Assembly (NCBI GenBank): GCA_021029095.1 | Contig: JAJOHG010000097.1 | Coordinates: forward strand, 1-64,000 | Source: Phellopilus nigrolimitatus | Taxonomy: Eukaryota; Basidiomycota; Agaricomycetes; Hymenochaetales; Hymenochaetaceae | DNA length: 64,000 bases | Direction of reading: 5' to 3' | In this document: in pieces, positions 1 through 64,000 of the stretch | How the letters are laid out: every line of letters starts with the position of its first letter | How positions within the stretch are numbered: the first letter of the stretch is position 1 | Notes under the pieces: model-generated | What the model saw: only the letters and a program-made list of their open reading frames with translations | Databases searched by the model: none | What the model was told of the DNA's origin: nothing | Made by a program: the position numbers and the translations under genes

Positions 1-3000
1 AATTGTAATAAACTGTCTGGTGGCGTCCAGTTCAATTCTGGATTATCGAGGAACCAGCTAGCTTGATATTCAGCAACAGGCATGTGCCGTACTCTAGAGT
101 AGACTCACTAGCCAGATACCACGATAGCATCTCCCCAGTCAAGAGGTTTGGGTACAACTGACTAGAGTAATCATAAACAGGTGAATATAGACGAATAGAC
201 AAACGTACTTACTGGTGAGAAGTTGTATATGAACGGGATCTTCGACTGTGCCAAGTGTCCCATATCCGTGTTTTCGAGATGAAGCGTGTTACGCCTCCAG
301 CGGTTGATCTGACCGGAGGTGGCGGTCCAAAATATGTTATCGAATAGAACATAACTTCAAGCGAAAGAGAGTATGAGTTTTTTGTCCAATGAATACGTCT
401 GGCACGAAAATAAACGGACGTTGAAGCATTGAAGGAGGCCATTTCGACTGGTGGGCTAAGAAACGGGTGTGGAAACTGCGTCGTTCTGGAGAGAAGTTTA
501 ATTTAATTAGACATGTCGCGTTTTCTTTTTCTTTTTTCAAAGCATTACTGACTTCGTCCAAGGCATGGTAAAAGTCCGGAAATAAGGAATGTCTAACGAA
601 ATGTGTTTGTCAACAAATACCTGCCTCAGGGCCATGGAAAGTCCACTCACTGAGTGCTTCAGCGATGTGTACTCCAGCCATAGCAGATGGGCTTTCTAGA
701 AGAACATCGGCGTCTTTGCATGCCTCCCATGCGTCGACGAGGACTGAAAGCCATTCATGAGTTTATTCTATTTGAAGTACGAAACAAAAGCTTACGGTCA
801 TCTAACCATGAACGGAACTGACTTGAATGTCAGCATATTTAAGAAAATCAAAGAAAAGGAGAAACGTACATTGCCAATGCTCTCTTTAAAGAATTGGGGA
901 GAAAACATCTGATCCAGAGTCAGCAAGAATTCTCTCAGCGCCTGTCGATTGATTACCTTATGCTCTACACTCAGTTTCATCAACGCGCCTGGGTCTCCGC
1001 CGGCAGTGCGGTGCCTCACGCCCCATCCTTCAATCCACTCCTTGTACTCCGCATGCGTGACGATCGTCACACTGTGTCCATTGCGTATCAGCTCCTGCGC
1101 TAGCGCGATGTACGGCTGGACATCCCCGCGTGAGCCGATAGTAAGGCACACGTAGTGCGCCGCGTCCATGCGTGGCACGACGCTCTCGGGAAGGTTGATC
1201 ACCTTCGGGAGCAGCCGCAGCGCTTCACGCGGGAGGCGGCGAGTGGTCGCGCGCGCGACCGTGTACGAGAGCGGGGAGAGCACCTGTGTTGCCCCAAGCC
1301 CTGGGGACATCGGCATGGGCGTTTCTGGGGGAGATTCGACTAGAGGTCCGAAGGTGGACGACCCTTTCCGGCTGTGCGAAGGAGTGACCGACTGCGTGAG
1401 GCCGGGCATCGTTGACGAAATGCTCGAACTCAGAATACTAGGTGCCTGAACATGGTACTTCTCCACGGCGGCTGTGACGCGGCTGATAACCTCATCACGC
1501 AGTTCCTGCGTCGAAAAATCGAAAAACATAGACGGCTTTCCTTCTTTCAAGTCAAGAATCGCCCCGAACGTCCTTGGCAGAAAACGGAAATTAGGGCGCG
1601 CGCCGACGACTCTGTTTATCGGGAAGCGGTATTTCACGTCTGCAATGGAGAAGCCCTTTGTCCAAAAGCCGATATAATGCGTAGAGACGACGAAATAGCC
1701 TGTCGAAGCGATGCTTCGAGTTATGCGCGACCTCGCATCTGATTGGAAAAAATAATCAACGCTTCTCTTATTGTACCACAAAACAAAAAGGAAGCGCCTT
1801 ACACCAAATCTCGCTCTCGTAGCCAAGGGACAACGCGATTCGGATCGCTTCTTCTTTATCATCCTCGACTTTACGCGTCTCCCTGCGCTGCTCGACAAAG
1901 CTCAGCTCTCCAAAATCAACGATAACTTTCGGTGACGCAGCCATGCTCGCATTTCGCTCTCGCTCCTTTGCCTTTTCGACGAGTTCACCGAAGTCATCCC
2001 ACGCATGCAATTTTAGGACCCCACAAAGCTCCAGCGTCCTGCCCTCAATGTCGATCTCCTCATCCTCGAAGGATTGGGCGCTCTCACTCCCCTCATCATC
2101 TTTGCTTCCAGAACTCACAGATGAACTTCGCAGCCGCGTTGTGCGCACTTCTGAGGAAGACAGTTCGAGGGAAATAACGTTTGCGTACTTAAGGAATTTG
2201 CGAGTACTGAAAGATTTTACCCTGCTCAGGGGAATGCTTACTGTAAGAATAAACAGAACTTAGAAATAGATTTAAGAAATGTAGGGATAAATGTAACGCA
2301 CTTCGTACACCATTTGCCTCGTCCTCGGACGAGCGAGAAAGGTACACAGCGCGACTGTGGCTGTAAATGTAGACAGCGCCTAGTATCAAATTGAATAAAT
2401 CTAGCAATTTCATAAAAAGGGAGGCAAAAGAACCTTGTATCTCGCGTCTCCACTCCCGCGCAGACTCTTCAGTATCGAATTCACCGAATTTATCTCCAGG
2501 GAGTTCGGCCGACGTGCTAACAATCCTTAGCGCTCTCTTATTTTTTGGGTCTTCCGGGAGGATTTGCTTGATCGAAGACACTGACCGATAGTTAACAGAT
2601 GCAGGTAATAGAAAGGGCCGACTCACGAAGGACGGATCGAATAGGCCTTATGCGATCCTCCTGATTGCCAGATGGGAACGTTGTTAGCATGTCATGCGAA
2701 AGCTCAAGCCAGACGCGCCGTTTCCTGCGCAGACCAGGACGGTGAAGAGTCACGGGCCCGCGTTTGATTATTTGCCTTTCAGGGAGCAGATCGGGCCGCG
2801 TCGAGAGCAGCGACGCGTGAAATGAGAGCCGGTGCGTCGTGAGGTGGATCATACCGAGGATTGCAATCTCCTGAAAGTACGCACCGTCCATCTCAAAGAT
2901 GAGCCGCTCCTCGTCGAAGTCTGAGGTCGCGAGTGGCCCAAACTCCTCGACGAGCAGTCTAACGATCTCTTTGGGGGTGAGCTGCGAGACGCTCGTCGAT

Positions 3001-3590
3001 CGCTCGGGCTGGGTGCGCTCAGCTTCCTTAAGATCGAGCTCGGAAACACGAGCGGCAGTAAGTTCCTCATCCGTTTTATCTTCCGCCGGTAGTTCTTCCT
3101 TTTCTTTAAGTTCGGCTTCCTCTTCTTCGTCCATCTCTCCTGGCTCTGTAGTGGCAGGTGTATCTAGAACATTGCCACCCTTCAGCCACGAGCTCACCGA
3201 GATCTTCGCGAAGCGCTCCGAAGCAGCAAGGTCTGGCTGGCTCAAATCGCGTCCCACAAGGTCCGCAAAGCGACGCACGGACACAGCGTCGGCGTCGCGA
3301 GGCGCGCCCTTCATGTGCTGCGGTTCGATGCGCTCCTGGTCTTTTTCCTGTTCTTGCTTTTCTTCCTTGCCCTGTCCATCTCTCTGTTCGCGACCCTTCT
3401 CTTCGTCGTCGGAAATGACTTCACTGTATGCCACAGCATCGATGAATATGCGCGAGATACCGTTCTTGTCAAGCAACGAGGGCCGCTCGTCGAGCTCCGG
3501 GTCCGGGCCGCCGATGTCAGAGTCCTTCAGTCCAGAGTCGCTCGACATACCAGACTCACGCCGCGTCGCGACGGTTGATGCAGAGGCCAT
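1..3590 (-). CDS. ATG26: Sterol 3-beta-glucosyltransferase, 3' end cut by window edge
   Basis: It transfers glucose from UDP-glucose to the 3-hydroxyl of ergosterol-type sterols at membranes. I read twelve exons on the minus strand: 3590-2627, 2580-2434, 2379-2302, 2240-1805, 1731-870, 817-796 (a 22-nt microexon), 743-651, 592-553, 485-420, 354-213, 161-109 and 57 to beyond 1. The frame holds across every junction. The order is an acidic N-terminus, a first GRAM segment (around [20 protein letters not shown]), a PH-like stretch, a second GRAM segment ([13 protein letters not shown]), then the glycosyltransferase-28 N-domain with [17 protein letters not shown]. Further Atg26 hallmarks follow: [29 protein letters not shown] and the [10 protein letters not shown] stretch. 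The UDP-sugar-binding C-domain lies outside the window. The ATG at 3590 opens the longest frame. GRAM plus GT28 is diagnostic of the fungal Atg26/Ugt51 family; I cannot tell whether this protein has the pexophagy role known in some yeasts. Confidence 0.93.
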
Positions 3591-3985
3591 CGATGCAGAG
3601 ATAGCCAGATAGAGAATGCAGATTCTAGTCCAGTCCGCACGCCTTGCAAGTGGAGTGCTTACTCCGAGTCGACTTGATCGTGGTCAAGAAACAAAAACAG
3701 CCCTAAATGTGATTTTGGATACATGCTGAGTCTTAAGCTTCATGCCGCGTCATCGTCGAGGCCGACCGCCGCTGAGCGACGACAGCGGGCACCGGTACCG
3801 CACCTAGTGTCCCGAATCGGAGGCCTGCTGACTGGATGCTGCTGACTTGCGCGCCGATAAGCACTCGATTTCTCACGCTCAAGCTTGAATAAAAAATAAA
3901 AAAAAGATATTACAGCAGAAGACATATGGTAATCAGCAATTGTGACTATAGCAGTTTCATGTACAGCAAATCCACAAAATAATGA
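3591..3985. other. Gene-free upstream region of the sterol glucosyltransferase
   Basis: This is the presumed promoter and 5' leader of the gene read leftward from 3590. I see no coding frame with family similarity and no clear TATA element. Confidence 0.5.
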
Positions 3986-4807
3986 CAGTCAGCGATTTTT
4001 TCGTGTTTTTTTTTTTTCTGCTCGACCATTTTAGGACGGTGTCCAAATCAAGTCGACCCCCGATGCCCGAGATCCTCCTTTGCCGAAAATTTTCCTCATC
4101 TTACAATTCATATTGTACATGCTGACATCATGTGCAACGATTAGCCCGTCTCAATTCTGTGGAACTCGAGTTGTTAGTAAATCGGCAGAGCTCGGCGGAC
4201 TTTTCTACCGTTATATTGGTCCAAGCCAGATGGTCCCGGCGATTTGGCGATTTGATGAAATTTCCTTTTAGAGACGTTGTGCCTGGCAAATTTTACCAAC
4301 AGGACTAACACCTCAATCGGCGTTAGTCCTGTTGGTAACTTGTCGGACTTTGAAATTGATCCACTTTGGGATCTACGCAATCAACCCTGCATCCTGTTTT
4401 GGACTTCAAACCCATGGATCGTGTCTGTGAGAACATAGTTGAAACTCCGACCAAGTTTGTACATGTAGTACTACTAACAAGCATCTCAATTCTAATGCTG
4501 TTGTTACTGTTGCTAGCGAGTTCTGTGATGGCTGCCGAGCTTGCCGAACAATTTACCAACAAGTCGAGTTCCACAGAATTGAGATGGGCTATTAGTCGCT
4601 CTTGTATTTCTTCAAATAATATTGCTGGGTATTCCCCTATAAGAGTATAGCTGTTCTTATATACTTCAGTTTAAGCCGGCCCCGGGTGATTTGTGCGTAC
4701 CATTGAGGTACAGTACACTGATGACAAGACACGGCTGAGTTCACTACATAAGGAAATTCCGGGCATCGGGGGTCGAGCAGAAAAAAACACGAAAAATCGC
4801 TGACTGT
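3986..4807. mobile_element. Foldback element of about 820 bp with CAGTCAGCGA ends
   Basis: The left end CAGTCAGCGATTTTTTCGTG is matched in inverse orientation at the right end (4790-4807). The similarity continues inward over most of the element: the stretch near 4140-4200 is the approximate reverse complement of 4530-4595, and the segment with CCCGATGCCCG occurs near 4060 and, inverted, near 4762. The left arm carries about 30 extra bases. A smaller perfect hairpin (ACCAACAGGACTAAC and its complement) lies at 4284-4336. A TA follows the right end, while the left flank reads GA, so a TA duplication is only partly preserved. There is no transposase. It is best read as a non-autonomous Tc1/mariner-like foldback element. 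Confidence 0.75.
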
Positions 4808-4859
4808 AAGTAAGGGAAAAAGCAAAATGCTGATATGCGCATCCAGTAATTCCCAAATA

Positions 4860-5424
4860 CAGTCGAACCTCCCATATTGCATCTCTCTCATAGTGCATAA
4901 CCTCCCATAATGCATAGATCTGGGTTTCCACCAAGTCGGTAGATAGAAAATCCTTATATGATAATGCATAAAATTATATATGCATAATGCATAGCCGTTT
5001 CGAGTAAATTAAATACGGATATGCACTATGCGAGGTCGGCTGCAGCCGGGGTGCTACTTCACTTTTTCACCTATCAACATCATGACAGGGATTCCACATG
5101 TTCTCAAGGCTCGTCTTGTGGGCCTCTGACATGTTTCTAGTAAAGTTCGGCACCATTCTCAATCTCCCTTTCCAAATTGGGAAATACAAAACACTCCGGT
5201 GGAGAAATCCCCGATACAATGAAAGGCTGGAATGAGGACAAAGCTCGATATCACTTTTTTTTGGCTTATGATGTTCTGACAGTTGCATAATTACCATGAT
5301 AACTAATCCTCTAGTTTAATATTTATAATTACCTAATAGTGCCAAGTTTCTCGTATTGCATAACCTCCATATAAGCATAGACAACCCTTCCACCGACCTC
5401 TATGCAATATGGGAGGTTCGACCG
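4860..5424. mobile_element. Tc1/mariner (pogo/Fot1-type) miniature element, 565 bp
   Basis: The element begins CAGTCGAACCTCCC at 4860, and its right end at 5424 is the reverse complement with one mismatch over 23 bases. It is flanked by TA on both sides (4858-4859 and 5425-5426), the expected target duplication. CAGTCGAACCTC-type ends are characteristic of fungal pogo/Fot1 transposons. TGCATAATGCAT-rich subterminal repeats fill the arms. It contains no coding frame, so it would have to be moved by a transposase from elsewhere. A diverged relative lies at about 37,260-38,065, and an end fragment lies near 46,060-46,132. Confidence 0.88.
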
Positions 5425-5426
5425 TA

Positions 5427-6242
5427 CGAATTGCTTAGCAAAGGCGCCGGCTGCTGAGCCCCTTCCCATTGGCTGACAGACGCTGACAGATCGCTCTTGA
5501 ATCCGCCTTGCTGACAAGGTGTCAAACTATTGTAAAGATGCAATGCGTACTCCTTAATTATTTGTCGGATGGGTTGATCTGGTGGCATATCATAGGCGTG
5601 CGGTCACTCTCGCGATATCGTTTGCTCTACAGTAAAGTGAAATAACACGATGCCGACATTCGCTACTGTATGTACGGTTGTTCGGAAATTTGACGTTTCA
5701 AAGCTGCAAAATGATCAGCGGTACTCTAGCCACATATTTAAATTACGTTCGAGGCTAAAATCAATCCGGCGATGTTGTCGAAGGAGAAAATGAAACGAAT
5801 AAAGTAGCATTCCGCTCTAACAAAGCAGAAGAACAACGTCTACTGGACTGAGAGGCTCAGAAGAAGAAGGGTTCTTGTACACTGGCGGCCGCAGTATCTT
5901 GTTGAATTCTCTTTCAAATGCTTGAGTAATTACATATGTACATTTCTTCTCATGCATCCAGCAGTATGAAGCAGAACGTAAATGCTATGCTTTGCTTCGA
6001 CTCTGCGGAAACACGCACGCTGTAATATGTATGCATTCCGCAAGCTCTCCGCAACTTTCGAAGCTTCTCGGTCACGCGTCACACACCAACACGCCTGCGC
6101 CGCGCTCAGGCTGCGCTTCGCGGTCATACACATATAAGCTGCTCGTCGTCCGGTCTCTCCTTGAGTCCTTCTCCTTCTCTCCAGATTCCTCGCCCTTTCT
6201 CCCTTCATTTCCTCCATACAAAAACCAGTGATCAGCACGACA
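5427..6242. promoter_or_regulatory. Upstream region of the dynein light chain gene
   Basis: There is no recognisable coding frame. A TATA-like CATATAAG occurs at 6131-6138, about 110 bases before the LC8 start codon, followed by a C/T-rich stretch typical of fungal 5' leaders. Nothing else is seen. Confidence 0.45.
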
Positions 6243-6826
6243 ATGGCCGAAAAGGGTGACAACCAGACGTCGACCGCGAACCTCGGTGCCGAGGGCGGGA
6301 AGGACAGCCTGCCGAAGGCCGTCATCAAGAACGTCGACATGACGGACGAAATGCAGCTGGAGGCGGTTGACATCGCGAGCTCCGCGCTGGAGAAGTACAA
6401 CATTGAGAAGGACATCGCTGCGCAGATCAAGAAGGAGTTCGACAAACGCTACGGCGCTACGTGGCACGTCGTCGTCGGCAAGAACTTTGGGAGCTACGTG
6501 ACGCATGGTGAGTTGGTCTTTCTTTCTGTATACTAGAGATAAAGTGCTGCGGGCATGGAGGCGATGTTGGCGAGAACGGGATATCTGCGGATCGAGACAG
6601 ACGCGTCTTACTTGCCCATTTATACGCGTTACGGGTACATAATACTACGCTGCATGGATTGGCTGCGATCGCAGTTTGATGTCCGAAATGCGCAATAGGT
6701 GTTCTTAGAACATTATGCGCCTTCCTATCCATCGCATGTTGTATCTGATCACACGACTGTACAGAAACAAAACACTTCATCTACTTCTACGTCGGCTCCC
6801 TCGCTCTGCTCATCTGGAAGTCTTAA
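6243..6826 (+). CDS. Dynein light chain LC8-type (DYNLL)
   Basis: LC8 is a small homodimeric hub that binds dynein intermediate chain and many other partners through short linear motifs in the cytoplasm. Two exons, 6243-6507 and 6765-6826, give 108 residues. The split glutamate codon restores the invariant [20 protein letters not shown] ending. Upstream motifs [40 protein letters not shown] and [16 protein letters not shown] match LC8 throughout. The N-terminus carries about 20 extra residues compared with animal LC8. The start is the first ATG in frame; the preceding in-frame codon at 6228 is GTG and was not used. The single intron (257 nt) is long for this genome. Confidence 0.97.
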
Positions 6827-9146
6827 ACAATCCACCACCGCTTCTGAGTTTATGTGTACGAATGGTACGCCCGAATAGCACTTACTCGTCGACATGGAAT
6901 CTGATCAGGAGCTGTCCTCGTTCGCCAGATAAACCGATTACTCGATGATGTCGGACAAACACCTGTAGGAGTCACTCATACACTGTGCACCATGTTGTTG
7001 TTCTCGTCATTTTCACTGTCTGTGTATTCTTGCAAATGTGATCAAGTTTTGTTTTCTCTGCAATATCTTGTATGGCACATTCCACGACTGCGAGTGACTG
7101 CCTTCGATTCATCAATTACTTCGCGAACATACCCAATGAACAAATGTTTGTTTTCGGTCTTTTCTGAGGGGTATACTGAAAACAAAATGTCTCTATAGAC
7201 CCAATGTTTTTTACTTTCTCTACTTGAGAATTGTAAGGGTGGAGAAAAAGAAGGTATATTCTTGAATTTTAGTTACATTACAAATATATGAAAGGGTCTG
7301 CTTTCGGTAATGAGAAAGAAAGGATTGAGAGGTCAACATTCTAGCTTGTGGTGAAGGAAGCAAGCTGTAAGATCCAAATCGCATGTATTGAGCCTGCGCA
7401 TCATCACACAACTCTGAATCTATAACAGTGGAGTTTGTCTTTGAGTCCATCACGGGCTTGTTAAGAAGGTGAGGGAGAAAGATAGGGAACTGAGGCTGAA
7501 CTGAGGCTGCTGTTCTGCGTTGCTCACCACGGACAATGTTAAACTCAGTCCTGAACAACCATTTATCGAAACACGTAGCAATATGGGCATGCAAGCCTTG
7601 TCGGTTTTTATAACTTCAGAAGTTGCAGATAGCCAGCAGGGATACTAAAAGCACCGATCGAAAGGCGAGAAATGACAATCAAACTCCTGCGTGGTATTGA
7701 GCCCAGAGCTCAGAAAGGATCGCTAGGTCCGATGCATCACGATCTAATGGTGATTTCTCTTGCTGTCCAGTAAGCATTGCAACACGTAGTTGGTAGAAAC
7801 GATGGAATGATATCATCATGAGAATCTTTGGGGATCTGCAACTGGAGGAGACCAGGCGGAGACAAGCGGGACCGGGCAGACAGAATGTCGCAAGAATTGA
7901 GAAACGGCGCCTTGCTGTGCATATCAGAATCCGGCACGAAAGATTTAAGGATTGGGCTGTGCTTTGACACGAACAGGAAGCAGTTCTTTTCTGTCTTGTA
8001 ACAAAGTCAACAAGGTCGTTATCGGATGTGCTCATCACAGCCATTGACAAGCGCGCGGACAACAGTGTTCTTACCAGGTTACTTGTCTCCTTTCCGGGCC
8101 TGGCAGCATCAACATCAAGAACATCGGAACTGCGACAAAATTGGACGTGAGCGGCTTGACTCGAATGGGCAAAAGCGGCTGTGAAAGTTCGCCGAAGGCA
8201 AAGGGATAGTCAGCTAGGGATTGGAATGTACCGTATAAGATCCAGCGTCTGTATTTTGACACGAGTACAGCGAGCCGGCGTTTCTCTTATAAAAATGTCG
8301 TGGATTATACCTACCTACTTGCATGCCAGTTTGATGCCGGTTATATATGTACTATACACACAGACAGAATCATACCAGACAGGAACCCGGCGCCTTCTCG
8401 AGAAGCTGATGATCAGGAAGAATCGAACGTTTGGCCATGAGTTGCTGAAGGCTGCGCAGCATCTGACTATGCAAGCGTATAAAAAGAGCACATCACTCAG
8501 ATCAAGTACCGTCGCTGTTTCGGCGAAGATTCTGAAGGTGAGGCGCGTCTGCAGTTCCACTTCCAGGTTTGCAACGAAGAAGAAAGAGAAATATAGGCGT
8601 TGAGATGTCGTGTTTCTTCACGAGGCATTGTATCTTCTGCGTTCGGTGCGATGGCTAAAAGCAGTGAGAAGAAAGGAGATCACGATTCATAGGAAACAGA
8701 TATCAACTGAGATGTGGACGTCCAATCAAGCCCCAGTGCCATACGCCATTCCCAATCTGGCGAAAGCGATCGGCTGGGATCTTCCTCCGCGAAATTTGTT
8801 CGAAAATCGACGGAATTCGTATCCAAATGAACAGAAAAAAAGAGATATTGTCATTTGTCACTGTAGTATATCGAACGCGAGCATACGCTGGTGGTCACAG
8901 AGACCACGAAAGCAACGGGAACACGATACACTTAATCCGTATCACGAATGTTTCCGATTGGGACTGGTTTGAAATAGTCCGAGATGGCTGCATCTTCTCA
9001 CGACTGTTGCTCCATCAAGGCCTCTCACCTTATAACCTCTTGGCCTCCGTATCAACGGCTCTAGCGATATCCTCCCCCGTCGTCGGTTCTCCCATCGTCC
9101 AGCGTCGCCGCCTCCTGCGCATTGAACCCCGTATACGAGCTCAGCC
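6827..9146. other. Gene-free interval of 2.3 kb
   Basis: I recognise no gene family here. The minus strand between about 7,670 and 8,260 keeps open frames in adjacent registers that could be exons of a small lineage-specific gene, but none has a recognisable motif and no consistent splice model emerged. The right end is the upstream region of the next gene. Confidence 0.4.
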
Positions 9147-10552
9147 ATGGCCGACATCACGTCGCTGCTCCCGCCCTCGCTTAACCTGCCGCCGCACCTG
9201 AGCGCGCACAAGTACTTTTTCGTGTGCACACTTACTGTCGCGGCCTGGGACACGCTTGTGCTCTCCCCGCGCGCATGGCGCCTCATGAAGTCACCCGAGT
9301 GGCCCGTCCTCAAGCTCATCTTCCACTTCATGCGCTTCTTCATGCCCGCCGAGTTCATTATAGTCGGTGAGTAACTCTTGATGAAAAGTTTTATTATTGT
9401 TTAATTTGATGAATCCTGCCAGCGGTCGCGTTCTTTGACACCAAGTTCACCCAGTCGGTGGGTGTTTGCCCTGTTGTCAATGCTGATGGTGTAACTGAGC
9501 GCGCTGTTAATTATAGCAATGCTCGCACTTCTATCTGTTCGAACCCATTTGCACGGCTATTCTCGTTTCGGCCTGCTCGGGTGAGTCTAATCTTCGTGCT
9601 TTCCACTGAGAGCATAGTCTGAGACTTTTTAAGTTGTCCATGTTATTCGTGTTCATGCCATTTACGAAAAAAGCCGCAATGTACTTGCTGGTATGACCGG
9701 TCTTTTCGCTCTCCAGGTCGTTTGCATGGCAGTGGCATGTGGTTTCCAGCGGTGTAAGTGGCATAGTTTTGTCTTACTACAACTTTTATTGAATCTGCGC
9801 ATTCTTTCAGCTGTCCCTTTGCTCGATGGCCAGGGATGCATTGCCGGGCCGAAACACAACTGGGTTGGTATCTACTGGCTAGCCCCAACTCTTGTGTACA
9901 CTGCTTCTGTAAGTTATAAACTACGTCGAGTCGCGTTATCGTAGTCGCTGAACACCACTTTTAGTTCGCTCTTGCTATGAAACGCTCTCTCCAAACGCTC
10001 GCTCAGAAGCCTCTTTCGTACTGGAAGCTCATGCTCCGTGATGGTCTGAACTTGTATGGCGCGATCTGGATTGTGAACATGACGAACATGATTTTTTGGT
10101 TCGTCGCGAAGCCGACGGACACGAAGGACACGATCAAGACGATTGTGACCTCGATGGCTGCCGTCCTGACGACGACGATGACGCTCCGCATCATCCTTTC
10201 TGTGCGCGGCTCGCTGGCCTCGGGTGGTTCGTTCGCGGGCAGCTCAGCCGGCCCAGCCTCCTCTGGTTCGCGCGGCGGCACGACGCACGTCATCTCGACG
10301 CGTCACACCGCGGCCACGCCTGGCGTACTCAACATCAACTCGCAACTCAGCGGCGTCCCGGGCCAGACGTACACGATCGGCGAGATGGGCAGCGACAAGC
10401 CGCGCGTAGACTGGGACGCGGACGGCAAGAGCAGCGTGAACGAGGGCAAGGAGGGCCTCGTACCGAGCGACGAGAACGTGAACATCGTCGACCCGCAGCA
10501 TGGCCAGGGCGGCTACGGCGTTAAGATCACCATCGACAGGCAGGTCGACTGA
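9147..10552 (+). CDS. Seven-helix integral membrane protein, DUF6533 type
   Basis: Six exons are visible. The first ends at 9366, the second starts at 9423, and the last runs from about 9966 to the TGA at 10550-10552. Splicing restores one frame through AVAFFDTKF, CSHFYLFEPICTAILVSACS, RVHAIYEKSRNVLAGMTGLF, DGQGCIAGPKHNWVGIYWLA and the final long exon. About seven hydrophobic helices are predicted by eye, followed by a polar tail of roughly 110 residues rich in Ser, Gly and Thr. The N-terminal AAWDTLVLSPRAWRLM matches the conserved DUF6533 motif shared by large basidiomycete-specific families. The function of the family is unknown; I infer a plasma- or endomembrane location only. Confidence 0.85.
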
Positions 10553-11285
10553 GCGACGTGTTCTTGCTTCGTTCTATACTTTTGGACCCCATGCACGTAC
10601 CTGTTGTGCTCATAATACTCTTGGTATTATTTCTCACCGCGAATATTCGTCTTTTGTTTATAGTCTGTGTTCTTTGTATCTGCGCTGGTCTTGCCAATAG
10701 GTTTCGCAATGCTTCTAGGAAAATGTGTTCGTTAATATCTATCTATTGTTTTTCTGGAGTGTACAGTGTTATTAGTCTGTTTTCGATCCTTGATATATAC
10801 TCACTATCCTGATTTTGTACCGGTGTTGACGAGTCACATTCTTATAGTGTTTTGCATAGATTTTGAAGAACTTGTTGTATCCTAAGTGCGTACCGTCTAA
10901 GGCTTACAAGTCCGCCTGGGTCGATAGGCGCCGTGTCTTTCTCCGGTCCTGACTTGAGAGGCGTCATTTTTAATTCTTCAGCTTTGCGAGCACATTAAGG
11001 CTTATTTTCTCCGATTGTGAAGGATGGTTGGGCGAAAGAGAAGTCCCAGAGTCATACATACGAAAGCTGCATATGGACATGCTAGTCTGAATGCAGAGCC
11101 TAGGAATACCATTTATGGACACTAAAACTGTACAGTTGCAAGCCGTGCGAAGTTGCCTAATCTGACTTTTGAGTTCTGAAAGGCTGGACTGGACGGTCCC
11201 CGAGTAATCGAATCGAATTCGTTAGTCGTCGCCGTCGTCCACGCCCTCCCTCTCGCTCCCTCTCAATAAAACAACACGCCCCAAA
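10553..11285. other. Intergenic region between the membrane protein and eS19
   Basis: It holds an AT-rich 3' region and then the upstream region of the ribosomal protein gene. A C/T-rich block at about 11,230-11,270 precedes the eS19 start, as is common for fungal ribosomal protein promoters. I see no coding feature. Confidence 0.45.
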
Positions 11286-11928
11286 ATGCCAGGCGTACGA
11301 GACGTTAGGTCCGTCAGCTGCCAAATTTCATGAGATTTGTGGAATTTATGTCAGCTTACACGTTGTGTGTTGTCGACAGCGCGGACGCGTTCATCTCCGC
11401 ATATGCGGCCCACCTCAAGCGTTCCGGCAAGCTCGAGGTCCCGACATGGGTAGACATCGTCAAGACCGGACACTTCAAGGAGCTTGCTCCCTATGACCCT
11501 GACTGGTACTACACGCGCGCCGGTGCGTTCGAGCCAGCTCTCGTACATACGTATACGACTGAACTCTGAGGCACTTTTTCTTTCTCTGTGTTCATATCCG
11601 CATCGGTGCCTCTCTTGCAGCTGCCGTTGCTCGTCACATCTACCTGCGCAAAAGCGTCGGCGTCGGGGCACTCGCGAAACTGCACGGCGGGCGCAACCGC
11701 CGCGGGAACCGGCCGAGCCACCACGCGGACGCGAGCGCGAGTGTGCAGCGCAAGGTCTGCCAGTCGCTCGAGAAGATCGGCGTGCTCGAGCTGAGCGACA
11801 ACGGCGGTCGACACATCTCGCAGGACGGCCAGCGCGATCTCGACCGCATCGCGACCGCCGTCGTCGAGGCGGCGCGCGAAGAAGAGGAGGACGAGGAAGA
11901 GGACGAGGATGAAGAGGCGGAGGAATGA
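11286..11928 (+). CDS. RPS19: 40S ribosomal protein eS19
   Basis: This is a structural protein of the small ribosomal subunit head, needed for 18S rRNA maturation. Three exons (11286-11308, 11380-11522, 11621-11928) give 157 residues. Family motifs are [67 protein letters not shown] and [16 protein letters not shown]. The first exon is only 23 nt, a common arrangement for ribosomal protein genes. The protein ends in an unusually long run of about 18 Glu/Asp residues after [14 protein letters not shown], making it slightly longer than the usual ~145 residues. Confidence 0.96.
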
Positions 11929-12871
11929 GTGTGGGCCCCGTGGACAGGGCGCAGTGTGGTGGTTGTGTTTTATTTTCCCTCCGCTGTTCTTTATGGCCGT
12001 CACATGTTGTATGGGTATGTTCTCCATGCGCATAAAAGCACTTTTTTTTTGTTTCCTCTCTACATGCACATGCACTTCCTCCTTCTTTTTGAGTGTGGTC
12101 TAGGAATGTTCAGCGGACTCCAGAAGCTCGTGTAGGCCCTATGGGACCCAGCGTCATACATTTCCCCTTCTTACGACACAGCTCGGGATGCTGCTTGGTT
12201 CACCAATGCCTACAAGCCCTGGCCTCAGAAGTGGACTATCGACTTGCTCTTGGAATGTACCCTCGAACTTCAAACCGTCTATGAATCGATGACAAGGCGA
12301 CAAAAAGCCATGATACTTAACAATACCTCTGCTTTGGCCAAGTATCAATACGTATTTTCGTAGAATTCCCTTCAGCAGAACGCTTCCGACATCATTCGTT
12401 GTGTGCCTCTCACGTCAATGATGAGCGTATCGTACACGTGCTTGTTCGTTCTAAGCTTCACTCTTGTTATCACTGCTACATGTACCTAGTCTGCAGCCAG
12501 CCACTTCAGCTCCTGTCCGAATCTATACGCAATCTCATCTGAATTGCTTTTTCTGAGATAAATTCTTTTGCTGACTCGGACTACAATAGTCCTGTAAAAT
12601 ACCAATCCAAGTACATCTTTCAAAGGGAAAAGGCATAAAAATGAAATTGGGCTATCAACTCATCCTCCAATAATACATATGATGTATTCGAAGACGAAGG
12701 AAGGCTAGATATGTAGTACAGAGTAACATCAGCAGTTGTTATTGAAATTGGTATAAGTTTTTTCTTGGAATTTTGAAGTTTTGGTCTATGATCGACGTTT
12801 CCATTTGCGCTTGTAAAAGATCGACGAGGTACGCCTCGATTCCTTCAGCTCGAGTCATTACCACTACCACA
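11929..12871. other. Intergenic region downstream of eS19
   Basis: No coding frame with recognisable similarity is present. It holds the eS19 3' region and the Sen54 upstream region. Confidence 0.45.
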
Positions 12872-14682
12872 ATGGACGACATTCTCGAACAACCGACACC
12901 CACCGTGCCGACAAGCGTTGTAAACGATCCTGAAAATGACTCCGCAGAGTCCTCCGACGAGGATGACGGCGCGCCCGACTGGACCCGCCTCTCCGCGCTC
13001 GCATCCGCCTCCGCGCGCGCGAATTCTGCGAACAGGCCTGTCATCCCGAAACGCGGAGAGAAGGAGTTTGAGCCCGTTGGGGGCGTCAGTGGCAGCGGAG
13101 CTAGGGGTACGGGCACGGATCTGCAGCAACACAAACTTGAACGCGTGCGCGCGGCGATGTTCAGCGCACTGGACGTCGAACGGAGGGTGTCAAGGTGCGT
13201 TTCTTTCTTGCTTATTTTTCTCCCTCTCCATGTACGTGTGCATACCATATTGAGCATTTCTCTCTTTCCCCCTTCCGATAGCAAGGTAGTGAGCTATGCC
13301 GTTTGGAAGCCTGACATCGCGCGTGCATGCGTCTTGTCCGCTCGCGGGAACCATCTCCTCTCCATGGGGCACAACGTACCTCGGGATGTGTGCTCAGAGG
13401 GCCTCGCTGAACCCGGTGAAGTGAAGGAAGGCGCTCAAAAGGAAAAGAAGGTGGAGAAAGTCGTCGAGCTCCTGCCCGAGGAAGCGCTGTACCTAGTCGA
13501 ACGAGGGAGCATGTTCTGCTGGGCGCAGGTGGACGGCATGCGCCATGATCGATGCGAGGATCTGGAAGGGACACCGATGACCGTGCAGCAGGCATATATG
13601 GATATGATCGGGAGAGAGGATCTCACATTAGAGCGGTACCAGGTGTGCACATATTTCTACATTTTTTTTCAGCTTTTTCTTTTCTCGCGGCCCAGACACG
13701 AATTACATGAAATAAACAAGCTCGTTTCTAATTCTTCCAGGTATTTGCGTACCTGAAGCGGCTCGGCTACACCGTCACCCGCGCCCGCCCGCCGGACGCC
13801 TTCTATACCATCCCTCCTCCCTTCCCGAAAGCCTCTTCCACAAAAACTAGCGCAGGTGTGCTGGCACGCCTTGCGGAACTATTCATTGCACCTTTTCGTA
13901 CTGTATTTGGCTCTAGCTCGACCAAAATTGACTGGTGGAGGCCGCTGGGAACGGGGGGACTTTTGCATCGTTTTCTGTCATATTGTATGTTCCTCGATTC
14001 TTATTTAAAAGGCATACTTCTTTGACACCGGCTATTAGCCTCGGTTTTCTCGACTTTACGGTTCATACCGTCCGGGTACAAATTGCCTATGAGCCAGCCC
14101 TCAGACTCAAGCATAGACTCACCCCCATTGCAAACGTCCTCGCCCTACGAGGTGTTCTTCAATCTATACAAGCCCGCTACTTCGTACCGCAAGACCGCGC
14201 CGCCACCGCCAGACTACTCCCTCATCGTCGTCAAGTGAGTCTCGCGAAGGCCAAGGGGTAGAACATTCAACTGAGTAACTTTTATTGAAATCAGTGGGCG
14301 GACGACGCCGATGCCGACGCTGCACGAGCTCAGTAGGCTGTTTGATGAACTACCTGAGCTCCCCCTTCCTGGCCCGCGAAAGCGGCCTCCGCAAGCTCAG
14401 CCTGCCTTGAACAAAGACTCGAAAGCAGAGACAGGACAGATTCCTCTCATACAACCCTCTCCGCCCTTATCCGTCTTCCAACGCATATTACAACTTCTGC
14501 GCTCGCTATTCCACCGCAGGAATGATATGGATAAGGACCCACCTCCTCGGCCCCGACGCCCAAACCCGTTCCAGGTGTTGAAAACGGGGAAGAAGATGAT
14601 CGTCATTGCCGCCGTCGACGCGGGAATGATCAGCTTCTTCCGCTTCGGTCAAGGTTCCTTCGACGAATGGCCGATGGCATAA
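12872..14682 (+). CDS. SEN54: tRNA-splicing endonuclease subunit Sen54
   Basis: Sen54 is a structural subunit of the four-protein endonuclease (Sen2, Sen15, Sen34, Sen54) that cuts introns from pre-tRNA. Five exons, 12872-13194, 13282-13642, 13741-13984, 14039-14234 and 14295-14682, join in frame to about 504 residues. The N-terminal Sen54 domain shows AVWKPDIARACVLSARGNHL, then LLPEEALYLVERGSMFCW and YQVFAYLKRLGYTVTRARPP. The C-terminal nuclease-fold domain shows YEVFFNLYKPATSYRKTAPP, YSLIVVNGRTTPMPTLHEL and the ending KMIVIAAVDAGMISFFRFGQ followed by DEWPMA. As expected for this subunit, no catalytic histidine triad is seen. The acidic, Ser-rich N-terminal 80 residues are probably disordered. 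Confidence 0.94.
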
Positions 14683-15063
14683 TTGCAGCTGCTCGTGAGT
14701 ACATGTCTATGCCGCGCTGCAGCCTTGGACGGCAAGCCCGGAATGAAGAGGGCTGCTTTAGAATATAATGGGTTCTCGCTAAACGCGACTGAGGAGTCCG
14801 TCGGGCCTGGTTATCTCATGATGTTGTCGTCCTACTTTACGAGTTCGACTCGCATTGTACAGAAAACATGTAAATTAATTATGTAATAACGATTGATCAA
14901 TTGCTTGACTTTGTTATCTTATCAGTACATGCTAATTGCGACAGACCGTTCGAAATCTCCGTCACCATGCACACTCACGGCCTCCGACGTCTTATAAATA
15001 ACAGCAAGTCCCCTTTGACTCCCACCACTGTCCACGGCCTAGACTTATCAGCAGCAGACCATC
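14683..15063. promoter_or_regulatory. Upstream region of AKR1 with TATA box
   Basis: A clear TATAAATA lies at 14993-15000, 64 bases before the AKR1 start codon. The rest is the Sen54 3' region. No small gene is seen. Confidence 0.55.
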
Positions 15064-16520
15064 ATGCCATTCGGGTCGGTCAAGCTCAATGACGGGAATG
15101 AGGTGCGCACGCGAGTGTGAACATACCCAGGTGCAAAGGTGCTGAGAAAGGTCTGTGTGTACGCAGATTCCGGCTATCGCGTTCGGCTCGGGCTCGACGA
15201 TGAAGGGGAAGGTGCGTCAATTGCTCTCGTCGTCCTTTTGGTGTACGGAGGACTTATTGTACACTGTGGCGCGCCTTGGCAGGACGTGACTGCGTACGTC
15301 GGACAGGCACTCGAGAACGGCTTCTCGCACATCGATACCGCGCAGTGTGCGTGCATCTTTCCTCTGGGAACTTTATATTTTAACGGCGTAACAGTTTACG
15401 CGAACGAGGAGTTTGTCGGGGACGCAATCCGGGAGGAGGGCCTCCAGCGCGATGAATTGTTCGTCACGACCAAGTACGGCACCGGCAAGGTCAGGGATGC
15501 GATTCAAAACAGTTTGCAGAAGGTATGCATCGTACACATGATGCTCCAAGGAGGTCCTTTCCGCTGGATGGCTGACGCGATATATTTAAAGCTCGGACTG
15601 AAGCAAGTCGACCTTTATCTTATTCATAACCCGGCAATGGTCGACGGGACACTCGAGAATACATGGCGCGAGTTTGAGAAGATTAAAGATGCCGGCTTGG
15701 CAAAGTGCGTGCAGTATCGTCATGGTAGTTTGTTTTTTAACCCCAGATTTTTTGTGTTATAGGAGCATTGGGGTTAGCAACTTCTCCGTCCAGCAGCTGC
15801 AGGACCTGGACAAGATAGCGCGGATCAAGCCAGCTGTGAATCAGGTTCGTTTTACTCTGTACTCTTTTAAATCGCATTCTAACGCTCCCTCTCTGGATAG
15901 ATCCGCTTTCATCCATACAACTGGAACCAGAACAAGGACCTCGTCGCGTATGCCTCAAAACAGGGAATTGTACTCGAGGCATATAGCTCCCTCACGTCAG
16001 TTTCTGTTCTCTATATCCGTTTTATTATTATTATCCTGATGTTTGTTCGTTTTTATTTCTCAGCCCGATAACGAAGACCCCAGGCGGACCCGTCGACCAC
16101 GTACTGAGCAATATCGGCGAACGGATCGGTGCGACACCTGCGCAAGTGATATTTTCATGGGTTAAGAGCAAGGGCGTTGTAATCGTCACGTATGCATCTT
16201 CCTTCTCCCCGAAGTACAAAGAAAATATGAACCAACGGATTATGATTGACAGGACAACGACAAAGAAAGAGCGCCTCGAGGAGTACCTCGCCGTAGCCGA
16301 CCTCCGTACGTCTGCTCATATAACCACCATGTTATATGTCGAATTAACCTTGGAATGCATAGCTGAGCTCACAGATGCAGAAATTACTGCCATCGAAGAG
16401 GCAGGCGCAAAGGGCCCTCCTTCCTTTCGGAGCTTCACACAGAGAAAGGCGACTTTTCGTTTGATTACGGTAACTATTGCAGTTGCTTTGTTCTACGGGG
16501 CTCGATGGCTGCTTGCATGA
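15064..16520 (+). CDS. Aldo-keto reductase with C-terminal membrane anchor (AKR1)
   Basis: This is an NADPH-dependent reductase of aldehydes or ketones; the substrate is unknown. Ten exons (15064-15102, 15167-15211, 15283-15346, 15395-15522, 15592-15704, 15763-15844, 15901-15995, 16064-16189, 16253-16305, 16363-16520) give 300 residues. The four AKR catalytic positions are visible: Asp and Tyr in HIDTAQFYANEEFVG, Lys in FVTTKYGTG and His in YLIHNPAMVDG. Cofactor-side motifs include [25 protein letters not shown] and the [12 protein letters not shown] loop. Unlike soluble AKRs, it ends in one hydrophobic helix (FRLITVTIAVALFYGARWLL), suggesting a tail-anchored protein facing the cytosol. AKR2, just downstream, is a tandem duplicate with the same exon plan. 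Confidence 0.93.
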
Positions 16521-16965
16521 CTTTCCCCTTGCTTATGTATTCGGATATCAAGGTCTAAACAGGTTTCAGTGACTGCGAAATTGAGCTTGCTGCAGTTTGT
16601 AAGTGCTCAAACTAAGGCGCATGAGTGTCAAACTAGAGGAAAACGAACTTCAAGGTCTTCTCGAACGCCTTGATCCTTTCTGTTAAGGAGAGATCGTTAC
16701 CTATTAATATTATCGAGCGTTGCCTCCGTTCCTTGAATATATCTTACGAGCAGAGTCAATAAAATTGACCAATCGCATGTTTTTCCGATATCTTATCAAA
16801 ATTCGTTAATCTAAGTTGTTCGCCATCTAGCCTCAGATCGCCGCCATGACGCGCGTACCACAACGGCATCGGCATGAATGTATTATCATAAAAACAATTC
16901 GTCTTCGACTCTCCCCACTGCCCTCGTTCTACATTGACTCCTCTCACAACTAGCACCAGAGCACC
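16521..16965. promoter_or_regulatory. Spacer between the two aldo-keto reductase genes
   Basis: It contains the AKR1 3' end and the AKR2 upstream region. No coding feature or strong TATA element is seen. Confidence 0.4.
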
Positions 16966-19900
16966 ATGCCGTTCGGGTCGATTAAGCTCAATGACGGGAA
17001 CGAGGTACGCACGCGAACACGAACTTACCCATCATGTGAAGGTGCCGAGAAATATTTGTATGCGCGCAGATTCCCGCTATTGCATTTGGCACGGGGACCG
17101 AATTATTGCGGAAGGTACGTCGAACGCTCCCGTCATTTTCTGTGCGGGGGGCTTACACGAGTGCTTGATGGCATGCGTCGGTGGCAGGACGCGACGGCGT
17201 CCGTCGGAATGGCGCTCGAAAATGGCTTCACGCACATCGACACCGCACAGTGTGCGTATCCATGACTACCTTGACCAAAATATCTTCTTCTGCTGACTTC
17301 CGGCAGTTTACGAAAATGAGGAATTCGTCGGGGATGCGCTCCGGGAAGAGGCCCTGCCGCGCAGCGAGGTGTACATCACAACGAAGTATGGCGGTGGGAA
17401 GGTCAGCGAGGCGATCCAGGACAGTTTGCAGAAAGTATGTAATGCGCATTGAAAAGATACAAAGAAGGCTGATATACTATTTTCTCATGTAATTTGAAGC
17501 TCGGCCTGAAGCAGGTCGACCTGTATCTTTTCCACAGCCCGGCAGTAGTCGACGGGACGATCGAGAATACGTGGCACGGGTTGGAGAAGATTAAGGACTC
17601 CGGCTTGGCAAAGTACGCGGTGTATTGTCTTGACGGTGTTCACCTTGGTATTCAATATTGTATGCACTGTAGGAGTATCGGGGTCAGCAACTTCACTGTT
17701 CAGCAGCTGGAGGACCTAGCGAAGACAGCGCGTATCAAGCCCTCCGTAAACCAGGTTCGCCCTTCCTGTCTGATACCCGTTCTTCACGCTTCAGGTTATA
17801 TTTCCAATACCTCTACTCTTTGAACTAGGTCCGCTTCCATCCGTATAACTGGGTGGACAACAAGGATCTTGTCACGTATGCCTCAAAACAAGGCATCGTA
17901 CTTGAGGCGTACGGTTCGCTCTCGTCAGTTTCTCTTCTATATACTTTTCTAGAACTATTCTGATATTCATCCATTATCCATTTTTCAGCCCGATAACGAA
18001 GACCCCAGGCGGACCTGTCGACCAGGTCCTGAGCAATATCGGCGAGCGGATCGGTGCGACGCCCGCGCAAGTGATATTCTTGTGGGTGAAGAGAAAGGGC
18101 GTCGTGATCGTCACGTAATTATCTCTTTATTCTTTGCATTCTGGCTCTAAACAAAATCTGAATTCGACGGAATATTTGACGGTCGTTACTGGACAAAATA
18201 GTAGACTTAGACTTGAGATAGTGATGATCATCGATGATCATCGATGATCACTAGTGATCACTAGTGATCACTGGTGAAAACCAAGTCTAAGAGCTATTCA
18301 TCGATGATCACTAGTGATCACTAGTGATCGTCGATGAATGGGCACTTGGTTTTCATTGTTCACTAGTGATCACTAGTGATCATTAATGAATGGGGACTTG
18401 GGTTCATTGTTCATCAGTGATCATCAATGAACGTCGTGCTTCGACTTGAGTGTTCACCAGTCATCGATGAACAGTGAAATTCTATCTACTCAAGTCTAAT
18501 AAAAAGCCTCATAAATGAGCAATGATCGGTGAATGGACTTGACTGGTGTTCACCATTCACCAATGAGTGGTGAATGCCTCAAATCCGAGATCATCCGACA
18601 AAAAGACTATAATTTAATAATTAGTAGTAACACAGCCGCAAACTGTGATCGACGTTCTGCTTCGTCCTGTTACGCGATATCGGGCGGACACTCGCCATCG
18701 TTCCCACGCTCTCGTCCAACCCAGCTCCTGAGGTTTCAAAACAATCTCCCTGTCTCGTCTGCACAGTCCATCATGTCCAGCTTTGGAAGCAGACGCATAA
18801 CGCTGCGTGTGACTATTACAGTTGACTAGACGGCCCAAGTTTGTCCGACACCTCGTCGCTCGTGAGCTTGGACGAATACAAGAACCGCAATAGCAGCGGC
18901 TCTTCGCTGTCTCTTTCGTTCAGATCGGCGGTGCACACCGAGCCGGAGGATGATAGCGTCCCTGTCAGCTCGAGGGACACCGGGTTACTTGTTTTTTAAG
19001 AAAAACGAAGACAATTATGAACGGCGGGAGCTGGTCGACAGTGCAGGACTTCCACTCCTTGTCCGGATTGGAGTCTGAGTTTGACGCAAGCGCGTTCGAT
19101 GGTACGTCCTTGTTGTTCAAATCTCTGTTTCGTTTTTTGTTTTGTTTTGTTCTAATATTAAGAAAAAAGCGTGGTACTCCGCGGATCCTTCTGCAGTTTT
19201 CGAGCGGCTGAAGTTGTCCGAATCCTCTGAGTCCTTCGAGCGAAACACGCAATGGCTGCGCGACCAGACGTCGCGCGCTATCAACGGCATCATGACATCC
19301 GAGTTTGTCGTCTCCAATGGTTCCTCACTTGCGCTGAGCGGCGACGATCTGGATGCGCAGAGCCCATTCGACGGCGACCTTGCACTGCAGCAGGACAACG
19401 GCCGCTATTGCTACACATACTTACTACACGTACACCTCCGGGAGCTCATCGTTCGCTGCGTCTGCGTCCGCTGCTCACGACGACATCAGCATCGGCGAGC
19501 ACGGCAGCCACCGCATCGCGGACCCTTCGTGCCCGGCCAGTTGGGTTCACAAGGTGCTTCTGTCCCGTTGGGTGGTGTAGACCCGTCCTTACCTCAGAGC
19601 CAGCAACTCCTCAATGGCGCCGCCCCCCAACCCGCTCGCCGTAGGTGTGCACACGGGCAGCATGGGTGGTCTGCCCTTTACACCCTCGAACATGCTCCCT
19701 GGACGTCCCAGCCTCCCGGACGACCCCGTCATCCCTCATAACGGCTTCGCGACCCTCGAAGAGGGTGAGAAAGCGTTCACACAGCTCCTACGCAGGGCGG
19801 GCATCGACACGTCATGGAAATGGGACCAGACAATTCGTGCAACCATCACTGACCCGCTGTATAAGGCGCTCAACACTTTTTCGGAGAAGAAAAATTGTTG

Positions 19901-22900
19901 GCAGAAGGTGCGTATTCCAGTATTCTTTTGAATCTGAGGAAATACGTGCTGATAAGGAGACTAGGAAAAAGAGCGCGAAGAGCGCGAGGCTCGACTTGCG
20001 AAAATCAGGCCTGCGATTCGAAACATGCTCAAAGGCAACCCGAACGTCTTCCACTACTCAACTTTCCAAAGCGCAGACCGTTTGTTCGCACAGCACCCAA
20101 TCTGGCAGCAGGCCAAGATCGAGTCTGAACGCAAGATGATCTTCGAGGAGTACGTCGCGGAGCTCAAACAGCGCGAGGTGCAGGAGAGCCGTGCAGTGCG
20201 TGCGTGCAGCGTCGGCAAGGTTGTTGTGCTGTTCAAGGAGCTCAATGTCGACGTGCTCACACGGTGGTGCACCACATACTCTGCGCTGCGCGACTCGGAC
20301 GCGTGGGCGACGGATCCGGAGCTGCAACGCCTCCCGTCGCTCGACGTCCTCCTCGCGTTCGAGGACTACGCGCGTGTGCAGGAGCGCGAGTTCGAGGATC
20401 GCATGCGTCGGGAGACGGTCGAGAAAGCGCCGCGATCGGAAGGGGCAAGGGGCGTTCAAGTCACTGCTGCGCGAGCTCGTCGACGTGGGCCGTATCCGGG
20501 CGAAGAGCAAGTGGAAGGACGTCTACCCGGACTTCGGGGACGACGAGCAATATCTTGGTCTGCTCGGTATTCCGGGCTCGAACCCACTTGAACTCTTCTG
20601 GGACGTCGTTGATAGTTTCGATCAGAAACTTGACGCGAAGGTTACTGTCGTCGAGGAGGCGATCCGCAAGTTTGATCCCAACACGACGGAGGAAGAGTTC
20701 TTTGCCGCGGTTGCCGCCGCTCAAATGCATCACGAGGACTCGCAAAGCCTTGACAAAGACGACCTTAATGAGATCTATGACTTCGTAAGGCTTCGTAGTG
20801 CGTTTTGGGTTTCTATGATATTTACTCGCGTCTTTAGATGCACAGTGACCTTGTCAAGAGATTGGAGTCCGAAAGGCGGCGTGCGCAGCGGAAGCAACGA
20901 CACATGCAAGATGACTTCCGCTACGCGTTGAAGAAGCTTTCAGACCCAATAGACGTCAACGCATCCTACGACGATGCCATCCCTCTCATGGAAAACCTTC
21001 CTGAGTACAAAACACTCGAGGATGAAGGCCGACGTGCAGCTTTCGGTAAATTTATCAAGAGACAGAAGGTGATTAATACGCGTTATGTGTAGGAAAGCTG
21101 GAAGGTACTCATTCTCAAATCTCAATCTTTCAGGAACGCTTGCGCGAGCGCGAGTTATCAGAAGACGGCGGCTCAGGAACGGTCAACTTCGGCGGGCCAG
21201 GCGGCAGCGCGGGGTTCGCGGGCGGTGTGACGCCGGGCCTGCCGACGCCCCTGCCGTCAGCGGCTGCGGGAGGCGGAGGTGGGGACGTCGCAATGTGGGG
21301 CGTGTCGGTGAGCTTCGGGCAGGGGGAGCGCAAGGAGACGTCGGGGCTCATGAGCGCGTGAGAGGCGTCCTTTTTTCTTTTCTTTTCTTGCTTTCATTTT
21401 GCATGCCTATTATTCGGGGAGTCTTCGCTTGACTCGTCCCCGGGGATTGGAGTGTGAGGCTGAGAAGGTCCCCTCGCTGACTCATCTTGGCGCATTAGCT
21501 AGAGTTGTCCTCATCTCAGGCAACTGCCCGCCGCTCCGCAAGTCTGAGCTCGAGTACTACGCCATGCTCTCAAAAACAACTGTGCACCACTAACATGCAG
21601 CCGCCGACAATTAGTGCATCAGGCTCTGCGTCCACGCATGGTGTTTTCAAGAGCCGCAGCGGGCTCGCAGCGTCCCTCGGCGCCGCCATCGACTCGCTCT
21701 TGTGGGTATCCACAGCTATTGGTTTTCTACTCAATAGTCTTGAAAAAATAAGTTGTAATTAAATTAAAACAAAATGTAAGGTGACCCGCAGGTCACTCGC
21801 TATACCCACTCCGACCCGGACCTGCCATACCCGGACCCGCAGGTATACTGACCTGTGGGTCCGGGAGTCATACACGGGTTCGGGTCTGGATTTTGAAAAT
21901 CTCATACCCGTGCAAACGGGTCCGGGTCTACCCACGGATCGACCCGTGCTATGCCCTACCACCGACTGCAGCTTCGAAATGATGTGTCGTAAGGACATCG
22001 GGTCTGGTCGGAAAGGAGGTTATTTGTAATAAAACTGGTCTTTCAAAGTTGTTTTCATTGATCATAAATGAACAATGATTAAGATTTGACTTTTAAAAAT
22101 CATTACTCATTGATGATCATCAATGATCATCAATGATTAGTAATCACTAGTGATCACTACACCGCCAACTGAGTCAAATGTTGTTAAGATAGACAGAGGT
22201 ATACGCCTTAGAAGTGTCACAAATAGTGTCGAATAATGGACCGTGGAAATGTTGATATGGGATTTTTTGGAAAAACATAATTGAAATGTTTTAATTAAAT
22301 ACACGTATTATGCTTGGGACAAACTGGCAAAAAAACGGAAAATTTTCTAGTGAATTAAGATTTACATTGCTGTAATTGGAGGATATCATGTAAGGTTTTT
22401 TAATGCTACAACAAGTATTAATACAGGGCTTGTGTTGTGTTGTAATGCCGATGGGCAGCAAGATCGGTATTATAGTTTGTACTTATTTATGCAAGACTTG
22501 CCCAGATGTTGGTTGAGGATTAGCCGATAAATGTTTTTTAGACATTTTCGGAGACATCCGAGTGACGTTCAAACAACTTCAACCAAAAAGTAATCTACAC
22601 ATATAGGAAAACACGTAGTAATTACACAAGGCAGAGGTGCAATGCAATGCTACAAGTCATGTACATGATTTCGGCCATAAAAATACAGATAACCCGTTAC
22701 TTCGTCATCAACAAGACTTATGTAATCTTCAAAATCATTGATTTTTCGTTCACACGAACTTGAACTTGTGCTGTCATGTCCGAACTTGTCCTAAACGTCA
22801 CCATCAAGCTAGGCTACGCAAATGCAAAAGTGTATCGTATGCCGCTTTTTTCTTCTGCCTTTCCATCTTACGGCGGCAAGACATAAATATATAAATGCGA

Positions 22901-25233
22901 GAACGAGGCGTAGCTGTGACAGGGCTGTTATCACTCGTACCACTCCGACAAGGAGGATCGCCCGCCGTGCGAGGGTGCGAGCATCACATGAAGCTGTTCA
23001 GGTCTGTCTCTTTCGTCGACTGACCCGGACACAATATTCTCATGGCCACCATACTGGACGGTGCGGCAGTCATGGATGCTGCACTCCTTCTCATCACTGG
23101 GAATGGGTCGTGCCCGCAGCCCCAGATTTCTGAGCATCCCAGATCATAAAGCCCCAAAACATCATCATTCTGCAAAACAAGGTTTGACTTGATCAAGGAG
23201 ACACAGGCTCTTGGGCACCAGAAGAGTATCGCTGCATTCATAAAAGGTGTGTTCGCGCATCAACCGAGAAAGAAAAACGCTTGCTACAGAGCTGAGAGGG
23301 TTCTGCTCGCATACAGGCTCCGTGGCGGAGGTGTCGCCCCATCATTCCGATCTCCACGCAGCTAAAATACAACATTGATGCAGTGAACGAGTACATCGTG
23401 AAGCGGATCCCGATCCCAGTGTGGATTGCATGTCGTCCCTGTGGTTGAGTGTTGTCGCCGCGATTGAATGTTGTGCCACGGTTGATTGTCATCCGCTCGT
23501 TCGACGTGAACAAGCCCAGCGCGGAGGTCAGCGAGCTGAAGAATGGTGTTGCGGGCAGCTCGATTCTTGCAGGTGTGCTCACGTTTGGCATGCATGTCGA
23601 GATCTGCCCGGACATCGCCACGAAGGACGCGCAAGGCCACAATCGCTGCCACCCGATCTTCAGCTGCACCGTCACCTTGCTCGTGAAGAACAATCAGGTG
23701 CAGTTAACGGTGTCCGGCGGGCTCATCGGCGTGGGCACGATGATCAACCCGACGCTGTGCCGCGCGGATAGGCTCATCGGGCAGGTGCTCGGCTCGTTGG
23801 GCAAGCTGCTCTAGATCTACACCGGTGTGTCGCTCCATCCTTCTCACGTTTGCTTCAGTGCGCTTACGCCCTTCCTTCTGCGTGCACAGAACTCGAGGTC
23901 AGTCTATTCCCCTTACAGTGCTTGTTGGATATCCAGACAGAGGACAAGAAGACAGCAAAGGTGACGAAGCTCGTGAAGAACGAGCTGCTGCTGATCAACA
24001 TCGGCTCGACGTCGACTGGCGGGTGCGTGCTCAGCGTGAAGGTAAACCTCAAGGCGTTGAGCATCCTCCACCACCTGCACCCGACATCCGGCTCTGCGCT
24101 GGCATTGCCCACACATCGGATGCAGCCTATACAGCATCTGCATCACAGCGAGCTAGGGTGGGAGGCGGGGGCACCAGTGCTCCTGTATTTTTTTTATTGC
24201 TAGCTTAATTGATGTTTTATATATATAATTGAATAATGACCAAGATTAAAATGCAAGAGCCCAATAGCATGACTAAAGACGTCTAAATAATCTTGGTGAC
24301 TATGGTCATTAGGTGACAAGTTGTTACGTCTTCAGGTCATTCGTAAAAATGTTTTTTAAACATTTGTCGGCTATATTGCATGGGCATCTGCGGCAGCGGC
24401 TGACCGACAGTTGCCGAAAGCTTCGCAAAACATCCCCGAGGATTGTCATTAAGGGACACATCTGCATGTTGCATTCAGATGTCCTCGGAAAGGTTGCTCC
24501 GAGGCCATTTGGTCACATATGTCAAAGACTCCTTGGGAAATGGTATAACAACATGGTCTATTTAAAAACGGTCAAACAATTGGCGTAATGGTCTTCAAAA
24601 AACACTTCTCTAAGAGTCAAATTACGTTCTTATCATGACATTCAAACAGCGCAGCGTCAATCTTTATTAAACATTTTGTTCAAATTGCGGTGTAGTGATC
24701 AATGAAAACATAACTTTTTTCATTGATGATCATTGATGACTGGTGAATTCCAAGTCTCCGTTCATTGATATTCATTGATGATCACTAGTGATCACTAGTG
24801 ATCATCGATGAATAGCTCTAGGACTTGGTTTTCACCAGTGATCACTAGTGATCATCGATGATCATCGATGATCATCGATGAATTTCCCAAGTCAAAGTCC
24901 AAAATCCCCAAGTCCAATGTTTTTTGTCCGATAGCGACCGTCATAGGAATATGATTGTGACAGGACGACAACGAAGAAAGAGCGCCTTGAGGAGTACCTC
25001 GCCGTGGCCGACCTTCGTACGTCTGCTTCTCCGGTCACATATTATGTGCCTTTTTAATTTTGGGCTGCATAGCTGAGCTCACAGATGCGGAAATCGCTGA
25101 CATCGAAGAGGCTGGCGCAAAGGGCCCTCCTTCATCCTTTTCCGACTTTGTGCGGAAGAAAACACCTTTTCGCGTGATTGCGGTAACTGTTGCAGCTACT
25201 TTGTTTTACGGTGTTCGATGGCTGTTTGCTTGA
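16966..25233 (+). CDS. Aldo-keto reductase AKR2, intron 8 filled by a 6.8-kb transposon
   Basis: This is a tandem paralogue of AKR1 with identical exon phases. The exons are 16966-17004, 17070-17114, 17188-17251, 17307-17434, 17500-17612, 17673-17754, 17829-17923, 17989-18114, 24964-25016 and 25073-25233. Joined, they give 301 residues without a stop. Catalytic motifs are kept: [23 protein letters not shown] and [10 protein letters not shown]. The C-terminal anchor is also kept ([20 protein letters not shown]). Intron 8, 64 nt in AKR1, is 6,849 nt here because transposon copy 1 inserted in it with a 7-bp duplication. The donor (GTAATT) and acceptor (GTGACAG) survive. Fungi rarely splice introns this long, so the gene may be inactive or give a truncated protein lacking its last ~70 residues and its anchor; this is inference. 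Confidence 0.85.
18215..18575. repeat. Subterminal palindromic repeats, left end of transposon copy 1
   Basis: There are many overlapping copies of ATCATCGATGAT, TCACTAGTGATCACTAGTGA and TTCACCATTCACC-type units, several of them self-complementary, separated by recurring CAAGTC/GACTTG words. They are shared with the corresponding end of copy 2 (43,380-43,740). Arrays of this type near transposon ends usually serve as transposase-binding sites; that role is inferred here. Confidence 0.75.
19017..19523 (+). pseudogene. 5' fragment of the ZZ-zinc-finger gene in copy 1
   Basis: It matches the start of the gene carried by copy 2 (42,940 down to about 42,430) almost base for base, including the first intron. 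Exon 1 is 19017-19101, beginning with [20 protein letters not shown], and exon 2 starts at 19170 ([14 protein letters not shown]). A duplication of about 13 bp near 19,411-19,424 shifts the frame. The similarity stops abruptly at about 19,523, after [10 protein letters not shown], where PRP40-like sequence begins. Upstream, 18,840-18,990 also matches copy 2 and could encode an earlier exon. Confidence 0.75.
19524..21165 (+). pseudogene. Captured FF-domain fragment of a PRP40-like splicing factor
   Basis: The sequence encodes two or more FF-type domains. One segment runs from [20 protein letters not shown] to [15 protein letters not shown]. Another runs from [20 protein letters not shown] through [21 protein letters not shown] third region contains [20 protein letters not shown], and a late part has [18 protein letters not shown]. 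Such proteins (Prp40, or the related TCERG1) link U1 snRNP to RNA polymerase II. Introns are retained (for example 19,910-19,964 and one near 20,786-20,837), so the piece came from genomic DNA. The N-terminal WW domains are missing. Small frameshifts near 19,645 and 20,450 break the frame. Confidence 0.75.
21166..21361 (+). pseudogene. C-terminus of the Zn2Cys6 regulator fused to the FF fragment
   Basis: The frame leaving the FF fragment runs straight into [35 protein letters not shown] and the ending SGLMSA, stopping at 21359-21361. The intact regulator at 57,090-60,190 ends with the same series ([38 protein letters not shown] stop), with a short internal deletion here. It is therefore a captured piece in the same reading frame and with the same stop codon as its donor, making a chimeric reading frame. 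The junction lies near 21,165-21,185. Confidence 0.75.
21490..21593 (+). pseudogene. Fragment of ribosomal protein eL30
   Basis: About 33 codons read [34 protein letters not shown]. This is the central conserved block of 60S protein eL30 (typically [20 protein letters not shown]). There is no start codon, and the similarity ends after HHY. The following 110 bases ([20 protein letters not shown]) are coding-like but I do not recognise them; they may be a further captured piece. Confidence 0.8.
21777..21957. mobile_element. Small foldback insert with GACCCG repeats
   Basis: This segment of about 180 bp is absent from the equivalent place in transposon copy 2, where the flanking sequence (CGACTGCAG... 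side) continues. It is built of CGGACCCGCAGG/CCTGTGGGTCCGG-type inverted words and begins and ends with related GTGACCCGCAGG and CACGGGTC-like sequence. It is probably a miniature element; no certain target duplication was found. Confidence 0.45.
22035..22158. repeat. Subterminal repeats of copy 1, right side, first part
   Basis: ATGATCATCAATGATCATC and ATCACTAGTGATCAC units match 39,240-39,400 of copy 2 in inverse orientation. They are separated from the rest of this zone (24,693-24,890) by the nested element. Confidence 0.7.
22160..24692. mobile_element. Nested TA-flanked element of 2,533 bp in copy 1
   Basis: The ends CACCGCCAACTGAGTCAAAT (left) and CACCGCAATTTGAACAAAAT (right, reverse complement) are similar inverted repeats. 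TA lies on both sides (22158-22159 and 24693-24694). The empty site is seen in copy 2, where GTGATCACTAGTGATCAATG is continuous, proving the insertion and its TA duplication. It carries an eIF2-gamma pseudogene and no recognisable transposase. Confidence 0.75.
22990..24175 (+). pseudogene. eIF2-gamma pseudogene inside the nested element
   Basis: The fragment corresponds to translation initiation factor 2 subunit gamma from the GTPase G3 region onward. [22 protein letters not shown] has a stop replacing Cys of the DCPGHD motif. NIIILQNKV is followed by a frameshift, then [56 protein letters not shown] and [21 protein letters not shown] stop replaces the residue before IYTELE, and an intron (about 23,826-23,889) is retained there, so it is a DNA-level copy and not a retrocopy. 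Several introns and the GTP-binding P-loop region are degraded or missing. Confidence 0.85.
24693..24890. repeat. Subterminal repeats of copy 1, right side, second part
   Basis: Tandem ATCACTAGTGATCACTAGTG and GATCATCGATGATCATCGAT units are interleaved with CCAAGTC words. They match 39,085-39,240 of copy 2. Confidence 0.7.
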
Positions 25234-25469
25234 CTCTCAGCTCGAATGTGTCTACGGATGTTAAATTCTACACAGCAAAAAGCTTTGCAGAGATGGGAAT
25301 ACAGAATATTGAGTCTTTTTTTTGTCATTTTTAGTACCAAGGCGTATGAGCGTTAGAGAAAGTAATCTACAAGATTAGTTTGGAACGCCTTGATCCTTTC
25401 AGTCAGGCTTTTCTTGATTCCTATCTTGCATTCTTTCGTCATCCCAAAAATCTATTGTAGAGATGATGT

Positions 25470-26697
25470 TCAGAGCTTGCAATGATGAGCATGAGTACTG
25501 ACCAAGTTATGCTTATCAATCTCTTTCAGAATCATCCGCAGCCGCCCACCGACGTCAGCCAGGTCCAACTCCTGCATGTCTTTCCTTGCGACTTGCCCTA
25601 GCCAAAATAAGTTCCAGATCGCCGCACACTGCTCTCGGTCAGATGAGCCGCACGATGCCCCATGCTTGGATTCAGGCGGGTGGGCGCTCAGGTGCGCCCA
25701 CTCGCGCGTGAGTGTATAGTATCCCTTCAGCATGCATTGTCTCTGAGATTCGGAGACACGCATTTCGGGTGCATCCCAGAACGCGGGTCCGCGGAGGAGA
25801 GCGGCAAAGTATGCGGAGCCAGTAAGCGAGGGGATGGGTGGGACAAACTCATCGGCGAGCGAGAGCGCAAGTGCAAGGCACGTGGGTGACGTTTCGAGGC
25901 TTCGTTCCAAGATGCCGACTGACCGCTTCAGAAGGTGGCGGTGCTGACAAATTTGTGCGAGGCGGATGGTGGTCCTGAGCTGCACGAAGCGGTCCAAATT
26001 GGATTCATCGAACGAGAACTGCTTGCACGAGACACACTCTAGAACGGCGTCACACGCCCAGGTCTCCAATGACTTGAAGGCGTACTTGTTCGCAGTTGTG
26101 GCAATGTTGAGAAGCTTGAGCACGTCCTTTTGTGCGTCAAAAAATGCGTTTAGTATCGTGCGGCCTAACGTAGGGGTAAACTGACGAGTGAAGAATCGCA
26201 ATAGGCTTTGGCCACTCACATGGCATACATTGCCCATAGGAAATCCTTGAACCTGTGCACCGTATCTCCTGTCAGAATGATAGGATCCTCGTCTGTTGAC
26301 CCCTCGCATTTCTGGTGTCCTTGGGGCAGTGTGAACAGCGTCGAGAACGAAGACGAGTCGTGCGACAGGATGGAGCGATGGACCTGGGTGATGCGGTGTT
26401 AGTCTGTGTCGTACAAAATGATCGAAGATTAGGTCAAGCCTGAAGCACATGAAACAGCGTGTCCTCGACCCGGATGATACAGCTCCCGTCTGCGAAATAG
26501 TAATCCTCGTCGTGAACAGCGTTCGTGCTAGGAGCGATTCTCAAGTCTGACTGTGAGGATGACTGCGAATCAGCCAATCTTGGCCGTTTCCTCGCCAGGC
26601 GCTCAGATCCATCTTCAGCAGGCGATGGTGAAGCGAGCGTCGTTATGAATTTTGACGTTGGAAACAGTTCGTCAAATGGATAGTCGCGTCCGTACAT
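25470..26697 (-). CDS. BTB/POZ-domain protein
   Basis: This is a basidiomycete-type BTB protein; such proteins dimerise and often act as Cullin-3 adaptors, a role not shown here. A polar N-terminus with a basic RKRPRL patch precedes the BTB core: DEDYYFADGSCIIRVEDTLF, then across a 65-nt intron (26448-26384) FHVHRSILSHDSSSFSTLF, and DTVHRFKDFLWAMYA. The C-terminal half (KLLNIATTANKYAFKSLETW, ACDAVL) is the usual BTB-back region. The junction near 26,130-26,230 could not be resolved: the obvious donor GTGAGT at about 26,220 does not pair in frame with a nearby acceptor. This leaves an unusual splice or a frameshift. The start is taken at 26697; an in-frame upstream ATG at 26769 is possible. 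Confidence 0.72.
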
Positions 26698-26827
26698 GTA
26701 CAAAGGACAGCAAATAACGCGTCCTGCCGTGGCCGTGCCGATGCACATGCGCACGACGCAACCTGTCATTTCACTTCACTTCCTCACCAACCCGTCGATT
26801 CACATATTCACATACTTCAAGTCGACC
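26698..26827. promoter_or_regulatory. Short divergent promoter between BTB and F-box/LRR gene A
   Basis: The two start codons point away from each other and are only 130 bp apart (58 bp if the alternative BTB start is used), so the genes must share one regulatory region. No TATA element is evident. Confidence 0.45.
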
Positions 26828-28379
26828 ATGGCGGATACTCCTGGATCTGCCCGGGGTCGGTATTTCGTGGACACAGGTTCAAAAGCTCGTGTACGATTCA
26901 ATTCCGAGTCTGACGCCATGCTGGCGTCCTTTCTGTTTGGTGGGAAAACTTGCCCTCGTCTCCTACTCTCTACCTTCAACGACTTACTCCGTCTACTTCG
27001 AAATCCTCTATTCAAACCCGAGGATGTCTCCTTCTCGAGCGAGGAAGATGTTTTGCTCGAAATTGCAGACAACAGACGCCAGACTGCGTACGAGCGGTCT
27101 TTGCCACGGTCAACGGTTTTAGTTACAGCTGGAATTCCTGAATTTATCCTCGATATCGTCGCGGAGGCAACTTCACAGCAAGTAACGTATGACGTGCACG
27201 GCGTTTTTCACGAACACTCGCGGCCTGTGCAGGCTCACTTCCATGGCAGCGCATCGGACGCAATGCTCTCGTCGTCCGAGGCGCTCAGGAATATGAGTCT
27301 TGTCCATCGTTCGTGGACCAGACCAGCGCAACGTGCCATACGACGTGCGTTTCGGGTTTATGCAAACCCTGGCTTGTCTCTTTTACTCCGTAACCCGCTC
27401 GTCGGTCCCTGGACACGTCATATCTGCGTTGAATGGTTCAATCCTCGTTTCCCGCAAGACGCGGATAGAACATTCTATCTTCTTACTGTCCTGCCGCACG
27501 TGGCTCCTAACGTCGAAAGTTTATCTCTTCTGCTTCCGTTTGAACCAGGTCCACGTTGTCAGTACGTACTTGATGTCATCAAGAGTCTATCGAGATTTCG
27601 ATACTTGAAACGGCTGTCATTAGGAAACAACACTGAAGTTTCGCTACCTTTAGACGACCTTTGCGAAGTCTTGTCACGCTTGCCGTTGCTCAATTTCTTA
27701 AGCCTTAGACGATGGCAGGTCAGAGATCATGCGCAGATACCGGACGTTCGCAGACGTCTTGACGACCTGGTCTCTTGTCCCCGCCTTAGAGATTGATCTT
27801 TTTGGAAGAGCAAGCAAAGCAGCTGAACCCTATCTTGAATGGCTCTTCCGACCTAGAATAGGCTACGCAATAAGAAAAATAGCAGTGCGGGGATCCGATT
27901 TGTCCGCCGTAGGACTAGGCCATACATCGCTCCTATTGTCCCTTCAGCCTACATTACCCACACTCGAGGTTTTGGTTATAGACGAGCTGGCGCAAAACTT
28001 CAATGAAATCGTAAACGCTGTTCTGCCTTATTGTACCGGGCTGCGATTATTGGAGATCGAAGAAATCTCCCGTTTTCTTCGCTCTACACACTCACTGTCA
28101 CTTTCCACGTCGCTTCAGGAGCTGCACCTCAGAGATCAAAGGGGTATACCGATCGACACCAAACCGTCTTCCGAGGACAATTGGGATGAAATGATCGTTG
28201 CAGTTTTGAGCCGGCTCCCCAATCTGCGCGTGTTCACACTGTCTGTGTGTCATCTTAACGCTAAAAAGCATGTGTTGGTCGAGACTAGACTCCTTCGCAC
28301 GGAATCGAACACAGGCTTGTTTAAAACTGGGGTCGGATCAGACATCTGCTGGAATACAAACAGTAGGGAGAGGACGTAG
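26828..28379 (+). pseudogene. F-box/LRR-like family member A, frameshifted
   Basis: It is the most diverged member of the local family. From MADTPGSARGRYFVDTGSKA it follows the others through the F-box-like part (EALRNMSLVHRSWTRPAQRA) and the leucine-rich part. At about 27,790 the frame ends after LDDLVSCPRL and continues in the next register as EIDLFGRASKAAEPYLEWLF, which aligns with the paralogues. A one-base shift therefore splits the gene. The second frame ends at 28377-28379, after a tail derived from the repeated downstream spacer. It may be a recent pseudogene or need programmed frameshifting; I favour a pseudogene. Confidence 0.7.
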
Positions 28380-29032
28380 ATGCGTAGATGACCAGTAACT
28401 GCGGTACACATAATATGGTGAGTTACCACATAAGGAGTCATTTCTACCTCATTTAAGCAAATTCTGGTACTTGTTGAAGACTCCATTGCTGACCTTTAGC
28501 TGCAGGTCTATACTCAAAGAGCCCAGATATTTCAACCAGAGCTTGGCGTGCTCCCGTTCATCTTCTGTTTTCCTACTGTATTTATTCGTTACACTGTCAG
28601 AGCTCAATTAGGACCGGACAGTCCTACCTATTTCAGATGTCGTGGATCGTATAAAAGCAACTAGTAAAACCGCTAGCGTTCTTCCATGGTCGTTGCCACT
28701 TCAAGGCAAGTAGTCCACTTATGTGTCGAGTGACTCGATGTCCGTATGTAAAGCCCGAACGTAAAGATTCACAGTCGGAAAAGGATAGCGAAATAGTTTT
28801 TCATATTCGAATATGCGTCTTTATTTCAGATGGTGCGATTCAGAGAAGCTGGTTACACTGCATAAAACAGACTTTCAACTTCGTTCAGACTGAAGTAAAC
28901 CGCAGAGTAGTTACGTAATGGCTTATGGCAGATGAGTACAAACAAAGGGACAAACAAGAACAACAACAACAACAACAACAACAACAACGCGCAAAAAACA
29001 CGAAGAGCTTTATCAGCCTTGATCATACAGCT
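28380..29032. other. Spacer between F-box/LRR members A and B
   Basis: It has no gene. It belongs to the duplicated unit: the words CGGAAAAGGATAGCGAAATAG and AGTTACGTAATGG before gene B recur before members C, D, F, G and H. A CAACAACAACAA leader run lies at 28,960-28,990. Confidence 0.6.
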
Positions 29033-30595
29033 ATGACAGCCACATCTGGATCCACACATGGCCCATATTTCGTCGATACAGACTCGCAAGCCCGAGTCCG
29101 ATTCAAATCTGAATCAGATGCTTTGTTGGCATCCTTATTGTTTGGAGGGCAAAAACGCCCTCAATTCTCTCTGTCCGCCTTCGACGATTTACTTCGAACA
29201 CTCCGGGATCCCGCATTCAAAATCGACGAGATTTCCTTTACGAGCGGCGTAGACGTTCTGTGCCAAATTGCGGACAGCAGACGCCAGACCGCGCACGAGC
29301 GCTGCTGGCCGCAATCGGCTCTAACCGCTCCAGCGAACACATCTATTCCTTTAATCATCGTGGACCTTATTGTGGACACGATTACCGCAGATCTACCCGT
29401 CGATGTCAGCAGCTTCTCGGTCAACCAGTCATATGGAGTTCGTGCTACGCATTCGACACATGTGAAATTCCTGCATGAGGATGTCGAGACCCTCAGAAGC
29501 ATGTGTCTTGTGCATCGATCGTGGACCAGTTCAGTGCAGCGCGTCATGCGACGTGGAGTGCAAGTTATTGGGAGCCTTGGCTTATACTCCCTATTCCGCA
29601 ACTCGCTCTTTGGCCCCTGGACGCGGCATATCTGCTTCGACATGCCCAACCTGCAATATCACACAAAGGCAGAAGATAGATCTGACGAAATGTTTGCTCT
29701 CTTCGCTGCCCTACCCCACGTTGCCCCGAATGTCACAACCCTTGCAGTTTGGGCACCCTTCGATGCGGATGAGTTTGGCCCACATGTCGTCGATGCCATT
29801 CACAGCCTAGCGGATTTTAAGGACTTGGAGCAGTTGACCATCGGAAACGCATGCGGATTGTCTCTGCAGCTGCACGACCTTTGCGAGACTGTTGCAAAGA
29901 TGCGGTCACTCAAACGTTTGGAACTCACCGATTGGACGTGTCCCGAGGCCTTTCCATCTACCATTCCTGCCTTCTTCGGAGAATTGTCACCATGCTCCGA
30001 ACTCACAGACATCGAATTTAATGGGAAAGCGGACAAATCCTCTGAGCAATATCTACGCTGGCTTTTTCGGCCCTGTAAGGACTATGCATTGAAGATGCTC
30101 ACTTTCTATGGTTCTGATTTTGTCAGTAAGGAACACGGTACACAGGATTATTCACTGCCTCAGGTCATCCGGCCGGCACTTTCTCAGCTCGAGACATTGA
30201 CCCTTGTCGTAGACCATGTTGCCGTTGAAACCAAAGAAATGTACGATATCTTTCCTTTCTGCGCGAAATTGCGCTCCCTGAGGTTGCACTTCCTCTATCG
30301 AAGCGACTTAGTCTTGTTCCTTAAGTCAATATATTCACTACTGCTTCCCAACTCGATTGAAGAGCTGCACATCACTGTGGAAATCAAAGACAGTACAGGT
30401 GGTCGGGACGTATTGGATGACTGGGATACGCGCTTCGTTGAGATTCTCAACACGCTCCCCAGTTTACGTGCAATTTCGGTGTCTCATTTGGACAGCACGG
30501 AGGGTGCGGACGACGTGGATAATCTCTCCTTAAACCTGCCCAGGACCGAACACCATTGCGCGGAGCACAGGATCAATCTCGTCTTTTGTGTCTAG
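29033..30595 (+). CDS. F-box/LRR-like protein, member B
   Basis: It is an intronless frame of 520 residues. Order: a conserved N-terminal block (GPYFVDTDSQARVRFKSESD), an F-box-like segment at roughly residues 100-190 (IIVDLIVDTI, LRSMCLVHRSWTSSVQRVMR), then irregular leucine-rich repeats to the end (FKDLEQLTIGN, SLKRLELTDWTCPEA, LETLTLVVDHVA, LRSLRLHFLYRSD). Such proteins usually recruit targets to SCF ubiquitin ligases; no target can be inferred. I chose the ATG shared by all paralogues. An in-frame ATG at 28925 would add 36 residues including a polyglutamine run, but that stretch is untranslated leader in the other members. Confidence 0.8.
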   Translation: MTATSGSTHGPYFVDTDSQARVRFKSESDALLASLLFGGQKRPQFSLSAFDDLLRTLRDPAFKIDEISFTSGVDVLCQIADSRRQTAHERCWPQSALTAPANTSIPLIIVDLIVDTITADLPVDVSSFSVNQSYGVRATHSTHVKFLHEDVETLRSMCLVHRSWTSSVQRVMRRGVQVIGSLGLYSLFRNSLFGPWTRHICFDMPNLQYHTKAEDRSDEMFALFAALPHVAPNVTTLAVWAPFDADEFGPHVVDAIHSLADFKDLEQLTIGNACGLSLQLHDLCETVAKMRSLKRLELTDWTCPEAFPSTIPAFFGELSPCSELTDIEFNGKADKSSEQYLRWLFRPCKDYALKMLTFYGSDFVSKEHGTQDYSLPQVIRPALSQLETLTLVVDHVAVETKEMYDIFPFCAKLRSLRLHFLYRSDLVLFLKSIYSLLLPNSIEELHITVEIKDSTGGRDVLDDWDTRFVEILNTLPSLRAISVSHLDSTEGADDVDNLSLNLPRTEHHCAEHRINLVFCV

Positions 30596-31677
30596 CGGTC
30601 CGCATCCAGGATCCGGATCGCAGTCGACGTGTCCTAGATCGGCGTGTCCTAGAGATAGAGAAGTGGCGAATGCGGGATTATGATCTTTTGCTCTAGAAAT
30701 GACATTCCTGAGCAGTGTCGGCTTTTCGCTTTTTCTCTTATTTGGGAACTGCGAGTGGGGAGGGTTTGGGAGCAATACAGAAACGCTTGACGAATTTTCC
30801 TTGGTACCAAGGTCCCTTGCTGGGAATCAGTTACTCTTGCTTTATCAAACGCGACTGGTCCATGAATTCCACATGACGAGTACATCGTTGCAGTTTTGAG
30901 CTGGCTTTCCAACTGCACGTGTTCACACTGTCTGCGTGTTATCGTAACGCTAAAAGGCATGCGTTTGTCGAGACTGGACTCCATTGCACGAAACGTGTGA
31001 TCGAACACAGGCTTGTTTAAAACTGGAGTTGTGTCGGATCGTACGCGCTTCAGACATCTGCTAGAGTGCACAGTAGGGGGGCGAGGACGTGGAATGTATA
31101 GATGAACAGTAACGGCTATGGCGAGTGACCACATAAAGGATCATGTCTACCTCATTTGAACAGATTTCGGTACTCGTTCAAGGGTCGATTGCCGACCTCG
31201 GACTGTAGGTCTATACTCAAAAAATCTGATGAATTTCAACCAGAGCTTATTGTGTTTCCGTTCATCTTCTGCTTGCTTACTGTATTTGTTACACTGTCGG
31301 TGCTGCGTCTGGAACAGACTCTTCTTCAGATATCACGGATCGTGTAGGAGCAATTAAAAAAAACCCCCCGCTGGTGTTCTTTCCGCTTCGAAGGCAACTA
31401 TGTCCATTTATGTGTCGAGAGACTCGAGGCCCGTGCGTAAAGCCTGAATGTAAAATTCACAGTCGGAAAAGGACAGCGAAATAGGTCTTCATACGAAAAT
31501 TTCGAATATATGTCTCTGTTTCAGATGGAACGATTTCAGAGAAGCTGCTGGCATTAAACCGTAAACGGCAGAAAGTAGTTACATAATAATTTATAATCCA
31601 CGAGGAAAGAATCGGTATTACAAACAAAAGGACAAACAACAACAACGCGCACGCGCCTATTAGCCTCGATCATAGCT
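30596..31677. other. Spacer between members B and C
   Basis: About 1.1 kb without a gene. Part (30,880-31,100) matches the 3' end of member A (28,195-28,400), and the last 300 bases carry the shared upstream block and the CAACAACAACGCG leader. It is part of the tandem duplication unit. Confidence 0.6.
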
Positions 31678-33297
31678 ATGACAACCACATCTGGATCCGA
31701 GAATGGCCCTTATTTCGTCGATACAGACTCACAAGCCCGAGTCCGATTCAGTTCTGAATCAGATGCTTTGTTGGCATCCTTTTTGTTTGGAGGGCAAAAA
31801 CGCCCTCAATTCTCTCTGTCCACCTTCGACGATTTACTTCGAATACTCCGGGATCCCACATTCAAAATCGACGAGATCTCCTTTACGAGCGGCGTAGATG
31901 TTCTGCGCCGAATTGCAGACAACAGACGTCAGATTGCGCACGAGCGCTCCTGGCCGCAATCGGCTCTGACTGCCACAGTGATCATACCTATTCCATTAAC
32001 CATCGTGGATCTTGTTGTGGACACGATTGCCGCAAAATTACCCGTGGATGCCAATAGCTTTTCAATCAACCAGGAAGATGGATATCGTGTCACGCATTCG
32101 GCGCGTGTGAATTTCCTGCATAAGAATGTCGAGACCCTCAGGAACATGTGCCTTGTGCACCGATCGTGGACCAGTTCAGTGCAGCGCGCCATGCGACGAG
32201 GTGTGCACGTTATTGGGAGCTTTGGCTTGTATGCTTTGTTCCGCAACCCTCTCGTCGGGCCCTGGACTCGGCATATCTGCTTCGAAATGCCAAACTCCAA
32301 GTTCCACACAAAAGCGGAAGACAGACCTGACGAGATGTTTGCTCTCCTTGCTGCCCTACCCCACGTTGCCCCGAATGTCACAACCCTTGCAGTTTGGGCA
32401 CCCTTCAACGCAGTTGCATTTGGCCCACATGTCATCGATGTCATTCGCAGCCTAGCGGATTTTCAGGACTTGACGCAGTTGACCATCGGAAGTAAATATG
32501 GATGGTCTCGGCAGCTGCCCGACCTTTGCGAGACTGTTGCGCGGATACCGTCACTTAAACGTCTGAAACTCATCGATTGGACGTGCCCCGAGGCCTCTTC
32601 ACCTGCCATCCCTGACTTCCTCGTGAAATTGACACCATGCTCCGAACTCACAGACATCGATTTTAAGGGGAAAGCAGACAAACCGGCTGAGCAATATCTA
32701 CGCTGGCTTTTCCGTCCCTGTAAAGACTATGCATTGAAGATGCTCACACTCCATGGCAGAAATTTTGTCAGTAAGGAACACGGAACACAAGATTATTCAT
32801 TGCCTCTGGTCATTCGGTCGGCGCTTCCTCAACTCGAGACATTGACCCTTGTCCTATACCGTTCTTCCGTTGAAACCAAAGAAGTGTACGATATCTTTCC
32901 TTTCTGCACGAAATTGAGCTCTTTGAGATTGCGCTTCCTCTACCGAGGCAACTTTCCCTTGTTCTTCAGATCAGAATATTCACTGCTGCTTCCCAGCTCA
33001 CTTGAAGAGCTGCACATCACTGTGGATATCAAAGACATATTCTTAAAGACAGGTGGTCGGGATGTATCGGATGACTGGGATACACGCTTCGTTGAGATTC
33101 TCAACACGCTCCCCAGCTTACGTGCACTTTCGGTGCCTCAAATTCAGTACCTGTCTCTTTGGGAAGGCTCGGAGGGTGTGGACGACGAAGACGACGGGTC
33201 GGTGCGTATGGACGACGTGGATAATTTCCCCTTAAACCTGCCGAAAACCGAAAACTATTGCGCAGAGCACGGGATCAAACTCGTCTTTTATATTTAG
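31678..33297 (+). CDS. F-box/LRR-like protein, member C
   Basis: Intronless, 539 residues, and the longest of the family. It is very close to member B in the N-terminal block and F-box-like segment (LRNMCLVHRSWTSSVQRAMR). The leucine-rich part differs mostly at scattered positions. Near the C-terminus it carries extra residues: a KDIFLKTGG insert and an acidic stretch (VDDEDDGSVRMDDVDN). It is followed by a truncated copy of the Zn2Cys6 regulator in opposite orientation, as is the case for the last member of the array. Confidence 0.82.
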   Translation: MTTTSGSENGPYFVDTDSQARVRFSSESDALLASFLFGGQKRPQFSLSTFDDLLRILRDPTFKIDEISFTSGVDVLRRIADNRRQIAHERSWPQSALTATVIIPIPLTIVDLVVDTIAAKLPVDANSFSINQEDGYRVTHSARVNFLHKNVETLRNMCLVHRSWTSSVQRAMRRGVHVIGSFGLYALFRNPLVGPWTRHICFEMPNSKFHTKAEDRPDEMFALLAALPHVAPNVTTLAVWAPFNAVAFGPHVIDVIRSLADFQDLTQLTIGSKYGWSRQLPDLCETVARIPSLKRLKLIDWTCPEASSPAIPDFLVKLTPCSELTDIDFKGKADKPAEQYLRWLFRPCKDYALKMLTLHGRNFVSKEHGTQDYSLPLVIRSALPQLETLTLVLYRSSVETKEVYDIFPFCTKLSSLRLRFLYRGNFPLFFRSEYSLLLPSSLEELHITVDIKDIFLKTGGRDVSDDWDTRFVEILNTLPSLRALSVPQIQYLSLWEGSEGVDDEDDGSVRMDDVDNFPLNLPKTENYCAEHGIKLVFYI

Positions 33298-33802
33298 CGG
33301 CCCGCGCCCAGGACCCCGTGCCGCTATATGTGTTGTGTGCTGGATGGAGTGCAGGATTATGATGCATATGCTTTTGCTCTGGAGATGATATCCCCGGACA
33401 GTGTACGTCTTCGTTATTAGGACCTGCCAGTGAGGGAGGGATCGGAGGGGAAACGCAGCAACGTCTGGTGATCAGAATCGGATTTTGATGCGTCTTTTGA
33501 TGTGGTCGTTTGATCAGTGCTTTTGATCTTTGAAATGGAGCAACTTTCTTGACTGGGCGGACAACGAACACATGCGACGACTTTGGTCTGAGCAGCAACT
33601 ACATACATGTAGTCTAAATGTTACTAAACGCTATGTATGCCGCCCTTTATTTCCTCGCCGAAACGAAACAGGGAGTTTTTTGCATGCGACCAGGCCATCT
33701 ATGTACATATCCCTGCACACGCGGATCTACTACAGCGCCCCGCAGCCCCTCCCCCTCCCTCCAGATAAACAGACGAGCAATAATAACATACCCGTCACCG
33801 TC
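33298..33802. other. 3' flank of member C
   Basis: No gene is seen. The sequence with GGAGTGCAGGATTATGA and GCTCTGGAGA words recurs after members D, E and H, and the last part (CTGCACACGCGGATCTACTA) recurs before the intact regulator's stop codon region near 56,910. Confidence 0.55.
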
Positions 33803-34880
33803 CCACAAAGAGGACGCCTCTCACGCGCTCATGAGCCCCGACGCCTCCGTGCGCTGCATGACGTCCAAGAAGCGCGCCCAATCGCCCTGCCCGAAGCCCA
33901 CCGACGTGCCCCACATCGCGACGTCCTTGCCTCCCGCCGCCGCCGACGGCGGGGGCGTCGGCAGGCCCGGCGTCGCGCCGGGGAACCCCGCAGGGAATGC
34001 CCTGCTCAGCGCTCCCGGCGAGCCCGCGCTGCTGCGCGGCGACGCGTGCTGCGAGCGCGTGCCACGGGAACGCGAGGCTCTTCACGAGCGCGATGCCTGC
34101 GCGCGGCGCGCCTCGTCTCCCTCCCCGGGAGAGGACCCCACGTCAGGGCCATACAGCGGGCTGAGCGTGGTGAGCATGTCGCCCGCCTTGTCCGCAATGA
34201 GCACGCCGGCAGCGCGCACACGCGGCGCACGTTCGCGCGGAAGAGACCCGTACTTGGCTGCGCGGGATCCGCCGCGAGCTGCAGCGCGAAGAACATGGTC
34301 GCAGAGAAGCAGTGGAACGGGCCCCAGTGCGTGGAGCTGCAGACCCAGCCTGCTGCGCCGCCGTCGACGAGGAGGAGGCGGGCGTCGCCTGCGCGACGAG
34401 CTGGATGAGCCGGTCGGCGCGGTGTCGAGCGCCTACGCGGTGCGCGCGTGGCGCTCGTGGCTCTGGCTCTGGCTCTGGGCCTTCTGCAGCGGCGGCGGGC
34501 CTTCCACGCCGCCCTTGCCGGAGGAGGCGAGATCCCCCTTTTTTGGAGGCGGAGGCGGCGGCGTGGTTGCGAGCGCGGTGGCGTGCGGCCGGTGCAGCGT
34601 GAAGCGGATGTGGTAGAACAACGTGAGGATGAGCACGCTGAGTACGCCGAGTGGCATGTCGGCCGGGATGGGGCTCACGAGCGCGCGCGCGAGGCGGTAC
34701 TAGTCCACTGGCCGTCTTATAAGATATCGTCAGATTTTAGATCTCATAGAACAGAGAAGGGAGGTCCACGCGACGAGCGCCTTGTCGAGTGCGAGCACGT
34801 GCGCGTACGACACGGGCCGGATCGAGACGGTGTCGAAGCTCCGCAGCTGTTTCGCTTGGGGCAGCGCGCCTGCCTCTGGC
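33803..34880 (-). pseudogene. Truncated copy 1 of the Zn2Cys6 regulator
   Basis: It aligns with the 3' half of the intact regulator (57,090-58,440) on the same strand. It starts at the conserved stop region (SGLMSA) and runs through the Gly/Pro-rich part and the DKALVAW/VSIRPVSYA region. Internal deletions and frameshifts abolish the frame. Similarity to the intact gene ends near 34,840, in the words GACGGTGTCGAAGCTCCGCAG, the same breakpoint as in copy 2 (47,640). The Zn2Cys6 DNA-binding half is absent. It must be non-functional as a regulator. Confidence 0.82.
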
Positions 34881-35337
34881 TTTTGAATGGACGCGATTAG
34901 TTCAAAACTCCGTTGAATTTCTAAAAGGCTACTCATAGTAGCCTTAGGTCGTTTGCTATGCTAAACAGGGATAAAGAGATTTGCGGGGATTGGGCTGGAA
35001 GAGCGTAGGGGAAAGTAATGGTACATCGGTGGAGGAGGAGCGTAAACTTGCTAATGGGGAAAAAATACTCATCTACCATTTCTGACAATATAACTAGACG
35101 TAGAATCAGACATAGAATGTTCATTTGACATTTCCTCTTCTTCAGTTTCAATGAATATCGAAGATGCATCTCTTTCAGATCCAGAGAAGCTGCTGGCGCT
35201 GCATGGAACAGGCTTTCAGAAAGCCGCAATTTGAAGAAAGTAGTTACATAATGGTTTATGTCAGATGAATACAAATAAAAGGGCAAACAACAACAACGCG
35301 CAACACGTAGTAGCCTATCCGGCTTGATCACACAGCT
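34881..35337. other. Spacer before member D
   Basis: It carries the shared upstream block (AAGTAATGGTACATCGG, GTTACATAATGGTTTATG, CAACAACAACGCG). About 120 bp at 34,885-35,005 are absent from the equivalent place before member F. No gene. Confidence 0.5.
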
Positions 35338-36942
35338 ATGACAGCCACTTCTGGATCCGAGAATGGCCCTTATTTCGTCGATACAGACTCACAAGCCCGA
35401 GTCCGATTCAAATCTGAATCAGATGCTTTGTTGGCATCCTTGTTGTTTGGAGGGCAAAAGCGTCCTCAATTCTCTCTGTCCGCCTTCGACTATTTACTTC
35501 GAATACTCCGGGATCCCACATTCAAAATCGACGAGATCTCCTTTACGAGCGGCGTAGATGTTCTGCGCCAAATTGCAGACAACAGACGTCAGACCGCGCA
35601 CGAGCGCTGGCCGCAATCGGCTCTGACTACTCCAGAGATCACGCCTATTCCATTAGCCATCGTGGGTTTTGTTGTGGACACGATTACCGCAGATCTACCC
35701 GTAGACGCCAGCAGCTTCTCGGTCCACCAGGAAGATCGAAATCGTGTCACGCATTCGACACATGTGAATTTTCTGCACAATGATCTCGAGACCTTCAGGA
35801 GCATGGGTCTTGTGCACCGATCGTGGACCAGTTCAGTGCAGCGCGCCATGCGACGAGGGGTGCAAGTTGTTGGGAGTTTTGGCTTGTACTCCCTATTCCG
35901 CAACCCGCTCTTTGGTCCCTGGACTCGGCATATCTGCTTCGACATGCCAAACCTGAAGTTCCACACAAAAGCGGAAGACAGACCTGACGAGATGTTTGCT
36001 CTCCTCGCTGCGCTACCGCACGTTGCCCCGAATGTTGAAACCCTTGCAATTTGGGCAGCCTTCGATGCAGAGGAGTTAAGCCCACATATAATCGATGCCA
36101 TTCGCAGCCTAGCGGATTTTCAGGAATTGAAGCAGTTGACCATCGGAAGTAAATGTGGATGGTCTCGGCAGCTTCCCGGTCTTTGCGAGACTGTTGCCCG
36201 AATGCCGTCTCTTAAACGTCTGAAACTCATCGATTGGACGTGCCCCGAGGCTTCTCCGTCTACCATTCCTGACTTCCTCAGCAAAATGTCACCATGCTCC
36301 GAGCTCACAGACATCGACTTTGCAGGGAAAGCGGACAAATCGTCTGAGCAATATCTACGCTGGCTTTTTCAGCCCTGTGAGGATTATGTATTGAAGATGC
36401 TCACACTCCGTGGCTGCGATTTTGTCAATGGGGAACACGGTATACAAGATTATTCGTTGCCTGTGGTCGTCCGGCCGGCGCTTCCTCAGCTCAAGGCATT
36501 GACCATAATCGTAGACTTTTGTCACGTTGACATCAAAGAAATGCACGATGTCCTCTCCTTCTGCACGAAACTGCGTTTCTTGAAGTTGCACTTCCTCTAC
36601 CGCGACAACTTTCCCTTGTTCTTTGAGTCAGAATATTCGCTACTTCTTCCCAACTCGCTTGAAGAGCTGCACATCGCTGTGGACATAAAAGAGAGTACAG
36701 GTAACTGGGACGTATCGGATAGCTGGGATCCGCGCTTCGTTGAGATTCTCAACACACTCCCCAGTTTACGTGCTCTTACGGTGCCTCAAATGCAGTACCT
36801 GCCTCTTCAGGATGAGTCGGAATTTGTGGACGACGATGACGGCCCGATGTGTGTGGACGACATGGATTATATCCCCTTAGACTTGCCCAGGACCGAACAC
36901 TATTGCGCAGAGCACGGGATCAACCTCGTCGTTTGTGTTTAG
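35338..36942 (+). CDS. F-box/LRR-like protein, member D
   Basis: Intronless, 534 residues. It has the family N-terminus (SENGPYFVDTDSQARVRFK), an F-box-like segment (IVGFVVDTITADL, LETFRSMGLVHRSWTSSVQR) and leucine-rich repeats to a C-terminus ending EHYCAEHGINLVVCV. One residue is deleted relative to its paralogues in the HERWPQSAL stretch. It forms the left arm of a tail-to-tail inverted duplication with member E. Confidence 0.82.
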   Translation: MTATSGSENGPYFVDTDSQARVRFKSESDALLASLLFGGQKRPQFSLSAFDYLLRILRDPTFKIDEISFTSGVDVLRQIADNRRQTAHERWPQSALTTPEITPIPLAIVGFVVDTITADLPVDASSFSVHQEDRNRVTHSTHVNFLHNDLETFRSMGLVHRSWTSSVQRAMRRGVQVVGSFGLYSLFRNPLFGPWTRHICFDMPNLKFHTKAEDRPDEMFALLAALPHVAPNVETLAIWAAFDAEELSPHIIDAIRSLADFQELKQLTIGSKCGWSRQLPGLCETVARMPSLKRLKLIDWTCPEASPSTIPDFLSKMSPCSELTDIDFAGKADKSSEQYLRWLFQPCEDYVLKMLTLRGCDFVNGEHGIQDYSLPVVVRPALPQLKALTIIVDFCHVDIKEMHDVLSFCTKLRFLKLHFLYRDNFPLFFESEYSLLLPNSLEELHIAVDIKESTGNWDVSDSWDPRFVEILNTLPSLRALTVPQMQYLPLQDESEFVDDDDGPMCVDDMDYIPLDLPRTEHYCAEHGINLVVCV

Positions 36943-38274
36943 CGGTCCGCGTCCAGGATTCGTATCACCCCCCATGCCGGTATATGTGTTGTGTGCTGAA
37001 TGGAGTGCAGGATTATGATGCATATGTTTTTGCTCTCGAGACGATATCTCCGGGGTCACATCTTCGTTATTAGGAACACGCAGTGAGGGTGGGATCGGAG
37101 GGAAAACGCAGGGACGGTTGGTGATCGTAATTGAATTATAATGTGTCATATGGCCGTCTGGTCTGCGAAATGGAATTATGTGCACTCCTTGACCGGGCGT
37201 CTTACATGCAATTCCATATGACGAGCACATATGTATCTTGGCCTAAGCGGCCCAGCTGCAGTAGGCACACACGCACACGCACATATACATGCAATTATAA
37301 CGCAAGCGAACGACCCGATTTCCGTGCGGTGATGGCGACAAGCGTCGTGTATGCAATCACTGCATTCGTAACTGTGGTGAACAAGCACCTCCAAGCTTCC
37401 GCAGAGTTGGTACTGGTAGTTGGGAAATATCTATAAAATAATGCATAAAATTCAAAATGCATAATGCATACCTGATTGCAGTAAATTAAACAGAGATATG
37501 CAATGGGAAAGGCAATCTCACCTGCACAAAATTCAGTGCTTGATGAACACATACTGCTTTCTCACAGGCTTTCATGACAGAACATTTCTAGCATAACCTC
37601 GGAACACCCCAATGGGATATCCCCAGTCCAAATGGCAATGTCTGGCTATTTTCACATCCTCAAAGTTTGAAATTTTCAGGCCTTGCGGGTCCTGTGTAGC
37701 AGATCACTGGTATAACACAGTTAAGGCAGCTCTGTGTGTCGAAGCCGGAATTCCAGAAGGCTTCACAAGAAACGGTCTGGATGCTACAAGCTCTTTTTCT
37801 CATTCGCTTTCTGTGTTCAGACCCCTTCCCTGTATCATACGACACCTACGCATATAACTACGAATACTGTTACATTCCGGTTTGCGTATTTCTCAAGATG
37901 CATAACCTCTTATAGTGCATACAAGTGCCCTTCCACTAAATTCTATGCATTAGCGGAAGTTCGACAGTAGGCATTTCCCAATTGCTGACTTGGTGGAAGC
38001 CTCGGTCTATGCATTCTGGGAGGTTATGCGGCATGAAGAGTATGCATTAGCAACAAGTTCAACTGTAGTTCCATTTCGCAGACCAAAGGCCATATGACAC
38101 ATTAGAATCCGATTCTGATCGCTAGACGTCCCTGCGTTTCCCCTCCCACCCCTCGCTCACTGGCAGGTTCCTAATAACGAAGACGTACTCCCGGGGATAG
38201 CATCTCTAGAGCAAAAACATATGCACCATAATCCTGCACTCCATTCAGCACAAAACACATATAGTGGCACGTGG
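36943..38274. mobile_element. Inverted-duplication centre holding a pogo-type remnant
   Basis: The 3' flanks of members D and E are inverted copies of each other (for example TGTCATATGGCC near 37,143 and its complement near 38,090). Between them, roughly 37,260-38,065, lies sequence related to the element at 4,860-5,424: TGCATAATGCATA and AGTAAATTAAA words at 37,440-37,490 and a right end GTTCAACTG followed by TA at 38,066. A second end-like GTTCGACAG plus TA occurs at 37,960-37,969, suggesting one copy inserted into another. The left terminus was not found, so the element is incomplete. No coding frame. Confidence 0.55.
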
Positions 38275-38747
38275 CTAATTCGGATTCTGGCGCGGACAAA
38301 AGACGAGGTTGAACCCGTGCTCTGCACAATGGTATTCGGTCTTGGGCAAGTTTAAGGGAAAGTTATCCACGTAGGCCCTACCATCCGGCCCGTCCCAATG
38401 GGCCAGGTCCTGAATTTGAGGCATCGTAAATGCACGTAAACTTGGGAGCGTGCTGAGAATCTCAACAAAGCGCGTATCCCAGCCATCCAATATGTCCCGA
38501 CCACCTGTACTGCCTTTGATGCCCACAGTGATGCGCAGCTCTGCAAGCGAGTTGGGAAGCAGTAATGAATATTCTGACTTAAGGAACGCGGCAAGGTTGT
38601 CGCGATGGATGAAGCGCAACCTCAGGGAGCGTAATGTCGCGCAGAAAGGAAAGATATCGTACATTTCTTTGGTTTCGATGGAAAAATGGTCTACGTCAAG
38701 GGTCAATGTCTCGAGCTGAGAAAGCGCCGGCCGGACGACCACAGGTA

Positions 38748-39015
38748 CACCCGGGTGTAGAAAGTAAATGTGATCGGCACTCCTGCCAAATTGAGACAAA
38801 GTAAACAGACACGTCGTCGACAGGGCTTCTCGTAGCTCATTACACCGTGCAAACCGAACTGTTGGCTGAATATAGATGAATATATTGCTAAAGCACAGTT
38901 TTCGAATAATAAAAAAGTGTTGGATTTGAACTGTCGTTCAGATAATATTCTACGACACATGCCTCATCCACATTTGGCAGGAGCGCCGATCACATTTACT
39001 TTCTACACCCGGGTG
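38748..39015. mobile_element. 268-bp miniature element with CACCCGGGTG ends
   Basis: Inverted ends of about 45 bp start CACCCGGGTGTAGAAAGTAA and are nearly perfect. TA on both sides (38746-38747 and 39016-39017) is the target duplication, in the coding sequence of member E. There is no coding frame. It inserted before transposon copy 2, because both copies of that transposon's target duplication contain this element's terminal TG. Confidence 0.85.
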
Positions 39016-39084
39016 TAACTATGACGGTCGCTATCGGACAAAAAACATTGGACTTGGGGATTTTGGACTTTGACTTGGGAAATT

Positions 39085-39400
39085 CATCAATGATCATCGA
39101 TGATCATCGATGATCACTAGTGATCACTGGTGAAAACCAAGTCCAAGAGCTATTCATCGATGATCACTAGTGATCACTAGTGATCATCGATGAATATCAA
39201 TGAACGGAGACTTGGAATTCACCAGTCATCAATGATCATCAATGAAAAAAGTTATGTTTTCATTGATCACTAGTGATCACTAGTGATTACTAATCATTGA
39301 TGATCATTGATGATCATCAGTGAGTAATGATTTTTAAAAGTCAAATCTTAATCATTGTTCATTTATGATCAATGAAAACGACTTTGAAAGACCAGTTTTA
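39085..39400. repeat. Subterminal palindromic repeats, left end of copy 2
   Basis: Overlapping ATCATCGATGATCATCGATG, ATCACTAGTGATCAC and ATCATCAATGATCATC units are separated by CAAGTC words. They correspond to the right end of copy 1. Confidence 0.72.
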
Positions 39401-39730
39401 TTACAAATAACCTCTTTTCCGACCAGACCCGATGTCCTTACGACACATCATTTCGAAGCTGCAGTCGGTGGCACGTCATAGGGTAGATCCCGGAGCCACA
39501 CTCTTGAACAATCCATTGTCTAGTTTTCTTTCCCAAACAAACATAAATCAGAGTGCCCCTCAACACGTTTCTATGTCTTGTTTACGCTTTTTTGCACTCT
39601 GAGCCAACCCATGAATTTTCCAAGAAGATTGAAATGCATCCGCTACATATACAACAAGCACTGGAAGTACAGGAAGGCAAAATACATGTGATGCTAATTG
39701 GCAATAAAATGTTAGCGAACAGAAGTGACA

Positions 39731-42700
39731 TTACGAGTAATACACGGGATACTTCAGCACCGGCAGACTCCCTTCCAGATTATCCAGCTCTGCGACGATC
39801 CTGCGAAGCAACGAACGGTCAGATAAAACATGACACAGACACATTTATTCTCACCTGAAAACCTGCATATCCACCTAAAATAAAATAAGCCGAGTTGTAA
39901 TAATAAGAGACACAAAAACTTAAAGCACAAGAGAACAAAGTATTCACCGGCGCCTTAAAAACATAGAAGAAATGGGTGCGATCATGCGCGTGCGGATTCA
40001 AGTTTTCACACACATCGCAGAGATCCTTCGCGCAGTACACACAACGGAACCACACGCCTTTGATGCGGTCCATGCAGTGATCACACAGCGCCACGTTGTG
40101 GTAGAGCGTTGTGACATAAGCTGGAACAGCAGATGAAACTGTGTCAGAAAAAGAGGACTGGTTTTCCGGACACGGAAGGGCGTACGGACCTTTGGGATGA
40201 GCGGAGTTGAGTCGACCTGCTGGACCTGCGGGCTGCCTGTACCTAACATCCGCGAACAGACGTTAGTTTACGAAACACGATATGTGAAGGAAAGCGATGG
40301 GGACGTACAGGATTGGCAGAATGGCAAATTGCGACTCAATTGGACGATCCATGGGCCGCGGTAGCTTAAAGAAAATATGCATTGGGTCGTGAAGAAGATA
40401 CAATCGCTGCTTGCAGGTGGCGCACTGAACAGAGCAGTACGAAGAGCGAACAACAACTCCAGTAAGCCCCGCATCATTTTGCAAATATAGGGAAAACGCA
40501 CCAAGCTATACGACTGGGTCTTCGTCGCAGGGCACGTCGCACATTGGAACCGCACGCTGACGTTGCTCTGGTTGCACCCCTTGCACGCGATGCGGAGGTC
40601 GAGCGTCTTGTAATCACAGCAGCTGCCGCGTGCATGTTTCGAGCCGGACCCGATGATGGTGACTGCATCGGCCTCCCGGCGAGTCCGCGCGCACGCGTCT
40701 GCTGGGTGTGAATTTCGTCGGACCAGGTGCAGTTGTAATGGAAACGAGAGTAGAAAGGGATGCAAGAGTATGCAGGTTGATAATAAACATTGGAAACGCC
40801 GCGATCGAAGAGGTCGACGTGTGCGCGTACGACTCAAACTTAGAATTCTCCTGAGTTTCAAATTGAGTACTGGTATTGACACGGGAGAGGCCCTATGTCC
40901 GAGCTAAGGACATCTGCGAGCGCGTATGTTCAAGGTTGGTCGGGGGCCATGAAATCAGAGTGCCCTCCTTCGCGACTGAAGGACACGAAGTAAGCCGATT
41001 TTGCACGTTCTGGATGGAGGTGAGCACACACTTGCATGTGAGATTTCGTCACCTTTCAGCTGTGAGTCATCCCACCCGCTCTCTTCTCCCTCGTACCCAC
41101 TCTGTTCCTCTTCTTCATCAGCGAAAATAATGTTTTGGTACATTTCTGAAATCCGCTGGCTCGCCGCGTCAAGAGTTGCTGGAGGTAAAATCCAGTCATC
41201 AACAGTATCCTCAGGCTGCGTAGCAGCTCGATCAATGCAGGTTTGACGGTCAAGCTCAGGTGTTGTCAACCTTTTGTCCTCAGCTATTTCAGATGAGGAC
41301 GCCGTTTTCCTGTGATACGTGTTGACTTGAGCAAGTTTCTTCAATTCCGCCGTCGTTGGAGCTATCAAAAAAACTCGATACGACATTTTGCGCACAGGAC
41401 TCAAGTAGCTCTTTCTTGCTAAATGGTCTGAGGCTTATGAAAATGGACACTCTAAGACAGTGCCTCTCGAGCAGCAGTATTCAGCCGATTATCAGTCACC
41501 CTCGGTTATGGGGCCGCGCCTACTAGATGGATTTCCCTCTCCTGAAGATAATGCGAAGCCATGGCACGGACCTGTAGCATGCGCGGCAGAGTACAACGTT
41601 CTTGCACGATGCGCATTTGTAGCGCGGCGCCGTCAGCGAGGTGTTGCAGATCGTACACTCGCTTATATTGTCTTGCTCTGCACCATCCAGACTACTCAGC
41701 ATCCGCTAATATCGAGATCAAAAAGAGACGAGTCACGCACCGACGTCTTTCCACCCCGATGCGCTCCAAAGCTTCTCGAGGTACGCATGGCGGAAGTGGC
41801 CTTTCTGCCTCGGCGCCGCGCGCCGCAGCTGGCTCAGCGTGCGCTGATCCTCCGGCGAGGCGGAGGTCGGCTCGTCGGGCGCTGCGCCGCCCGCCAGCGC
41901 ATGCAGCACGCCGGCCGTCTCAAAGCAGCCCGGGCACAGCTCGTACCCGCCGTCGCCCGCGACCGTCGACGACGACGACGCGGACGACGCGGAGGGCGCG
42001 GAGGGTGCGGAGGGGAGCGTGGGCAGCGGGCGCGGGCGCGCGGGGAACGGCTTACCATTCGTGTGTGCGCGCGGCGGGTACGCGAGCGGGTCGAACATTG
42101 ACACGTCGACGACGTCGGCGCGCGCCTTGCCCTTTCCGTCCGCATAACCGTTCGCATGGCCGTTCGCCCCGGCGCTCGCACGCGGGCGCGGCGTGCGCTC
42201 CCCGCACGTCGAGCACACGTAGCGGAATGCGTCGAGCAAAACGCCGCACGCGGAGCAGTCCGTGCACGCGGGCGGCACGAGCTGTCGGACCTCGGGTGGG
42301 GTGTCTGCGGTGCGTGGAAGAGGGTCGGAGGTCGACGAGGACGCGGATTGGCGATTCGACGACGAGGAGGGGGAGGGATAGTCGGACGAGCCAGACTTGG
42401 ACTGGGTCTTCTGAGACGCAAGCCAGTGTAGTTTCGGATCGCGCCAGTCCGCGACGCGGTGGCTGCCGTGCTCGCCGATGCTGACGTCGTCGTGAGCAGC
42501 TGACGCGGACGCGGCAGACGACGAGCTCCCGGAGGTGTACGTGTAATAGTAACGGCCATTGTCCTGCTGGAGTGCGAGGTCGCCGTCAAACGGGCTCTGC
42601 GCATCCAGATTGTCGCCGCTCAGCGCAAGTGAGGAACCATTGGAGACGACAAACTCGGATGTCATGATGCCGTTGATAGCGCGCGACGTCTGGTCGCGCA

Positions 42701-42940
42701 GCCATTGCGTGTTTCGCTCGAAGGACTCGGAGGATTCGGACAACTTCAGCCGCTCGAAATCTGCAGAAGGATCCGCGGAGTACCACGCTTTTTTCTTAAT
42801 ATTAGAACAAAACAAAACAAAAAACGAAACAGAGATTTGAACAACAAGGACGTACCATCGAACGCGCTTGCGTCAAACTCAGACTCCAATCCGGACAAGG
42901 AGTGGAAATCCTGCACTGTCGACCAGCTCCCGCCGTTCAT
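39731..42940 (-). CDS. ZZ-type zinc-finger protein carried by transposon copy 2
   Basis: Exons traced with confidence are 42940-42856 ([20 protein letters not shown]), 42787-41741 and 41677-41572; the middle exons are less certain. Last come the ZZ exon near 40,094-39,950 and two short exons ending in LPVLKYPVYYS with the stop at 39733-39731. At least three Cys-rich modules are visible: CTICNTSLTAPRYKCASCKN with LCRACY; CKGCNQSNVSVRFQCATC; and CDHCMDRIKGVWFRCVYCAK with LCDVCENLN and HDRTHFFYVFKAP. An acidic linker (YEGEESGWDDSQLKG) lies between the first and second. ZZ fingers bind zinc and mediate protein contacts. Family members are ordinary host genes in basidiomycetes, so this looks like captured cargo. 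I see no disabling change in the exons traced. Confidence 0.65.
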
Positions 42941-43379
42941 GACTGTCTTCGTTTTTCTTAAAAAACAAGTAACCCGGTGTCCCTCGAGCTGACAGGGACG
43001 CTATCATCCTCCGGCTCGGTGTGCACCGCCGATCCGAACGAAAGAGACAGCGAAGAGCCGCTGCTATTGCGGTTCTTGTATTCGTCCAAGCTCACGAGCG
43101 ACGAGGTGTCGGACAAACTTAGGCTGTCGTAGTCGACGCATGCGCAGCGTTAAGCGCCTGCTTCCAAAGCTGCGTCCGGACATGATGGACTGTGCAGACG
43201 AGACGGGGAGATTGTCTCGAAACCTCAGGAGCTGGGTTGGACGAGAGCGTGGGAACGAGGGCGAGTGTCCGCCCGATATCGCGTAACAGGACGAAGCAGA
43301 ACGTCGATCACAGTTTGCGGCTGTGTTACTACTAATTATTAAATTATAGTCTTTTTGTCGGATGATCTCGGATTTGAGG

Positions 43380-43740
43380 CATTCACCACTCATCGGTGAA
43401 TGGTGAACGCCAGTCAAGTCCATTCACCGATCATTGCTCATTTATGAGGCTTTTTATTAGACTTGAATAGATAGAATTTCACTGTTCATCGATGACTGGT
43501 GAACGCTCAAGTCGAAACACAATGTTCATTGATGATCACTGATGAACAATGAACCCAAGTCCCCATTCATTAATGATCACTAGTGATCACTAGTGAACGA
43601 TGAAACCCAAGTGCCCATTCATCGACGATCACTAGTGATCACTAGTGATCATCGATGAATAGCTCTTAGACTTGGTTTTCACCAGTGATCACTAGTGATC
43701 ACTAGTGATCATCGATGATCATCGATGATCATCACCATCT
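43380..43740. repeat. Subterminal palindromic repeats, right end of copy 2
   Basis: TCACTAGTGATCACTAGTG and GATCATCGATGATCATCGAT units, plus TTCACCATTCACC-like words, match 18,215-18,575 of copy 1 in inverse orientation. Confidence 0.72.
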
Positions 43741-44914
43741 CAAGTCTAAGTCCACTATTTTGTCCAGTAACGACCGTCAAATGTAACGGATAATCCTGTG
43801 TACCGTGTTCCTCATTGCCAATGTCGTGGCCACAGAGTGTGAGCTTCTTCAATGCATAATCCTCACAGGGCTGAAAAAGCCAGCGTAGATATTGCTCAGA
43901 CGATTCGTCCGCTTTCCCTGCAAAGTCGATTTCTGTGAGTTTCGAGCATGGTGGCAGTTTGCTGAGGAAGTCAGGAATGGTAGATGGAGAAGCCTCGGGG
44001 CACGTCCAGTCGGTGAGTTTCAAACGCCTAAGTGACCGCATCCGCGCAACAGTCTCGCAAAGGTCGGGCAGCTGTCGAGACAATCCATATGCGCTTCCGA
44101 CGTTCAATTGCTTCAAGTCCTGAAAATCCGCTAGGCTGCGAATGGCATCGATAACATGTGGGCCAAATTCATCTGCGTTGAAGGGCGCCCAAATTACAAG
44201 GGTTGTGACATTCGGGGCTACGTGCGGCAGCGCAGCGAGGAGAGCAAACATCTCGTCAGATCTGTCTTCATCTTTTTCGTGGGATTCGAAGTTTGGCATT
44301 GCGAACTGGATATGCCGAGTCCAGGGACCAAAGAGAGGGTTGCGGAATAGAGAGTGCAAGCCGAGGCTCCCAATAGTTTGCACTCCTCGTCGCATGACGC
44401 GCTGCACTGAATTGGTCCACGATCGGTGCACAAGACACATGCTCCTGAGGGTCTCGAGATCATTGTGCAGGAAATTCACATGTGTCGAATACGTGAAACG
44501 ATTTCCACCTTTCCGGTTGAATAAAAATCTATTGAGATCTACGGGTAGATCTGCGGTAATCGTGTCCACGACAAGATCCACGATGGTTAATGGAATAGGT
44601 GTGGTCAGTGTGGCAGTCAGAGCCGATTGCGGCCAGGAGCGCTCGTGGGCGGTCTGACGTCTGCTGTCCGCGATTTGGCACAGAACGTCTACGCCGCTCG
44701 TAAATGATATCTCGTCGATTTTGAATGCGGGATCCCGGTGTAGTCGAAGTAAATCGTCGAAGACGGACAGAGAGAGTTGAGGGCGTTCCTGCCCACCAAA
44801 CAATAAGGATGCCAACAAAGCATCTGATTCAGATTTGAATCGGACTCGGGCTTGCGAGTCTGTATCGACGAAATAAGGGCCAGGTGTGGATCCAGATGTG
44901 GTTGTCAGTGTCAT

Positions 44915-45779
44915 AGCTATATGATCAATGCCGGTAGGCTGTGTTGTTGTTTGTCCATTTGTTATCCAGCTGGTCCAATCAACACAGATTATTTCCTCAT
45001 CCAGTGAAAAGCGCATAAACCAATATGTAACTACTTTCTGCCGTCTACTTCAAGTTTTCGATTTGTTGAACCAAGGTAAAAGCCTGTTGAATGCAATGTT
45101 AGCAGCGTCTCTAAATCGTTCTGTTAGAATTTCTGCAAAACTGTTTCGGAAATCGGGTATATTAGTAAGCATATAGGGCCGTGGGCCCACTGACCTCGCC
45201 CCTCGTATTTCAACAGGCCCCGCCTGAAAGAAAGACACATATTCGATATTCTCGCATGAAGAACTATTTCGCTTTCCTTTTCCGACTATGAATCTTTATG
45301 TTCGGGCTTTACATACGGGCCTCGGATTTCTCGACACATAAGCGGACCTACTTGCCATCGAAGTGGAAATGACCATGAAAGAACACCAGCGGTTTCTTTG
45401 ATTGCTCTCATACGACCCACGATGTCTGAAGTCTGTTCCAGACGGAGCACCGACAGTGTACCAAATAAATACAGTAGGCAAGCAGACGATGAACGGGGAC
45501 GTGATTAGCTCTGATTGAAATTCCCCGGAATGCTTAAGTAGACCTGCAGTCTTGAGTCAGCAAGTCACTCGAGGTTACGACGAGTACCGAAATCTGTTTA
45601 AATGAGGTAGCCATGATCCCTTATGTGGTCTCACCATATAATATGTGTACCACCGTTAGCGGTCATCTACACATTCCACATCCTTATCCCTACTATTTCC
45701 ATTCTAGCAGATGACTGAAACGCGTACGATCCGAACGCACTAGGGATCGTTTCACTGCTTCTCGGCCGCGCGAAAAACA
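44915..45779. other. Upstream region of member E
   Basis: Read in reverse it contains the family's shared upstream block (TAGTTACATA complement near 45,027, CTTTTCCGACTATGAATCTT near 45,277). No other gene is seen. Confidence 0.5.
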
Positions 45780-46060
45780 AATTTCACCCTGCAGCTCGCA
45801 ACGGACCCCCCCCCCCCCCCCCCCCGCAGCCCGGCACGACCCCGACACGGGGGCCGGGGCCGCGCCCGGGTGCCACGGGGAGGCGCGCTGCGTGCAGGTC
45901 ATCGCGCTTGTGAAGAGCCTCGTACCACGACTCGAGGACGGGCACGCGCTCGCAGCATACGTCTTTGATACGTCTCCGCGCAGCAGCGCTCCGCATGAAC
46001 CTGCGCCTGGGGCGGCTGGCCGAGCTTCGCCCGCACGGCGCGCAGACGTATGCGTTGCAG
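45780..46060 (+). pseudogene. Inverted fragment of the Zn2Cys6 regulator with a 20-base C tract
   Basis: On the plus strand, near 45,890-45,970, it reads QVIALVKSLVPRLEDGHAL, matching the intact regulator's AQVIALVKSLAFPYHDSSTG region; the surrounding words show the same origin. It is in the opposite orientation to the larger truncated copy just to the right. An uninterrupted run of 20 C occurs at 45,806-45,825. A pogo-type end fragment follows at about 46,060-46,132. Confidence 0.6.
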
Positions 46061-46499
46061 AGTCGGGCTTCGGTCTATGCATTCTGGGAGGTTATGTGGC
46101 ATGAGGAGCATGCGTTAGCAGAAGCTCGGCTGTATGTAAGTATACGCATAGGCCAAATCAGCAGTCGGGCTCAAACTAACGCACGAATGAATGGCCCATG
46201 TTTTTTATTACTTTTATTTATTTTCTACACCGTGATTTTGTATGGCCTGGTTCACACAGCACCGGAGACGGAGAACTTTGCAGAGACGAGTCGGCATGCC
46301 GACGCGAAACAGGGAGTTTTTTTGCATTCGTCTAGGCCTATCTATGTACATATCCCTGCACGCGCTGATCTACTACAGCGCCCCGCAGCCTCTACCGAAG
46401 CGCCGTCCCTCCTCCCTCCCTTTAGATTTTAGATAGACAGGCAAGGAATAATAACACACCCATCTCCGTCCCACAAAAAAAGGGCAAAAGCAAAAGTAA

Positions 46500-47665
46500 A
46501 AACAAAAGGAATCTTCTTAAAAAGGAGCGCCCACTCGCTCTGGCCGAAGCGCACCGACGCGCCCCACATCGCGACGTCCTTCCCTCCGCCCGCGCCGACG
46601 GCGGGGGCGTCGGCAGGCCCGGCATCGCGCCGGGGAACGCACCGCTGCCGCCCGGCCCGCCGAAGTAGCCCATCTCCGCGCCCGGAGAGACGAAGTCCGG
46701 TGAGCTGCGGCGGCATGTACGGCTCCATGCCCGCGGCGAGCCCTGCGGGGAACGCGCGGCGCAGCGTGCCTGGAGAGTCCAAGCTGCGAGTGCGTGCCCG
46801 TGCTCGAGTCGTCGTACGGGAACGCGAGGCTCTTCACGAGCGCGATGACCTGCGCCCTCCGCGCCTCGCCCCCGCCACCCTCCCCCGCACAGCCCGCTCC
46901 GGGCGCCGAGTCGGGGGCATACAGAGGGGCGAGCATGTCGCCCGCCTTGTCCGCGATGGGCACGCCGCGCGCGCGCGCGAGGAGCGCGCGCACGCGGCGC
47001 ACGTTCGCGTGGAAGAGGCCCGCACCGGGCTGCTCGGGTCCGCCGCGAGCTGCAGCGCGAAGAACATCACGGCCGAGAAGCAGTGGAATGGGCCCCAGTG
47101 CGTGTGGGAGCCGACCCAGCCCGCGGCCGCGCCGCCGTCGTCGGGAGAGGAGGCGGAGGCGGCGGGCGTCGCCTGCACGACGAGCTGGATAAGCCGGTAG
47201 TCGGTGCTCGCAGCGGTGTCGAGCGCTTGCGCGGTGCGCGCGTGGTGCTCGTGGCTCTGGCTCTGGGCCTGCGGCAGTGGCGGCGGGCCTCCCACGCCAC
47301 CGAGGAGGCTTTGAAGCCCCTTTATGGGAGGCAGCGGCGGCGGCGTGGTCGCGAACGCGGCCGGTTCAGCGTGAAGCGGACGTGGTATAACGACGTGCGG
47401 ATGGGCACGCCGAGGCGCTTGTCAGCCGGTATGGGGCTCGCGAGCGTGCGCGCGAGGCTGTACTCGCCCACTGGCCGCCCCACATGATGTCAGATCATAA
47501 ATCTCAGAAAAACAGAGAAGGGAGGCGCGCGCGCACGCATGGTCGAGCTCCGGCGGGAGGTCCTTCATCCACGCGACGAGCGCCTTGTCGAGCGCGAGCT
47601 CGCGCGCGTACGACACGGACCGGATCGAGACGGCGTCGAAGCTCCGCAGCTGTTTCGCTGGGAGC
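46500..47665 (-). pseudogene. Truncated copy 2 of the Zn2Cys6 regulator
   Basis: Like copy 1, it covers the regulator's 3' half, from the DVAMWGAS region near 46,560 through RRVRALLARARGVPIADKAG, HTHWGPFHCFSAVMFFALQL and the DKALVAWMKDLPPELD region. It is punctuated by deletions and frameshifts. Similarity to the intact gene ends near 47,640 at the same breakpoint as copy 1, so both derive from one truncated ancestor duplicated together with an F-box/LRR gene. The segment matching the intact gene's last intron is diverged, supporting that intron. Confidence 0.8.
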
Positions 47666-48175
47666 GGCGCCTGCCTTTGGCTTAGAAGAACGTAGCGAAA
47701 AAGTAATGGTACATCGGTGAAGGAGGAACATAGACGTACCATTTGGGTATAGGCACTCATCTACCATTTCCGACGATACAATCAGGCGTAGAATTCGACA
47801 TAGAATGTTCATTCGGTATTTATTTTCGTTAGGAGCAGTAAGTGAGACCGCTGGTTCTCTCTCATGGCCGTTTCCACTTCGAGGGAAGGACCGCTTATGT
47901 GTCAAGAGACTCGAGGCCCGTATGTAAAGCCCGAATGTAAAGATTCACAGTCGGAAAAGGACAGGGGAATAGGGTTCATACATTGAATATGCGTCTTTGT
48001 TTCAAATGGTGCGATTCAGAGAAGCTGGTGATATTGCATGGAACAGGCTTTCAGCTTCGTTCAGATTCAGAAAGGAATTACATAATGGTTCACGTCAGAT
48101 GAATACAAACAAAAGGGCAAACAACAACATCGAGCACGCGTAGTCTATCACTGTATCAGCCTCGATCATACAGCT
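47666..48175. other. Spacer before member F
   Basis: This is the shared upstream block (AAAAGTAATGGTACATCGG, CAGTCGGAAAAGGACAG, AATTACATAATGG) and the CAACAACA leader. No gene. Confidence 0.5.
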
Positions 48176-49756
48176 ATGACAGCCACATCTGGACCCGAGA
48201 ATGGCTCTTATTTCGTCGATACAGACTCACAAGCCCGTGTCCGATTCAAATCTGAATCAGATGCTTTGTTGGCATCCTTATTGTTTGCAGGGCAAAAACG
48301 CCCTCAGTTCTCTCTATCCGTCTTCGACGATTTACTTCGATTACTCCGGGATCCCACATTCAAGATCGAGGAAATCTCCTTTACGAGCGGCGTAGATGTT
48401 CTGTGCCAAATTGCGGACAGCAGACGTCAGATTGCGCACGAGCGCTCCTGGCCACAATCGGCTCTGACTGCCCCAGCACTGACACCTGTTCCTTTAATCA
48501 TCGTGGATCTTGTTGTGGACACGATTACCGCAGATCTATCTGTAGACGCCAGCAGCTTCTCGGTCCACCGGGAAGATCGAAATCGTGTTACGCATTCAAC
48601 ACATGTGAATTTCCTGAATGAGGATGTCGAGACCCTCAGGCGCATGTGTCTTGTGCACCGATCGTGGACCAGCTCAGTGCAGCGCGTCATGCGACGAGGA
48701 GTGCAAGTTATTGGGAGCTTTGGCTTGTACTCCCTATTCCGCAACCCTCTCTTTGGTCCCTGGACTCGGCATATCTGCTTCGACATGCCCAACCTGCAGT
48801 ATCACACAAAAGCAGAAAACAGACCTGACGAAATGTTTGCTCTCCTCGCTGCGCTGCCGCACGTTACCCCGAATGTCGAAACCCTTGCAGTCTGGGCACC
48901 CTTCGATGCAGATGAGTATGGCCCACATGTTATCGATGCCATTCGCAGCCTAGCGTATTTTCAGGACTTGAAGCAGTTGACCGTCGGAAGCGTATATGGA
49001 TTGTCTCGGCAGCTGCCCGACCTTTGCGAGACTGTTGCACGGATGCCGTCACTTAAACGTCTGAAACTCATCTATTGGATGTGCCCCGATGCTTCTCCAT
49101 CTACCATCCCTGACTTCCTCGGAAAATTGTCGCCATGCTCCGAACTCACAGACATCGAATTTAAAGGGAAAGCAGGCAAACTGTCTGAGCAATATCTACG
49201 CTGGCTTTTCCGGCCCTGTAAGGACTATGCATTGAAGATGCTTACACTCCGTGGTTCTGATTTTATCAGTAAGGAACACGGAATACAGGATTATTCATTG
49301 CCTCTGGTCATTCGGCCGGCGCTTCCTCAGCTCGAGACATTGACGCTTGTCCTAGACAGTTCTTCTGCTGAAATCAAAGAAGTGTACGATATCTTTCCTT
49401 TCTGCACGAAATTGCGCTCCCTGAGGTTGTTCTTCCTCCAACGCGGCAACTTTCCTTTGTTCCTTAAGTCAGTATATTCACTACTGCTTCCCAATTCGCT
49501 CGAAGAGCTGCACATCACTATGGGCATCAAAGACAATATAGGTAATTGGGACGTATTGGATGGCTGGGATACGCGCTTCGTTGAGATTCTCAACACGCTC
49601 CCCAGTTTACGTGCATTGACGGTGTCTCAAAATCAGTACCTGGCTCATTGGGACGGGCCGGATGGTGGGAACTACGTGGATAACTTTCCCTCAAACCTGC
49701 CCGAGACCGAACACCATTGCGCAGAGCACAGGATCAATCTCGTCTTTTATGTTTAG
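48176..49756 (+). CDS. F-box/LRR-like protein, member F
   Basis: Intronless, 526 residues. The F-box-like segment is LIIVDLVVDTITADL with LRRMCLVHRSWTSSVQRVMR. Leucine-rich repeats follow (FQDLKQLTVGSVYGLSRQL, SLKRLKLIYWMCPDA, LETLTLVLDSSSAEI). The C-terminus ends TEHHCAEHRINLVFYV, as in member B. The 3' flank resembles those of members B and G, not those of C, D, E and H, indicating two subtypes of duplication unit. Confidence 0.82.
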   Translation: MTATSGPENGSYFVDTDSQARVRFKSESDALLASLLFAGQKRPQFSLSVFDDLLRLLRDPTFKIEEISFTSGVDVLCQIADSRRQIAHERSWPQSALTAPALTPVPLIIVDLVVDTITADLSVDASSFSVHREDRNRVTHSTHVNFLNEDVETLRRMCLVHRSWTSSVQRVMRRGVQVIGSFGLYSLFRNPLFGPWTRHICFDMPNLQYHTKAENRPDEMFALLAALPHVTPNVETLAVWAPFDADEYGPHVIDAIRSLAYFQDLKQLTVGSVYGLSRQLPDLCETVARMPSLKRLKLIYWMCPDASPSTIPDFLGKLSPCSELTDIEFKGKAGKLSEQYLRWLFRPCKDYALKMLTLRGSDFISKEHGIQDYSLPLVIRPALPQLETLTLVLDSSSAEIKEVYDIFPFCTKLRSLRLFFLQRGNFPLFLKSVYSLLLPNSLEELHITMGIKDNIGNWDVLDGWDTRFVEILNTLPSLRALTVSQNQYLAHWDGPDGGNYVDNFPSNLPETEHHCAEHRINLVFYV

Positions 49757-50958
49757 CGGTCCGCATACAGGATCCGGATCGCAGTCGGCATGATCTAGGT
49801 CGGCGTTTCCTAGAGATAGAGAAGTGGAGAATGCGGAATTATGATCTTTTGCTCTAGAATTGACGTTCCTGACCGGTGTCGGCTTTTCGCGTTCCTATTT
49901 GTGAATTGCGAGTGGGGAGAGCTTGGGAGCAATACGGGAACGTTTGACGAACCTTTTTCAGGTCCCTTGTCGGGTATTGGCTACGCTTGCTTTATCAAAC
50001 GCGAATGGTCCACGAATTCCATATGACGAGTACATATTCATATATACAGTATAAGCAATCCAGCCAAACATATCCACCCAATGATTGTCCTGAGATTAGT
50101 CCCATTCGTTGAAAGAGATGTCCTGTCGTTGCGTCAGATCCCCGTGCGTCAAAGTCGTAATTGATCGTCAAAAGTGTAAGTAAGGGGGCGAAATAGCAAA
50201 TTATACATTCGGGACATACACACGAGCCATGCCTTGGGTGAGTACACAGGAGAAAAAAATGTAAAAGGCCTTTCCAAAGATTCAGTCCTTGTGTTATTGC
50301 GGAGGTACGGTAGGTAGATGGAGCTTGAGAAAGTCATACATGCAAACGCGCAGAACGAGCTTTTGCGATCAATTCTCCTCCGTTCTGCATGAATTAAGCT
50401 GGTATGTGCTCGGATGATATGGGGCTGGGAGGTCCACTTTGTCAATTTTATAATTTCACCCTCAAAGTACCAGAATAACGGCCTTACACTGCTGTTCTGA
50501 TACGTTGAGGACGAAATTAAAAACTCGACAAAGTAGACCTCCCTGCCCCATATCACCAGAGAGTTTACCAGCTTAAATCGTGCAAAACGGGTGAGAGTTG
50601 AGCTCAAAATCTCGTTCTGTAACTTTTCTTTCATTCATGAGCCGCAAAAATTCCGTTTTTGGTAGACATGTAAACAGCTACAACTTTTACGGTTCGAGGC
50701 CCGTATGTAAAGACTCACGGCCGGAAAAGGACAGCGAAATAATTTCTCATACGAGACAATCGAATAACCATCTCTAATTTAGATGGGACGATCCAGAAAA
50801 GCTGCTGGCACTGCATCGAACAGGCTTTCAGTTTGGTTCAGAAAACCATAAAACGCAGAAAGAAGTTACATAATGGTTATGTCAGATGAATACAAATAAA
50901 AGGGCAAACAACAACAACGAGCAACACGTAGTAGCCTATCCGCCTTGATCACACAGCT
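49757..50958. other. Spacer between members F and G with a foldback repeat
   Basis: It has no gene. About 270 bp at 50,351-50,619 form an imperfect foldback (CAGAACGAG... to ...CTCGTTCTG, inner arms GATATGGGGC), repeated at 54,330-54,598. Sequence at 50,060-50,340 recurs at 52,800-53,090. The final part is the shared upstream block. Confidence 0.65.
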
Positions 50959-52551
50959 ATGACAGCCACATCTGGATCCACACATGGCCCTTATTTCGTC
51001 GATACAGACTCACAAGCCCGTGTCCGATTCAAATCTGAATCAGATGCTTTGTTGGCATCCTTATTGTTTGGAGGGCAAGAATGCCCTCAATTCTCTCTGT
51101 CCGTCTTCGACGATTTACTTCGAATACTCCGGGATCCCGCATTCAAAATCGAGGAAATCTCCTTTACGAGTGGCGTAGACGTTCTGTGCCAAATTGCGGA
51201 CAGCAGACGGCAGACCGCGCACGAGCGCTCGTGGCCGCAATCGGCTCTGACTGCCACAGTGATCACACCTATTCCATTAACCATCGTGGACCTTATTGTG
51301 GACACGATTACCGCAGATCTACCCGTAGATGCCAGCAGCTTCCCGGTCCGCCAGAGCTACAGTGATCGTTTCACGTATTCGGCACATGTGAATTTCCTGC
51401 ATAAGAATGTCGAGACCCTCAGGAGCATGTGTCTTGTGCACCGATCGTGGACCAGTTCAGTGCAGCGCGCCATGCGACTAGGTGTGCAAGTTGTTGGGAG
51501 TGTTGGCTTGTACTCTCTATTCCGCAACCCTCTCGTCGGGCCCTGGACGCGGCATATCTGGTTCGACATGCCAAACTTCAAGTTCCACACAAAAGTGGAA
51601 GACAGACCTGACGAGATGTTTGCTCTCCTTGCCGCGCTGCCGCACGTAGCCCCGAATGTCGAAACCCTTGCAGTCTGGGCGCCCTTCGATGCGAATAAAT
51701 TTGGCACACATGTCGTCGATGCCGTTCGCAGCCTAGCTGAATTTCAGAATTTGAAGCAGTTGACCGTCGGAAATAAATGTGGACCGTCTCGGCAGCTGCC
51801 CGACCTTTGCGAGACTGTTGCACGGATGCCGTCACTTAAACGACTGAAACTCACCGATTGGACGTATCCCAAGACCTCTCGTCATACCATCCCTGACTTC
51901 CTCAGAAAATTGTCACCATGCTCCGAACTCACAGATATCGACTTTGAGGGGAAAGCGGACAAATCGTCTTCGCAATATCTGCGCTGGCTTTTCAAGCCTT
52001 GTAAGGACTATCCATTGAAGATACTCACACTCCGTGGCTACGATCTTGTCAATGAGGAACACGGTACAGAGGATAATTTCTTGCCTTTGGCCATCCGGCC
52101 AGCGCATCCTCACATCAAAACATTGACCATAACCATAGGCACGTGTCTCGCTGACATCGAAGGAATGTACGATATCTTTCCTTTCTGTACGAAATTGCGC
52201 TCCCTGAAGTTGCGCTTTCTCAACCGCAGCAACGTTTCCTTGTTCTTTAGGTCGGAATATTCGCTACTGCTCCCTAGCTCGCTTGAAGAGCTGCACATGA
52301 CTCCGAAAATCGAAGACATAGTGCGTAGGTGGGACCTATCGAGTCGCTTGGATACGCGCTTCGTTGAGATTCTCAGCACGCTCCCAAGTTTACGTGCATT
52401 TACGGTGTCTCAAATTCAGTACCAGTCTCTTTGGGACGGCCCGGAGGGTGCGGACGACGTGGATAATCCCCCCTTGAACCTGCTCAAGACTGAACGCTAT
52501 TGCGCAGAGCACGGGATCAACCTCGTCCTTGTTCAACGGCCGCGCCGATAG
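50959..52551 (+). CDS. F-box/LRR-like protein, member G
   Basis: Intronless, 530 residues. It has the N-terminal block (STHGPYFVDTDSQARVRFKS), an F-box-like segment with a diverged SFPVRQSYSDRFTYSAHVNF insert shared only with member H, and leucine-rich repeats. The C-terminal third is the most diverged in the family (IEDIVRRWDLSSRLDTRFVE), and the ending has changed to LVLVQRPRR, reading slightly past the usual stop. This is consistent with selection or drift on the putative ligand-binding part. Confidence 0.8.
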   Translation: MTATSGSTHGPYFVDTDSQARVRFKSESDALLASLLFGGQECPQFSLSVFDDLLRILRDPAFKIEEISFTSGVDVLCQIADSRRQTAHERSWPQSALTATVITPIPLTIVDLIVDTITADLPVDASSFPVRQSYSDRFTYSAHVNFLHKNVETLRSMCLVHRSWTSSVQRAMRLGVQVVGSVGLYSLFRNPLVGPWTRHIWFDMPNFKFHTKVEDRPDEMFALLAALPHVAPNVETLAVWAPFDANKFGTHVVDAVRSLAEFQNLKQLTVGNKCGPSRQLPDLCETVARMPSLKRLKLTDWTYPKTSRHTIPDFLRKLSPCSELTDIDFEGKADKSSSQYLRWLFKPCKDYPLKILTLRGYDLVNEEHGTEDNFLPLAIRPAHPHIKTLTITIGTCLADIEGMYDIFPFCTKLRSLKLRFLNRSNVSLFFRSEYSLLLPSSLEELHMTPKIEDIVRRWDLSSRLDTRFVEILSTLPSLRAFTVSQIQYQSLWDGPEGADDVDNPPLNLLKTERYCAEHGINLVLVQRPRR

Positions 52552-53094
52552 AGGACGTGTCCTAGGGATAAAGAAGTGGAGAGTGCTGGGTTATCATTTT
52601 TTGCCGTAGAGATGACATTCCTGGACAGTGTCGGGTTTTCGGCTTTGCTCTTATTGATATTGCCAGTGAAGAAGGATTTGGGAACAAGACTGGAGCGTTT
52701 GACGAACCTTCCTCAGTACTAAGGTTCCTTGCTGGGAATCGGCTACGCTCGCTTTACCAAACGCGACTGGTCCATAAATTCCATGACGAGTACATGGTCA
52801 TACATACAGTCTAACCCAGCTAAATATATACACCCAATGATTGTCCTGAGATTAGTCCTATCCGTTGAGAGAGATGTCCTGTCTTTGCGTCAAATCCCTG
52901 TGCGTCAAAGCCGTAATTGATCGTCAAAATTTTAAGGAAAAGGGCGAAACAGCAAAATGTACATGCGGGGTATACACACGAGCCATGCCTTGGGTGAGTA
53001 CACAGGAGAAACAAATGCAAACAGTTTTGCCATAAATTCAGTCCTTGCGTTGTTGCGGAGGTACGGTAGGTGGAGCTTGAGAAAGTCATACGTA
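52552..53094. other. 3' flank of member G
   Basis: It contains no gene. It matches the flank of member F (49,760-50,340) up to the point where the next transposon begins. Confidence 0.55.
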
Positions 53095-54315
53095 AAGTAG
53101 GCGACATTCTATCTCGACCACCTGCGTGACACCTTTCTTCCTTACTTTATTCCTCACTCAACATCCCACAAAGGCTCATTCTAACAGCTACATCATGAAG
53201 ATATCATGTCTATGTACTGAATGATGCAGGGATTTTCAGGAAAAGAAAAGTTCTCATGAAGAAATAAGCCCGAAAAAAAAATTGATTTATCTGTACTCCA
53301 AACATCGTTTCTGCACGTTTGAGCATGGGTTGGAAAAAAATCTGCCAGAATTTGGTCGTGTTACCGTGACGCTAAATTGATTTATTTGGATGCTATTACA
53401 GCTAATTGAGAAATCGTAGGCGGATTGCATTTTTTCTCTACAGTAGGTTGCTTAGAAACGCAATATAGTTTTATTACTCCGAGACCGGTAGCACTTCCCA
53501 GCTTGGACTGCGAGCCGGCCCATGATCTGTGACACTTGTGTGACACATTTCGGTGTCGGTGTTGCGCTGCCTCAGTGTCCTCCTGCATCGTCATGGGACG
53601 CTACCATTTCATCCACCTAGAGATGTGTTTCGATATCTCACAAAACTATATTATTGCTCTCTTTTATATGTAGAATATATATCCCATCTCCAGGAAGACA
53701 GTGAATAGTGAATAAACCAAATCAATGCTGACTTTATCTCTGTGCAATTGTGCAACCAATATTGAGAGGTCGGCGAGTTGGCGACGAGACCGACATGCAT
53801 CACACACAAGTCACGCATAGGCCGGCTCTCTATCTAAATCAGGAAGTAATGCCAGATTTAGAGTAATAAACTATATTGCGTTTCTAAGCAACCTACTGTA
53901 GAGAAAAAATGCAATCCGCCTACGATTTCTCAATTAGCTGTAATTATGTAATATAATCAGCCACTTGCGTTTATTTGGTAATTTCAACAGAATTCACAAA
54001 GCAACGTTATCGGGCTACACCACAAATATCCTCACTAGCTATTATGGAAAAGAATATGAGTTGTTCCTACCTCAATCATGGAAGAAATTGCCAACACAAA
54101 TGTCTAGCTTAGCCTTTATTTTCTCTTTTATACTACCGTATAGTACTGCTACAACATGTATGACTGCAAAACACAGTAAAATCTGTCTTCGAAAAGGTGT
54201 TTTCGTCTGATTTGATTGATTTCTATGTTTCCCAAAAAAAAAATCCGCCCAAGCCGAAGATTTGGCCGCGTGACCGTGACATGTCACGGTGGTCGAGATA
54301 GAATGTCGCCTACCT
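53095..54315. mobile_element. TA-flanked transposon of 1,221 bp with GTAGGCGACATT ends
   Basis: The terminal repeats AAGTAGGCGACATTCTATCT (left) and AGGTAGGCGACATTCTATCT (right, complement) continue for about 28 bp. TA lies on each side (53093-53094 and 54316-54317). Comparison with the F-G spacer shows the uninterrupted site (GTCATACATGCAAACGCG), confirming an insertion. It contains no transposase and is itself interrupted by the 542-bp element at 53,399-53,940. Confidence 0.8.
53399..53940. mobile_element. Nested 542-bp miniature element with CAGCTAATTG ends
   Basis: Nearly perfect inverted repeats of about 80 bp start CAGCTAATTGAGAAATCGTA, with TA on both sides (53397-53398 and 53941-53942). 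It is inserted within the 1.2-kb element. Such long near-identical arms indicate a recent insertion. There is no coding frame. Confidence 0.85.
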
Positions 54316-54927
54316 TACATGCAAACGCGCAGAACGAGTTTTTGAGCTAAATTCTCCTCCGTTCTGCACGATATAAGCTGGTATGTGCTCGGATGATATG
54401 GGGCTGGGAGGTTTACTTTGTCGATTTTCTAATTTCACCCTCAAAGTACCAGAATAACGGCCTTACATTGCTGTACCGATACGTTGAGGACGAAAATAAA
54501 AAATCGACAAAGTAGACCTCCCATCCCCATATCACCCGAGAGTTTACCAGCTTAAATCGAGCAAAACGGGTGAGAATTGAGCTCAAAACCTCGTTCTGCA
54601 CCTTTTCTTTCATTCATGAGCCGCAAAAAGTCCGTTTCTGGTAGACATGTAAGCAGCTACAAATGCACACTCTTTTGGTTCGAGGCCCGTATAAAAACTC
54701 ACGGCCGGAAAAGGACAGCGAAATAATTTTTCATACGAGACAACCGAATAACCGTCTCTAAGTTAGATGGGACGATCCAGAAAAGCTGGTTACATTGCAT
54801 GGAACATTTTTTCAACTTCGTTCAGAAAACCGCGCAGAAAGGAGTTACATAATGGTGTATAACAGATGAATACAAACAAAAGGACAAACAACAACAACGC
54901 GCCCGCGTAGAGGTTGATCATACAGCT
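54316..54927. other. Spacer before member H with foldback repeat copy
   Basis: It includes the foldback at 54,330-54,598 (copy of 50,351-50,619), then the shared upstream block and the CAACAACAACGCG leader. No gene. Confidence 0.6.
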
Positions 54928-56427
54928 ATGACAACCACATCTGGATCCACACATGGCCCATATTTCGTCGATACAGACTCACAAGCGCGAGTCCGATTCA
55001 AATCTGATTCCGATGCTTTGTTGGCATCCTTATTGTTTGGAGGGCAAAAACGACCTCAATTCTCTCTGTCCGCCTTCGACGATTTACTTCGAACACTCCG
55101 GGATCCTACATTCAAAATCGAGGAGATCTCCTTTACGAGCGGCGTAGACGTTCTGTGCCAAATTGCGGACAGCAGACGCCAGATTGCGCACGAGCGCTCG
55201 TGGCCGCAATCGGCTCTGACTGCTCCAGCGATCACACCTATTCCATTAATGATCGTGGACCTTGTTGTGGACACGATTACCGCAGATCTACCCGTAGATG
55301 CCAGCAGCTTCCCGGTCCGCCAGTATTACAGTGATCGTTTCACGTATTCGGCACATGTGAATATCCTGCATAAGAATGTCGGGACCCTCAGGAGCATGTG
55401 TCTTGTGCATCGATCGTGGACCAGTTCAGTGCAGCGCGCCATGCGACGAGGAGTGCAAGCTATTGGGAGCTTTGGCTTGTATTCTCTATTCCGCAACCCG
55501 CTCTTTGGCCCCTGGACTCGGCATATCTGCTTCGACATGCCAAACTCCGATTTCTACGCAAAAGTGGAAGACAGACCTGACGAGATGTTTGCTCTCCTCG
55601 CTGCGCTGCCGCACGTAGCCCCGAATGTTGAAACCCTTGCACTCTGGGCACTCTTCGATGCATACGAGTTTGGCCCACATGTTATCGATGCCATTCGCAG
55701 CCTAGCGGATTTTCAGGACTTGGAGCAGTTGACCGTCGGAGATTGGTGTGGACAATCTTGGCAGCTGCCCGACCTTTGCGAGACTGTTGCCCGAATGCCG
55801 TCACTTAAACGTCTGAAACTCATCGATTGGACGTGCCCCGAGGCCTCTTCATCTACCGTCCCTGACTTCCTCAGCAAACTGTCACCATGCTCCGAACTCA
55901 CAGATATCGACTTTGAGGGGAAAGCAGATAAATCGTCTGAGCAATATCTGCGCTGGCTTTTCCAGCCTTGTAAGGACTATGCATTGAAGAATCTCACACT
56001 CCGTGGCTACGATCTTGTCAATACGGAACACGGTACAGAGGATAATTTCTTGCCTTTGGTCATCCGGCCGGCGCTTCCTCACCTCAAAACATTGACCATG
56101 ATCATGAGCACGTGTCCCTCTGACGTTTTTCCTTTCTGCACGAAATTGCGCTCCCTGTGGTTGCGCTTCCTCTACCGCGACAACTTTTCCTTGTTCCTTG
56201 AGTCAGAATATTCGCTACTGCTTCCCAACTCGCTTGAAGAGCTGCACATCACTATGGACACCCAAAACTGTACACGTAATTGGGATGGCTGGGATACGCG
56301 CTTCGTTGAGATTCTCAACACGCTCCCCAGTTTGCGTGCGCTTATGGTGGATAATATCCCCTTAAACTGGCCCAAGACCGAACACTATTGCACAGAGCAC
56401 GGGATCAACCTCGTCATTCATCTTTAG
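54928..56427 (+). CDS. F-box/LRR-like protein, member H
   Basis: Intronless, 499 residues, and the shortest intact member. N-terminal block and F-box-like segment (LRSMCLVHRSWTSSVQRAMR) are close to member G. It carries a deletion in the IKEMYDIFPFC stretch (MSTCPSDVFPFC) and another near the C-terminus (LRALMVDNIPLNWPKTEHY), so at least two repeats are shortened. It is convergent with the intact Zn2Cys6 regulator about 660 bp downstream. Confidence 0.82.
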   Translation: MTTTSGSTHGPYFVDTDSQARVRFKSDSDALLASLLFGGQKRPQFSLSAFDDLLRTLRDPTFKIEEISFTSGVDVLCQIADSRRQIAHERSWPQSALTAPAITPIPLMIVDLVVDTITADLPVDASSFPVRQYYSDRFTYSAHVNILHKNVGTLRSMCLVHRSWTSSVQRAMRRGVQAIGSFGLYSLFRNPLFGPWTRHICFDMPNSDFYAKVEDRPDEMFALLAALPHVAPNVETLALWALFDAYEFGPHVIDAIRSLADFQDLEQLTVGDWCGQSWQLPDLCETVARMPSLKRLKLIDWTCPEASSSTVPDFLSKLSPCSELTDIDFEGKADKSSEQYLRWLFQPCKDYALKNLTLRGYDLVNTEHGTEDNFLPLVIRPALPHLKTLTMIMSTCPSDVFPFCTKLRSLWLRFLYRDNFSLFLESEYSLLLPNSLEELHITMDTQNCTRNWDGWDTRFVEILNTLPSLRALMVDNIPLNWPKTEHYCTEHGINLVIHL

Positions 56428-57089
56428 CGGTCCGCGCCTAGGATCCGAATTACCCCCGTGTGCTGTGTGCTAGATGGAGTGCAGGATTATGACGCATATG
56501 TTTTTTGTGCTCTGGAGACGATACGTATCCCCCCCGCGTGTGCTGAGGAAACGGAGAGTGTGCATGATTGTGATATTTTTGCTCTAGAGACAATATGTGC
56601 GGGCAGCGTACGTCTTCGCGAGTTGCTCTCATTATTGAGGGAGGGATCTGGAGGGAATGGCAGGAACGGTCTCGTGTCCAGAATCGGGATTTGATGTGCG
56701 CGCGCGCGCGCGTGTGCGTGTGTTTTGTTTTTCGTACGGCCGTTCGGGGTCTGCGCAAACGGAGCTACTTCCTTGGTCGGGCTTCCTGCATGTAACTCCA
56801 TACGGTGGGCACACACGACGACAATGCGTACTTTGGCGTAAGGGCGCAGTAACGAAACAGGGAGTTGTTTTTTTTTGCGTTCGACAAAGCCTATCTATGT
56901 ACACATCCCTGCACACGCGGATCTACTACAGCGCCCCGCAGCCCCCCTCCCCTCCCTTCAGATAGGTAGGCAAGAATTAATAACATACCCATCTCCGTCC
57001 GACAAAAAAAGGGGCAAAAGGCAAAAAGCAAAAAAAGACGAACAAAGAACAAAAAAAGGAATTAAAAAAAGAAAAAAAGAAACGCCTTC
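56428..57089. other. Convergent spacer between member H and the Zn2Cys6 regulator
   Basis: No gene is seen. It holds a GC microsatellite (CGCGCGCGCGCGTGTGCGTG near 56,700) and purine-rich AAAAAAAGG runs at 57,000-57,080 just past the regulator's stop. Parts recur after member C. Confidence 0.5.
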
Positions 57090-60000
57090 TCACGCGCTCA
57101 TAAGCCCCGACGCCTCCGTGCGCTGCATCACGTCCAAGAAGCGCGCCCACTCGCCCTGCCCAAAGCCCACCGACGCGCCCCACATCGCGACGTCCTCCCC
57201 GCCCCCGGTGCCCCCGCCGCCCGCCACCGCCGACGGCGGCGGCGTCGGCAGGCCCGGCGTCACGCCGCCGCCCGCGAACCCCGCGCCTCCACCGCCGAAG
57301 TAGTCCATCCCCGCGCTCGGGGATACGAGCCCGCTGAGCTGCTGCTGCTGCTGCGGCGGCGGTGCGCGCGAGTACGGCGGCGCGGGCGCGAGCGCGAGCT
57401 GCTGGTGCTGGTGCTGGTGCTGCTGCATATGCGGGTCCGCCGGGAACGCGCTGCGCAGCGTGCCCGGCGAGCCCGCGCTCCCCGCGCTGCTGCGCGGCGA
57501 CGCGTGCTGCGAGCGCGTGCCCGTGCTCGAGTCGTGGTACGGGAACGCGAGGCTCTTCACGAGCGCAATCACCTGCGCCCTCCGCGCCTCGCCGCCGCCT
57601 CCGCCTCCGCCCTCCCCTCCATACTCAAATCCAGAACCGGGCCCGGACCCGGAGTCGAGGTCCGCGGGGTCGTACAGCGGCGCGAGCGCCGCGAGCATGT
57701 CGCCCGCCTTGTCCGCGATGGGCACGCCGCGCGCGCGCGCGAGGAGCGCGCGCACGCGGCGCACGTTCGCGCGGAAGAGGCCCGCGCCCGGCTGCGCGGG
57801 GTCCGCCGCGAGCTGCAGCGCGAAGAACATCGCCGCGGAGAAGCAGTGGAACGGGCCCCAGTGCGTGTGCGAGCCGACCCAGCCGCCGGCCGCGCCGCCG
57901 TCGGGCGAGAGGGAGGAGGGGGAGGAGGCGGGCGTGGCTTGCGCGACGAGCTGGATGAGCCGGTCTGCGGCGCTTGCGGCGGTGTCGAGCGCTTGTGCGG
58001 TGCGCGCGTGGTGCTCGTGGTTCTGCGCCTGTGCGTGCGCGGGTGGCGCCGTGCCGCCGCCCTTGCCTCCGGAGGCGGCGGGGTGCCCCTTTTTGTGCGG
58101 CACGGGCGCGGGCGCCGGCGGCGGCGTGGGCGCGGGCGCGGTGGCGTACGGCCGGTGGAGCGTGAAGCGGATGTGGTAGAAGGACGTGCGGACGAGCACG
58201 CTGAGCACGCCGAGGCGCATGTCGGCGGGGATGGGGCTCGCGAGCGCGCGCGCGAGGCGGTACTCGTCCACTGGGCGGGCCCACAATATATTAGTATTGA
58301 ATTCGCAGAGAGAGAGAAGGGAGGGGGGCGTCGCGCACGCACGGTCGAGCTCCGGGGGGAGGTCCTCCATCCACGCGACGAGCGCCTTGTCGAGCGCGAG
58401 CACGCGCGCGTAGGGCACGGGCCGGATGGAGACGGCGTCGTCGACGATGTCGCCGAGGATGTCCGCGAGGCGGAACATGGTGATGTTCGGGAGGAACATG
58501 CGGGGGTCCCCGCCGTCGCCGGCGCCGGCGTCGCCGAGCGCGGCGGGCATGCGCGTGTCGAAGTGGTGCGCGGCGACGGAGAGCGGGCGGCCGAAGAGGA
58601 AGCACTGCCAGCGCTCGAGGAGGATGACGTGCCACCAGGCCCAGCGGCGGCGGTCCGCGAGGGCGCGGGGCATGCGCCACTTGTCGGGGTCGCGGTGGAG
58701 GCCGAGCGCGGTGCCGATGCTGACGAGCTCGCCGCGCAGCGCCCAGATCTCCTCGCTCTCGTCCTTGGAGAGCGTGAGGTAGTGCGTGCGCAGGAGGAGC
58801 AGCTCGACGAGCTCGAGCGAGAGCGTGCGGCTCTCGGCGCGGTAGCGCGCGAGCGCGGCGCACGCGACGCCGTAGAAGCGCTCGCCGACCGCCGCGCGCG
58901 CGTCGGGGTCCGCGCCGGCGCCGCCCAGGCCGGCGGCGGCGCTTCCCGGCGGCGCGAGCGCGGCGAGCAGCGCGTGGCGCGCGGGGAGGTAGCGCACGGC
59001 GACGGCCATGACGGCGGCGAGGGTGGCGAGGACGAGGCGGTCGGCGGAGGCGCAGGCCTTGAAGCGCGCCCAGGCGGCGGCGAAGGCGGGCGGGTGCACG
59101 TGGCGGTACATCCAGTTGCAGAAGGAGAGGTAGTAGTCGACGAGCCCGTCGATGACGTGGATCGCGGGGAGCGCGGCGAGCAGGTCGTCGTCGAACCCGC
59201 GCGAGACGTCTGTCGGCCCGCTGCCCCCGGCGCCCCCGGCGCCGTTGCCGTTGCCGCCGCTGTCGGTGGTGTCGGACGCGAAGTCGGAGTCGGCGCCGCC
59301 GCCGGAGCCGGACGCGTCGTGCTCGTGCTCGTGCTCGGCGCTGCCCTCGCGCGCGCCGGCGCCGCTGCCGGCTTTGAGGGAGAAGAGCAGCGTCGCGGTG
59401 GAGGTGGGGCCGGCGTAGAAGCCGCCGCGGCCCTTCTCTGCGAGGACGCCGGGGAGGTCGGCGTCGTGCTGCTCGAGCTTGAGCGCCGCACTACCGCCGC
59501 TGCCGTCGCGCACGAGGGGCGTGCGCGCCGACGCCGCCGCCGAGCCCGGCGCGTGCGGGTCGGAGGAGCGGGAGCCGCGGATGACGTAGGCCTCGAGGGT
59601 GGCGAGCGACTGGCGCATGCGCGCGATCTCGTTGTGCGGGTCGATGCCGTTCCGCCTGTGTGTTCATAGAATATATTTAATATTAATGTTAATATTGATG
59701 ATGGGGTTAGTGGACGGAGTGCGGAGGGACGGACCGGTGGCTGCTTTCGTCCTTGCCGTCGCTGTAGCACTGTGATGCGGTACCTGGGCAGAACACGGGC
59801 CGTCAGTCAGGTCTGCGCTGCGCGGGGGACGGGGCCAGCGGGGGGAAAGAGAGAAAGATGGCACACCTCTAAGCACGCAGGAGGAGCAGGGACGCGCTCT
59901 GGCCGTCGGTCAGAACGTGTGTAATGGGAGGCGGATAGCGAGAAAGGGACGCACTTGTCGCATTTCAGCTTGCTGGTGCGGCAGGGCGCGCAGTTGATGG

Positions 60001-60190
60001 CCTTGCGGGCGCGCTTTGTGGGCGGGCGGTGTGTGCTGCTACCGCTCGGGGCATCGGACTCGTCGACGTGCTCGGGGGACGGGTGCTTGTTAGTAGCAGC
60101 ACCAGAACCGGAAGCAGAAGCAGAACCGGAAGCGGAAGCAGAGGCTGCAGCGACGGGGGCAGGCTGGACGGGGACGGGGGAGGGATGCAT
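57090..60190 (-). CDS. Zn2Cys6 transcription factor with fungal-specific domain
   Basis: This is a nuclear DNA-binding regulator; its target genes are unknown. Exons 60190-59955, 59898-59867, 59783-59735, 59655-58343 and 58270-57090 give about 936 residues. Splicing of exons 1-3 assembles the binuclear cluster CAPCRTSKLKC, DKARPCSSC, then VLRGTASQC, with all six cysteines, preceded by a basic KRARKAIN. The middle (from IDGLVDYYLSFCNWMYRHVH through RYLPARHALL, EEIWALRGELVSIGTALGLH and RRRWAWWHVILLERWQCFLF) is the fungal-specific transcription factor domain. The C-terminus is Gly/Pro/Gln-rich. The last intron (72 nt) is stop-free; it is supported by its divergence in the truncated copies. The start is the ATG before HPSPVPVQP. 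GC content is very high. Its 3' half was copied twice in the array and its C-terminus once into transposon copy 1. Confidence 0.9.
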
Positions 60191-61689
60191 GGGCAAGGAC
60201 AAAGGACCGTTCTGTTCTTTTTTTTTTGGAAGGGAAGCTGCGCAGGTTAAAGTACGCGACTCGTTGGATCGGGAGGGCGGACTGGCAACGCGTTCTGGCC
60301 GGGAGCATTTTATGTCGTTCTGTTCCTTTCTGAGGATTCTCGCGCAAGGGTCTTGTTTATCCACGGCTTCCGCGGGGGCTGTGTCTGGGGGACATGCGAC
60401 ATGATGGCCGTTTCCGTTTCCGAGGATGGGTTAGATGCAGACATAGTCACAGAGGCAGACACAAAGGCTGAGGCAGGGACAGAGGCAGAGGCTGACGCGC
60501 TTCGCAGTCTCGCCGTGTCCAGATGAAATTACTCTCGTCGAGATGGGTGGAGCACGCGCCCGGTCCGTTCCCCCGCGACTTGCTCTTGACCAGGGCACGT
60601 CCCGGAAACTCCGAGGAGGACGGCTTCTGTGTGATGATGATCGTACCATGGCTCGTAGCAGCACGTCGCGACACAAAGGCTATTTGCCTCGACGATCTAG
60701 ACCCTCTGATGTCATCTGACACGTCAGAACTCTATTTTTTTATTGCCTTTTATTTGCACTTTACTTAACTTTATTTTTATTATTTTTATATTCTATTTGA
60801 CTTGCCTTTCTGTGGCTTGTGATCTTTGCCTATCTGCCATATCATATCGGAAACTCTATCGCGGAACTTACTCTGCCACCGTCTCTTCAGGATTCTGCTC
60901 AACTATGTGTCTGACTTGCCGTCGACTTCACCGATCTGCAGCCTCACCAGCTCATAACATCTGCATCCGCAGACTCCACTTCACCTCCGCTCTCAAATCG
61001 AAGCAGTTTCTTCGCCTTCGTGGCGCGGGAACCTCACTTTAAGCTTTCACCGCGTCCAATTCGAAAAAACCCAGGTCCAAACCAAAACCAAAAAACCCTT
61101 GGTACAGAGTCTAACATTATCAACGAGACAAATCCTGCGACGCACCCGAGTGCAATAACGTACGTACGAATACAACCACAGGCCCTGCCCCGCATCTATT
61201 CCGAGCGCATTCCGCACCATCAGCCAAATCCGCTGCGAAAATCGTAAATCGAGGGTACTGCCAATCCACCCGGCGAAAGCGCGCGCGCTAATGGCAAGTC
61301 CACCCCCTCCGGTTCCTCCCTAACCGCCCGTCCTCGGGAACTCCCCCTCGTATTGGGTGCTCACTCGTTCTCTAATTTTACAGGAGGCAGCGCAGGTGCT
61401 CTTTGTGCGCAAACTCTGTTTTTTTCTGCTTGCTTTCCTCTTTTCCTCGACGGCGGTGTTAGCTTTTTTGCTTTTCTTGAGCGGCAGGTGCTACGCCCGA
61501 GGACGCACGCTTCTCCCCGGGAGGCTTGGCGGCTCTCGCGGGATTGGGATTGTCAATGTCTGTTTGCTTTGCTCTCGTTCTTCGGCGATTGTACAATGTA
61601 CATCGTGTACGTACGCGCGTCCCGTCGCACCAGCCAACAACGGCACCAACAACAACAACAACAACAACGAATGACGACGACACGTTCAC
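60191..61689. other. Upstream region of the Zn2Cys6 regulator, no gene recognised
   Basis: It contains GCAGAGGCAGA-type short repeats (60,440-60,500), an AT-rich block (60,740-60,800) and ordinary unique sequence. Open frames are short and without motifs. Confidence 0.45.
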
Positions 61690-63660
61690 GGCGGTGTTAG
61701 GGCTAGCCGTGAATGCGAATGTGTTTTCTTGGCACGGAAGTCCGCCTCTGGAAGAAGCTCCAGACTCCGCGCGCGCCGTACAAAGCACACAAAGCACACA
61801 AAGCACACAAAGAGACAAAGAGACAAACGAACAAAGAAACAAAGAAACACCCTGCCGAAGACGAAGACGCAGACGCAGACGGAGGCCGCTCGCGGCCTAA
61901 AGCGCCCGCTATTCCGGATCTCCCTCGAGGTGCAACAGGCAGCCACGCACGCCTGCGCCTCTCGTACAACAGATATATGTATTTATCCACGCACCTGCGA
62001 ACCACCACGCTCGTGTTCCTCTCCGGCGCGCAAATGTTTTCTTGGCACGGAAATCCCCCTCTGAAATCTGAAAAAGAAGCACCAGATTCCGCGTACCGTA
62101 CACGGAAACAAACAAACAAACAAACAAACAAACAGCGCGCCGAAGACGAAGTACGCAAGCCAAGGCCAAGCCGCTCGCTCGCGTGCCTAAAGCGCCTGCC
62201 TGCTACTTCCGAATCTCGAATCTCGAATCTCGAATCTCGAATCTCACTCCCGAGTGCGACAGCTCACGCGCGCGCGTTCTGCGCCTCTCGTCGAACATAT
62301 ACATACACACACACACACGTTTTGATCCACACACCTGCGAAGATCGAGTAACGGCGTGCACGCCAAGAGAGCCAGCCACGGTGCGCCTATCGCGCTTATT
62401 GCGCCTCCTCTCAGGCGGTGTGGGAGTGGGAGTGGGATTGGGAGAGGCAGAAGGGCCTATCAACGAAGAAGTGCCAAAATTCCGCGTACACAGAAGCAAA
62501 CAAACAAACAAACAACGCACCGAAAGACACAAGCCACTCTCCCCGAAAGAAAAAACGATAGTTCCCGCCCAACGCGCCTAATATCCCGAGTAGTCTCGCT
62601 TGAGCGCCGACAGCTCATGCATAGCTCTCTGCCTCTCGTCGACACATACATATATTTGTAACCTGCGCACCTGCGAGAATCGGGAAACGGAGTGCACGCC
62701 AAGAGACGGGCGGGTTTGCGCCCCGCGCGCGTGGACGCGCTTCGCAGTGCGCCCAGCCACGCGTGCGCGCGCCTATCGCGCCTATCGCGTCTCCTTTCGG
62801 ACGGCGTGGGTGTGGGAGGGCAGCCGTGGTTCGTCGAAAAAGAAGCCCTCGCGCGCGCGCCACGCAATCCGCTCTATACAGGGAGCGAGCCCCTCGACCC
62901 TCGCCCCTCGATATGGGAAGCCGTCGAAGCGCGCGGGGGTTCGCTGCGCCGTGCGCTGGTTCTGCCTATCTACTCTATTCTATCCTCTCCTACTCTATCC
63001 TACTCTATTCTGTTCTGTTCTATTCAAATAGTATCGTCCGCCGCTTTTACTTTGACGCGAGGGTCCGGACGGCGGGTGTTCGGTTTTCTCTTCTTCTTCT
63101 TATTCTTGTGTCTGTCCGGGGATGCGTTGCGGCCGAGAACGCGATCGGGCAGCCGGCGGCGGCGGCGGCGGGTATGCATTCTCTTCCTCACCCTCAGTTT
63201 ACGGCAGCACGCCAGGGGGACACGTTCGTGGCCCCTCGACCTCGACGTTCTTCTCACACGAAAACGGAGGAGAAATCTCCAAACAAGCTCCAAACTCCGC
63301 ATACACGAAAAACGAGCAGTCTACTCGTCCGAACGTAGCCGCACTGCAGCATCTGATCTCAAAGCGCCCCCTCCGCGAGCGGCGAGCCCGAACGACTGGC
63401 GCGATGGCGCGATTGCGCCCCCCACGCGTCTCGTTCTGGACGGTTGATAAGCACGCTCTGCGAACGAGAAAGAATCGAGTGGCTTGGCTGCGCCTGCGCA
63501 CGCCAAGGCGCCTCCACCCGCAACCCGCAGCCCCGCGAGAGAAACTGGCGCGTGGGCAACGGGCGGGCGAAGGGTTCTGCGGTATGCCATGCCAGCCACG
63601 GCGCGGGGTGCCTATCGCGCCTATTGTGTCTCCCTTCGAACGGTGTGGGAAGGGCAGCGC
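61690..63660. repeat. Degenerate tandem array, period about 330-390 bp
   Basis: The same words recur in order: GCCTCTCGT(C/A)GAACATATA near 61,955, 62,283 and 62,631; TTCTTGGCACGGAA near 61,728 and 62,040; CCGCGTACCGTACACGGAAAC-like near 61,768, 62,090, 62,483 and 63,297; and GCCTATCGCG with GGCGGTGTGGGAG-like near 62,385, 62,780 and 63,611. Units are diverged and of unequal length. Microsatellites are embedded: CAAA runs at about 62,108 and 62,500, CGAATCT repeats at 62,214-62,245, and CTATTCTACTC-type repeats at 62,970-63,025. No coding function is apparent. Confidence 0.65.
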
Positions 63661-64000
63661 GCGCCGGCCTGGTGCCTGGTGTCTTCTATCTTCCTTGCCA
63701 CGCAGGTCGCGGTCGCAATCGCAATCGTGCGTTCGTGCGCTCAACTCTAATCGTGCCCTTGCCCTCCGCTGGCACGGCGTGGGAGCTATCTATGCACGTG
63801 TACTACCACTACCTCCTCCGGCGCGCGCACGCGCGAAATAGGAAAAGAAAAAAGAAAAAAAGAAAAAGAAAAAAAAAGTGCGCGATCTCTGTTTGGAGGC
63901 GGGGGGCGCGCAGAAGCGCCGTGTCTCGATGTGCGCGCGCCCTCGTCTTCGCCACGGCACGTATGGTCTCCCGCCTCTGGCCTGAATCCCACGTACCCCG
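63661..64000. other. Right-edge region without a recognised gene
   Basis: It holds a purine tract (GGAAAAGAAAAAAGAAAAAA near 63,840) and GC-rich sequence. No supported coding feature. Confidence 0.4.

Follow-up and report, generated by a model that had tools for sequence, protein, structure and literature searches.

Gene collecting by transposons with terminal inverted repeats (TIRs) is regarded as a plant speciality, and the locus described here raises the question whether a fungal family of such transposons does the same. The window, i.e. the whole stretch of 64,000 nucleotides of DNA from the wood-decay fungus Phellopilus nigrolimitatus that was analysed, includes a TIR transposon at 18175-24945, which is a complete member of a larger family (Table 1). 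The first-pass annotation of this DNA had let the element start at 18176 and had assigned it a 7-bp target duplication, GGAATAT. The element begins at 18175, and the duplication is only 6 bp long (GGAATA), the seventh base being coincidental. The family ends, TTTGACGGTCG...CGACCGTCATA or, in general form, T(T/A)TGACGGTC, are both crowded with palindromic subterminal repeats. In the left terminal region TGATCA occurs ten times and TGATCATCGATGA five times, both strands counted, and neither motif is present in the 3430-bp interior of this copy. The subterminal palindromes (10 and 9 copies of TGATCA at the two ends) are placed as putative transposase binding sites would be. The second complete copy in the window adjoins a member of a multi-copy LRR/F-box-like gene family, which was read from frames and self-matches at 28194-56500; a similar piece occurs in the gene model P0011.

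Table 1. Parts of the transposon copy at 18175-24945, its target duplications and the second family copy (window positions; identities refer to the contigs named).
Feature	Position	Strand	Remarks
Left target duplication	18169..18174		GGAATA, 6 bp
Left terminal inverted repeat	18175..18185	+	TTTGACGGTCG, 11 bp
Left terminal region	18175..18600		subterminal palindromic repeats
Nbr1-type (PB1 + ZZ) gene piece	18740..19523	+	from about residue 91 onward, without PB1; common to other copies
FF-domain gene piece	19525..21174	+	92% to C246, 91% to C389, 95% to C598
Tail of GC-rich multi-copy sequence	21186..21401	+	recurs elsewhere in the window
Ribosomal protein eL30 gene piece	21416..21591	+	91% to C603:424709-424884
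Stretch similar to C168	21557..21780	+	92% to C168:78235-78468
Right terminal region, first part	21949..22159	+	family-wide; broken by the nested element
Nested second-family element	22160..24692	+	CACCGC...GCGGTG ends; TA duplication 22158-22159 and 24693-24694
Broken eIF2-gamma gene piece	22781..24121	+	within the nested element; extent from matches of other loci
Right terminal region, second part	24693..24945	+	subterminal palindromes, TGATCA nine times
Right terminal inverted repeat	24935..24945	-	TATGACGGTCG (read inward), 11 bp
Right target duplication	24946..24951		GGAATA
Second complete family copy	39020..43781	-	duplication GTTACA; different 851-bp insert

The assembly holding the window (56.4 Mb, 635 contigs) was searched with the TIR pattern, allowing up to two mismatches, which returned 103 sites compared to 10 for a reversed-pattern control. 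This confirmed that the TIR family is real and far beyond chance. At least 41 complete copies were obtained as facing TIR pairs 1.6-11 kb apart when pairing was done among the 100 sites listed, and single ends were found in addition on C24, C471 and C607. The separate searches with the left (491 bp) and right (258 bp) end scored 40 of 90 and 40 of 87 candidates, respectively. We read 24 complete copies fully and ten more at their ends, i.e. 34 of the 41 pairs, and an exact 6-bp duplication was present in 31 of these 34 copies (22 of the fully read and nine of the end-read ones). Hence, the ends flank duplications in other copies too, which the first-pass annotation had proposed to check. The exceptions are C110 and C57, which have none, and C268 with five of six bases. 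Two pairs of copies, L021/L022 and L024/L027, have their duplication in common and are probably allele pairs.

By our reading, the window copy interrupts an aldo-keto reductase gene, which was named by eye, within its final intron. A tandem paralogue of this gene at 15.9-16.6 kb contains a single GGATTA at the equivalent place and represents an empty site. Moreover, when the flanks were joined without the element, they matched C33:48236-48916 without a break (91%, 682 of 704 bases), and a second, weaker flank match lies approximately 1.9 kb away. Because the joined flanks match there uninterrupted and the second match is spaced like the paralogue in the window, C33 is a probable allele-like locus without the insertion. 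We interpret further uninterrupted flank matches of 77-82% identity, e.g. on C401 and C633, as paralogues.

The copies have a common core of 4.5 kb, in which 0.56 kb of terminal sequence precede an Nbr1-type gene, present from about residue 91 to the last, and a terminal region follows; the copies L016, L019 and L020 are each 99% identical to L014 in this core. Relatives of the protein outside the species have a PB1 domain and ZZ fingers. The Nbr1-type gene of the core is truncated at its 5' end, with the ZZ fingers kept and the PB1 domain missing. The ZZ piece recognised in the first-pass annotation is therefore present, but it is not the 5' end of the gene, as had been assumed, since it starts at about residue 91 of the Nbr1-type protein, after PB1. 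When the PB1 region was used as query, the elements matched only its residues 77/80-104. The host PB1 region was found at C603:899240-899609 and C181:30040-30409, and weaker PB1-bearing pieces are located on C33, C112 and C268 (69-71%). C603 and C181 are the donor-like loci of the Nbr1-type gene with the PB1 part included. Judged by core matches, part of the gene is kept in all 24 fully read copies; the 1.6-kb copy L042 keeps only about its last 0.25 kb.

Different blocks of captured DNA sit inside these otherwise common elements. The FF-domain gene, which we take to be PRP40-like, is found together with the GC-rich tail and eL30 in the window copy and in L013, the two being 98% alike. Pieces of a DEAD-box helicase lie in antisense orientation in L017 and L026, SWIRM, ZZ and Myb domains are found in L040 with identical junctions in L021 and, by eye, a like piece in L015, and a P21-Rho-binding domain marks a piece of a Rho-binding kinase in the single-ended C24 copy L041. 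Furthermore, an 851-bp block is present in four copies, among them the second window copy. The block of L010 gave only a sub-threshold match to DUF4211, and no Pfam match was obtained for the block of L011/L012.

Donor-like loci could be located for several of these pieces. The FF piece matches C246 (92%, query positions 2-1651) and C389 (91%, query positions 143-1651), and the eL30 piece matches C603:424709-424884 as given in Table 1. The helicase piece matches C101 (95%) and C152 (94%) over all 2360 bp, which are the sole matches besides the two elements, and these full-length helicase loci are the probable donor. Another proposed check, whether the internal fragments match host loci elsewhere, hence had a positive outcome for FF, eL30, helicase and Nbr1. 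The donor matches are collinear across non-coding stretches, therefore the capture was from DNA, as had been concluded before from retained introns. The FF domain and the eL30 piece were likewise recovered as first described. A different result was obtained for the supposed C-terminus of a Zn2Cys6 regulator: a motif scan of the window found no such motif, although introns could split it, and the piece that had received this name (21186..21401) is the tail of the GC-rich multi-copy sequence. The pieces of FF and eL30 were probably not taken gene by gene. The FF/tail/eL30 chimera occurs twice on C598 as an inverted pair, which is 95% identical to the window copy and includes extra upstream sequence of the FF gene. 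Because this chimera has no family ends, the block was probably assembled elsewhere and taken once as one piece. The inverted pair itself (C598:62895-69670, L033/L034) is 99.97% alike over 3324 bp. Altogether, the proposal of Pack-type capture is supported by the donor-like loci, by the structure of the ends and the target duplications seen in many copies, and by the different inserts in a common core.

The nested element and its eIF2-gamma piece, both part of the initial description, were confirmed. L013 corresponds to the window element without the nested insertion and keeps GTGATCACTAGTGATCA where the latter reads ...TA-CACCGC...GCGGTG-TA. In all ten other copies of this second family that were read at their ends, TA is found on both sides. 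These ten copies and the empty site in L013 rule out TGATCA, which had been considered as the duplication. The nested element is a separate family with TA duplication, for which 83 matched stretches were reported, with copies on C157, C613, C401, C555 and others, and many of its copies carry an eIF2-gamma piece. The nested element has evidently moved recently, because its full length is matched with 96-100% identity at four more places. A likely host eIF2-gamma gene is located on C192 and C146, with matches of 82% and 81% and no ends.

Other gene-carrying sequences were noticed during the analysis. Related ends of the form TTTGACGGTCTGTACTGGACAAAA are present at L039 (C616), at L038 (C290) and on C524. 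The C616 locus contains pieces of two genes in antisense orientation, importin beta and a cation ATPase. The C290 and C524 loci contain a nested stretch of about 7 kb with an Argonaute (Piwi) piece. Many matches of 71-85% to this Argonaute-bearing stretch on C27, C390, C90, C4, C368, C13 and others point to an expanded or transposon-carried Argonaute family. At L043 (C13:310400-316420), a piece of PP2A B56 and, as judged by eye, a P450-like gene come after a degenerate TTTGACGGTCTGTACTGGACAAAA-type end. In addition, two short elements with inverted repeats lie in L024 (C407) at its positions 4139-4655 and 4799-5375, and they are absent from its probable allele L027.

The enzyme that could mobilise the main family was looked for in several ways, and the autonomous copy with a transposase that the first-pass annotation had suggested was not found. 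No transposase domain was detected among 20 peptides picked by eye from the copies and related loci, a selection that covers parts of the interiors, and no autonomous partner was recognised among those TIR sites that were read. The part-read surroundings of the single or variant ends on C24, C57, C290 and C616 and of the weaker relatives on C13 and C46 showed gene pieces or ordinary genes and no transposase; the TIR site at C57:9445 may be a chance match. The 11-kb copy on C223, a candidate for the autonomous form, turned out to be the core with a Gypsy retrotransposon inside. The hAT domain PF05699 gave seven matches in the genome, one of them nearly full-length with four stops and six partial, bearing in mind that introns can split matches.

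Among the superfamilies to which the family had been proposed to be compared, hAT agrees neither in the PF05699 matches nor in the duplication, which is 8 bp (5-7 in named subgroups) compared to 6 bp here; hAT6 agrees on duplication length alone. Mutator-like elements (MULEs) have an 8-11-bp duplication and usually long TIRs. Judged by these lengths, the 6-bp duplication and the 11-bp TIR do not fit them. EnSpm/CACTA elements, with CAC..GTG ends and a 2-3-bp duplication, also differ from the main family. The integrase-core domain PF24764, which is only our guess to cover IS3EU, was found at two loci in the genome, L045 (C616:105240-107300) and L046 (C489). The gene on C616 is open over long exons and begins approximately 110 bp outside a related transposon end. 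This made it look promising as the enzyme of the family, but no such end was found upstream of the second PF24764 gene, where 0.5 kb were read, and the closeness on C616 is therefore probably a coincidence. For KDZ (Kyakuja, Dileera, Zisupton), the accessible part of the source gives a duplication of 7-8 bp (PMC12730594), which, judged by length, disagrees with the 6 bp here. Duplications of 6 bp are also stated for IS3EU/GingerRoot (with TA..TA termini), hAT6 and Polinton in the portions available to us of two papers (PMC10045372, PMC12730594). With IS3EU/GingerRoot the duplication agrees and the termini do not, as all 34 copies that were read, 24 of them fully and ten at the ends, have TA at the right end and TT at the left. 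Because of the TT left end and the lack of a detected transposase, the family is not filed under IS3EU.

We consider it quite probable that the copies belong to a cut-and-paste, apparently non-autonomous Pack-like family, the interiors of which were replaced by gap repair. According to this proposal, the 11-bp TIR together with the subterminal palindromes would be recognised by a transposase acting in trans, and integration with a 6-bp staggered cut by this presumed enzyme would produce the duplications that were observed. An ancestor would have taken up most of the Nbr1 gene as genomic DNA, to which the common piece and its start point testify, and in later lineages the interior would have been replaced or extended with DNA of other genes, as is seen in the copies read. 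The most likely route would be gap repair within the element, either ectopic or homologous, e.g. upon excision or breakage, in which the template would switch to host genes, other copies or preformed chimeras like that on C598. The passenger genes would then be more like debris than selected cargo.

This proposal draws on the distribution of divergence along the copies. Compared to L016, six of eight copies diverge by 1-4% at the ends and mostly by 4-17% in the interiors. The step from low to high divergence lies near 300-450 in L028, 750 in the two window copies, 1050 in L011 and 1500 in L017 and L027. Of the other two copies, L040 is divergent over its whole length, and L021 was compared over 1161 bp without a step being seen. 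We read the stepped divergence as repeated interior replacement by gap repair, which we infer from such patterns and not from donor junctions; the left junction of the FF block, where clear microhomology was not seen, speaks against it. The young-looking ends could be homogenised or constrained instead. In a tree of 24 left ends, where 10 of 20 inner branches are open and L042 sits on a long branch, the FF pair forms a clade (98/91). The group of the helicase pair (91/91) includes the insert-free L016 (100/97 with L026), the 851-bp group needs two changes and the SWIRM group three. Hence, either ends and inserts have recombined or the left-end tree is weak.

An explanation that we regard as rather unlikely is capture by hybrid elements, a route that has been proposed for Pack-CACTA in the accessible part of one paper (PMC13317346). 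Here, aberrant excision would remove complementary inner ends from two copies lying side by side in tandem, and the sequence that separated them would form the new interior. Where the helicase, FF and 851-bp blocks are present, they take the place of core sequence (395 bp, approximately 2700 bp and 611 bp, respectively), as would be expected from complementary deletions. However, the 1066-bp block of L010 on C110 (element positions 2512-3577), which has no inverted ends, is inserted at one point in an otherwise complete core. It is flanked by the 6-bp direct repeat ATCTTA (by eye), which has the duplication length of the family, in a single case and in a copy that itself has no outer duplication. 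Furthermore, the C598 chimera appears to have been taken as a finished block, and hybrid elements leave the stepwise divergence of the interiors unexplained, which is seen even in the insert-free L027.

To our knowledge, PB1/ZZ proteins have no transposase function, and we find it improbable that the Nbr1-type gene is a selected gene of the transposon, either cargo or helper, with the inserts being secondary damage. Such a role would be consistent with the retention of part of the gene in all fully read copies. Between lineages, the differences in the Nbr1 exon are mostly at third codon positions, e.g. 12, 2 and 46 differences at the three codon positions between the second window copy and L016. 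In the dN/dS analysis, which covered 11 of the 24 copies and gave values for pairs with at least 25 differences, the listed pairs without L010 and C223 have 0.07-0.22. The third-position bias is found even between two pairs of copies with a shared frame-shifting deletion (7, 2, 23 and 12, 8, 25). However, this 1-base frame-shifting deletion is common to 12 of 19 readable copies (20 were looked at), two close copy pairs show no third-position bias (1, 6, 0 and 0, 2, 2), and dN/dS is 0.42-0.57 in the pairs with L010 and 0.24-0.97 in those with C223 (L010 apart). We read the Nbr1 pattern as host-type divergence that may have been imported by recombination or gap repair and was followed by drift without evident constraint, whereas the low dN/dS values could also mean that the Nbr1 cargo was once under selection. 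Helitrons have neither TIRs nor target duplications. The explanation that we are dealing with a Helitron or a segmental duplication and not with a TIR transposon is hardly tenable, since gene pieces are indeed carried by Helitrons of the basidiomycete Pleurotus according to the part available of one report (PMC4289320), but inverted ends, the 6-bp duplications in nearly all copies checked, which rule out a Helitron for the family, and empty sites are found here.

Returning to gap repair, a more general picture can be put forward tentatively, as a possibility that we hold to be somewhat less than even. The fixed termini would act as a cassette in a basidiomycete TIR family that belongs to a superfamily with 6-bp duplications, and gap repair would renew the interior again and again from host genes. 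The captured Nbr1, an autophagy-receptor gene, would provide long homology to a host locus, from which it would be refreshed, and unrelated genes would be patched in. Several other gene-carrying families of the genome suggest that such capture might be general there.

The captured pieces also have consequences for genome annotation. The best protein matches to the common interior were gene models of Phellopilus nigrolimitatus. When seven models were compared with the 24 copies, P0004, P0006, P0008 and P0018 contained stretches 97-100% identical to element copies, P0003 was up to 91% identical to one, and for P0019 and P0021 no source copy was identified among the 24. Because public models hold stretches 97-100% identical to element interiors, captured pieces inflate the gene catalogue (at least four public models), and they can mimic the expansion of gene families. 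Successive captures, identifiable donors, a probable empty allele and near-identical copies in a genome of 56 Mb would make the capture mechanism accessible to stepwise dissection.

Compared to known systems, the maize Ac/Ds elements have a different TIR and a duplication of 8 bp. The family resembles them in the 11-bp TIRs, the subterminal repeats and the heterogeneous non-autonomous copies, as far as the available part of the source describes them (PMC3260210). With IS3EU/GingerRoot it shares the 6-bp duplications, the presence in fungi and the right end beginning with TAT, but its left end begins with TTT and no transposase is linked to it; for the IS3EU/GingerRoot elements of Pucciniales, TIRs of more than 30 bp beginning with TAYGG are given in the accessible sections (PMC10045372, PMC12730594), and IS3EU has been reported in Ganoderma, according to the part of that paper at hand (PMC8955403). 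Fungal hAT elements with histone H3 are similar in that a host gene was amplified between TIRs (Pyrenophora, PMC3538342; Mycosphaerellaceae, PMC6710886). As described in the accessible portions of these two papers, they occur in ascomycetes, carry one H3 gene acquired by transcript capture and have the hAT transposase in a large element, and a gene-carrying Tc1/mariner case is also from ascomycetes. In contrast, the sequences captured by the present family are genomic DNA from several genes, and a transposase was not seen in it. The closest likeness in kind is with Pack-MULE and Pack-CACTA of plants, which, in the sections available to us, are non-autonomous TIR elements that multiply DNA of unrelated host genes (PMC8903248, PMC13317346). 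The family has the corresponding features, i.e. TIRs with a fixed-length duplication in many copies and host pieces with donors. It differs from the plant elements by its fungal host, the 11-bp TIR, the 6-bp duplication and the palindromic subterminal repeats, and also by one common captured core with later replacements. No report of a basidiomycete TIR family with captured DNA of several genes was found in the accessible parts of the open-licence literature. The Pack-type kind of element is known, and it is apparently new for a TIR family of basidiomycetes.
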